Positions 1 to 37,530 of a DNA stretch of 37,530 nucleotides are shown here, one piece after another. The stretch is from a virus, in the IMG/VR virus record IMGVR_UViG_3300037459_000019, positions 1 to 37,530 of that record; one strand, written 5' to 3'. Both the position numbers and the translations under genes were made by a program. A model generated the notes under the pieces. The model was not told the DNA's origin. It saw only the letters and a program-made list of their open reading frames with translations, and made no database searches. Position 1 is the first letter of the stretch; each line of letters opens with the position of its first letter.

Positions 1-115
1 TGCATTGCGTGTTATTAATAACGACTCAGGATTTATATTAAGAATACTAACCTTTTTAGTTTCGCGTGTTACTTTAAATTTTAAATCCCATACACCTGGG
101 CTTGTTTCTTCTTGT
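1..115. repeat. Left copy of terminal direct repeat (assembly overlap)
   Basis: Bases 49-115 are identical to 37464-37530, a 67-base exact match. Bases 2-48 align without gaps to 37417-37463 but differ at 12, 19, 22, 25, 32, 33 and 48. The repeat lies inside the portal gene and the reading frame continues across it. This is best read as the overlap of a circular or circularly permuted genome. The mismatched stretch suggests two strain variants were assembled. Confidence 0.9.
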
Positions 116-639
116 TCGGTAATTTCTGACTTGGTTACGCTTGGATCGTTAAGGCTTTCAACAATTGTAGATAGTTCATCAAAGTCAACGCCTGTAAATC
201 TCTCTTCATCAACTTCTTTCTGTTCATCAATAAAGTATTTAACAACACCGTTCTTTTGAATCTCAGCATCTTTTAGCCATGCGTGCATGATTTGAAAACT
301 ATCTGGTTGATTGCGTACAATCCAATTAATATATTTTGTTTTTTCTTCTGCTTCTTGAACTTCAACGGGATTATCAGTGTTAGGTTGGAAGGTTACAACA
401 TCACCTGAACCATAGAAGATACGCATTAAAGCAGGCATATCAGACTCTATAACGTCTGCTATATCCGTTGAAACTACGCTTGATTGATTAGGAATACCAG
501 CAAATTCACCTGTCTTTTCTCCAAGATAAGCGGATAAATACTTAGTATTCTCTCTTGAAAACTCACCATTGTATATGACAGCCTGTTCCTGTGCCTGAGA
601 CAACAAAGAGATTAATTGTTCATTGGACATCTTTGCCAT
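1..639 (-). CDS. Portal protein, N-terminal part (continues at right end of window)
   Basis: The gene forms the dodecameric portal ring at the packaging vertex, the DNA channel used by terminase and the tail. I chose the ATG at 639 (MAKMSNEQLISLLSQAQEQA) because an AGGTG ribosome site lies 9 nt upstream. The frame is open to base 1 and rejoins the segment ending at 37530; removing the duplicated ends gives 689 aa, typical of P22-type portals. The stretch around residues 60-85 (DIAD, ESDMPALMR, IFYGSGDVVTF) is characteristic of podovirus portals. It lies downstream of terminase on the same strand, separated by a two-gene plus-strand insert. The last residues before base 1 differ from the right-end copy (NPESLLITRNA here, PPESFLISRNA there). 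Confidence 0.85.
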   Translation of the reverse strand, partial: MAKMSNEQLISLLSQAQEQAVIYNGEFSRENTKYLSAYLGEKTGEFAGIPNQSSVVSTDIADVIESDMPALMRIFYGSGDVVTFQPNTDNPVEVQEAEEKTKYINWIVRNQPDSFQIMHAWLKDAEIQKNGVVKYFIDEQKEVDEERFTGVDFDELSTIVESLNDPSVTKSEITEQEETSPGVWDLKFKVTRETKKVSILNINPESLLITRNA

Positions 640-688
640 TAATAAAACACCTAGTGAGTTGATTGAATTTGTTTTGTTTATTATAACA

Positions 689-717
689 ACCATAGGCATT
701 TTATAGTATACTGACAA
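689..717 (-). promoter_or_regulatory. Putative sigma70-type promoter for portal gene
   Basis: On the minus strand TTGTCA (712-717) and TATGGT (689-694) are separated by exactly 17 bases, about 50 bases before the portal start. It would let the portal and capsid genes be transcribed despite the opposing cassette at 751-1067. The spacer contains the 8-base palindrome AGTATACT (705-712). This is sequence matching only; such matches are common in A+T-rich DNA. Confidence 0.35.
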
Positions 718-750
718 AACAGCATATAATTCCGACATTAAGGTGGTAAT

Positions 751-903
751 TTGAATAGATTTACAGAGTTAATCCATGATAAAGGGTTTACAGTTAGGGA
801 ATTTTGCGAGTATTGGGAGATTAGCCGAAGAACATATGAAAGGATGATGGCCAATCCAGTCAAGCACAATAAACTAGATAAGTTAATTAAGGGGATTAAA
901 TGA
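751..903 (+). CDS. Small basic HTH-like protein (50 aa), antisense to late operon
   Basis: A TTG start at 751 follows a good ribosome site (AAGGTGG, 741-747). The product starts MNRFTELIHDKGFTVREFCE and continues with an arginine-rich helix (SRRTYERMM) and a basic tail. The pattern resembles a short helix-turn-helix of the Cro or excisionase type, with VREFCEYWEISRRTYERM as the HTH-like part. It overlaps the next gene by ATGA, so the two are probably translationally coupled. The minus-strand reading frame over the same bases has no ribosome site and an unlikely composition. A role as a DNA-binding regulator is inferred, and no family was identified. Confidence 0.6.
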   Translation: MNRFTELIHDKGFTVREFCEYWEISRRTYERMMANPVKHNKLDKLIKGIK

Positions 904-1067
904 ATACTCTTGATGATTTTAAATATGCATCGACAGTTATAAATTATTGTCAACTATCCGGCTCATTAAAGAGGGTTGGCGAAGACGTTAAACCAAACTT
1001 TAAATGGTGGGTGCTATCACCGATATCATTACCGGCACTTGCTCTTAGTTTGTTTATTAGTTGGTAA
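900..1067 (+). CDS. Small membrane-anchored protein (55 aa), unknown
   Basis: ATG at 900 overlaps the stop of the preceding gene (ATGA). The protein begins MNTLDDFKYASTVINYCQLS, has a charged middle, and ends in one hydrophobic segment (WWVLSPISLPALALSLFISW) that fits a C-terminal transmembrane helix. Its TAA ends one base before the terminase stop codon, so the genes converge with no gap and no visible terminator. I recognise no family. A tail-anchored inner-membrane peptide, such as a lysis or exclusion peptide, is possible but unproven. Confidence 0.55.
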   Translation: MNTLDDFKYASTVINYCQLSGSLKRVGEDVKPNFKWWVLSPISLPALALSLFISW

Positions 1068-2579
1068 CTAAACAACGTTAGACGCTCCATAGTTTAACTT
1101 CTTACGCTTTTTCTTTATTGGTGGCACAAATAGAGTCATCATTAAAGAATCAGCCATGTTAGGTGAATCAATATCATTAGATTTCATTTCTTTCTTATTC
1201 ATAATTTGTTCTAACCCGTTACCGTTCTCAACTCTTGGTATGCGACAGCACTCAGAGCGCAGCATTTCTAAGTTAGCAATTCCTTCACTATCAAGGCTAA
1301 TCATTTCTTCTGGCGCTATATACTCACCCTTAACAACGCATTTATAAGTATTATAAAACCTGTCTGCTAATGCTATATAGTATTGTGCCCTGTTATTCCT
1401 AAAGGTTTCAGCGTATGTTTTAGGGTTTGATTTACGCGAGCCGTACTGTGCTTGGTATACTTTCTCTGCGTTATCTTGCCCTTTACCTGATAATGAACCT
1501 CTAAACATAAAGTACTGTGTTCGCGTTCCATCTAGTGCCGTTGATACTTGTCGCTTTAATCCTGTGCCCATTCCGTCACCATCCCACACAAACCAATCAG
1601 CACCCCATTCTTTAGCTAAATCAGTAGCCCAATCACAACCATCATCTATTTCTCCATCAAGCTTTTCATCAACTGTTAATATCACTGAGCCGTGACGAAT
1701 AGCAAACCCTTTACTATCATAACCTGAGTCGCTTGGATCGTGTGCTGCAATCTTAGCTCCAAGAGGTTTAAATATTTCTTTAAGTTTATCTATTTTGTGA
1801 GCATCAACGGCAGCGTCAAACCATTCAGGCTTAATAATAGAGTTTTTAACTTCGTCCATATAATCCCCTAGCCATTTATGATCGTAAGCTGCTTGTGATA
1901 AATACTTAACATCATCTTGTCTTTCTTGCTCTAACCCTGAAGCTTCAAACCATGATGAAGGCATATCTGTGTAATTCATTTGAACAATCATTACAGTATC
2001 ATCTTCATAATACCCACATCGTGATAATTCTTTTTCTGCCCTTAGTAGCCACTTCTGAGCAACGGCACCAGTTCTAGCGCCTCTGTTCATAGTGATGATA
2101 ATTTCAGGCATCTTAACATCTTCACCGGCTATCAACCTTGCTGAGTCTTTAGCGTTCAACCGAACCGAAGCAGTAAGAACTCTTAATGTGTTAGCTGATA
2201 TATCTTCGCCTTCTTCAATCCATAACCCATCAACACCAGATAATGTAGACTTTAATGAGGTTATATTCCTAGCAAGGCCGCGGTAAAATGTGCGACCACC
2301 TGAAGCCTCGTGTGTGATTGACGTTTTAGTGTCTTCAAACCCCACAATACCAAGCCTAGATATCTCATCCAGTATTGTTCTATGCACTGATTCTTCAATA
2401 GAGTTTTGATTCTCCCTGGCACAACACCATAATTGACCGTTAGATACCAAAGCAGCAACATAGTCAGCTATGCCTGTTGACTTTGTTGAGCCTCTACCTC
2501 CCACAATGATTTTAATTCTTTTTGGCTTTGTGAAAACAGGATGGAGGTTTTTAACGTACTCTATTTTTATGTCAGTCAT
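1068..2579 (-). CDS. terL: Terminase large subunit
   Basis: This is the ATPase-nuclease motor that cuts and packages phage DNA into the prohead through the portal. Walker A is GGRGSTKST (residues 27-35) and Walker B with the catalytic glutamate is LWIEEGE (119-125). The C-terminal nuclease domain carries acidic clusters at AAHDPSDSGYD and WFVWDGDGMG, expected for the RNase H-like fold. At 503 aa it has normal length. The start ATG overlaps the terminase small subunit gene by 8 bases, showing coupled translation. Permuted or redundant genome ends would fit headful packaging, but the sequence alone does not prove it. Confidence 0.92.
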   Translation of the reverse strand: MTDIKIEYVKNLHPVFTKPKRIKIIVGGRGSTKSTGIADYVAALVSNGQLWCCARENQNSIEESVHRTILDEISRLGIVGFEDTKTSITHEASGGRTFYRGLARNITSLKSTLSGVDGLWIEEGEDISANTLRVLTASVRLNAKDSARLIAGEDVKMPEIIITMNRGARTGAVAQKWLLRAEKELSRCGYYEDDTVMIVQMNYTDMPSSWFEASGLEQERQDDVKYLSQAAYDHKWLGDYMDEVKNSIIKPEWFDAAVDAHKIDKLKEIFKPLGAKIAAHDPSDSGYDSKGFAIRHGSVILTVDEKLDGEIDDGCDWATDLAKEWGADWFVWDGDGMGTGLKRQVSTALDGTRTQYFMFRGSLSGKGQDNAEKVYQAQYGSRKSNPKTYAETFRNNRAQYYIALADRFYNTYKCVVKGEYIAPEEMISLDSEGIANLEMLRSECCRIPRVENGNGLEQIMNKKEMKSNDIDSPNMADSLMMTLFVPPIKKKRKKLNYGASNVV

Positions 2580-2877
2580 CTACGCCTACAGGAACAAATG
2601 TAAATGTAGTTGATTCTGATTTGAATACCTCGCCTTCTGCGTTCTTAATCTCAATTGATTTTTCATCAGGTAAGTATTTTTTAAGAAGGGATAGTCTAGC
2701 ACTTATAGCGCTATTGATACGACTAACTGTGACGTTATCCATTTCAACGGTAACGTCTTCCAGTTTTTTAATATTATCAACAATTTGGCGTATCTTGTTG
2801 TTCTCACTAAGATAGCGCCTTAATTCCTCTTTATTTATCGCTCTGCGCTTGTTGGCGGCAGTAGTTGAATCTTTCAT
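2572..2877 (-). CDS. terS: Terminase small subunit (probable)
   Basis: This 101-aa protein precedes and overlaps the large terminase gene, the standard place for the small subunit that recognises phage DNA. It starts MKDSTTAANKRRAINKEELR with a basic N-terminus, then two helical stretches including an alternating-charge region (DNIKKLEDVTVEMDNVTVSRINSAISARL), and ends in a beta-rich tail (TTFTFVPVG). The ribosome site AGAGGA lies 8 bases before the ATG. The leader GGACTGACAAAATG also occurs in front of the scaffold gene. Assignment rests mainly on position and size. Confidence 0.7.
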   Translation of the reverse strand: MKDSTTAANKRRAINKEELRRYLSENNKIRQIVDNIKKLEDVTVEMDNVTVSRINSAISARLSLLKKYLPDEKSIEIKNAEGEVFKSESTTFTFVPVGVDD

Positions 2878-2913
2878 TTTGTCAGTCCTCTAAAGGTTAT
2901 TGACTAGTTAAAA

Positions 2914-3141
2914 TTATTTGGGTTGTGAGGTTGTCCATGCAGTAATAGATACATCGTCACCAATACCCCAAGTAAGAGTATTTAGAATCATATCAGTGCC
3001 GCTTGTTCCTGCCGTACCAACTCTTGATACTGCTGAGCCTGATGTTTTAGCTACATAGTGAATTGACCGCCTGCGTTTAATCCTGTTGCCGTCACAGGAG
3101 TTACAGCGCTCATTGTTGACGGTTTTGAATTTATTAATCAT
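2914..3141 (-). CDS. Hypothetical small protein (75 aa)
   Basis: I start it at the ATG at 3141 (MINKFKTVNNERCNSCDGNR), which overlaps the end of the holin-like gene by 8 bases; an in-frame ATG 12 bases upstream is less likely. The N-terminal half is basic and carries a Cys-x2-Cys pair. The C-terminal half is rich in Gly, Ser and Thr (TSGSAVSRVGTAGTSGTDM) like a beta-structured virion or decoration fragment. It sits between the lysis genes and terminase. I recognise no family. Confidence 0.5.
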   Translation of the reverse strand: MINKFKTVNNERCNSCDGNRIKRRRSIHYVAKTSGSAVSRVGTAGTSGTDMILNTLTWGIGDDVSITAWTTSQPK

Positions 3142-3361
3142 CAAACTTATCATCTTTGCCGCTTAATGCGTTTTTAATATCCAACACATGTTTAATAAGT
3201 AAAGCAACTAGCACACAAAGACCTATAACTGATGTAGCAGCCTTGATCATAGGCTCGCCGTAGTTTATCCATACGTGAGATGTAAAAAATGTAGTTATAG
3301 CAACTGTTGTTTTAGGGTGCGTCGATACAATCTCAACGGCTTGCTTTATTTCTTCTTTCAT
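3134..3361 (-). CDS. Holin-like small membrane protein (75 aa)
   Basis: The protein has a charged N-terminus (MKEEIKQAVEIV), a hydrophobic stretch (TTVAITTFFTSHVWINYG) and a strong transmembrane helix (VIGLCVLVALLIKHVLDI), then an acidic, lysine-rich tail (GKDDKFDD). Size, topology and position near an M15 endolysin fit a phage holin, which would form membrane holes that release the endolysin. It overlaps the upstream membrane-protein gene by 4 bases (ATGA). A second, clearer holin of the GTA type is encoded at 16462-16899, so the division of labour is unknown. Confidence 0.6.
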   Translation of the reverse strand: MKEEIKQAVEIVSTHPKTTVAITTFFTSHVWINYGEPMIKAATSVIGLCVLVALLIKHVLDIKNALSGKDDKFDD

Positions 3362-3867
3362 TCAACTCTTTTAACCTCTTGGCTTTTCTTCTTTCTACCC
3401 TGCAAGAGAGAATGCCTTTGATTGATACCGTCAATAATAGTGCCGAGTAAAGGATGTAATAAAGAACATCTATTGACAATCCACCCATCTCTTATGGCTC
3501 TCCATGACAGTATTATTATTTGTATTCCCATTAAAGTAATGCACATATTATCATAATACACGGGTGGATAATAATTTTCATACAAAGCACCACCAGCCAC
3601 ATTTATAAACACCAATATAAAGTAAGTCTCTGCAATTGAGTTGTCTTTGTGATTAAATAGCATGTGCTTGCTGCCGTATATCAAATAACACCCCGCTAAA
3701 GCTTCTATAGTGCCTATTGCTGCATACCTTTCCAGCCCGTGAAACTGCAACGCAAATTCATAGTAAATAAAATAAAAAGAAAGCAAGACAGATGCTGTTG
3801 CCCTAGTCTTGCTTGATAGCATAAATAGCGAAAAAATAACTATAAACACATAATTTACCGTGTTCAT
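3358..3867 (-). CDS. Multi-pass membrane protein, unknown (169 aa)
   Basis: Hydrophobicity by eye gives four or five membrane segments: residues about 5-18, 25-42, 48-66, 78-95 and 105-120. A basic cytoplasmic tail follows (GRKKKSQEVKRVE). It lies inside the lysis cluster, three bases after a tiny ORF and overlapping the holin-like gene, so it is probably co-transcribed and may take part in lysis or membrane exclusion. I do not recognise a family. Confidence 0.6.
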   Translation of the reverse strand: MNTVNYVFIVIFSLFMLSSKTRATASVLLSFYFIYYEFALQFHGLERYAAIGTIEALAGCYLIYGSKHMLFNHKDNSIAETYFILVFINVAGGALYENYYPPVYYDNMCITLMGIQIIILSWRAIRDGWIVNRCSLLHPLLGTIIDGINQRHSLLQGRKKKSQEVKRVE

Positions 3868-3870
3868 TAT

Positions 3871-3948
3871 TTAAGGCTTCTTGTCTGGTGGTGGTTTTTG
3901 CTCACCGTCCGCACCAGTACCAGCGCCGCCCATGTTATATTTAAGCAT
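3871..3948 (-). CDS. Tiny proline/glycine-rich ORF (25 aa)
   Basis: ATG at 3948 has a good ribosome site (AAAGGATG, 6 bases away). The peptide begins MLKYNMGGAGTGADGEQKPP and ends PDKKP. Similar tiny Gly/Pro-rich proteins are common in phage late regions. It fits without overlap between the lipoprotein and membrane-protein genes and fills an otherwise empty gap. Function is unknown. Confidence 0.45.
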   Translation of the reverse strand: MLKYNMGGAGTGADGEQKPPPDKKP

Positions 3949-3991
3949 ATAGCATCCTTTGTTATGGTTAATCGGTTATTCATTATAGCAT

Positions 3992-4213
3992 TTAATCCTT
4001 TCTAGCTCTATACAAGCCACAAAACTCATACCTAGCTACTATTTCAGCATCAGATAATTGTCGATTAGCCGCTAGATGTGCCAATTCACCACAAAACTTT
4101 TTAGTTGCAGCTTTAAATGTATCATCGTTAACAGTTCGTATTGATGTATAAACATCTGTTGTAGTTATACAGCCTGATATTATTGCCACTATTATTAATA
4201 TTAAATATTTCAT
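3992..4213 (-). CDS. Small lipoprotein, possible outer spanin (73 aa)
   Basis: I start at the ATG at 4213 because a strong ribosome site (AAGGTGGAAGGG) precedes it and the product then begins with a signal peptide, MKYLILIIVAIISGC, whose C15 is a lipobox cysteine. A longer frame extends back into the endolysin gene but would bury the signal. After lipidation a 58-residue periplasmic domain remains (TTTDVYTSIRTVNDDTFKAA onward) with a Cys pair. Position directly after the endolysin suggests an Rz1-like o-spanin, but I see no separate i-spanin and no proline-rich stretch, so this is tentative. Confidence 0.6.
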   Translation of the reverse strand: MKYLILIIVAIISGCITTTDVYTSIRTVNDDTFKAATKKFCGELAHLAANRQLSDAEIVARYEFCGLYRARKD

Positions 4214-4214
4214 T

Positions 4215-4574
4215 CTAACCCTTCCACCTTGCTTTTGATTTGCGAATATCGATATGTGTGAACCCTTTCTCAACATACAACCCAATACCATATTTATCTG
4301 GCATGTGATTATCTAAGAACCTGTATACAGCATACGGATTTACACCATCAACAACTATGTCAGCAGCAATACCAAGTTTGTGCTTGCTACCTTGTGAGCC
4401 GCCAACCTCTGCATTGTGCTCGTTACACCTTGAGCCTGAAGTTATTTTAATTGGCGCTTCAAAGTGAGCACGAACAATTTCGAGCACTTTGATCAACTCA
4501 ACATCAACAGTAGCAAAATTACAGCAACTACATTTAAACTCGTTCCTTGAGAAGTTTTTACTTATATCACCCAT
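4215..4574 (-). CDS. M15-family peptidase endolysin
   Basis: A peptidoglycan peptidase of the Peptidase_M15_3 type (YcbK-like/D-Ala-D-Ala carboxypeptidase fold), which would act as endolysin. The zinc ligands are H65 and D72 in SKHKLGIAAD and H107 in FTHIDIR. The upstream SGSRCNEHN motif (residues 46-54) supplies the conserved Ser and Arg. At 119 aa it is a single catalytic domain with no signal peptide, so it needs a holin to cross the membrane. The CxCC motif near the N-terminus (CSCC, 15-18) is common in this family. Its stop codon is two bases before the lipoprotein start. Confidence 0.88.
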   Translation of the reverse strand: MGDISKNFSRNEFKCSCCNFATVDVELIKVLEIVRAHFEAPIKITSGSRCNEHNAEVGGSQGSKHKLGIAADIVVDGVNPYAVYRFLDNHMPDKYGIGLYVEKGFTHIDIRKSKARWKG

Positions 4575-4595
4575 TACTTACCCCTAGTTAATTAA

Positions 4596-4796
4596 TTAAA
4601 TACGATTAAACGATACAACTTCAAAATTACCTTGCGGCATAATTTCTAACAGTTCTTTTTTTAGTTCGTTGGTCATCATCGTAAAAACTACATCAACCTG
4701 CGCAGTAAAAGAACTATACGTCCCTATTCTTGATAGGTAACAATAACCGCTGTTATCAGTGCATTTTCCATTAATAAAATAATTTCTTTTAAACAT
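4596..4796 (-). CDS. Hypothetical protein (66 aa)
   Basis: The protein begins MFKRNYFINGKCTDNSGYCY and ends in NFEVVSFNRI. Alternating beta-like stretches and a helix (MTNELKKELLEIM) suggest a small alpha/beta domain. The gene lies just before the endolysin, after the terminator that ends the recombination operon, with its own ribosome site (AGGAG region around 4800). I recognise no family. Confidence 0.5.
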   Translation of the reverse strand: MFKRNYFINGKCTDNSGYCYLSRIGTYSSFTAQVDVVFTMMTNELKKELLEIMPQGNFEVVSFNRI

Positions 4797-4829
4797 CTCT
4801 ATTCTCCTAGTTAATACTGTTTAATGTGT

Positions 4830-5042
4830 TTAATATAAATTACATGATACACCTAAATCTTTATTGTGATTAATTACTCCTTTATAATCACTACTGCAAA
4901 TCATTGATTGTAATCTTTTATCGCTATCAACATACCTCATCATTGCTATAGCTGTTTTCTTGCTGATCTTGCCTGTTCGGGACTTGTAGCCATCAACTAT
5001 AAACATCATCAACAATTTATTTGCTTCATCATTCATACTCAC
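4830..5042 (-). CDS. Hypothetical protein (70 aa)
   Basis: The product starts MSMNDEANKLLMMFIVDGYK. It is mostly helical, with a lysine-rich centre (SRTGKISKKTAIAMMRYVDS) and a Cys-containing C-terminal third. A GAGGTGAG ribosome site precedes the start. It follows the SSB terminator and may be read through from the recombination operon or from an unseen promoter in 5043-5066. No family recognised. Confidence 0.5.
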   Translation of the reverse strand: MSMNDEANKLLMMFIVDGYKSRTGKISKKTAIAMMRYVDSDKRLQSMICSSDYKGVINHNKDLGVSCNLY

Positions 5043-5066
5043 CTCTATTTAAATACTGTTTATGTT

Positions 5067-5099
5067 AAAACAGGTAGATGTTTACATGTATCTACCTGT
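5067..5099 (-). terminator. Rho-independent terminator after SSB
   Basis: A perfect 10-bp inverted repeat, ACAGGTAGAT (5070-5079) and ATCTACCTGT (5090-5099), with a 10-base loop. On the minus strand it is followed by a U-rich run (TTTTAAC), 12 bases past the SSB stop. It would end the RecT-exonuclease-SSB transcript. Confidence 0.8.
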
Positions 5100-5110
5100 G
5101 TAATTAATCC

Positions 5111-5659
5111 CTAAAAAGGTATTGAATCGTCGAAGTCAATTGAACCAGACGGCGCTTGTTGTTGTGCGTGTCCTTGTGGTTGCTGTGCCTCTTGACGTTT
5201 AGCGGCTAATTGCTGTGATGGCATTTGTTGGCCTTGTTGCTGATAACCACCTTGAGCTTGTTGTGGTTGTTGGTAGCCGCCTTGCTGTGGTGCTGCTTGC
5301 TGATTGCCTTGTGGTTTACCATCTAGCATTTGCATAACACCATTAAAGCCTTGCACTACAATTTCAGTAGTATATTGATCTTGCCCTTGTTGATTCTGCC
5401 ATTTACGAGTAGCTAGTGAGCCTTCAAGATAAACCTTTGAGCCTTTCTTTAAATACTCGCCTGCAATTTCTGCTAGCTTGCCAAAAATAGCAACGCGATG
5501 CCATTCTGTTTTTTCTTTCTGTTCGCCGGTTTGTTTATCCTTCCATGATTCACTAGTTGCCACTGTTAAGTTTGCTACAGCTCCACCATTAGGTAAAAAT
5601 CTTACTTCGGGATCTTTACCTAAGTTACCTAATACGATTACTTTATTTACACCTGCCAT
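5111..5659 (-). CDS. ssb: Single-stranded DNA-binding protein
   Basis: It coats single-stranded DNA in replication and recombination. Residues 1-110 form the OB fold typical of bacterial SSB ([18 protein letters not shown], then [20 protein letters not shown]). A Gln/Gly-rich linker with [12 protein letters not shown]-type repeats follows, ending in the acidic tip DFDDSIPF that recruits partner proteins. At 182 aa it matches cellular-type SSBs in length. Its place behind RecT and YqaJ shows it works with the phage annealing system. Confidence 0.95.
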
Positions 5660-5668
5660 TTTATTCCC

Positions 5669-5869
5669 CTATCCTTCTATTAAGTGACTAATACAAACGC
5701 CACCAGTTACGCCTGTTACTTTTACGATGGTGTCACCGTGAGATAAATCCCAAGCTTCAGATCTTGTTGCTACATTAATTTTATCAGTTACACCGATTAC
5801 AGATTGATAAATGAAATTTGATCCAACTTCATATTTATCATTAAACCATTTACAATTATTTCCACCCAT
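5669..5869 (-). CDS. Hypothetical protein (66 aa) in recombination operon
   Basis: The sequence begins MGGNNCKWFNDKYEVGSNFI and is mostly beta (VGVTDKINVATRSEAWDL, then TIVKVTGVTGGVCISH), suggesting a small barrel. It lies between the exonuclease and SSB genes on the same strand with short gaps, so it is probably co-expressed with them. I recognise no family. Confidence 0.55.
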   Translation of the reverse strand: MGGNNCKWFNDKYEVGSNFIYQSVIGVTDKINVATRSEAWDLSHGDTIVKVTGVTGGVCISHLIEG

Positions 5870-5880
5870 CTTGTTTACTC

Positions 5881-6498
5881 CTATTTAATTAATATTTGAT
5901 AAAACTCATTCATCTTAGCGATAAATGCCGCTGTTTTTTCTTCCATATTCTTTATAAATTCTTCATCACGTTCTACACGCTGTAATAAATAACCAGCATC
6001 AACATCAAGACGTGGATCAAAGCTTAAAAAGTCACACCATTGACGCTCAGCAACCCATAACTGCATTTGAATTTGTGCGTAATAGTCTTTACTGTAATCA
6101 TCAGTTAATGCGCGTTTGATTTGAGTTATGGTGGTCGGACACTTAATTTCAATCATTCCATCATCACCGATCAAACCATCAGGACTAACACCTGTGAATT
6201 CATCACGCTCAATGAATGCGACTTCTTCAACCTTGTTGCCAGATTTAAGCTCATACATAAACCTTGCTTGAGGCTCTGTTTCAGTACCCCATCTCATAGC
6301 GTCATTTTCAAAGAATGGTTTTGATTCGCCAGTTAATCGCTCAGCTAACAATTCCATCATGTAAGTTTCTGCGGTTTTACTTGGCGCAGTGCCTCGACCT
6401 TTAGATAAAACATCACTCATTTTTGATGCTGTTACTTTACCAAGGCGAAGCGATAACCACTCATCAGAACCTTGTTCCATTTCTTTAATTATATTCAT
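5881..6498 (-). CDS. YqaJ-family phage exonuclease (lambda Exo-like)
   Basis: A 5'-3' exonuclease of the PD-(D/E)xK type that resects double-stranded ends for annealing by RecT. Motifs are QGSDEWLSLRLGKVTAS (residues 9-25), then the catalytic D107 in SPDGLIG and E117-x-K119 in MIEIKCP. The length of 205 aa is normal. The start overlaps the RecT stop by 4 bases, so exonuclease and annealase are translated together, as in E. coli RecE/RecT and lambda Exo/Beta. Confidence 0.92.
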   Translation of the reverse strand: MNIIKEMEQGSDEWLSLRLGKVTASKMSDVLSKGRGTAPSKTAETYMMELLAERLTGESKPFFENDAMRWGTETEPQARFMYELKSGNKVEEVAFIERDEFTGVSPDGLIGDDGMIEIKCPTTITQIKRALTDDYSKDYYAQIQMQLWVAERQWCDFLSFDPRLDVDAGYLLQRVERDEEFIKNMEEKTAAFIAKMNEFYQILIK

Positions 6499-7346
6499 GA
6501 TACAGCCTTTAATATCTGGTTAAATTTCTTTGCTGGTATGTCGTTCAGGTTATCAAACTTAAACCCGTTTCTTGCTTGTTCACCTTTTTCTGTAAAGTAT
6601 CCATCAGCATCACAAAGCAAAGGAAATAAAACATCAACTTGATCGGAGGTGATAAGCTCTGATGGCGTTACATCCTTTTCAGCAACTAGTCCTTCTCCGC
6701 TATCAGTATTTAAATGATGAATGGCATTATCAAGACGATCGACAGTGGGCCAGTATTTAGACGCTCGCTTAACAACTGTTTTACGCGCCATTTCATTCCA
6801 ATGATTTTTCCATGGACCATTCTTGGCTTTAGATGAATTCTGAATCTTAACGATATCATCAAGCGGCATTTCATCAGTCAGATAATCACCGTCAGCAGTT
6901 TTAACTGTACAGTAAGCGCCAACAACACTACCTCTATCACCAAACGGACTATAAGAATGCGTAGGCGCTTTATCTAGGCCGTTACTTGTGTAAGTATCGC
7001 TCTCGTGAACAAGCTTACATTGCCCCCATAAAATAGAGCCTGATGTCATAGCAAGGTGAAGTAATCCCATATATGAAATATCTAAACAAACCTTACCGTC
7101 TCTAGGTACTAAGTAAGCATGTTTATTGGCAGGATTTAAACTTATACCGATACTGGCAACATTGATAATTGCATTCTGTAAGCTTGCGGTATTTTTAGCC
7201 GCTGTATCTGCTAAGAATTTATTACCTTGAAATGCTTGTATAGCAAACTGCTTTTCTTTTTCCCACTTAATCGAATCATCAGATAATACAGGAGTAAAAA
7301 ACTCTTCCTGACCACCTATGTATTCAACTACATTAAAATTACTCAT
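6495..7346 (-). CDS. recT: RecT-family single-strand annealing protein
   Basis: This protein anneals complementary single strands after resection. I start at ATG 7346 (MSNFNVVEYIGGQEEFFTPV), which overlaps the upstream stop as ATGA and has a GGAAG ribosome site. Family hallmarks are the N-terminal SLQNAIINVASIGISLNPA followed by KHAYLVPRDGKVCLDISYMG, and the central NEMARKTVVKRASKYWP. Length is 283 aa, usual for RecT. The C-terminal 60 residues hold an acidic, helical region. Partner genes are the downstream exonuclease and SSB. Confidence 0.93.
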   Translation of the reverse strand: MSNFNVVEYIGGQEEFFTPVLSDDSIKWEKEKQFAIQAFQGNKFLADTAAKNTASLQNAIINVASIGISLNPANKHAYLVPRDGKVCLDISYMGLLHLAMTSGSILWGQCKLVHESDTYTSNGLDKAPTHSYSPFGDRGSVVGAYCTVKTADGDYLTDEMPLDDIVKIQNSSKAKNGPWKNHWNEMARKTVVKRASKYWPTVDRLDNAIHHLNTDSGEGLVAEKDVTPSELITSDQVDVLFPLLCDADGYFTEKGEQARNGFKFDNLNDIPAKKFNQILKAVS

Positions 7347-7528
7347 ACTTCCGCCCACCTTGTAAATTTCTCATAAGTTAATTGATCAACAACATCTTGA
7401 ACGCTGTATAAACTGCTTAAATATTTAACTACTGCCGCAGCCTCACCAAACACACCCTCTTTAACTACTAGGATATCTACATCTAGTGGTGGCGGGTTAA
7501 TTGATATTGTTTCGTATTTGATTTTCAT
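7343..7528 (-). CDS. Hypothetical protein (61 aa), first gene of recombination operon
   Basis: I prefer the ATG at 7528 (MKIKYETISINPPPLDVDIL) because ATAGGGC lies just upstream and the longer version would begin inside an inverted repeat. The protein has an N-terminal beta stretch with PPP and a helical C-terminus ending in KFTRWAEV. It overlaps recT by ATGA. No family recognised. Being the first gene after the control region, it is probably immediate-early. Confidence 0.6.
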   Translation of the reverse strand: MKIKYETISINPPPLDVDILVVKEGVFGEAAAVVKYLSSLYSVQDVVDQLTYEKFTRWAEV

Positions 7529-7548
7529 GTATTGCCCTATTTGTTTAA

Positions 7549-7765
7549 TCTGTATAGATGGATAAGTTAGGGTAAATGTATTCTGCAAAACCCCATTTAC
7601 CTAGAGCTAGAAATAAAAACCGTTAATAGTGAACTAAATAAAACACATTAGCATCGAGACACCAAACCAGTTCAGTTGCATTATTATTACTAACTTATCC
7701 TCTATACAGACTATTAATATGAATAGTTCAATTTGGATTATTTATAGTCGCTTCGATGTTGAACT
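7549..7765. promoter_or_regulatory. Leader/operator region of the leftward recombination operon
   Basis: This gap carries dense repeats. A 22-base inverted repeat pairs 7549-7570 with 7690-7710 (one-base difference). Four TGAACT hexamers lie at 630-635 (+), 669-674 (-), 725-730 (-) and 760-765 (+) after 7000. A palindrome ACTATT-N6-AATAGT is at 7710-7727. GGTAAATG/CATTTACC (7571-7578, 7594-7601) makes an 8-bp stem. A possible leftward promoter is TTGAAC (7725-7730 reversed) with TGTATA 17 bases on. Binding proteins are unknown. Confidence 0.45.
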
Positions 7766-7792
7766 AAAAATTTATTCGCCGACTTGAGATAA

Positions 7793-7817
7793 ACAATATA
7801 ACAGTTATCGATATTGT
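7793..7817. promoter_or_regulatory. Inverted repeat, possible second operator
   Basis: ACAATAT (7793-7799) is repeated inverted as ATATTGT (7811-7817) with an 11-base spacer, about 30 bases before the rightward promoter of the XRE gene. It may be a distal repressor site, but it is A+T-rich and short. Confidence 0.3.
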
Positions 7818-7844
7818 GCAAGTACTTTTGTTAATTATTTTAAG

Positions 7845-7873
7845 TTGATATATTAAGGCGCTTAATATAATAT
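7845..7873 (+). promoter_or_regulatory. Promoter with embedded operator for XRE repressor gene
   Basis: TTGATA (7845-7850) serves as -35, and TATAAT (7866-7871, 15-base spacer) or TAATAT (7868-7873, 17-base spacer) as -10. Between them lies ATATTAAG-GCG-CTTAATAT (7850-7868), a perfect inverted repeat with 8-bp arms. A protein bound there would block RNA polymerase, so the downstream XRE gene may be self-repressed. Confidence 0.55.
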
Positions 7874-7902
7874 ACCTGTATCCATAACAAACAGGAATAA
7901 TT

Positions 7903-8103
7903 ATGAACTTAGAAAAATCATTTAGAATAGCACTAGCAACTAAAGGCATGACCAAGCAAGATTTGGCTGCTCAAATGAAATGTACTGGCGCTTATATAAC
8001 GCAAATAACTAAAGGCGGCTCAATGTCTGTCAGTAAGCTTCAAGACGTATGTAGTGAGTTGGGTTATAAGGTTTGGGAATTCATTAAATTAGGGGAAGAT
8101 TGA
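7903..8103 (+). CDS. XRE-family Cro/CI-like repressor (66 aa)
   Basis: A single helix-turn-helix DNA-binding domain: MNLEKSFRIALATKGMTKQD, then LAAQMKCTGAYITQITKGG as the turn and recognition helix. There is no C-terminal cleavage or oligomerisation domain, so it is Cro-like rather than CI-like. An AGGAATAATT ribosome site precedes ATG 7903. It faces the leftward recombination operon across a repeat-rich gap, the usual place for a switch regulator. Its stop overlaps the next start (TGATG). Confidence 0.85.
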   Translation: MNLEKSFRIALATKGMTKQDLAAQMKCTGAYITQITKGGSMSVSKLQDVCSELGYKVWEFIKLGED

Positions 8104-8678
8104 TGCCGATAAAAAGAATAGTTTATACGTTCGGCGTTAATGACGCTGACTACAAAGTAAAATCCATAGTGCTAGGTAAGAAGGTTAACTGCCCTTTTTA
8201 CCTGTCATGGTCTAGCATGTTAAGGCGTTGCTATTCTGCAGAATTCCACAAAAGAAACCCTACGTATAAGGTATGTACAGTTTGTGATGAGTGGTTATTA
8301 TTTTCAAACTTTAAAAAATGGATGGAAAATCAGGACTGGGAAGGCAAATACCTAGACAAAGACATATTAACCCAAGGGAATAAGACCTACTCACCAATTA
8401 ACTGCCTATTTGTTAGTATGCAAGTTAACTCTTTATTTAATGAATATAAAAAAGGAAGGGGAAAGCACAAAAGAGGAGTAACACTAAATAAAAGATTAAA
8501 CAAGTACATCGCACAATGCACATATAAAGGCGGTAGATTTCATTTAGGTTGCTTTAACAATGAAACAGACGCGTTCAAAGTGTATAAGTTATTCAAATAC
8601 ATGGTAATAGCTATGCTAGCAGAAAAGCAAACAGAACCTCTAAAGTCATCAATGCTAAACTATAAAATACAAGGGTAA
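8103..8678 (+). CDS. AP2-domain homing endonuclease-like protein
   Basis: I start at ATG 8103, which overlaps the XRE stop (TGATG) and has an AGGGGAAG ribosome site; a TTG one codon earlier is possible. Residues about 30-100 hold the conserved block WSSMLRRCYS with TVCDEWLLFSNFKKWM, seen in phage HNH/AP2 proteins. Residues about 120-165 form an AP2-like DNA-binding domain (RGVTLNKRLNKYIAQ, then FHLGCFNNETDAFKVYKLFK). A closely related paralogue lies at 10257-10808. Such genes are usually free-standing homing endonucleases. I do not see a clear catalytic HNH triad, so enzymatic activity is unproven. Confidence 0.75.
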   Translation: MPIKRIVYTFGVNDADYKVKSIVLGKKVNCPFYLSWSSMLRRCYSAEFHKRNPTYKVCTVCDEWLLFSNFKKWMENQDWEGKYLDKDILTQGNKTYSPINCLFVSMQVNSLFNEYKKGRGKHKRGVTLNKRLNKYIAQCTYKGGRFHLGCFNNETDAFKVYKLFKYMVIAMLAEKQTEPLKSSMLNYKIQG

Positions 8679-8683
8679 ATATA

Positions 8684-8854
8684 ATGGACGGTATAAATAA
8701 AGATTTAAATGACAAAGTAAACCGTGAGTGCATGATAAAAAATGCTGTTGTAGCGGCAAAAAAGAAGCAAAAAAAAATGAGGCCAATCACCCGATCTAGA
8801 ATTGAAGATTTAGAAGATTTAGCCAGGATGGAAGATGATTTTATTCTTGGTTAA
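8684..8854 (+). CDS. Small lysine-rich hypothetical protein (56 aa)
   Basis: ATG 8684 comes five bases after the previous stop with AAGGGTAAATATA upstream. The protein has a basic centre (AVVAAKKKQKKMRPITRSR) and an acidic, helical end (IEDLEDLARMEDDFILG). It closes the rightward repressor operon, followed by a terminator. No family recognised. Confidence 0.55.
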   Translation: MDGINKDLNDKVNRECMIKNAVVAAKKKQKKMRPITRSRIEDLEDLARMEDDFILG

Positions 8855-8907
8855 TATTGGCGATAAAGTTATGGAGATAATCTATAACTTACTTAATGTA
8901 TAAAACA

Positions 8908-8931
8908 AGCCAGTTAAATACTGGCTTTTTA
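8908..8931 (+). terminator. Rho-independent terminator of the XRE operon
   Basis: AGCCAG (8908-8913) and CTGGCT (8921-8926) with a 7-base loop, followed by TTTTTA. It lies about 55 bases after the last gene of the rightward operon. Confidence 0.8.
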
Positions 8932-8972
8932 CTGTTCGCATGTTTATCCTTGTTTGTTAATACTGTTAGTGG

Positions 8973-9146
8973 TTAAGTTAATTGGTCTAGCAATGGCTGT
9001 TTAGCTAATTCAAATGACATTCTAATAGTATCGCCAGCCTCTTGGCTTTCAAGGAATCGGCAAAGCATAGCTTCGTATTCCTCTATATAACTATCGCCAG
9101 TTTGAATTATCTTTATCATTTCTATTAATGCCTGTGAATAATCCAT
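8973..9146 (-). CDS. Hypothetical protein (57 aa)
   Basis: ATG 9146 has GAGGG about 9 bases upstream. The product begins MDYSQALIEMIKIIQTGDSY and is almost wholly helical and acidic (IEEYEAMLCRFLESQEAGD). It is one of a run of small minus-strand genes between two endonuclease-like genes. Function is unknown. Confidence 0.5.
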   Translation of the reverse strand: MDYSQALIEMIKIIQTGDSYIEEYEAMLCRFLESQEAGDTIRMSFELAKQPLLDQLT

Positions 9147-9161
9147 CTCTTATACCCTCTA

Positions 9162-9308
9162 TTAATTAAATATTTCAATAAATACGTTATAGCCTGGTAA
9201 GTCTGGATTTGAACTATCAAGCCTTTCAATTATATCTGATTCTAATTCATCTTTAGTCATGCCGATTTCATCAAACTCATCTTTATTTAAAACTATTGTT
9301 ATATTCAT
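9162..9308 (-). CDS. Hypothetical acidic protein (48 aa)
   Basis: The product begins MNITIVLNKDEFDEIGMTKD, then ELESDIIERLDSSNPDLPGY and NVFIEIFN. A beta-alpha-beta pattern with many Asp and Glu residues fits a small DNA-mimic or inhibitor-like protein, but that is speculation. It ends 16 bases before the start of the 8973-9146 gene. No family recognised. Confidence 0.5.
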   Translation of the reverse strand: MNITIVLNKDEFDEIGMTKDELESDIIERLDSSNPDLPGYNVFIEIFN

Positions 9309-9327
9309 CTTTCATTACTCCATCTGT

Positions 9328-9516
9328 TTAAGTGTTATTAGTGGGTTTAAAATTATTTAATTTCTTTTCTGACCGTAACGCGCAAGGGCATTTAGTTTCA
9401 CTTCCTTGTGGTCCAATACAAAAACATGCGCTCATTGTTCCCGCTTCTATATTTTCTTCGCTATCTTGTTCGATTTTACCTATAACCCATCTATCAGTAA
9501 TTAATAATTTTTTCAT
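9328..9516 (-). CDS. Hypothetical cysteine-rich protein (62 aa)
   Basis: Starts MKKLLITDRWVIGKIEQDSE after a GAGGGTAAACG ribosome site. It holds four cysteines in ACFCIGPQG and TKCPCALRSEKKL, which could bind a metal. The C-terminus is basic and Asn-rich. No family recognised. Confidence 0.5.
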   Translation of the reverse strand: MKKLLITDRWVIGKIEQDSEENIEAGTMSACFCIGPQGSETKCPCALRSEKKLNNFKPTNNT

Positions 9517-9552
9517 TCGTTTACCCTCGTTAAATTGTTGTGTGTTATATGG

Positions 9553-9930
9553 TTACTTGGTTAAATCAATTAAAATATCAAGCTTTTCTAGCGCTGCAAC
9601 GTCAACCTCTAAAACTTCGCTTTTTAGCTTTTCCCATCCGTAAATAGTGCAACCATAATAAAGATCTTGTGGCTCGTAATCTTCATCAAAGAACTCACCA
9701 CCAACCCTTAACATTTTTTCCTTGAATGTTTCTTGTCCTATCACGTTGTAATTTTCATCGTAAAGATCGCACATGCCATCTTCGTTATTTTTATCTGTAT
9801 ACAGTCCGTAATTCTTTTCATCAACCCATTTATAAACATCATCAACCGACTCGGCTAGTAAAAATGCCTCAGTTGAACTGTGACTGTCCTTTTGTGAAAA
9901 GTGCTGTACATGTATTTTATAAATATTCAT
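9553..9930 (-). CDS. Hypothetical acidic protein (125 aa)
   Basis: The sequence begins MNIYKIHVQHFSQKDSHSST and contains a stretch rich in acidic and aromatic residues (GGEFFDEDYEPQDLYYGCTI). The pattern suggests an alpha/beta fold with an N-terminal strand (YKIHVQHF) and a helix (AESVDDVYKWVDEK). Related proteins of unknown function occur in phages of marine bacteria as far as I recall, but I cannot name a family. It has its own ribosome site region at 9931-9945. Confidence 0.6.
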   Translation of the reverse strand: MNIYKIHVQHFSQKDSHSSTEAFLLAESVDDVYKWVDEKNYGLYTDKNNEDGMCDLYDENYNVIGQETFKEKMLRVGGEFFDEDYEPQDLYYGCTIYGWEKLKSEVLEVDVAALEKLDILIDLTK

Positions 9931-9963
9931 TTCTATTTACTCTATTATTAGGGTGTATACCCT

Positions 9964-10125
9964 TTATTGTCGTTCAAGTTCATTCAATTTTTCAAGGCTA
10001 TTTCTAATATCCTTAACTATCTCCTGAACCCTTTAATAACTTACCTGCCCGTTTATACCTAGGATGGTATTTAATACGTCAAGCTCAGCGTGTACAGCCT
10101 CTATTCTTACGCTTAATTCACTCAT
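9964..10125 (-). pseudogene. Coiled-coil ORF interrupted by an in-frame stop
   Basis: From ATG 10125 the frame reads MSELSVRIEAVHAELDVLNT and 10 more residues, to TAA at 10033-10035. The same frame then continues RVQEIVKDIRNSLEKLNELE and RQ to a second TAA at 9964-9966. Both halves look like one amphipathic coiled coil, so this may be a gene broken by a single stop codon. Alternatively only the 30-aa front part is made. An AGGAG lies in the second half but has no good start after it in this frame. Confidence 0.4.
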
Positions 10126-10127
10126 GG

Positions 10128-10232
10128 TTATTGCTCCTCTTCTTTGGTTATAGCCCTAAGAGTACGATCCCTTTCTTCGCCTTCTGGTAATTCGCGTAAA
10201 TAATCCTTTAACTGCTTTAGGTATGTATTCAT
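10128..10232 (-). CDS. Small charged helical protein (34 aa)
   Basis: ATG 10232, preceded by AAGGAGATAGAA, encodes MNTYLKQLKDYLRELPEGEE and a further 14 residues (RDRTLRAITKEEEQ). It ends three bases before the next start at 10125. It is highly charged and helical. Function is unknown; the strong ribosome site supports expression. Confidence 0.5.
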   Translation of the reverse strand: MNTYLKQLKDYLRELPEGEERDRTLRAITKEEEQ

Positions 10233-10256
10233 TCTTTCTATCTCCTTAGTTAGTTG

Positions 10257-10808
10257 TTAAATTTTATAGTTTAATAAAGCGGCCTTTAATGGTTCTGCTT
10301 GTTTTTCTGCTACTTTCCTTATCACTTCGTACTTAAACTTTTTGTACACTTCATGAGCCTCTAGTGGTGTATCAAAAAACCCCAAGCTAGTTGCCTTTCC
10401 ATTAACTCTGCATTGAGAGTGATATTTTTCACTTTTTTTGTTAAAACTTACACCTATTGGATACTTCCCTCTAAAATTAGATCTATTGGTAAGTAAACTA
10501 TTCAAGCTACCATGTACAAAAATACAAGTTTCTGCACTGTAAATCTTGTTACCTTGAAATAAAATATCCTTATCAAGTTGCTTTCCTTTCCAGTCTTGAG
10601 TTTTCATCCATGAGCTAAAAGAGCTAAATAAAAGCCATTCGCTAGATACTGAACAACCAATATAGTTTGGTCTTTTTTTATGAAGCTTGGGATCGTAACA
10701 CCTCTGAAGCATACCTTGCCAAACCTTATAAAAATCACAATTCGGCTTATTTTTTGGCTGAACAATATACTCAGCATCATTAATGGCAATTCCGTAAAGC
10801 AACCCCAT
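10257..10808 (-). CDS. AP2-domain homing endonuclease-like protein (second copy)
   Basis: Paralogue of the gene at 8103-8678. The shared blocks are QGMLQRCYDPKLHKKRPNY with SSEWLLFSSFSSWM, KGKQLDKDILFQGNKIYS, and an AP2-like end (IGVSFNKKSEKYHSQCR, then SLGFFDTPLEAHEVYKKFKY). ATG 10808 has AGGGG six bases upstream. It is oriented opposite to its paralogue, so the two flank the accessory region at 8970-10260. A 12-base palindrome (TTAAAATTTTAA) and a TGTC-N5-GACA site lie just before it. DNA binding is likely. Cleavage is assumed from the family only. Confidence 0.75.
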   Translation of the reverse strand: MGLLYGIAINDAEYIVQPKNKPNCDFYKVWQGMLQRCYDPKLHKKRPNYIGCSVSSEWLLFSSFSSWMKTQDWKGKQLDKDILFQGNKIYSAETCIFVHGSLNSLLTNRSNFRGKYPIGVSFNKKSEKYHSQCRVNGKATSLGFFDTPLEAHEVYKKFKYEVIRKVAEKQAEPLKAALLNYKI

Positions 10809-10839
10809 AGCAAACCCCTGTTAAAATTTTAAATATAGT

Positions 10840-10852
10840 TGTCATTTAGACA
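10840..10852. promoter_or_regulatory. TGTC-N5-GACA palindrome, operator candidate 1
   Basis: The site TGTCATTTAGACA lies about 32 bases upstream of the AP2 endonuclease start. It is part of a 36-base block (10827-10862) repeated at 11085-11120 with 29 of 36 identities. The palindromic halves are conserved in both copies while the 5-base spacer differs, as expected for a protein-binding site. Confidence 0.45.
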
Positions 10853-11355
10853 CGGTTACTTGTTTTAAATAAACCACCACTCAAATCAATTACAGCGCCG
10901 CTATGGACTAGTATATCAACCACAGCAGATGTAGCATCAAGCTCAATGCCTAAAAGTTCAGACAAATACACCTTGGTAAAATTCCTATCAATCCTTTTTA
11001 TCTCTTCAATTACCACATAAAATACCCTAGATCCGATCAAGGATTCGTTATCAATGTTAAATTTTCTCATTATGCACCTCTTTATTTTAAACATAACTGT
11101 CTTAATGACACGGTTACTTGGTAAGACTGCCATAGACTTAACCTTTTCTTTGTTGTTTCTAACCCATTTATCTAAATCTTCTATGTGATAATAATTTTTA
11201 CCACCACGGTTAAATGCTGGATTTATTGACTTATCACAATCAAAATAATTCTTTAAACTCATAGTGGTTAGATTGTTAATATCTGCATAGTCAGAAAGAG
11301 TCATGGATGCCTTGTTTGACTTTTTTGCCTTTGCATTATTGTAAACGTTGTACAT
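10846..11355 (-). CDS. Putative DNA-binding protein with internal second start (169 aa)
   Basis: I start at ATG 11355 (MYNVYNNAKAKKSNKASMTL); an earlier in-frame start 14 codons upstream lies in the divergent promoter. The first 70 residues look like a winged-helix or MerR/excisionase-type domain (LSDYADINNLTTMSLKNYF, then NYYHIEDLDKWVRNN). The remaining part is a helical domain (VVIEEIKRIDRNFTKVYLSE onward). An internal ATG at 11070 with a strong AGAGGTG site would give a 74-aa product, MRKFNIDNESLIGSR onward. Both the middle and the end of the ORF carry the same SNRV codons and operator block, so it may be two genes fused by loss of a stop. Confidence 0.6.
   Translation of the reverse strand: MYNVYNNAKAKKSNKASMTLSDYADINNLTTMSLKNYFDCDKSINPAFNRGGKNYYHIEDLDKWVRNNKEKVKSMAVLPSNRVIKTVMFKIKRCIMRKFNIDNESLIGSRVFYVVIEEIKRIDRNFTKVYLSELLGIELDATSAVVDILVHSGAVIDLSGGLFKTSNRV
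11098..11110. promoter_or_regulatory. TGTC-N5-GACA palindrome, operator candidate 2
   Basis: TGTCTTAATGACA lies inside the 10846-11355 frame, about 30 bases upstream of the internal ATG at 11070. It is the second copy of the site at 10840-10852, at a matching distance from a start codon. Confidence 0.45.
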
Positions 11356-11392
11356 GATGTTTACTCGGTTGTTGTTAAGTTGATATAACAAT

Positions 11393-11433
11393 AGCAATTA
11401 ACATTTGACATTGCAATTAATATTTAATAAACT
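11393..11433 (+). promoter_or_regulatory. Promoter and paired operator repeats for RHH gene
   Basis: A consensus -35 TTGACA (11405-11410) is 17 bases from TAAACT (11428-11433). Two direct repeats with core GCAATTAA-Y-ATT start at 11393 and 11412, 19 bases apart, one ending at the -35 and one in the spacer. On the other strand ATGTCA-N17-TTATAT could drive the leftward gene, so the repeats could control both directions. Confidence 0.5.
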
Positions 11434-11461
11434 TTAATAAGTTAATTACAAAGGGGTATTT

Positions 11462-11599
11462 ATGAAATCTAAGAAAGTTCAACCGTTAAACCTAGAAGAA
11501 GAAGTTATTGAACTGTTAAAAGCTAGAGCTGGTGTTAATGATCGCTCTATGTCTGCTGAAGCTAATAGAATTTTAAAAAAGGAGTTGAATAAAAAGTAA
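11462..11599 (+). CDS. Arc-like ribbon-helix-helix repressor (45 aa)
   Basis: ATG 11462 has AAAGGGG upstream. The sequence (MKSKKVQPLNLEEEVIELLK, then ARAGVNDRSMSAEANRILKK) fits the RHH fold: an N-terminal strand KKVQPLNL, helix 1, a turn with N-D-R-S-M-S, and helix 2. Such proteins dimerise and bind short direct repeats, which are present in the promoter in front of it (11393-11424). P22 Arc is the classic relative in form. Target and role are inferred. Confidence 0.75.
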   Translation: MKSKKVQPLNLEEEVIELLKARAGVNDRSMSAEANRILKKELNKK

Positions 11600-11629
11600 A
11601 TAAGTATTAATATTGTTTTGTTGTTTGGC

Positions 11630-11720
11630 GTCGATTCCAGATGATAGATAAGGTTTAGTAGGTATTTCTGGGGTTATTAAGTTAACCCAATCGACCAGAT
11701 GTACCCACTAAGCCTTTTTT
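11630..11720 (+). ncRNA. Possible pseudoknotted structured RNA ending in a U-run (or complex terminator)
   Basis: Three helices can be drawn: GTCGATT (11630-11636) with AATCGAC (11689-11695); AAGGTTTAGTAGGTA (11650-11664) with TACCCACTAAGCCTT (11702-11716), two G-U pairs; and GGGTTA (11671-11676) with TAACCC (11683-11688). The first pairs into the loop of the second, forming a pseudoknot. The RNA ends in TTTTTTATT. It lies 30 bases after the RHH gene, so at minimum it is that gene's terminator. An independent regulatory RNA is possible. Confidence 0.5.
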
Positions 11721-11804
11721 ATTACCTCGATTTCAGCAACTCGATTATTCTTTATGCGTCACGGTTTCGGCTGTCCCGGTTCGAGTGTAATTTAAAGTGT
11801 TAGA

Positions 11805-11900
11805 ATGTACGCCCACAACACAACTGAGTTTTTAGTTAATTATAGGGGCTGGACTGCTGAACAGGCAGGAATGATTAACCGAGCTATTAACTGTTTATAA
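11805..11900 (+). CDS. Weak tiny ORF (31 aa)
   Basis: ATG 11805 encodes MYAHNTTEFLVNYRGWTAEQ and 11 more residues (AGMINRAINCL). The amino acid make-up looks protein-like, with a WTAEQAGMINRAI helix, but the only ribosome site is a poor AAAGTGT. The end of the ORF overlaps the hairpin at 11882-11908. It may be a real micro-gene or chance. Confidence 0.25.
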   Translation: MYAHNTTEFLVNYRGWTAEQAGMINRAINCL

Positions 11901-11909
11901 TAATAGCTT

Positions 11910-12008
11910 ATGAGTTCTCTACGGAGATGGTATAAGAATCAACTATGTGAATCCTTACCGGGTATTAGTGGTTTAACTCATAGTGACCTGAGTCAATTAT
12001 TCGTTTAA
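11910..12008 (+). CDS. Weak tiny ORF (32 aa)
   Basis: ATG 11910 encodes MSSLRRWYKNQLCESLPGIS and 12 more residues (GLTHSDLSQLFV). No clear ribosome site precedes it and its start lies in a hairpin stem. It is listed because the sequence is not repetitive and fills part of the 550-base gap. Confidence 0.2.
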   Translation: MSSLRRWYKNQLCESLPGISGLTHSDLSQLFV

Positions 12009-12154
12009 TTGTCCTTTGGGTTTTCTATGAATTTTACTAAAGAAACTTATCCAAAGAGTTATTAATAAATATATATACTATAGAGTTTATAGTTAGTAAT
12101 ACAGTTTGTTATAAATCCGCAATACGGTTTACAGGCTTACAATTTGGAGGTTAT

Positions 12155-12394
12155 ATGTTGCCTAAGCATCACTACGACTCAGAGAATAGCTCTGTTTATA
12201 ATGATAGTAATTGGATAAGCGAACAAATAGATCAGTTGCCTATTTCTATGCAAAAGAAAGTAACCAGTAAATATAGTGATATTTATTTACAGCTCACTAA
12301 AGAAGAAGATCGAAAGGTTAGATTTAGAGTTAACACATGGCTAAGAAAGACGGTTGAAAAAAATAAAATAACAAACACAGAAGGGTATTTCTAA
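12155..12394 (+). CDS. Hypothetical protein upstream of helicase (79 aa)
   Basis: A strong TTGGAGG ribosome site precedes ATG 12155. The protein begins MLPKHHYDSENSSVYNDSNW and continues with helical, charged segments (EQIDQLPISMQKKVTSKYSD, then FRVNTWLRKTVEKNKI). Its TAA overlaps the helicase ATG, so the two are coupled, which suggests a role as helicase partner or loader. No family recognised. Confidence 0.65.
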   Translation: MLPKHHYDSENSSVYNDSNWISEQIDQLPISMQKKVTSKYSDIYLQLTKEEDRKVRFRVNTWLRKTVEKNKITNTEGYF

Positions 12395-13920
12395 TGTTAT
12401 ACGAACTAAGGCCACACCAACAAGCAGCACTAGACGAATTAAGGGTTTCATTTGCAAAAGGATTGAAGCGGCCTATGCTTTACGCTCCTGTTGCGTTTGG
12501 CAAAACAATAGTAGCCGCTCATATTGTTACCGCAGCACTTGATAAAGGGAAAAGAGTTTTGTTTGTTGCTCCTTATACGGCGCTAATAAATCAAACCGCT
12601 AGATCGTTTATGGCCCAAGACATACCGCAACCAGGAATAATGCAAGCCGATCACCCATGGACTAACCCGGGCAAAAGATTACAAATTGCATCAGTCCAAA
12701 CTTTAGCCAGAAGGCAACTACCAGAGGTTGATTTAATCATAGTTGATGAGGCGCATCTTCAATACTCAGTTATTTGTAAATTAATAGAAGAAACTGAAAT
12801 TCCTGTGATTGGTCTTAGTGGCTCGCCTTTTTCAAAGGGTTTAGGTAAGTATTATGACAATTTAATACACACTACATCAATGCGACAATTGATTGATGAA
12901 GGCTTTCTTTCTGACTATGTAGCTTACTCTCATGACAAACCAGATCTAACAGGAATTAAAACTGTTGCTGGTGATTATCACGAAGGTCAACTTGGGGATC
13001 GTATGAGCGATCCTAAGCTTGTTGGTTGTGTAATTGATACTTGGTTAAAGCATGGAGAAAACAGGCCTACAATTTGCTTCTGCGTGAATGTAGCTCATGC
13101 TGAGTTTATAGGGGCTGAATTTGAAAGAGTTAATATATCCAACGTTGTGATCACCGGGCGAACACCGATGGAAGATAGAGAGGTGTATTTTACCCAATTC
13201 AAAAAAGGAAATATTAAGGTACTTGTTAATGTTGGGACTTTAGTTGCCGGGTTTGATTCAGATGTGAGATGCATTATTGATGCTGCGCCAACTAAATCAG
13301 ACATTAGGCACGTTCAAAAATTAGGCAGGGGATTAAGGACCGCGACAGGTAAAGATCACTTAATAATATTAGATCATGCTGGCAACTTGGTTAACCTTGG
13401 TTTTCCTGATGATATTGAGATTGACAAGTTAGACAACGGTAGCAAGCAAGAAGCTGCCGAACGTAAAGAAAAACAAGCTAAAGATAAAAAAGAAAAAGAA
13501 CCTAAAGAATGCTCCAAGTGCCACCACATGAAAAAAGCAGATGAACACGAATGCTCAAAATGTGGGTTTGTTCCTAAATTTATTGAAAATGTAGAAGTGG
13601 AAGAAGGGGAGCTTACATCAATTAAAGCAACCAATAAATACACCAAAGACGATAAGCAGCGTATATGGTCCGAAATCAAAGGGTATCAGCGAGAGCGAAT
13701 GCTATCAGGTAAAAGCCTTACTGATGGTTGGTGTTCACACTTATATAAAGACATGGTTGGTGTGTGGCCTAGAAACCTAAGAGATTCAGCTTTACAACCA
13801 AGCGAGCAAGTCAGGGGGTTTATAAAACATAAAGCTATCGCGTGGGCCAAATCTAAAAATAAAATGAAGGATAGAGCTAAACACGCAGAGTGGACCGAAA
13901 GAAGACAGAATATAGCTTGA
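12394..13920 (+). CDS. DEAD/DEAH-box helicase (superfamily 2)
   Basis: This ATP-dependent helicase of the type-III restriction/RadD-like group probably opens DNA for replication. Motif I is APVAFGKT (residues 31-38), motif II DEAH (118-121), motif III SGSP (142-145) and motif VI QKLGRGLRT (308-316). A lysine-rich linker (355-371) leads to a zinc ribbon with C373, C376, C387 and C390, and then a helical C-terminus. The 508-aa length is typical for phage helicases that precede a primase gene. The start overlaps the preceding stop (TAATG). Confidence 0.92.
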   Translation: MLYELRPHQQAALDELRVSFAKGLKRPMLYAPVAFGKTIVAAHIVTAALDKGKRVLFVAPYTALINQTARSFMAQDIPQPGIMQADHPWTNPGKRLQIASVQTLARRQLPEVDLIIVDEAHLQYSVICKLIEETEIPVIGLSGSPFSKGLGKYYDNLIHTTSMRQLIDEGFLSDYVAYSHDKPDLTGIKTVAGDYHEGQLGDRMSDPKLVGCVIDTWLKHGENRPTICFCVNVAHAEFIGAEFERVNISNVVITGRTPMEDREVYFTQFKKGNIKVLVNVGTLVAGFDSDVRCIIDAAPTKSDIRHVQKLGRGLRTATGKDHLIILDHAGNLVNLGFPDDIEIDKLDNGSKQEAAERKEKQAKDKKEKEPKECSKCHHMKKADEHECSKCGFVPKFIENVEVEEGELTSIKATNKYTKDDKQRIWSEIKGYQRERMLSGKSLTDGWCSHLYKDMVGVWPRNLRDSALQPSEQVRGFIKHKAIAWAKSKNKMKDRAKHAEWTERRQNIA

Positions 13921-13975
13921 TTAATTAAAACTTATTAAGTATTATTAAATAGTACTTAATTTAAAAGGTGTAAAA

Positions 13976-14899
13976 ATGAAGACATCAGACGCAGCCAAAG
14001 GGAATTGGGAGTTAATATATAAATCCTTTGGCTTGCAGATAATCCCAAACAAACACCAGTGTTGCCCGTTATGTGATCGCAAAGGATCGTCAGGTATACG
14101 AATACATGACAAGTCAGGCAATGGTGATTATATTTGTGTTTGCAGCAACGGCAACGGATTTACTTTGTTAATGGAAGTTACCGGGCTGCCGTTCGTAGAG
14201 ATCGCAAAACAAATAGATGAAATTATCGGCAACAAACCAGATAGAGTTTTAAAAACAAAACTTACCGGGATACCAAAAAAGATAGCTGCAACATCAAAGC
14301 CAATTATCGGAACATGGTCAGAATATTATTTAAAAGAGCGAGGAATAATAAACCTACCTACTATGTCAGTCCATCATTGTGACTCAGTACCGTACTTTAA
14401 CGAGAACGGTGAAAAGGTTGGTAATTATGAGGCTATGATCGCTACTGTTACAGATGTACAAACACTCGAAATATTACAGCAGCACATTACTTATTTAGAC
14501 GGTAGTAAGAAAATTTACAGAAAAGTAAGAAATCTTACTGATGTTGATTATAAGATCCCGGTTATTAGATTGATGGACGCTGAAAAAACCCTTGGCATAG
14601 CTGAAGGTATAGAAACAGCCCTGAGCGCCTATGATAAATATGACGTTAGATGTTGGTCAACGATCAATAGCGGGTTTATGAAAAGATTCAGAGCACCGAC
14701 AGGAGTAACAAAGCTTTATATATTCGCTGACAACGACAAAAGTGGCACTGGTCATGCTGCCGCCTTTGAATGCGCCAGAGCTAACTTATCATCCAAGAAC
14801 GATGTTAGCGATGTTGTTGTTATGTGGCCCGATGAATTTGGAGATTTTAACGACTTAGAAGATAAAGAAAACATATGCTATTGGGAATTTAGCAAATAA
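13976..14899 (+). CDS. Toprim-domain DNA primase with zinc-binding N-terminus
   Basis: It makes RNA primers on the lagging strand. The N-terminal zinc motif uses C30 and C33 (QCCPLC) with C54 and C56 (YICVC). The Toprim domain has the catalytic glutamate in AEGIETALSAY (about residues 209-219) and the Asp pair in IFADNDKSGTGH (249-260). The 307-aa length lacks any helicase domain, so it would rely on the upstream helicase. An AAAAGGTGTAAA site lies before the ATG. Related to P4-alpha/T7-gp4-like phage primases. Confidence 0.9.
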   Translation: MKTSDAAKGNWELIYKSFGLQIIPNKHQCCPLCDRKGSSGIRIHDKSGNGDYICVCSNGNGFTLLMEVTGLPFVEIAKQIDEIIGNKPDRVLKTKLTGIPKKIAATSKPIIGTWSEYYLKERGIINLPTMSVHHCDSVPYFNENGEKVGNYEAMIATVTDVQTLEILQQHITYLDGSKKIYRKVRNLTDVDYKIPVIRLMDAEKTLGIAEGIETALSAYDKYDVRCWSTINSGFMKRFRAPTGVTKLYIFADNDKSGTGHAAAFECARANLSSKNDVSDVVVMWPDEFGDFNDLEDKENICYWEFSK

Positions 14900-14934
14900 T
14901 TTAATTTAAGTAACTAACATAGGATATAAATAAA

Positions 14935-14976
14935 ATGAAATTAATTTTAGCTAACAGAATAGAGAGGAAGATATAA
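14935..14976 (+). CDS. Possible 13-aa leader peptide before methyltransferase
   Basis: ATG 14935, after TAGGATATAAATAAA, encodes MKLILANRIERKI and ends in TAA overlapping the methyltransferase ATG (TAATG). The methyltransferase ribosome site (AGAGAGGAAG) lies inside it. The arrangement would couple translation, but such short frames also arise by chance. Confidence 0.3.
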   Translation: MKLILANRIERKI

Positions 14977-15860
14977 TGAATGTATTAAGTTTATTTAATG
15001 GAATGAGTTTTGGAATGATGGCGCTAGAGTCATTAAATATTAAAGTTGATAATTATTACAGTAGTGAGATTGATAAATACGCTAACCAGGCAACGCAAGC
15101 AATGTTTCCAAACACTATTCAAGTTGGCGATATATTGAACTGGCGCGAATGGGATATTGATTGGGGCAGCATTAATTTAGTTACCGGTGGGTTTCCTTGT
15201 CAAGCCTGGTCAATGGCTGGTAAGCAGTTAGGCGATAAAGACGAGCGCGGCATGTTGTTCTGGACGATGCTTGATATTATGAAGCACGTTAAATATCTCA
15301 ATCCGAAAGCTAACTTTTTAATTGAAAACGTGAAGATGAAAAAGGAGTTTGAGCAATATATTACAACACACACTGAAAACGCACTAGGCAAGGTTTTTAA
15401 GGTGCTAATCAACAGCGCGTTAGTATCGGCTCAGAATCGAAATAGATACTACTGGACGAGCTTTGAGGTTGAGCAGCCAGAAGATAAGCGTGTAACTTGG
15501 GGTGATGTTAGAGAGTACGGGGTTGAAGGCTTCTATTATACTGAAAAGGGATTGGCGTGGATTTCTAGGCACTCACAAAGAAAAAATAAAAAACTCAGGG
15601 TATGGGGTAATGGTGAAAAGGCTCAAATGGTAGAAGCTAGCCATTATAAAAACTACTCTGCTCAGAGGTTTTTCGGGATACTTGATTGGGCTGGACTTAG
15701 ATACATAACACCTCTCGAATGCTTTAGGCTTCAAACAGTACCAGATCATCACATCGACACACTATTAAACGCCGGAATTAGCAATACTCAGCTATATAAA
15801 ATGTGCGGTAACGGCTGGACTCACGATGTTATAACTCATATATTTAAAGGGTTGATATAA
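14976..15860 (+). CDS. C5-cytosine DNA methyltransferase
   Basis: It transfers methyl groups to cytosine C5, likely to protect phage DNA from host restriction. Motif I is LSLFNGMSFGMMALE (residues 4-18), the catalytic motif IV GGFPCQAWSMAG (71-82, C75), motif VI IENV (116-119) and motif VIII QNRNRYYW (153-160). Motifs IX-X are near the end (TPLECFRLQTVP, YKMCGNGW). The target-recognition region between VIII and IX is short, giving a compact 294-aa enzyme. No restriction enzyme gene accompanies it. It is followed by a terminator facing the HNH gene. Confidence 0.93.
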   Translation: MNVLSLFNGMSFGMMALESLNIKVDNYYSSEIDKYANQATQAMFPNTIQVGDILNWREWDIDWGSINLVTGGFPCQAWSMAGKQLGDKDERGMLFWTMLDIMKHVKYLNPKANFLIENVKMKKEFEQYITTHTENALGKVFKVLINSALVSAQNRNRYYWTSFEVEQPEDKRVTWGDVREYGVEGFYYTEKGLAWISRHSQRKNKKLRVWGNGEKAQMVEASHYKNYSAQRFFGILDWAGLRYITPLECFRLQTVPDHHIDTLLNAGISNTQLYKMCGNGWTHDVITHIFKGLI

Positions 15861-15867
15861 ACATAAC

Positions 15868-15894
15868 GCTCGCCTAATAAGCGAGCTTTGTTTT
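15868..15894 (+). terminator. Terminator between methyltransferase and HNH gene
   Basis: GCTCGC (15868-15873) pairs with GCGAGC (15881-15886) across a 7-base loop, followed by TTTGTTTT. It ends the rightward replication transcript at the convergence with the leftward homing endonuclease gene. Confidence 0.8.
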
Positions 15895-16420
15895 ATAGAC
15901 TATCTTTGTGAACTCCTTTTTCCTTCTTTAAAACCCACCTCGAAAATAAAACCATTTCACTTTTGCTCGCATTACTTTTCATTAAGTTCGCAAGATAACT
16001 TATTATTTGTACGTTATTTTTCGTGTAACCCTTGGTTGAATCTATTCTATCTATTGAAGCTGCAAACTTTCCTTTTGTACCGGGCCCATAAATTAAATCA
16101 AAACCAAACACCGGACATTTTTCAGGAGCTATACTTATTAAAAAAGCGGTTTTTATATCAAAATCCATATTAAATTTCTTTGCTCTCTTTTGTGCACTCC
16201 CGGATAACTGTAAGCAGGTATACCTAACCGGGTCTTTTGTTTTTAAAGCATCCCGGTACTTTTGGCTTCTATTGTTATTTTCTTTTTTACCTCTTGCTCT
16301 TCCTTGTACCTTCTTTTCATGCCTAACACAGTCATTACATTTATTTATATAATTCCTCTTCCTATATTCTGCGTGATTTAATGGGTTTAACTTGCATGAA
16401 CAAATAATACACTCTTTCAT
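15893..16420 (-). CDS. HNH-type homing endonuclease (zinc-finger)
   Basis: The N-terminus carries zinc-binding cysteines (CIICSCKL and KCNDC), followed by a basic linker and an HNH-like core: KCPVFGFDLIYG, then AASIDRIDSTKGYTKNNVQI and LANLMKSNAS. That DRIDSxKGYxxxNVQ pattern is found in free-standing phage HNH endonucleases. The length of 175 aa is normal. The gene is on the opposite strand to its neighbours and is preceded by a long hairpin that includes its ribosome site. Mobile-gene behaviour is inferred from the family. Confidence 0.8.
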   Translation of the reverse strand: MKECIICSCKLNPLNHAEYRKRNYINKCNDCVRHEKKVQGRARGKKENNNRSQKYRDALKTKDPVRYTCLQLSGSAQKRAKKFNMDFDIKTAFLISIAPEKCPVFGFDLIYGPGTKGKFAASIDRIDSTKGYTKNNVQIISYLANLMKSNASKSEMVLFSRWVLKKEKGVHKDSL

Positions 16421-16460
16421 ATGCTACCTATAATGTGCGAATAGAAGTTATAGGTAGTAT
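16421..16460 (-). promoter_or_regulatory. Hairpin sequestering the HNH ribosome-binding site
   Basis: CTACCTATAA (16424-16433) and TTATAGGTAG (16448-16457) are a perfect 10-bp inverted repeat, extendable to about 13 bp with a G-U pair. In the leftward mRNA the 3' arm holds AGGTAG immediately before the ATG at 16420. A folded leader would block ribosomes. Similar hairpin control is known for T4 homing endonuclease genes such as I-TevI. Confidence 0.6.
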
Positions 16461-16461
16461 A

Positions 16462-16899
16462 CTATTTTAACGAGTTGGTTTGTACTCCTTTTACCTTTTC
16501 GTGAGTTCTTGCAGCTACAAGGCCAAGCATACCAAGAAGAACCTGCATAGTTAGTGTAGTGTCTATTTCTGGGAACTCCCCGGTATAGCCATTCATTGCT
16601 GCTACAAATCTCATGATCGGCTCAATCATTGATGAATACAGTAGCCCTAGACCACAAACCCAACCGATAAAACTTCGCCAACCAGCTACAAATACGCTTC
16701 GATGCCCGGCTTCAATCTTATTTACCTCTAGTTGCCCGGTGATTAATTTAATACTGGCGTTTAATTCTGCCAAGTCACCTTTCTGATGCAACTCTTCAAG
16801 CTTTCTAATTTCTTGTGATTGCTTTACTGGGTCAGGCCATATCTTTTCTATTAATGTTTTGCCGACTTCAAGCGCTGCCGTTAGCGGGTCGAAACTCAT
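16462..16899 (-). CDS. GTA-type holin (three-transmembrane holin)
   Basis: The order of elements matches the GTA/3TM phage holin family: an N-terminal amphipathic part (LTAALEVGKTLIEKIWPDP), a charged helix (EELHQKGDLAELNASIKLIT), the conserved RSVFVAGWRSFIGWVCGLG first membrane segment, a second segment (SSMIEPIMRFVAAM) and a third (TMQVLLGMLGLVAARTHEK). At 145 aa it is typical. It forms the membrane lesion that frees the endolysin. It overlaps the upstream lipoprotein gene by 4 bases. It lies far from the endolysin at 4215. Confidence 0.8.
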   Translation of the reverse strand: MSFDPLTAALEVGKTLIEKIWPDPVKQSQEIRKLEELHQKGDLAELNASIKLITGQLEVNKIEAGHRSVFVAGWRSFIGWVCGLGLLYSSMIEPIMRFVAAMNGYTGEFPEIDTTLTMQVLLGMLGLVAARTHEKVKGVQTNSLK

Positions 16900-17054
16900 A
16901 AAACCACCTTTTTATTTATAACGTCAAACTCTCTGTTTTCATTGCTACACACGAATTTAACTTGCTTGCAGTCTACACACTCAAACTCGCATTCGCCCGT
17001 GTCTTGATTCGTTGAGCAGCTTGATAGTAATAGTATAAGTATAGTTAGCTTCAT
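16896..17054 (-). CDS. Small cysteine-rich lipoprotein (52 aa)
   Basis: I start at ATG 17054 because AGAGGTG precedes it and the protein then begins with a signal peptide and lipobox, MKLTILILLLSSCSTNQ, C13 being the lipidation site; a longer frame adds ten residues without benefit. The mature part has cysteines in ECEFECVDCKQVKFVC. It overlaps the holin start (ATGA). It could be an Rz1-like spanin subunit or an exclusion lipoprotein. Confidence 0.6.
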   Translation of the reverse strand: MKLTILILLLSSCSTNQDTGECEFECVDCKQVKFVCSNENREFDVINKKVVL

Positions 17055-17180
17055 AGTGTTCACCTCTTTTTTATATTTTATCACAAGTAAATTATTTATG
17101 AATATAACAACTGGTCTAATCTGTTGATTGGGGTTTATGGGTTATAGTTAGCTCAACTTAAACGAAAGGAAGAATGAAAA

Positions 17181-17534
17181 ATGAGTAAATTCACGGAATG
17201 GCAAAAATCAAAAGCCGATTTAAAATCAGCAAAGTCATGGGTATCAAATAGATCTAAGAAAGATAGCCAAGATGGCAGAAGGTACGCAAAAGTTCAACTT
17301 CAATCATTAAAGTTAGAATACTGCGGGCAAGCATACGCTGGCGCCAATAATTACCATGAATCACCTGAATCTTTTAATAAGTATTTGGCGAAAGCTGTGG
17401 GCTTATTAAGAGAGAAAATAGAAGATGAGGCGTTAAAGTTACTTGAAGCTGAAAGTAATGAAAAAGCCATACTGGCTAATGATGAAGTTTCAGAAATGAT
17501 GGATGAAATATCCGCTATTAGTGGCGATAAATAA
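17181..17534 (+). CDS. Hypothetical protein (117 aa)
   Basis: First gene of a tightly packed rightward run. The ribosome site GAAAGGAAG lies shortly before ATG 17181. The protein begins MSKFTEWQKSKADLKSAKSW, with a basic N-terminal third (WVSNRSKKDSQDGRRYAKVQ) and a helical acidic end (EDEALKLLEAESNEKAI, then SEMMDEISAISGDK). Its TAA overlaps the next start. No family recognised. Confidence 0.6.
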   Translation: MSKFTEWQKSKADLKSAKSWVSNRSKKDSQDGRRYAKVQLQSLKLEYCGQAYAGANNYHESPESFNKYLAKAVGLLREKIEDEALKLLEAESNEKAILANDEVSEMMDEISAISGDK

Positions 17535-17701
17535 TGACAAATACATCAGATGGCTTAATCGCCCTATTAAAACGTAAAGGTATTGATCCAACTGGTGATA
17601 GGGTTAAGGATTTAATTCTAGCTAGGTCAGTTATGCCGAAGCCTTTTAAGGATAAATCTAATGACGGACACATACACACAACTAACAGTGAAACTAAGTG
17701 A
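17534..17701 (+). CDS. Hypothetical protein (55 aa)
   Basis: The ATG overlaps the previous stop (TAATG). The product is MTNTSDGLIALLKRKGIDPT, then GDRVKDLILARSVMPKPFKD and a polar tail. Its last 41 bases overlap the next gene in a different frame. It is kept because of the clean coupling and composition. Function is unknown. Confidence 0.5.
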   Translation: MTNTSDGLIALLKRKGIDPTGDRVKDLILARSVMPKPFKDKSNDGHIHTTNSETK

Positions 17702-17864
17702 GTCAGAAGCAGCCCGAGCAGAATTAAGAGGTGAGCTATCGGGCTTATACGATGAAAACGAAGGGCTAATTGATACTAATGAGATTTATAAAATAAAGCT
17801 CATACAGGCAGAGTTATTAGTTGGCAGTTTAAATAAACAGGTTTTAAGGGGTGAATTACATTGA
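17661..17864 (+). CDS. Coiled-coil hypothetical protein (67 aa)
   Basis: MTDTYTQLTVKLSESEAARA begins a continuous amphipathic helix (ELRGELSGLYDENEGLIDTN, then KIKLIQAELLVGSLNKQVL) with heptad-like leucines. Residue make-up resembles spanin-type or coiled-coil accessory proteins, but it has no membrane segment; the next gene supplies one. It overlaps the preceding gene by 41 bases. Confidence 0.5.
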   Translation: MTDTYTQLTVKLSESEAARAELRGELSGLYDENEGLIDTNEIYKIKLIQAELLVGSLNKQVLRGELH

Positions 17865-17980
17865 ATGATTTAAAGTTTAACGATATTACCAGGCGCGTAC
17901 AAATAGCGATTAGTATGATTGGTTTCGGGTGTCTTGCTTATGTTGTGAGCGGTTGTATTTATTATGGGATAGGTGGTTAA
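17861..17980 (+). CDS. Small single-pass membrane protein (39 aa)
   Basis: TTG 17861 overlaps the previous stop and follows AAGGGGTG. The protein starts MNDLKFNDITRRVQIAISMI and continues with a hydrophobic helix (GFGCLAYVVSGCIYYGIGG). The basic residues before the helix predict an inside N-terminus. No family recognised; the near-perfect spacing supports expression. Confidence 0.5.
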   Translation: MNDLKFNDITRRVQIAISMIGFGCLAYVVSGCIYYGIGG

Positions 17981-17981
17981 T

Positions 17982-18446
17982 ATGATTAACGCAATTAATA
18001 TGATTTACGGCAAAGGTAAGTTGTCAGAAAATATAGCTAGTGATATGAACGGGCGCTCTCATTATACGATTGAAGATAAAAGACGCGCGTTATCAATATT
18101 TGAACGTACTGGTTCTTATGGTGAAGTTGAAAAAGAGCTGGGTGTTAGTCGGAATACTGTTCGAGCATGGAAAGAAAAATACGGCTCTGCTGGTGCGCTG
18201 AAAGATATTAAAGATTTATATAACGACACCTTGCCGCAAAACGTTAGCAGTAAAGCTATAGTTAGGGATAGGAGAAACAGCCTTGTTAGACTGGTTGAAA
18301 AGGTCGTTATTGGCTCTAGTGATTTAGCTGAATTATTAGGCGTAACAACCGTGACAGTTAGAGATGATATTCGGCACTTACTATCTGTTAATAGAGTGAT
18401 AAATATTAGCCTTAGCAAGACTTGTTATTTAATTAAGGCTGCATAA
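17982..18446 (+). CDS. Double helix-turn-helix DNA-binding protein (154 aa)
   Basis: I start at ATG 17982 (MINAINMIYGKGKLSENIAS) because AGGTGG lies 5 bases before it; a GTG nine bases earlier overlaps the preceding gene. Two DNA-binding motifs are visible: a transposase-like HTH (GSYGEVEKELGVSRNTVRAW) near residues 47-66 and a DeoR-like HTH (SSDLAELLGVTTVTVRDDIR) in the C-terminal third. It may regulate late genes or replication. No transposase catalytic domain is present. Confidence 0.65.
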   Translation: MINAINMIYGKGKLSENIASDMNGRSHYTIEDKRRALSIFERTGSYGEVEKELGVSRNTVRAWKEKYGSAGALKDIKDLYNDTLPQNVSSKAIVRDRRNSLVRLVEKVVIGSSDLAELLGVTTVTVRDDIRHLLSVNRVINISLSKTCYLIKAA

Positions 18447-18766
18447 TGATTGATTACAACGCAGCAGATGCGGCAATAAATTATCTAGTTTCTACTGATG
18501 TAGAATTAGCAAGGTGTAAAACTTTATATGAGGCACTTTACGAGCAAAAGAAAACTATACAAGCTATAGAGTTTCTAGCCGCTTCAGGAAGTGCCGCAGA
18601 AAGAACACAGAAAGCCTTGGCTAGTGATTCATACATAGAGCACCTATCGTTAATTAAAGATGCTCAGATTGAATTCGAGATACTTAGAAACAAAAGGCAA
18701 TCTAATTCTGCTGTTATTGATATGTGGCGTAGTGTTAATAGTAATCAAAGGAAGGGTAATATCTAA
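18446..18766 (+). CDS. Hypothetical helical phage protein (106 aa)
   Basis: ATG overlaps the previous stop (TAATG). The protein begins MIDYNAADAAINYLVSTDVE and is helical throughout, with KTLYEALYEQKKTIQAIEFL and a basic end (NSNQRKGNI). Proteins of this kind appear beside YbcO-like and RusA genes in other phages as far as I recall; I cannot name the family. Confidence 0.55.
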   Translation: MIDYNAADAAINYLVSTDVELARCKTLYEALYEQKKTIQAIEFLAASGSAAERTQKALASDSYIEHLSLIKDAQIEFEILRNKRQSNSAVIDMWRSVNSNQRKGNI

Positions 18767-18924
18767 TGAAACACAGAAAACTACCAGTTAAATCACAGTA
18801 TCACTCTAAATGTAAGTGCGGCCATGCAATACAGCCAGGTGAAACAAGGGTTAAGTTAACGGGTGATTATGACAAGTGCCAGATGTGTTTTGATAAAGGG
18901 GAAATAAATGGCAAAGCAAAATAA
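18766..18924 (+). CDS. Small zinc-ribbon protein (52 aa)
   Basis: ATG overlaps the preceding TAA. It holds two Cys pairs: CKCGH (residues 16-20) and CQMC (near residue 40). They are separated by GETRVKL, the usual turn of a short zinc ribbon. The rest is basic. It overlaps the YbcO-like gene by 17 bases and may help bind DNA for it. Confidence 0.6.
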   Translation: MKHRKLPVKSQYHSKCKCGHAIQPGETRVKLTGDYDKCQMCFDKGEINGKAK

Positions 18925-19201
18925 AATAACTAAGTCAGCAAGAGGTGAAGATTGTACTTTGCTTCTTGGTAACTGCTCAAGTAATGAAACTGTTGTATTG
19001 TGTCATATTGGCAAAAATAGAGGTATGGCTTGTAAGTGTGGCGATCACTTTGCTGTTTATGCTTGCTCTAATTGCCACGATATTATTGATGGTAGAAAGT
19101 TGTTTTCATTTGGTGCTGGTGAACTGGCAGAAATAAAACTAATAGCACTTGAACGAACACAACAAAAATTAATTGATAAGGGCTTGTCATGGCTAGAATA
19201 G
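18908..19201 (+). CDS. YbcO-like nuclease (DUF1364)
   Basis: Resembles E. coli YbcO, an HNH-type structure-specific nuclease from a lambdoid prophage. Shared elements are KSARGEDCTLLLGNCSSNET (residues 9-28), VVLCHIG (the His of the active site), and YACSNCHDIIDGRKLF. Length is 97 aa, as in YbcO. It overlaps RusA by 13 bases, so both likely process branched DNA before packaging. Confidence 0.85.
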   Translation: MAKQNKITKSARGEDCTLLLGNCSSNETVVLCHIGKNRGMACKCGDHFAVYACSNCHDIIDGRKLFSFGAGELAEIKLIALERTQQKLIDKGLSWLE

Positions 19202-19512
19202 GCATTAAACCACTATCAGTCAATCAGGCTTGGAAGGGTAGGAGGTTCAAAACAAAGGCGTATGATAAGTATATTCGTGATGTTATGTGTCTATTGCCAG
19301 CGCTCAAAGTTCCTGATGATAAGTTAGAGCTAGAAATTACCTTTGGGTTATCCAATCGTGCGGCTGATATAGATAACCCGTTAAAATGCTTTATAGACGT
19401 TTTACAGAAAAAGTATAACTTTGACGATAAGATGATTTATAGATTAATAGTTAATAAGGTTATCACCAAAAAAGGCGATGAGTATATAGAATTTAATATA
19501 GTTGAATTATAA
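19189..19512 (+). CDS. rusA: RusA-family Holliday junction resolvase
   Basis: It cuts four-way junctions and other branched replication intermediates. The RusA signature is AADIDNPLKCFIDVLQKK (residues 58-75) with catalytic aspartates D60, D62 and D70, followed by FDDKMIYRL. The N-terminus GIKPLSVNQAWKGRRFKTKA is also typical. The 107-aa length is slightly short but complete. A terminator follows at 19542. Confidence 0.9.
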   Translation: MARIGIKPLSVNQAWKGRRFKTKAYDKYIRDVMCLLPALKVPDDKLELEITFGLSNRAADIDNPLKCFIDVLQKKYNFDDKMIYRLIVNKVITKKGDEYIEFNIVEL

Positions 19513-19541
19513 ACAAAGGTATCGGGAGAATACTATTTTGT

Positions 19542-19573
19542 GCCACCAATTCCAGTTTGGTGGCTTTTTATTT
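19542..19573 (+). terminator. Terminator after rusA
   Basis: GCCACCAA (19542-19549) and TTGGTGGC (19557-19564) with a 7-base loop, followed by TTTTTATTTA. It ends the rightward operon at its convergence with the leftward gene at 19572. Bases 19562-19576 (GGCTTTTTATTTACT) recur at 20173-20187. Confidence 0.85.
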
Positions 19574-20126
19574 ACTCGCCTTTAATCCTGAATGATACAG
19601 TCCACACAGAGCGTTCTTTATATATTGGAAGCTTTTTATTTTCCATTGTAAATTCTGGGTAAACTTTCCAACCAAATCTAAAATAAATACTCTTCTTTGA
19701 TGTTACAGGTATCAATAAAAATGTTGATTTGTATTTGCCGCCTGTGGTGCATCTATACCACTGGTATCCTTTTTGGTATTCATGCTTGTAAGTGCTGCCT
19801 TTCCACTCTGTTTTTAACTTGGTTAAGTCTAACGATGCTTTAGGGTGGTAGCGCATATTCCAGCAAGGGTTACGATTAGCACACCATGTATAAGCGTGTT
19901 TGATTTGTTCTTTAAGGGTTAATTCGCTAACAGTTAACCCTAAGTACCCGTCATACCACCCGCGCTTATTTCCATTAAAACCATCTTCAGCATTGTCATA
20001 GTAAAAATATTCAATAGGAAAATTATCTTCACCGGCTAATATAGCTTTTTTAATAATAGGCTTTAATATTAATTTACCTTTGATGTTATAAAACAATCTT
20101 AACAGTATTGAAAATATACCTTTCAT
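19572..20126 (-). CDS. Conserved phage hypothetical protein (184 aa)
   Basis: The protein has a hydrophobic, basic N-terminus (MKGIFSILLRLFYNIKGKLI) that may associate with membrane. A soluble Trp/Tyr-rich domain follows (KRGWYDGYLGLTVSELT, then WCANRNPCWNMRYHPKASL), with beta-like strands at the end (SIYFRFGWKVYPEF, VWTVSFRIKGE). Similar proteins occur near lysis or tail genes in many phages, but the function is unknown to me. The gene is the last on the leftward late strand and is flanked by two similar hairpins with the same T-tail. Confidence 0.65.
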   Translation of the reverse strand: MKGIFSILLRLFYNIKGKLILKPIIKKAILAGEDNFPIEYFYYDNAEDGFNGNKRGWYDGYLGLTVSELTLKEQIKHAYTWCANRNPCWNMRYHPKASLDLTKLKTEWKGSTYKHEYQKGYQWYRCTTGGKYKSTFLLIPVTSKKSIYFRFGWKVYPEFTMENKKLPIYKERSVWTVSFRIKGE

Positions 20127-20152
20127 TGTTGCCCCTTAATTATTTTGGTTGC

Positions 20153-20180
20153 GCCGCTAATTTATAGTTAGCGGCTTTTT
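20153..20180 (+). terminator. Hairpin with T-tail downstream of tailspike gene
   Basis: GCCGCTAA (20153-20160) pairs with TTAGCGGC (20168-20175) with a 7-base loop, then TTTTTATTTACT on the plus strand. The U-tail is oriented for rightward transcripts. Leftward transcripts from the tailspike gene meet only the stem, which may still attenuate. Confidence 0.6.
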
Positions 20181-20188
20181 ATTTACTG

Positions 20189-21952
20189 TTATGTTGCAGT
20201 TATAGTTCCAGCATTATCAACACCTATTGCCCATAATGTACCATCTGGACTTTCGATTATTAACTTAGTTCCTGCTGGGTTAGATCCTTGGCTGGTTGCC
20301 GCTAAATCTCCGTTAGGGTGATGTATTAATGTCGCTGAAGTATCTTCATTTTGAAAAATAAACCCGCTATCCACATCTGTATCTGTAATATCATAACGCA
20401 ATTGATATTGTTTAAGGCCTGTTGGACTTTTAAACATCTGTCTAGAGCCTGTACTACCTGGCGTTGTTGATGCCTGTAGTGTAAGGTTTCCGTTTTCACC
20501 AATCAACATAAAAGCGCCAGACTGTTCATTGGTCAGTTGAAAGCCAAAATCATCAGCGTCACTAGCTGAATACTTAATAGTAAATTCTCTGTCACCACCA
20601 AATGTCACAAACTTTATTGCTGCTGTATCTTTTTGTATTTCAAAAGTTTTATTTACTCTGAACTCTTCGCTGTTTTCGTTTGGTGTTGCAGTTATGAGGT
20701 TTGACGAGCTAACATTTACATCAGTAACCCTTGATAGTGCGCTAGTTTTAATGTCGCAACCACCAACACCGGCTCCAATTGTTACAGCCGATGTGCCGCC
20801 ATCTATTCTACAATTCAAAACAGTACCACTTCCGCTACCCTCTAGTATTACACCTACAGATTGCGGGAATTGATATCGCGGGTTTGTGTTGTTAACTCTT
20901 GTTATAACTACTGCGGGATCGGTCTGTGTTCCATCCACGAATAGACCGGCCTGTTCACACTGCTCGTATGTTTGGCCTACTATAGAAATACCATCAGAAG
21001 ACCTATCTGTTGAATAAACATGTATACCAGCACCTAAAGTGATAGCTGAACTACAGCCTGTTAGAGCGACACCCCGACAGCCAAGAAAAGCCATAGCATT
21101 TAATCTTCGGTTAGCCTCTGGTACAGCCTGCGCGCAACCAAACGATTTAACACCTTCTAGTATCATCTCTTGCTGTCTACGCCAAAACATAGTAGGAGTG
21201 ATGCTATCTAGAGAATCATCACCTATACCAACAATATTACTAAACCTTAATGTTTGCCCTTTGTTTGCAGCACCTATTGAGCTATCTTCTACCACTCTCA
21301 ACGCGTTAAACGCACCGCCTGAAAACATAAGGTTTAATCGTGATACGTCAACCAAATCGTACCCATTAATTATTTCAAGTAAATGCGCTTGCGCGCCACC
21401 ATCTCTATCATTAAGTATTTGAAAGTCTTGGGCCATTACAGAAGCGTTATGCTTAAAGTTTAGATCTACAAACTTGAATACTGACTCGCCTGAAAAATCA
21501 GACTTAACACGTACCATAGTTGTACCGCTTGCTGCCTGCTCTAATTCGGTCTTTGGAGATCCACCCGTACCAGCACCAGCACTCTCACCAAATACATTGG
21601 AGTTTTCAGGGAATACAATCTGACCTGTAACTCTATAAACGCCTCGGGGCAAATATAATCTACCACCAACAGCAGCCCACGCTCTAAGCGCTTCGGTATC
21701 ATCTGTCAGGCTGTCACCAGTTGCACCAAATGACCTAGCGTTAACAACTTCACTAATCATTAGTACAGCTATATTGCCGTTAGCCAGTGTAATATCTGAT
21801 AACTCATTAGGTGTTGAACCAAACTCAGCTAGAGTTTTTACAGCGTAATTTGCTTGGCCGCCATCGTTAAATGTTGTGTAACCAACTGTACTTGTTACAA
21901 CCCCGCTTGCTAGTGTTGCGCTTTTCATTTGAGCTACATTATTAAAAATCAT
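20189..21952 (-). CDS. Tailspike/tail fibre with pectate-lyase-like beta-helix (587 aa)
   Basis: The N-terminal 65 residues (MIFNNVAQMKSATLASGVVT, VGYTTFNDGGQANYAV) match the linker found in many tailspikes. Residues about 70-110 (ARSFGATGDSLTDDTEALRAWA, split by a typical GD-D motif, then GGRLYLPRGVYRVTGQIVFP) open a right-handed beta-helix of the pectate lyase 3 type. The C-terminal 150 residues (FGGDREFTIKYSASDADDFG onward) look like a distal beta-domain. It probably binds or cleaves surface polysaccharide. Ribosome site GAGGTTAAAGAA precedes the ATG. Confidence 0.8.
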   Translation of the reverse strand: MIFNNVAQMKSATLASGVVTSTVGYTTFNDGGQANYAVKTLAEFGSTPNELSDITLANGNIAVLMISEVVNARSFGATGDSLTDDTEALRAWAAVGGRLYLPRGVYRVTGQIVFPENSNVFGESAGAGTGGSPKTELEQAASGTTMVRVKSDFSGESVFKFVDLNFKHNASVMAQDFQILNDRDGGAQAHLLEIINGYDLVDVSRLNLMFSGGAFNALRVVEDSSIGAANKGQTLRFSNIVGIGDDSLDSITPTMFWRRQQEMILEGVKSFGCAQAVPEANRRLNAMAFLGCRGVALTGCSSAITLGAGIHVYSTDRSSDGISIVGQTYEQCEQAGLFVDGTQTDPAVVITRVNNTNPRYQFPQSVGVILEGSGSGTVLNCRIDGGTSAVTIGAGVGGCDIKTSALSRVTDVNVSSSNLITATPNENSEEFRVNKTFEIQKDTAAIKFVTFGGDREFTIKYSASDADDFGFQLTNEQSGAFMLIGENGNLTLQASTTPGSTGSRQMFKSPTGLKQYQLRYDITDTDVDSGFIFQNEDTSATLIHHPNGDLAATSQGSNPAGTKLIIESPDGTLWAIGVDNAGTITAT

Positions 21953-21985
21953 TTCTTTAACCTCTGTTTGTGTTGTTTTGCTAGA

Positions 21986-24550
21986 TTATTCAGCCGGTAC
22001 ACTGTTTATATTTAATGTGTCAACAGCCCCGCCAGAGATAACCACGTTTTTGTTACCCCCTGTCCTGCTTCTAAGTGTGTCAAATACATTACCTGATACA
22101 ATACATCTTTCAGCATCATTCGAGATAACCACTGGTGAAGCTGCCCCGTCTTCCCATAACCCTTTTACAGTATTACCTGTAAAGCTTATGTTAGTACCTG
22201 ATAGGTTAACCGCGTTAAGGTTGGTAGTGGGTGTTGCTAAAGGAGCATCTTCAAAGATATTACTATCAATCTTTATGTTACTTATGACATCTAACTCTCT
22301 ACCATCACCCATAGCGAGATAGATAAATCGCTCGTAGTACCCCCTTAATGTACAGCCAGTAATAACAATATCACGTACAAACTCTAGCCCCGCGACATTG
22401 CTTTGATTAAAAACTAAGAACGACCTACCCTCTCTTGCAAATACATTACTAAAATACAATCCATCTACTACAGCGTTTGCGCTGCCAGATGCTTGAATGA
22501 CTACCGTATCAAGTATGGGGGTCCCTTGACCATCGGTGTTACCATCAAAATACACATTCGAGAAAAACACCTGTTTGACAACATCCCTCTTATCAACGTT
22601 ATCCATGTTGATGTTGACTTTGTACAGCGCAGTATTAAAGTGACAATTTGACACATACAAACCATCAACCGCTTGTAGTGAAAATATATTCTCAGCAATA
22701 GGCGCGCCAAAATGCTCGCAGTCTGATATGTAAACCCCTGTAGATCTATAAATATCTGCATTGTTAGTTAGTAAGAATAGATTTTTTGGCCCTTCTGCGA
22801 TAGGTCGCTGCCCATTTTTAAATCTTATCTTAGAGAACATCAACTGCCCATTACCGTGTGACTCAATGAAACTAGTGCAACCCTCCATATTTAGGTAAGT
22901 AAACTGACTATCAAAGCAAGAAGTAAGCTTTATACCTACTGATACATTAGCCTTGACAGCACCTCCATAGATAATACTTAACCCAGTAATAAATCCTTTC
23001 ATCCATTTACCTGCTACATCATTAAGAGCACTCTTCTCTACTACAAAGCAGTCCTTGTCATTATCTAACTGTCGAATTATCGCTGAGTTTTTACCAAAGC
23101 CTCTAACACCAAAATACTCGAACTCGTTGTTATTTTGCCCTCTAATTAACAGCTCATCACTTATCAGATAGATACCAGCAGGTATATAGATAAAGTAAGT
23201 CCTTGCTAGTGTATCCTTGAACGCTTGCGTATCATCAGCGGTATTATCACCTTTCGCACCAAACCAACGCACATTAGCCTCTCCTTCAACCTGTAGCATG
23301 GCAATTAAACCACTAACCAAGGTAGCGTCACCGCTTTGCAGTAAATATGTTGATGGCTGTATAATGTACTTAGCGTTTGCGCGCTCTCTACATATTAAGG
23401 TTTGAGAGACATTACCACTGTTTGATAGTTCAAGTTCAGCAAACGTATCAAATTCAACATCATTAGTTAGTAACATTTCCCACTGATTGCCGTTACTATC
23501 ATTTAGTAGTGCAGCACCTAATTGTGCAGGAGACTGGCTAGCAGTTTGACCTATAACACCGTTAAGCATCCACTGACCACCACCATCACCTTTGTCGATA
23601 TACCCCAAACTACTTATAACTTGACCAGCAGGAAATATCACACTAGATGCTATCAATTCAACAGTAGAATCTATTTGTCTATTACCAACGTTATCAAGTG
23701 CGGCCTTTACATTGGCATCATCAAGTACACTATCAGAATTATCATAACTCACTTGTACGGCGCTAACGACAGTGCCGCCGCTAATATCCTTAAACCCTAT
23801 AGCGGCTAGTATACTGCCAAAAGGGAAGCTAGAAGTTAATTTAATAGTTGTTTCGTTGATTATCAAGTAATCAGTGCCTACTTGTAATTTACCTCTATCA
23901 ACGTTTAACCCTGTGATATAAAATCTTGCTGTAGACGTAATAACATCAACAAATACAACTTCAGTCTGACCGTCTAATAATGTTTTATTCTCAATAACGT
24001 CAGCAATCTCATTACCAAAAGCGCCAGTTTGAGAACCTACAGCAACTAATATACTGTCTTCAGGAAAACTAGATGTTAATTCTATTTCAGTGCTGCTTAT
24101 TATATTGTAATCAGTGACCACTTGAAGCTTGCCGCGATCTACACTTAAACCTGTGATGTAAAAGGTTGCTGTATTAGCGTTTACCACATCAAAAATAACA
24201 GTTGTTTGACCGTCTGTTAATGATACGCTTTCATCAACTAAAGCTACATCATCACCTTGAGAGCCGTCAGCTATACGTAAAGCTTGTGATGTATCGTTAG
24301 CATCTGCTTCCGCTTCAGTTGGAAACATCCACAAATCATACGTACCATTAATAAACGGTACAACCAAGGCTCCACCGGCAGAAACCAGAAAGCCATCAAC
24401 ATTAATTTCTAACTTTGCAACCTGAATAGTTCCGTTAGATTTTAACGCCATAGGTTTGGGTGTTGTCGTGCCTTGTTCGTATGCTTTAATCCAGTTGTTA
24501 GCGTAATCTCTGTAATTAATCGCTACATTTGCTATTGCTGTATAAGCCAT
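21986..24550 (-). CDS. Tailspike with P22-type head-binding domain and beta-helix (854 aa)
   Basis: The N-terminus is a P22-gp9-like head-binding domain (NNWIKAYEQGTTTPKPMALK, then INVDGFLVSAGGALVVPFIN), which attaches the spike to the tail machine. Residues 111-251 hold two 80-residue tandem repeats (TARFYITGLNVDRGKLQV and its twin). A linker with LGYIDKGDGGGQW leads to a beta-helix (VRWFGAKGDNTADDTQAF, then YIPAGIYLISDELLI) to about residue 800. It would recognise host lipopolysaccharide or capsule. Its ATG overlaps the upstream ejection-protein stop by one base. Confidence 0.87.
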   Translation of the reverse strand: MAYTAIANVAINYRDYANNWIKAYEQGTTTPKPMALKSNGTIQVAKLEINVDGFLVSAGGALVVPFINGTYDLWMFPTEAEADANDTSQALRIADGSQGDDVALVDESVSLTDGQTTVIFDVVNANTATFYITGLSVDRGKLQVVTDYNIISSTEIELTSSFPEDSILVAVGSQTGAFGNEIADVIENKTLLDGQTEVVFVDVITSTARFYITGLNVDRGKLQVGTDYLIINETTIKLTSSFPFGSILAAIGFKDISGGTVVSAVQVSYDNSDSVLDDANVKAALDNVGNRQIDSTVELIASSVIFPAGQVISSLGYIDKGDGGGQWMLNGVIGQTASQSPAQLGAALLNDSNGNQWEMLLTNDVEFDTFAELELSNSGNVSQTLICRERANAKYIIQPSTYLLQSGDATLVSGLIAMLQVEGEANVRWFGAKGDNTADDTQAFKDTLARTYFIYIPAGIYLISDELLIRGQNNNEFEYFGVRGFGKNSAIIRQLDNDKDCFVVEKSALNDVAGKWMKGFITGLSIIYGGAVKANVSVGIKLTSCFDSQFTYLNMEGCTSFIESHGNGQLMFSKIRFKNGQRPIAEGPKNLFLLTNNADIYRSTGVYISDCEHFGAPIAENIFSLQAVDGLYVSNCHFNTALYKVNINMDNVDKRDVVKQVFFSNVYFDGNTDGQGTPILDTVVIQASGSANAVVDGLYFSNVFAREGRSFLVFNQSNVAGLEFVRDIVITGCTLRGYYERFIYLAMGDGRELDVISNIKIDSNIFEDAPLATPTTNLNAVNLSGTNISFTGNTVKGLWEDGAASPVVISNDAERCIVSGNVFDTLRSRTGGNKNVVISGGAVDTLNINSVPAE

Positions 24551-26196
24551 TATTGCCCCTCTGACGGTATGGTTGGCGTTGTTATTAGTCCGACAGATGC
24601 GGTTTGTTTCGCTCTGCGTTTTATTTCTTCTGCAAAAAATTTAGCATCTGCAACTAGTTTTGCTGTTGCGCCTGCTGATTTAGGTAAAGCTTTTATTGAA
24701 CTTAAATCTAGATCGTTGTGAAGCAATAGCGTGGTCAAATCATCCACATTTCTGTTTTTAATTGGAGTGTGTTTTAAGTAAGTCCTTGTTACTGCCTTGG
24801 CGTTCTTGCCTGCCCTAGCTAAATCATCGGCAAACTTAACCTTATTTAATGTTAATCTTTCAACCGTGTTAGATGCAATCCTACCAACTATCGCAGGACT
24901 TATAGCGCCTATAACCGTGCCCACTGGGCCACCAAACACAGAGCCAAGTATGCTACCTGCCCCTACACTGGATGCAGCACCTAGATGATTGGTTGCTGCG
25001 CCCTTACCAAAACCTAACCGACTTAATTTTTTGGCTGTGTTGGATGCAAAATCACCCTCTACTAAATCTCTAAGTGCTGCCCTTTCATCAGGGGTGTAAC
25101 CTTTAATTCTTTTTTTGTTTTTTAGTAGTTCTCTTGCTTTTATTCTCAATCCGTTTTCAAATCCACTAGCCTGTAATGATGCATCCTCTATTAGATCTTC
25201 CATGTCTTGAGCTTTGAATGCCCTTTGGGCTAAACCCCTTGCATCCTTGAATTTGCCACCTATCTCGGAAGATAGGTTATCTAAGCCTTTATCTATGTCG
25301 TTAATGATAACACCACCTAAACTAGACTCTGTCTTATCTGTATCAAGTGCCGCTGCTCTGGCTCTTTTTCTTATAGTGTCCATTTCACCTAGTGTTTTTG
25401 GTGTACCTTTTTCGTCAATCATCCTATTTAAAGCCTGTTGCGCTTTGGGTGTGATAACTGGATCTATGCCTCTTTTATTTAATTTAACAGCCAAGTCATC
25501 AACAAATTTATCATAGGTTTCTGCTTTTATTTTTATACCTAAGTTATCTAGTTCACTATAGGCATCAGTTTTTAATAGTTTAATGCGATCGAAATCTGGC
25601 GATGCTTGCTGTATTGCCTTCCCGACATTACTGGATAACTTCACATCTTTTAATTTTGAGCTCTTCAACCCTCTAACCCCCAAAGCTTCTAGAGCCGCAG
25701 TAGGTAATGAATGAGCTATAGCTGCTAATGCAGGACTACCAGTAGCCTCTAAAACAGACTCCCCTAAGAATGACTCAGCATGGCCAAGTTTTTCACCAAC
25801 AGGCGCAACAAATTCGCCAACAGCTTTTAATTGCGCTTTACCTGCATCTGTTCTTGGCTCAAATGTCAATGCGTTTTTTACTAGCTCAACGGTATCAGCG
25901 CCAGCTTCAGTACCACCAAACAAAGAAGCGACCAACCCTGACAGCCCAGCGATAGGCTCAGCAATAGCGCTACTCAGCACCGTCCCTGCAACCTCTGCAC
26001 CACCAAGTAAATCTTGACCTATGGATGTGTCATCTACACCTTGTCCGGCATTAGAAATATTACGTACAGCAGCGTTATTATTGACAGTATTACTAACATT
26101 TTCAGCTCCTTGTTGATTATCTAAAGTAAAGCCTTGCGGCACCCCTGATTCCACTGATTGATCTAAAGTAAATCCTTGCGGTAATTCATCAGCCAT
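24550..26196 (-). CDS. Ejection protein, P22 gp16-like (548 aa)
   Basis: It is likely packaged in the head and ejected with DNA into the cell. I start at ATG 26196 (MADELPQGFTLDQSVESGVP), overlapping the upstream stop as TAATG; an earlier ATG adds five residues. PQGFTLD occurs twice near the start, a known signature of such N-termini. The body is long helical and Ala-rich, with a glycine-rich hydrophobic stretch (GSILGSVFGGPVGTVIGAIS) that could insert into membrane. Third of three ejection genes, upstream of the tailspike. Confidence 0.75.
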   Translation of the reverse strand: MADELPQGFTLDQSVESGVPQGFTLDNQQGAENVSNTVNNNAAVRNISNAGQGVDDTSIGQDLLGGAEVAGTVLSSAIAEPIAGLSGLVASLFGGTEAGADTVELVKNALTFEPRTDAGKAQLKAVGEFVAPVGEKLGHAESFLGESVLEATGSPALAAIAHSLPTAALEALGVRGLKSSKLKDVKLSSNVGKAIQQASPDFDRIKLLKTDAYSELDNLGIKIKAETYDKFVDDLAVKLNKRGIDPVITPKAQQALNRMIDEKGTPKTLGEMDTIRKRARAAALDTDKTESSLGGVIINDIDKGLDNLSSEIGGKFKDARGLAQRAFKAQDMEDLIEDASLQASGFENGLRIKARELLKNKKRIKGYTPDERAALRDLVEGDFASNTAKKLSRLGFGKGAATNHLGAASSVGAGSILGSVFGGPVGTVIGAISPAIVGRIASNTVERLTLNKVKFADDLARAGKNAKAVTRTYLKHTPIKNRNVDDLTTLLLHNDLDLSSIKALPKSAGATAKLVADAKFFAEEIKRRAKQTASVGLITTPTIPSEGQ

Positions 26197-27524
26197 TATA
26201 AGCCCACCCATTGGCCATTTTGAAAGGTAATTTTTTCACCATTAGGCCCTGTTGCTGTTTGACCTTCTGTAAATTGACTTGTTACCTCTGGTTGTGATGG
26301 TGAAGCACTTGATAACCCTCTTTTTTTACTTCTTAAAAATCCAGCAACTGAGCCGCCTTGATCTAAGAACTCTATTTGTTCTCCGTAGTAATTTCTAAGT
26401 TTTTGCTGTGCTGCCTTTTTATCTTGTAGATGTTTGATTAATTCAGGCCCTTCGAGTCCAGTAGGTAAAGCAATCATTTTAGCTAAATCTAACTCGCCTT
26501 TAGATAGCGCACCAAAAGTAACTGCGCCGATAACATCTAAAGCCATTCGGCCTTGTATATTGTCCAATAAAACAGAAGCAGCCTTTATGGATGGGAAATT
26601 CTTATCTATAAAGCCAGTGCCAGCGCCATCAGTAACGGCTTGTATAGCGTCATCAATATTAGATAAACCTAAATCAATTTTGGTTATTTGATCAAAACCT
26701 TTATCTATAGCTTTAGATCTTGATGATGCTGTCAACTCTCCAAATTTTTCAGACTGTCTAATTTTAGCTTTTGAATCCGCAACCTTCTGAGTTAATTCGT
26801 CATTTAGAGCCACTGTCTGCGCTGATGAGCCAACAGCCCTAGCCTCTATACCAAGAGCTACCGCCGCCGCTTTACCTTCTACAGTTTTGAGTTTTGGATC
26901 TGCCTTGACCGCTGCAACATTAGAGTTAAATTCTCTTTGTCCTACTGATACTTGAGAAGCACCCAATAAACCACGTTGTCTAGCGATAGTTTGAGCTGAA
27001 TCAATAGCACTGATAACGCTTTTAGTATCTCCACTTTCTAATGCTGCAATAGCATCAAGAGTTACGTCAGTTGGCAGTTTTTGCTCTTGTAGTTCTAGTA
27101 ATCTAGTATTTAGCATGGCTTGTGCCTGCTCTACATTGCCTGACTCAATAACAGGTTTAAGCTTGGTTCCAAACTCTGCAATACTTCTTAATATTCTGTT
27201 TTCAATTTGTAATTCTTGCTGTACTTTACCTGCCGCCAACTGCTGAACATTCAAGTCAATTGCTTGCTGTGATTGCTGCAACTTTAAAGGGTTTAGCAAT
27301 GCTTGTTGATCTCTAGCCGCTTGACCAGAATCTAAAGCCTGTTGATTGATATCAAGACCTTGTTGAGCTTGTTGAATCTGTAAAGGATTTAACAAAGCTT
27401 GTTGCGCTGCTTGCTGTCCTCTAACATCTCTGGTTTGAGCATTCATCAAAGCATTTTCAAAGATGTTTATTGCTGGCGCTATATTTGGCGCTTGAACCGC
27501 TAATGATATTCTTGGGTCTAGCAT
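26196..27524 (-). CDS. Ejection protein, P22 gp20-like (442 aa)
   Basis: I start at ATG 27524 (MLDPRISLAVQAPNIAPAIN), with GGGAG nine bases upstream; a longer frame of 22 residues would overlap the HNH gene further. The N-terminal third is a Gln/Ala-rich repeat (QQAQQGLDINQQALDSGQAA, then LKLQQSQQAIDLNVQQLAAG) forming long helices. The C-terminal part is mixed helical with a small conserved-looking end (FTEGQTATGPNGEKITFQNG). Its start overlaps the HNH stop (ATGCTAG). Assigned by order gp7-gp20-gp16 and composition. Confidence 0.72.
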   Translation of the reverse strand: MLDPRISLAVQAPNIAPAINIFENALMNAQTRDVRGQQAAQQALLNPLQIQQAQQGLDINQQALDSGQAARDQQALLNPLKLQQSQQAIDLNVQQLAAGKVQQELQIENRILRSIAEFGTKLKPVIESGNVEQAQAMLNTRLLELQEQKLPTDVTLDAIAALESGDTKSVISAIDSAQTIARQRGLLGASQVSVGQREFNSNVAAVKADPKLKTVEGKAAAVALGIEARAVGSSAQTVALNDELTQKVADSKAKIRQSEKFGELTASSRSKAIDKGFDQITKIDLGLSNIDDAIQAVTDGAGTGFIDKNFPSIKAASVLLDNIQGRMALDVIGAVTFGALSKGELDLAKMIALPTGLEGPELIKHLQDKKAAQQKLRNYYGEQIEFLDQGGSVAGFLRSKKRGLSSASPSQPEVTSQFTEGQTATGPNGEKITFQNGQWVGL

Positions 27525-28015
27525 AATGATAATCTCCCATGATTTTCGTGGTAGCCATTGGCAACCTCTGCTGATTTTCTTGCACAACAAGCATCAAAGA
27601 AAGAAGAGAAACAACCAAGGCTAGTATTCTTGTTTTTATTTGTGCTTATTCTAGACCTCCATTTTAAAAGGTTTTTATCCCAGCTAACACCATGAATACC
27701 AGTTTTATTGTTACTTTTAAGTCTTTTGTTTTTTGCGTTAGCTTGTTTCGTTACCGCACTTAAGTTTGACAGTTTGTTATTATTCCTTTTACCGTCAGCA
27801 TGATCAACCTCTAGCCCTCTCAAATCAACACCTTGTAATATCATCACCAACTTATGCGCTCTATATTCATGATTATATATATTAATTACTACATATCCGT
27901 CTTTATCAAGATAGCCAATATTCCTACCTGATAATTTAGAGTTAAATAAACCAGTGTCAGGATTGTAGCTAAGCTTTTTAATTATCATACTTTTGCTTGG
28001 GTATTCTAATGCCAT
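27518..28015 (-). CDS. HNH homing endonuclease with AP2 domain, inside ejection gene cluster
   Basis: The HNH_3 core is EVDHADGKRNNNKLSNLSAV, preceded by YRAHKLVMIL. It is followed by an AP2-like DNA-binding domain (GIHGVSWDKNLLKWRSRIS, then SLGCFSSFFDACCARKSAEV). This is a standard free-standing phage homing endonuclease of 165 aa. It starts 3 bases after the gp7-like stop and ends overlapping the gp20-like start, so it sits exactly between two virion genes without damaging either. Confidence 0.88.
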   Translation of the reverse strand: MALEYPSKSMIIKKLSYNPDTGLFNSKLSGRNIGYLDKDGYVVINIYNHEYRAHKLVMILQGVDLRGLEVDHADGKRNNNKLSNLSAVTKQANAKNKRLKSNNKTGIHGVSWDKNLLKWRSRISTNKNKNTSLGCFSSFFDACCARKSAEVANGYHENHGRLSLC

Positions 28016-28017
28016 GA

Positions 28018-28740
28018 TTAAGCTCCACCTGCGAAAAAGCCGCCAATTTGAGCGCCAAGATTTAATATATTATTTGCTCCTGCACTTCTCGCATTAGCTG
28101 CACCAACTAAACCACCAGCCTGTGAAGCTGCCGCACCTGTTAATAGGTTACCTTGGTTTGCTGCTGTATTTTGAAGTACACCCGCTTGACTTTGCGCTAT
28201 GTTTTGAAGAACGTTCGCTTGATTGCCAGCAGTACCCGTTAAGATATTACCTTGTTGTGCGGCTGTGTTTTGACCGATACCAATTAAATCACCTATTGAT
28301 TGTTTTTGTTGCTGGATAAGTGGCGCGGCTGTTAATAGTGCGTTGCTATTTAATTGCTGTAATGTGTCACCAGCAGATAACCTACCGCGAGCAGCAGCAA
28401 ATTGATTTGTTTGAGTGTTGGCATTATCTAACCCTAATTGAAATAAGGGATTGTTTTGCAAGAAGTCGAATTGCGCTTGCGGGTCTGTTAAGAATCCTGC
28501 TTGGTCTATTCCTTGCTGACCCAGAGGTCTGAACTGATCGAATAAACCACCAGCTTCTGTTCCTGCTTCGGCTAAAAACCCTGTAGCTTTATCACCAGCA
28601 GCACCTAGCAATCCACTAGCAGCAGCACCCGCTTGACCTACACTTTCAGCAGCAGCAGTACCGGCAGCGCTTTGTATGTCACCGGCTTGAATAGCTGCAT
28701 TAGCCGCCGTTTTACCTGTTAGATTTCGGACGAATCCCAT
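28018..28740 (-). CDS. Ejection protein, P22 gp7-like (240 aa)
   Basis: I start at ATG 28740 (MGFVRNLTGKTAANAAIQAG), which has GGAG seven to eight bases upstream; a start six codons earlier overlaps the neighbouring gene more. The protein is Ala/Gly/Gln-rich, and FRPLGQQGIDQAGFLTDPQ is characteristic of phage gp7-like DNA transfer proteins. Residues 163-217 are five copies of an 11-residue repeat (QGNILTGTAGN, QANVLQNIAQS and variants). The C-terminal GAQIGGFFAGGA may insert into membrane. First gene of the ejection set. Confidence 0.78.
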   Translation of the reverse strand: MGFVRNLTGKTAANAAIQAGDIQSAAGTAAAESVGQAGAAASGLLGAAGDKATGFLAEAGTEAGGLFDQFRPLGQQGIDQAGFLTDPQAQFDFLQNNPLFQLGLDNANTQTNQFAAARGRLSAGDTLQQLNSNALLTAAPLIQQQKQSIGDLIGIGQNTAAQQGNILTGTAGNQANVLQNIAQSQAGVLQNTAANQGNLLTGAAASQAGGLVGAANARSAGANNILNLGAQIGGFFAGGA

Positions 28741-29179
28741 CTTGAAACTCCAATACATTTACATTATAAGTTTTACCGTTTTTTATATAGTCGTTTTCTT
28801 TTACATTAATCACTTTAAAATCATTCAATAAAGCAAAAGCTAAAACGTTTTTATATAAATCTGGTATCTCAGCGTATAAAGGTACAGTTCCCCGAAATAA
28901 AAGGGATTGTTGTCCAAAATTGATCGCGTGTTCTTTTCTATACTCAGGTAACACTTGCACATGGCACTCATTACCGTCTAAATATTTATGATAGACCATT
29001 AACGCGGCTATCTCGCCTTTAACATAACCACCTATATATAAGTATTCATTGTTAATTGGTGGCTCAAATTCTTCTATTAAAGGGCATTCATCACCTGTTA
29101 TTGTATCATAGATAGCAGGGTTGCATAATACCGCCTTTATATCATCAATATTGGTTGTTTCTTTAAGTATCAACTTCAC
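28712..29179 (-). CDS. P22 gp14-like head-assembly protein (GNAT-like fold)
   Basis: The sequence (MKLILKETTNIDDIKAVLCN, then EYLYIGGYVKGEIAALMVYH and VQVLPEYRKEHAINFGQQSL) follows a GNAT acetyltransferase-like pattern and matches the DUF2824/P22 gene 14 type. P22 gp14 helps head assembly before DNA ejection proteins are loaded. The usual acetyl-CoA loop is only partly recognisable, so enzymatic activity is doubtful. It overlaps the preceding and following genes by 17 and 29 bases. Confidence 0.7.
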   Translation of the reverse strand: MKLILKETTNIDDIKAVLCNPAIYDTITGDECPLIEEFEPPINNEYLYIGGYVKGEIAALMVYHKYLDGNECHVQVLPEYRKEHAINFGQQSLLFRGTVPLYAEIPDLYKNVLAFALLNDFKVINVKENDYIKNGKTYNVNVLEFQDGIRPKSNR

Positions 29180-29495
29180 GCCCCGTAACAGTAAAGTAAA
29201 CAGAATTCGTTGCTGATGATTCTATTCTTAACTCGCCTCCTGCTGGTATAGTTTGGTTAACAATACCTATACCTAAATCAACCTCACCCCAAACAACTAT
29301 TTTAAATGGTCGCTGTGGTTGTTCTGGTCCTAAAAGTGAAACTATATAAGCTTTATAGCTTGCGTTTACTACTGAATTATTAGCCGCTGTAAACGATTCG
29401 ATAATCACATTCTTATCATTTGGCGCTGTGTATACTAACTGCACAGAGTCGGCAGTTGTATTTGTGAAGTTATCAACTATCTGTTTAGTAGTCAT
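29163..29495 (-). CDS. Small beta-rich virion protein (110 aa)
   Basis: Composition and pattern (DSVQLVYTAPNDKNVIIESF, YKAYIVSLLG, GELRIESSATNSVYFTVTGR) suggest a beta-sandwich of the kind used in head fibres or tail accessory proteins. It lies between the fibre-like protein and gp14-like protein. No family recognised with confidence. Confidence 0.6.
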   Translation of the reverse strand: MTTKQIVDNFTNTTADSVQLVYTAPNDKNVIIESFTAANNSVVNASYKAYIVSLLGPEQPQRPFKIVVWGEVDLGIGIVNQTIPAGGELRIESSATNSVYFTVTGREVDT

Positions 29496-29507
29496 TATTT
29501 ACCGCCC

Positions 29508-30824
29508 CTACCTAGCCTGCACAACAAAAGAGCTGTCCAATTCTGCTGTTACATTGTTAGTCGCGCCAATATTTGCAACTTGAAATTTAACGTAATCATT
29601 TTTATTTAGTGTTATGTTGTCAAAATAAACATAATAACCAACATCTCTACCACCTTGAAGTGCGTTAATAACTCTGTTTTGTACTTTTTGGCTTTCAAAG
29701 GAAGTAGTTGCAGATCTGAACACAACCGCCTTTATAGCAACAACATCGTTTGCAGTGCCATCAATAACAAATTGAGATCCTATTTGATACTCTCTTGGAG
29801 AATCTCCTAAGTGCCTTAATTGGCCGTTAGAAGGTGAATCAAAATGTGTTAAGCCTGACGCTGTAAATGTGCCTGCTAAATCAACATAAACACCAGAGCT
29901 AGCAATTACCGTTGTAACTTCCGTTAAAACTGTAGCCTCACCACCAACAAAAGTATTATCTATCCCGTTGTTACCCATCCACTCACTAATCAAATCAGAT
30001 GCCGACACATTAGGAATTATATTTGTATCTGTAGCATCAAACACACCCTCTCTTGTAATCAAGCACCCATCAAGTTGTAATGTTGAAGGGTTTACAAAGT
30101 TGCCAGCGGTAAAATCAAGGAATGATACGCTTGCAGGTAAATCTATATTTTGATTAGACCTGAATCGTGAGTTCATAACAAAACCAGCACCAGCAGTAAA
30201 TAGAGAATAAGATCCGTCAACTAAAAATCGCACTATTGATGTGTCAATAAAATAACCACCAACCCATGTTCCGACAAGCGTTAATTCTGGCTTACCGCCA
30301 AGCCTTCCCGTACCAACCTCTAAGCCCTGACGGTAGCTTGTTAATGAGCCGAGCGATGAGCAGTTATTGTAATTAATACGGGTGAATTCAAATGCGTTAA
30401 GTCCTGTAGCATCAGTTAGGTTGTAAACCTGTGAGCCTGTGCCTGTTATTTCAATAGCATAATCAACACCTAAAACATTACCACTACCGCCTACGGGTGA
30501 TGTAAATAATGTAAAGCCTGCCTCACTGCATATTAACTTTGAAACATCGAAAGTTGTACCTATGATACTAATCCCACCAACTGGAACTTCTATACTTAAG
30601 CCTGTGCCAGTAAAATCAATAATACCATCGAGTATATAAACCTTTGTACTGTCAATTGTGCCGCCTAGAGTAGACGCTAAATTGCTTTGTTTTACTGTAA
30701 TTAAACTATCCAGACCACCAGCGTATAACTCTGTAAAGTTAGCTTGTGTTTTTGTAAAGGCACTGTGAAGTGTATCACCCGCTTTAGCATCTGCTGTACC
30801 AATGTTTATATCTTGTTGTGCCAT
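29508..30824 (-). CDS. Tail fibre-like structural protein (438 aa)
   Basis: The N-terminus has the common phage fibre motif INIGTADAKAGDTLHSAFTK, then TQANFTELYAGG. Residues about 60-260 are repeated short beta strands (GISIIGTTFDVSKLICSEAG, GYFIDTSIVRFLVDGSYSLF) compatible with a beta-helix or prism. The last 130 residues look like a jelly-roll receptor-binding domain (FDSPSNGQLRHLGDSPREYQ, then YVYFDNITLNKNDYVKF). It is upstream of the ejection set, so it may be a head- or neck-attached fibre. Its start overlaps the previous stop. Confidence 0.65.
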   Translation of the reverse strand: MAQQDINIGTADAKAGDTLHSAFTKTQANFTELYAGGLDSLITVKQSNLASTLGGTIDSTKVYILDGIIDFTGTGLSIEVPVGGISIIGTTFDVSKLICSEAGFTLFTSPVGGSGNVLGVDYAIEITGTGSQVYNLTDATGLNAFEFTRINYNNCSSLGSLTSYRQGLEVGTGRLGGKPELTLVGTWVGGYFIDTSIVRFLVDGSYSLFTAGAGFVMNSRFRSNQNIDLPASVSFLDFTAGNFVNPSTLQLDGCLITREGVFDATDTNIIPNVSASDLISEWMGNNGIDNTFVGGEATVLTEVTTVIASSGVYVDLAGTFTASGLTHFDSPSNGQLRHLGDSPREYQIGSQFVIDGTANDVVAIKAVVFRSATTSFESQKVQNRVINALQGGRDVGYYVYFDNITLNKNDYVKFQVANIGATNNVTAELDSSFVVQAR

Positions 30825-31120
30825 TACGCTATAACCTTATCAGTTGTTATAAATGTTAAATCTGTTGTGAAGCCTGATGTATCTATTGTAAATTCAGGCA
30901 ATCCGTTTAATTGTTGCTGTAAAAATTGAATCTGTGAACTATAACCACTATTTACAATGGTTGTTGAATTGATTGTTAAGTCTGAATTACCACCTGTCTT
31001 GCGCCATAACTGAAATAAAATAGTATTCTGTTGCTCAATGAAAGCCCTAACCTCCCTGTCATCGATAAAAGCCTTTGGCAATCGCAAAAATGGGGGTGGA
31101 TTAACCTTGACGGATGCCAT
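30824..31120 (-). CDS. Small virion protein next to gp10-like gene (98 aa)
   Basis: The protein begins MASVKVNPPPFLRLPKAFID, then DREVRAFIEQQNTILFQLWR, a helix likely to trimerise. Position directly after gp10-like protein is where P22 places gp26, the tail needle, so a short needle or fibre-base role is possible; length is much shorter than gp26. It overlaps both neighbours by one base (TAATG). Confidence 0.55.
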   Translation of the reverse strand: MASVKVNPPPFLRLPKAFIDDREVRAFIEQQNTILFQLWRKTGGNSDLTINSTTIVNSGYSSQIQFLQQQLNGLPEFTIDTSGFTTDLTFITTDKVIA

Positions 31121-32550
31121 TATTTACCAGCCAAACGCAAGTCAATTGTTGCAGAATAAAGCGAGTAGTTAACAGGGTCAGTCGTTGATATTCTAAATAT
31201 CCGATCGTAAAATGTGCCTAAATCAAAAAACTCAACCTGTAATGTAAACTCACCTAGTCGACCAACCTCAGGCCATGAGCCAGCGCTCCAACTTCGACCG
31301 CCATCATCAGAATACTCAATCATAATTCTTGGCGTATCACCTTGACCATCAATCAAACCCACGCCTGTTTCCATGATAAACTTAACAGCAGACATTTGAA
31401 CTCGCTTACCTTTGGCGCCTAGCAAATCACCGTTAACGCTTTGTGTTACTCGTATTCTTTGCAGTGGTTCGCCGTTATTAGTGTAGGTATCAAAATCTAA
31501 TTCATAGATATCACCGCTATCAGCATCAGCAACTATATTTTTACCGTAAGCGCTTATGATTGATTGGCCCTGATATTTTAAAGTATCTAATGGCTGATTA
31601 ACTCCGCTTGATAATTCAAACCAACCGTTAACACCTAAACTTTCATTGACTACAAATGTTTTGTTTTCGCTTGGAAATGTAATCTGATAAAAGTTTTGGC
31701 CCTCAAATGTGAAAGTATTTGCTATGGCATCACTAACATCTGAATATTTTTGTATTTCGTTTGATATAGTATCGGTGCTAATTCTTTGTTCAACGCCTGC
31801 CGCTGCTCTATATATGGCGAAGTCATCACCCAGCCAATAAAAAGCTTGGTCTGTTTCTGCTATAGAATGAATAGCCGCTAAGCCTACTGTAAAGATTCTA
31901 CCTTGCAATTTTTCAATAGGTGGACTACCAACGCCAGAGTTGTACCAGCCAACAATGGAACGTACACCACAGCGATATATAACCTCATCGAAAACGTAAT
32001 CCCTAACTAGGTCATCAGGTAATGTTTCTTCGCCTATAATGTTTAATCCGCTAGCCTCTGCCCCGTTACCAACATCAGATACAGTTGAGAATTTATCAAA
32101 GGTGTATATGAATTGGTTGTTAAAAAAGTCTACTGATTTAGCGCCTGTAATATTAACGTTGGTTACTTCAGTGACTAAATTGGTATCTGTTGTGAATTGC
32201 CATACCTTTAAATCTGACACGATAAACATGTTAATGCCATCATCTGCCATTATTGCGTAATCATCACCGGGTATCACGCCTAATAATGTATGTTCGCCTA
32301 GCTTATCGATACTATAAAGCCCGCCACCTTTTACTTGATAAAGAACTTCAGCCATTCGATGAAAGCCACGATCTAAACCTACAGTTTTGTTAATTGACTT
32401 TAAGCCAGGAAAGGGAAGTAATACAAACTGTTCTTTACCTTGATCACTAAACTGTTGATACCAATTTTGTGTGACTTGGCTAGATAATGGTTTGGACCTA
32501 CTTTGATAAGATGGCCCTGTTGTATTTACTGGTACAGTTTGAAAAGCCAT
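31120..32550 (-). CDS. P22 gp10-like packaged-DNA stabilisation / tail-hub protein
   Basis: It closes the filled head below the portal and gp4-like ring. The pattern fits P22 gp10: SQVTQNWYQQFSDQGKEQFV, LLPFPGLKSI near the N-terminus, then repeated blade-like beta segments (AIMADDGINMFIVSDLKVWQ, AFYWLGDDFAIYRAAAGVEQ, FVVNESLGVNGWFELSSGV). The length of 476 aa equals that of P22 gp10, about 470 aa. It begins at the stop of the gp4-like gene (one-base overlap). Confidence 0.85.
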   Translation of the reverse strand: MAFQTVPVNTTGPSYQSRSKPLSSQVTQNWYQQFSDQGKEQFVLLPFPGLKSINKTVGLDRGFHRMAEVLYQVKGGGLYSIDKLGEHTLLGVIPGDDYAIMADDGINMFIVSDLKVWQFTTDTNLVTEVTNVNITGAKSVDFFNNQFIYTFDKFSTVSDVGNGAEASGLNIIGEETLPDDLVRDYVFDEVIYRCGVRSIVGWYNSGVGSPPIEKLQGRIFTVGLAAIHSIAETDQAFYWLGDDFAIYRAAAGVEQRISTDTISNEIQKYSDVSDAIANTFTFEGQNFYQITFPSENKTFVVNESLGVNGWFELSSGVNQPLDTLKYQGQSIISAYGKNIVADADSGDIYELDFDTYTNNGEPLQRIRVTQSVNGDLLGAKGKRVQMSAVKFIMETGVGLIDGQGDTPRIMIEYSDDGGRSWSAGSWPEVGRLGEFTLQVEFFDLGTFYDRIFRISTTDPVNYSLYSATIDLRLAGK

Positions 32551-33176
32551 TAAACAACCATCCCATTTTTAAGACTCATTGATGGACCAGGACCATACCT
32601 GCCTTTTTTATCTGCTTTGTTAGCGCCTTTAATGGCACTCATAAACATCTCGTTGTATTTTAATTGCTGCTCTAAATCTTGTGAGTAGCCAAACAACGCT
32701 GTTAATGCACCGAATAGATAAATACTAGGGTGACTGGTTAATATTTCATTGGTTTGATTGGTAACGCTTAATGGTGTTGCCTTTCTGAAGTATTGAATCT
32801 CTAATGTGTATTCACTATCAGGAACTCTGTCAAGCTGAACCTCATTGCCAATAATAGTAAAAAATGTAGGCCTACCAGTAGCTACTTGCTTTTGCATTTG
32901 CTCTGGTGCTTGAAAAGTTAGTTGGCCGCCGTTATCACCAGTAACTAGTCGAACGCTACGTGCTGACTCAAAACCATCAGGTAACCCTACATATTGCCCA
33001 GCAGTTGCGGCAGTCGATACTATTTCCATACTACGCACTTTTAACGGCTGTATCTCATTTGAATACATAGCGTTTTCAGCAAGTAATATAAAGTCAGCTA
33101 TCTTATTACCAAGATCGCCACGATGCGACCAGTCAACAACTTCCTTAACTAAATTATCAAACACATCAAGAGACAT
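32550..33176 (-). CDS. P22 gp4-like head-tail adaptor
   Basis: Typical adaptor start with helical bundle: VVDWSHRGDLGNKIADFILL, then AENAMYSNEIQPLKVRSMEI. A beta part follows (GQYVGLPDGFESARSVRLVT, TFFTIIGNEVQLDRVPDSEY) and then YFRKATPLS and a helical C-terminus. The length of 208 aa fits podovirus adaptors binding under the portal. Its stop overlaps the gp10-like start, and its own start overlaps the 33176-33502 gene. Confidence 0.83.
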   Translation of the reverse strand: MSLDVFDNLVKEVVDWSHRGDLGNKIADFILLAENAMYSNEIQPLKVRSMEIVSTAATAGQYVGLPDGFESARSVRLVTGDNGGQLTFQAPEQMQKQVATGRPTFFTIIGNEVQLDRVPDSEYTLEIQYFRKATPLSVTNQTNEILTSHPSIYLFGALTALFGYSQDLEQQLKYNEMFMSAIKGANKADKKGRYGPGPSMSLKNGMVV

Positions 33177-33502
33177 TAGATTACACCTTGTTTAGTTCTT
33201 AGCTTAGCCCAATCAGGCGAATTTAATTTACCTAGTAGAAACTTTCTATTCTGCTTATCTAAAGGATTGATACAATCAGCACCTTTAGCTTTTAATTCTT
33301 CGGTCCATTGCACAATAACAATAGGGGGGATTGATGCCATACGATGCCAGTCACCTTGAAAACCTTTAGAGTTTGCACTTTCAAACTTCTTGTTGTGCTC
33401 TATAAATGGAGACACATCTTGCGTTTGATAAACTTGTATTTTACCATCAGCATTTTTAGAGTAGTTTTCTACTATATCTGTTTGTTCATCTCTTACGCGC
33501 AT
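33176..33502 (-). CDS. Virion-associated hypothetical protein (108 aa)
   Basis: MRVRDEQTDIVENYSKNADG, then KIQVYQTQDVSPFIEHNKKF and IPPIVIVQWTEELKAKG. Proteins like this follow the major capsid gene and precede the adaptor in related short-tailed phages. The ATG is the last gene-start before the tandem repeat at 33528. Function is unknown; a head-completion role is inferred. Confidence 0.6.
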   Translation of the reverse strand: MRVRDEQTDIVENYSKNADGKIQVYQTQDVSPFIEHNKKFESANSKGFQGDWHRMASIPPIVIVQWTEELKAKGADCINPLDKQNRKFLLGKLNSPDWAKLRTKQGVI

Positions 33503-33527
33503 TGTTAACCCTTAGATAAAGCGGCTA

Positions 33528-33563
33528 TTACACCGCATTCAATTTACACCGCATTCAATTTAC
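33528..33563. repeat. Tandem 16-base repeat (two copies plus four bases)
   Basis: TTACACCGCATTCAAT is repeated at 33528-33543 and 33544-33559, followed by TTAC. The last four bases include the stop codon of the 33560-33712 gene. The repeat occupies the gap between two minus-strand genes. It is either a recent slippage duplication or a paired binding site. Confidence 0.9.
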
Positions 33564-33712
33564 TTTTTAGGTTCTTTGTACTTAGTTACACATTTATTAT
33601 CATGTGCAAACTCTAACTCTTTGCCGCTTAACTCAACAATATCACCCTTACGGTGCATTTTAGAGTCTTTTTCTTCAGCCCGAAAACCTTTGTCAATAAC
33701 ATATCTAGCCAT
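33560..33712 (-). CDS. Small basic protein between capsid and head-completion genes (50 aa)
   Basis: ATG 33712, with AAGGTAAATATC upstream, encodes MARYVIDKGFRAEEKDSKMH, then RKGDIVELSGKELEFAHDNK and CVTKYKEPKK. The RKGDIVELSGKE stretch resembles the small ring- or decoration-like proteins near the capsid gene of many phages. It occupies a 250-base gap that would otherwise be empty. Confidence 0.6.
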   Translation of the reverse strand: MARYVIDKGFRAEEKDSKMHRKGDIVELSGKELEFAHDNKCVTKYKEPKK

Positions 33713-33731
33713 GATATTTACCTTAATTAAT

Positions 33732-33745
33732 GGGCTTCCTTGCCC
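33732..33745 (-). terminator. Weak hairpin after capsid gene
   Basis: GGGC (33732-33735) and GCCC (33742-33745) with a 6-base loop lie about 10 bases past the capsid stop. No clear U-run follows. It could act as an attenuator that keeps capsid expression above downstream genes. Confidence 0.3.
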
Positions 33746-33755
33746 GTCACAATTC

Positions 33756-34712
33756 CTATGAAGTTAACGCAGTAATGATACCGCTTGATTTCTCGTTACG
33801 AGCTTCAAGAGTATATTCAGAAAGTAATTGAACGCGATCTGAATCACCATTTTTAGCTAGTGGTGTTTCTTGGAAGTCTGCAAGAGTTGCTAAGCTCCAC
33901 ATATTCATATCAAGAACTAACATTGAAGTTTGAACTTGAAAACGGTTAGGGATAACAGCCAATGAGCCAAAATCAGATACATAAATATCGATAGCCGTAT
34001 GAACTGTTGCCGCGTTACCATCAACAACACGTTGAGCAGCGCCCGAAGTGCCACCATTAACAATACCAGACATAGCCTGCTTGATAGTTGAGCCAACCAT
34101 AATAGTATCTGGCTCACCACCTTCATCAAAACAAGACGCTAAAACATCTTTTAATTGAGACTCTGCAAATGCTCTGTTAGTACCTGGTGTGTTTGCATCC
34201 GAACCGTCACCAGTAGGAGCAACAGCGCCAACACCGCCATCAAAGTTAGTCGCTAACCATGATTCAACACCAGCACAAATACGTGCTGCAGCGGTTGAGC
34301 CTGCAACTTTAGCTTTATTGGCTAGGATTACTTTTTCCATATCACGTTTAAGCTCTTTAGTCTTAAGCATGATTTGGTAGTCCATCTCGTCACCACGACC
34401 AGCACTATCAACTTGACGCTGTGTACGTGTTACTTGAGGGACTTTATCAGAGATTTGAGTTTGATTACCTAAGCGCACTGAAGGAGTTGAGGCGGTTGTG
34501 GTTGCGTCATTACCTTCAATTTGCGCGTTAGTGTCATCTGCTGCGGCTAAATCTTGAGTTTGCCACTCATGATTTGTTGCGTTTGCTGGGCCGCGAGAAA
34601 TACCACTAATGAAAGGGGTAGTTGTTGGCGCGATGTTATAAATGTTGTTAATTAAATCTTCACGATTACCAATGGCATCGTATGTGCTTACTGTATCAGC
34701 TGGAGTGCTCAT
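33756..34712 (-). CDS. Major capsid protein, SU10 family (DUF5309-like)
   Basis: The HK97-fold capsid subunit. SU10-type features are the N-terminus TVSTYDAIGNREDLINNIYN with IAPTTTPFISGI, then ATNHEWQTQDLAAADDTNAQ. The middle has TRTQRQVDSAGRGDEMDYQI, followed by KELKRDMEKVILANKA. The C-terminus ends DRVQLLSEYTLEARNEKSSG. The length of 318 aa is normal. The P22 coat protein is of a different family, so the head is mosaic. It follows the scaffold gene with an 11-base gap. Confidence 0.87.
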   Translation of the reverse strand: MSTPADTVSTYDAIGNREDLINNIYNIAPTTTPFISGISRGPANATNHEWQTQDLAAADDTNAQIEGNDATTTASTPSVRLGNQTQISDKVPQVTRTQRQVDSAGRGDEMDYQIMLKTKELKRDMEKVILANKAKVAGSTAAARICAGVESWLATNFDGGVGAVAPTGDGSDANTPGTNRAFAESQLKDVLASCFDEGGEPDTIMVGSTIKQAMSGIVNGGTSGAAQRVVDGNAATVHTAIDIYVSDFGSLAVIPNRFQVQTSMLVLDMNMWSLATLADFQETPLAKNGDSDRVQLLSEYTLEARNEKSSGIITALTS

Positions 34713-34723
34713 AATAATTTTCC

Positions 34724-35677
34724 TTACTGTAGTTGTCGGTTTAGCCTACGTAATAATAAAAAGTCTTTGTCGCTACCGGTTTGGTTATACCGCTTTTGAA
34801 CGATCTTAATATCATCTTGTACACTGTTATTTGCTTTCGCTCTTGGTTTTGTACTTACCGGTGCTCTGCGTACTTTCTTTTCAATCGCTGCATTTTTGCT
34901 GTTTTGCTTTTTATATCTAGCGGCATCCAACATGATTTCATAGTGTCTAGCATCAAAGCCTGATAACTCAGCCTGACCAATACCACGCGATTCTGCGTAA
35001 GTAGTCATCAAGTTAGTATCATCTGTAAACTGTTTGCTTTGCTTGCCGTTATCCATCCATTCAGGATGCGCGGCGAACAAATCAGCGCTTACCTTTGCCA
35101 TATCTACACCTTGAACTGGTAACTCTGCTTTAGACGATGCTAATAGCTTTTTACGGTTATCCATTTTCTCAGTGTGTTCAATGTACTTTTCCGGTTCATA
35201 CTCTCGCCATTCTGCCAGCATTTCAGCGCTTGGCGTATCTTCTTCAATCATCGCGTTAAGTTGTGCGAGCTTAGTATTGAATTCAGATTGCTTAGCGGTA
35301 AAATCATCCTGCTCAACTTTAAATGCTTTCACATCTTCAGCATGAGATTGCGTCTTGCGAGTATAATCAGCTTGCATAAGTCCGTTAGCTTTCCACTCTT
35401 TGATTTGGTTTGAGTCTACTTCTTCACCGTCGATATCATAGTAAAAAAGCTCTGCCTCCGTATCATTCGTTTGTGCTGCTGTAACCTCTTCTGCTGGTTC
35501 TTCAGTCTTCGGTGCAACTTCTTCATTGGTAATTACCTCTGATTCTATTACTTCTTCAACTGGTTCGTCTTTCGACAAGTCTACAGCTTCGGTGTTTTCA
35601 GGTTGTTCAATTATAGAGTCCTGATTGCTCCTAGCTTTTTTTCTTTCTTCTAAATAGGTTTGTTCTGCTGTGTTCAT
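34724..35677 (-). CDS. Scaffolding protein
   Basis: It guides capsid assembly and is lost on maturation. The first 75 residues are acidic and low-complexity (SKDEPVEEVIESEVITNEEV). A helical middle follows (KAFKVEQDDFTAKQSEFNTK), and the C-terminus is basic (KKVRRAPVSTKPRAKANNSV) ending in KRYNQTGSDKDFLLLRRLNR, as expected for a capsid-binding tail. Position immediately before the capsid gene supports it. AAGGACTGACAAA precedes the ATG and is shared with the terminase small-subunit leader. Confidence 0.8.
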   Translation of the reverse strand: MNTAEQTYLEERKKARSNQDSIIEQPENTEAVDLSKDEPVEEVIESEVITNEEVAPKTEEPAEEVTAAQTNDTEAELFYYDIDGEEVDSNQIKEWKANGLMQADYTRKTQSHAEDVKAFKVEQDDFTAKQSEFNTKLAQLNAMIEEDTPSAEMLAEWREYEPEKYIEHTEKMDNRKKLLASSKAELPVQGVDMAKVSADLFAAHPEWMDNGKQSKQFTDDTNLMTTYAESRGIGQAELSGFDARHYEIMLDAARYKKQNSKNAAIEKKVRRAPVSTKPRAKANNSVQDDIKIVQKRYNQTGSDKDFLLLRRLNRQLQ

Positions 35678-35704
35678 TTTGTCAGTCCTTACGGTTGTTG
35701 ACGG

Positions 35705-35992
35705 TTAAATAACGTTTTGTAGTTTAATGTTTACTCTTTCTATCAATGTTAATTTAGCGTTCTTACCTTCTTTAATAGTCTTAGTAAACTTATCTAAGAA
35801 GCTATTTAATACTTGTGATTGATGCCAAGCTGCTGTGCGTTCTTTCTCATTATCTAGACCTGTACTTTCAAACCTGTTAAGTAAGTCACCACGCAAGGAA
35901 ATAATAAACTCCTGTATTAGTGGGTCGTTAAGTAATTGATCGGCACGTTGAGCCTTTTGTATTTGATTCTTTAAATCTGCTTCACTACGCAT
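35705..35992 (-). CDS. Hypothetical head protein downstream of portal (95 aa)
   Basis: MRSEADLKNQIQKAQRADQL, then LNDPLIQEFIISLRGDLLNR and a helical remainder. The protein resembles small helical proteins between portal and scaffold genes in short-tailed phages. Its start overlaps the portal stop by 8 bases. Function is unknown. Confidence 0.6.
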   Translation of the reverse strand: MRSEADLKNQIQKAQRADQLLNDPLIQEFIISLRGDLLNRFESTGLDNEKERTAAWHQSQVLNSFLDKFTKTIKEGKNAKLTLIERVNIKLQNVI

Positions 35993-37530
35993 CTAATCCA
36001 CCCGGTAAGTCAGTATTGTTATCTAATTCAAGCTTAGTAATAGCTAAAGCTTCATCAGACTGTTGTTTACTAGTTGTTTGTGCTGTATCAATATTGAATT
36101 GACGCATCTCTTCTTGTAACTTGGCGATATCTAAAGCGGCTTTCTTATTGTCTGACTCTGATTTACCTTCTAGCTTGATCATCTCAACTTCAGATAATGC
36201 TTGAAGCTGCCTAATCTGCTCGCCTTGTTGTTCAATAATTTGTTGCTGCTGAACACCTGTAATATTTAACTGCTCGTTTTGTGCTCTTAATAACTCGTCT
36301 GGTTCTTCAGGATTATTAAAGAATTCGTTTGTTCTTGGGAATCCTAAGCCATCAGTAATACGGTTTAATGTATTGTAAATATCTTTATCATCAACAAGAG
36401 GTGATTGTGTAGCCTTTAACTGTGATTGAATAGCATAGATACCCTGTAAATTCTCTACAGACTTTTCATTATTACCAGCACCTAAACCTACATTAGACTC
36501 AATATGATGCTTACTTTTCCATTGGGTAGGGTTAACAGTTAATGCTTTACCTAATACTCTAAATTCTGTTTGTGTATCTTGAAACCTTGATACTAACCAC
36601 GCGATACCTTCATATAGTTTACGAAAGCCTGTTTCCGCATAGTTACGAGCGATAAGTTCCATCTTTTCATCGCCTTTAGCCTCGATACCATTAAATCTTG
36701 TTGCAGTTTCCTTGCCTATTGAGTCAGCATCTAAACCCTGATTAGCCATGTTAGCGCCAGTTGTTTGCGCTCTTGCTCCGTCTACATACTGAATAACTTG
36801 TAATGTTTTATCGCCAGTGTAAGGAATAACCAAGGGCATGACCGCCTGTTGTGGCAATACGTTTGTATCGTCATCCATACGAATAACGCCATTATCTCTG
36901 TAAGTTAACATATCATCTAGATCAACGTCAGGGTGTACAACGTTACGAGGTCTTTGTGATATACGAATATTATCATTAAGGCCGCGTACTAAAGCTGTTT
37001 TCTGTAATTGTGTCGGGTATGTTATCTCTGCCCTACTGCGACCGATAGCTTTGTGAGGCATTAATATTGCTGATAATGAGGCATAAGGAACATGGTTATA
37101 ATATTCATTAACCAGAATCTTATTACCGGATATCATAACGTGTCTACGCTCTGCGATACCATCACCATCAAAATCAATCTTGACGTATAAGTCTGATATC
37201 TCTACATACTGACTAGCCCATTCATTTATACTTGAATCTGGATTGTTGCCGCCTTGGTCTCGATCACGTACTGCTTTAATATTTGAATCGCGGTTATCTT
37301 CTTTATCAACAGTCGATAATATAGCTATAAGCTTTCGATCAAACCCTTCTGCCAATAATTCACCGCGAGTCTTTCTAACTCTATCGCCAACTAACTCAGC
37401 ATCATCAACACTAGTAGCATTGCGTGATATTAAAAATGATTCAGGAGGTATATTAAGAATACAAACCTTTTTAGTTTCGCGTGTTACTTTAAATTTTAAA
37501 TCCCATACACCTGGGCTTGTTTCTTCTTGT
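35985..37530 (-). CDS. Portal protein, C-terminal part (begins at left end of window)
   Basis: Open to the right edge with no start, this is the rest of the portal gene whose first 175 or so codons lie at 116-639 once ends are joined. P22-type portal features include DLYVKIDFDGDGIAERRHVM with VNEYYNHVPYASLSAILMPH, RAEITYPTQLQKTALVRGLN, and GANMANQGLDADSIGKETAT. The C-terminal 110 residues are Gln- and Glu-rich coiled coil (QQQIIEQQGEQIRQLQALSE), matching the barrel region of P22-like portals. A start at 37355 would be an artefact of the window edge. Confidence 0.87.
   Translation of the reverse strand, partial: QEETSPGVWDLKFKVTRETKKVCILNIPPESFLISRNATSVDDAELVGDRVRKTRGELLAEGFDRKLIAILSTVDKEDNRDSNIKAVRDRDQGGNNPDSSINEWASQYVEISDLYVKIDFDGDGIAERRHVMISGNKILVNEYYNHVPYASLSAILMPHKAIGRSRAEITYPTQLQKTALVRGLNDNIRISQRPRNVVHPDVDLDDMLTYRDNGVIRMDDDTNVLPQQAVMPLVIPYTGDKTLQVIQYVDGARAQTTGANMANQGLDADSIGKETATRFNGIEAKGDEKMELIARNYAETGFRKLYEGIAWLVSRFQDTQTEFRVLGKALTVNPTQWKSKHHIESNVGLGAGNNEKSVENLQGIYAIQSQLKATQSPLVDDKDIYNTLNRITDGLGFPRTNEFFNNPEEPDELLRAQNEQLNITGVQQQQIIEQQGEQIRQLQALSEVEMIKLEGKSESDNKKAALDIAKLQEEMRQFNIDTAQTTSKQQSDEALAITKLELDNNTDLPGGLDA
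37417..37530. repeat. Right copy of terminal direct repeat
   Basis: Aligns with 2-115 without gaps. The last 67 bases are identical and the first 47 have seven differences, several at third codon positions and four changing an amino acid of the portal. Read with the left copy it shows the sequence is circularly closed and that at least two variants exist. Confidence 0.9.

Follow-up and report, generated by a model that had tools for sequence, protein, structure and literature searches.

The 6S RNA/tR' leader of phage lambda is a short, constitutive RNA with a terminator end, situated upstream of an operon; to our knowledge, no conserved pseudoknot is known in it. ToxI-type RNA antitoxins, which are pseudoknotted and relevant to phages, need tandem repeats and an adjacent toxin. 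The putL and putR RNAs of phage HK022 contain two adjacent hairpins within about 70 nt and need no dedicated protein, with putL lying just downstream of an early promoter (PMC9378689). GOLLD and ROOL are phage-encoded RNAs of unknown function that occur near or around tRNAs and contain kissing loops (PMC12286853). Finally, the Vibrio phage ICP1 and the satellite PLE carry loci devoid of open reading frames (ORFs) that give rise to very abundant noncoding transcripts (PMC7567579).

The window analysed here is the whole of viral record IMGVR_UViG_3300037459_000019 (37,530 bases), which its genes (terminase, RecT, helicase, primase and tail spikes) assign to a tailed phage. It contains 555 bases without any ORF of at least 40 aa, bounded by an RHH gene and by a 79-aa ORF with a helicase gene, and an earlier sequence-only reading had correctly placed a candidate pseudoknotted RNA there, between the RHH gene and replication genes. 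The RNA within this region, denoted RNA1, and its neighbours comprise the following features:

11462–11599, plus strand: RHH (FitA/Arc-like) gene, 45 aa (Pfam FitA-like_RHH, 6.6e-08)
11619/11620–11724, plus strand: whole RNA1, about 105 nt; match to the covariance model R1 at 113.3 bits
11619–11646, plus strand: P1 hairpin, 11619–11628 with 11637–11646; 91% of cells paired in 14 relatives
11630–11636, plus strand: 5' strand of the kiss, the P1 loop (GUCGAUU); paired in 100% of cells across its seven pairs, six of which show two-sided changes
11650–11670, plus strand: 5' side of P2 (11650–11658, 11659–11665 and 11667–11670)
11672–11687, plus strand: P3 apical hairpin, 11672–11676 with 11683–11687; 100% of cells paired, two-sided changes in four of five pairs
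11689–11695, plus strand: 3' strand of the kiss, the 7-nt bulge within the 3' arm of P2 (AAUCGAC); supported by covariation and by a kiss table of 33 sequences
11696–11716, plus strand: 3' side of P2 (11696–11699, 11701–11707 and 11708–11716); supported by covariation in 14 relatives
11715–11720, plus strand: U-run (U6) after P2, terminator-like; invariant in the 14 aligned relatives
12155–13920, plus strand: downstream 79-aa ORF and DEAD-type helicase

The early region of the window encodes a pair of HNH endonucleases on opposite strands (8100–8678 and 10257–10808), both belonging to phrog_953 and having an AP2-like end, and several relatives carry endonuclease or methylase genes also downstream of RNA1.

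Every helix described in the sequence-only reading is present in the window. The 7-bp helix is formed by perfectly complementary segments (GTCGATT at 11630–11636 and AATCGAC at 11689–11695), the 15-base helix that it crosses (11650–11664 with 11702–11716) comprises 13 Watson-Crick pairs, one G-U pair and one A-C mismatch, and the third hairpin inside the loop (P3) and the final U-run were likewise found. P1 is an additional hairpin that this description did not include, and its loop supplies the 5' strand of the crossing helix; since P1 forms, the 7-bp helix amounts to a kiss between a hairpin loop and the bulge of the long hairpin that follows. P2 consists of 20 pairs with internal mismatches, 91% of whose cells are paired. 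The nested fold of 11620–11725 has an energy of −38.5 kcal/mol, compared with −19.75 kcal/mol (sd 3.41) in shuffled sequences (z −5.5), and none of 200 shuffles folded as low. Forcing the kiss bases to remain unpaired left the nested minimum free energy (MFE) of the window copy unchanged (−38.5 kcal/mol both ways), indicating that the kiss can form alongside every other stem and adds to the nested fold. A mutually exclusive alternative fold, such as an antiterminator pairing, was not visible, and the kiss and the terminator hairpin can coexist. Few conserved bases are unpaired in the alignment of relatives.

Compensatory changes in both crossing stems, proposed earlier as a check on the candidate, were observed in 14 distinct relatives, with two-sided changes in six of the seven kiss pairs and in seven pairs of P2. 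Nor were the stems broken in these relatives, as 93.9% of cells were paired vs 83.9% in shuffles; two-sided changes affected 19 pairs (10.2 in shuffles) and 57 cells (17.4 in shuffles), and none of 500 shuffles reached the observed value on any of these measures. When the partner strand was slid by 1–3 columns, at most 49% of cells were paired; the shuffle control ignores relatedness, whereas the sliding control keeps it and still abolishes the signal. The best-supported helix is the kiss, all seven pairs of which form in 14 of 14 sequences. Its letters change from GUCGAUU/AAUCGAC in the window to CUGAAGC/GCUUCAG (contig L002), CUCGAAC/GUUCGAG (L004), CUAGAGC/GCUCUAG (L007) and GUGGUGA/UCACCAC (L021), and about 18 distinct kiss sequences occur family-wide, nearly all complementary over at least 7 bp. 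Tested by shuffling one sequence at a time, the kiss receives weak support in each (p from 0 to 0.66 in the table of 33 sequences), so the case for this helix is made by agreement across the family. RNA1 is a real, compact structured RNA, conserved by structure rather than by letters.

Diversifying selection on the kiss was also considered and rejected: conservation is lower in the kiss columns than elsewhere (0.56 vs 0.79, p 0.0004), but central P2 varies just as much (0.55), which makes neutral compensatory drift a sufficient explanation.

A helicase-based search yielded ten relatives, seven of which keep the whole region at 78–87% identity and two the RNA only, the contig of the remaining one stopping ahead of the RNA1 region. 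Five more (L012, L020, L021, L023 and L025) were recovered by scanning viral contigs for the pattern, and R1 matched two more contigs in bacterial assemblies, L099 and L102, both encoding the same phage helicase and being the full R1 members among the listed matches of that scan. The R1-defined family shows a P1 loop–P2 bulge kiss of at least 6 bp, a U-run and a promoter in register. The same architecture is found in phage isolates, namely Vibrio phages 1.115.A and 1.233.A, Pseudoalteromonas phages HS1 and HS5, further Vibrio breoganii phages, NF, vB_VnaS-L3 and H105/1, and in about 17 more contigs; R1 scores 47 bits in Vibrio phage vB_VnaS-L3 and 33 bits in NF, and most of these wider members were admitted because they share the architecture, a complementary kiss and the placement of the promoter, a weaker basis than a match to the model. 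A sub-family (HS5, NF, H105/1, L193, L201, L206, L215, L223, L224 and others) possesses a second pseudoknot between the linker and the apical loop, whose letters again change. In HS5 (L166, 20851–20978; HS1 identical), the U-run is missing, although both pseudoknots and the other parts of the fold persist. The most divergent member, L185 (about 544–667), has a kiss of 13–14 bp and has nearly lost P1, the two totalling about 17, which resembles the 10 + 7 of the window.

Contigs L039, L055, L107, L148 and others were rejected as members, since they score at most about 33 bits with R1 and have the appearance of ordinary hairpins. Genomes of Vibrionaceae and related orders gave, apart from the known Aliivibrio contig, only terminator-like matches near 30 bits, an absence that is weak evidence because large genomes were scored on few candidates. 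A blastn search of the window region against phage records returned no match.

The gene context of RNA1 varies across the family, which spans many marine phages and IMG/VR contigs. Replication genes accompany it in the window clade, and elsewhere it lies after a block of capsid genes (L020), after a tail gene (L023), beside head genes (L184) or, in other relatives, by methylase or endonuclease genes; the RHH gene adjoins it in the window's own clade only and is absent in other members. These changing neighbours argue against the control of one particular gene.

At the curated gathering scores of Rfam 15, no match was found in the window, L010, L012, L020, L021, L023 or L025, and only tRNAs were found in 22 further related loci; relaxed thresholds added chance miRNA-type matches only. 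The GOLLD and ROOL models gave no match at the curated threshold in these 29 sources (the window and 28 loci). No description of the family was found in the literature searched, most subscription papers and preprints lying outside its coverage. We thus read RNA1 as an undescribed RNA family without an Rfam counterpart. It is similar to HK022 put in having two adjacent hairpins by a promoter, and unlike it in that neither a pseudoknot nor a terminator at the end is described for put (PMC9378689); searching HK022 with R1 gave nothing at E values up to 10. With GOLLD and ROOL it shares tRNAs in or beside the RNA, in some RNA1 loci and not in the window, but GOLLD often exceeds 800 nt, whereas RNA1 measures about 105 nt and has its own terminal U-run. 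The nearest parallels are the put RNAs, which act on the beta' zinc-binding domain to suppress downstream termination, and GOLLD/ROOL, which form homo-oligomeric cages; each fails on a membership feature that was tested. The ICP1 RNA is about 800 nt and ICP1 has no tRNAs, whereas RNA1 is far shorter and some relatives have them. Compared by description only, RNA1 resembles the lambda 6S RNA as a short RNA with a terminator end. Like ToxI-type RNAs it is pseudoknotted, but neither tandem repeats nor an adjacent toxin was seen: the 37,530-base record holds a single match to RNA1 and no second copy, and the neighbours are the RHH, HNH nuclease and helicase genes.

A putative promoter precedes RNA1:

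11585–11613, plus strand: predicted sigma-70-type promoter, TTGAAT (11585–11590), 17-nt spacer and TAATAT (11608–11613), overlapping the end of the RHH gene

Transcription is predicted to start at about 11620, at the foot of P1. The position of the promoter is conserved in the 24 relatives tested (mean of 9.0 of 12 consensus matches vs 5.4 in shuffled upstream DNA), and the window copy is weak (8 of 12, p 0.37). The U-run is kept in nearly all family members, though missing in HS5; its conservation argues for a short product, and the tRNAs found beyond it argue for some read-through.

Beyond RNA1, the noncoding region continues:

11725–12154, plus strand: RNA2 block, conserved and noncoding, from RNA1 to the next gene; no ORF of at least 40 aa, best conserved at about 11800–12035

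Its invariant stretches include TATGAGTTCTCTACGGAG and TGGTTTAACTCATAGT. RNA2 occurs in several types; its structural signal by MFE is weak (z −1.4), and its compensatory pairs are too few for a structure model. All four contigs retrieved through an RNA2 motif alone carry RNA1 upstream. An RNA2-type sequence also follows RNA1 in Vibrio phage 1.133.O. At most loci, the gap after RNA1 is noncoding, mostly of about 250–460 nt, and is followed by a gene in the same direction; the few opposite-strand genes called there are short ORFs overlapping RNA2. tRNAs follow RNA1 in Vibrio phage 1.085.O, L193, L194, L196, L201 and L224, and tRNA genes (Trp, Arg, Ser, Tyr) lie between RNA1 and the next gene in L180 (538–685), L193, L201 and L224. 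The first tRNA begins at or a few bases from the U-run in L180, L193 and L201; in 1.085.O the base directly after the U-run is the start of tRNA-Trp, and in L193 tRNA-Ser starts about 4 nt past it. Such tRNAs lie too close to the U-run to be preceded by a separate promoter, from which we infer read-through. ARAGORN found no tRNA or tRNA remnant after RNA1 in the window. Extra long-stem modules, sometimes two in tandem, lie downstream of RNA1 in L195, L199, L206, L223 and L224; their long closing stems are GTCTGTATATGTGGTGG...CCCCTTCATATACAGATTACC and relatives, and they have no Rfam match.

What RNA1 does can be read in several ways, and the sequence-only reading had itself listed a regulatory RNA, an attenuator and an antisense or toxin-antitoxin-type RNA. 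Its view that the element is more than a plain terminator is borne out by the fold compared with shuffles, the kiss covariation and the wider family. An intrinsic terminator of the RHH gene, with the extra pairing arising by chance, would account for the stable stem followed by a U-run, and ordinary Vibrionaceae terminators do share an AAGGCUU...AAGCCUUUUUU stem that scores about 30 bits with R1; but the stem of RNA1 is long, internally looped and unlike a minimal terminator, shuffles never fold as well, members exist without the RHH gene, and covariation in the crossing helix refutes this explanation, which we consider extremely improbable. An antisense or toxin-antitoxin role finds hardly any unpaired seed, no linked toxin gene and an RHH gene confined to the window clade, and with so few free bases an antisense action is disfavoured. 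Of the earlier proposals, the structured, probably regulatory RNA is supported; these two options are not. We hold as a tentative possibility that RNA1 is a cis-acting leader, the 5' element of an operon transcript governing whether transcription continues into tRNAs, RNA2 and the gene beyond, either as an attenuator or as a put-like element modifying RNA polymerase. The predicted start at the foot of P1, the same-direction gene beyond most loci, the tRNA-Trp and tRNA-Ser placed at the U-run and the likeness of two hairpins at a promoter to putL (PMC9378689) would suit such a leader, and tRNAs directly after the U-run keep the attenuator proposal possible; yet the downstream genes differ widely, R1 does not match HK022, and an attenuator would lack an exclusive antiterminator fold, the kiss coexisting with the terminator stem. 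It is unlikely, in our estimate, that RNA1 serves as the 5' domain within a single large and ornate phage RNA of the GOLLD/ROOL kind, composed of RNA1, a tRNA-capable linker and RNA2. Kissing loops occur in GOLLD, whose linker can hold tRNAs (PMC12286853), and the RNA1–RNA2 linkage, the tRNAs between them and the additional modules in L195, L199, L206 and L223 point the same way, but nearly all members close RNA1 with a U-run, RNA2 exists in several types with weakly supported structure, and neither GOLLD nor ROOL was matched in Rfam.

We favour, at about even confidence, the reading of RNA1 as a small RNA gene that has its own promoter and a terminator-like end and whose stable product is recognised by its shape, in a family outside Rfam. 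The fold, the covariation, the roughly 18 kiss types, the positioned promoters, the U-run, the differing contexts and the few unpaired conserved bases count in its favour, and the weak window promoter and the absence of a U-run in HS5 count against it; the near-constant presence of RNA2 after RNA1 and the tRNAs at the U-run fit a longer transcript equally well. As a small RNA gene, RNA1 would be transcribed from its own promoter, its 5' end being paired in P1 from base one or two; the P1 loop would kiss the bulge of the P2/P3 hairpin, clamping the two hairpins together, and in the sub-family the linker would additionally pair with the apical loop. Having almost no single-stranded bases, the RNA should be rigid, nuclease-resistant and act by its shape, most likely in trans through binding of a host or phage protein or as a decoy, and not by antisense pairing. 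It would also be the first unit of a noncoding-RNA island, with partial read-through of the U-run leading onward into tRNAs in some phages, the RNA2 block and the gene after it.

New families of pseudoknotted RNA with good support are rare, and RNA1 covaries across about 18 kiss types. Its presence in cultivated Vibrio and Pseudoalteromonas phages makes it open to immediate testing, and its association with tRNAs and RNA2 is relevant to the role of the large phage noncoding RNAs found near tRNAs. More speculatively, and with considerable doubt, marine phages may possess a previously undescribed polycistronic RNA island that opens with a kissing-loop RNA and in which interchangeable structured modules, tRNAs and a conserved 3' block would constitute one multi-domain RNA machine or a co-produced set, without a dedicated protein.
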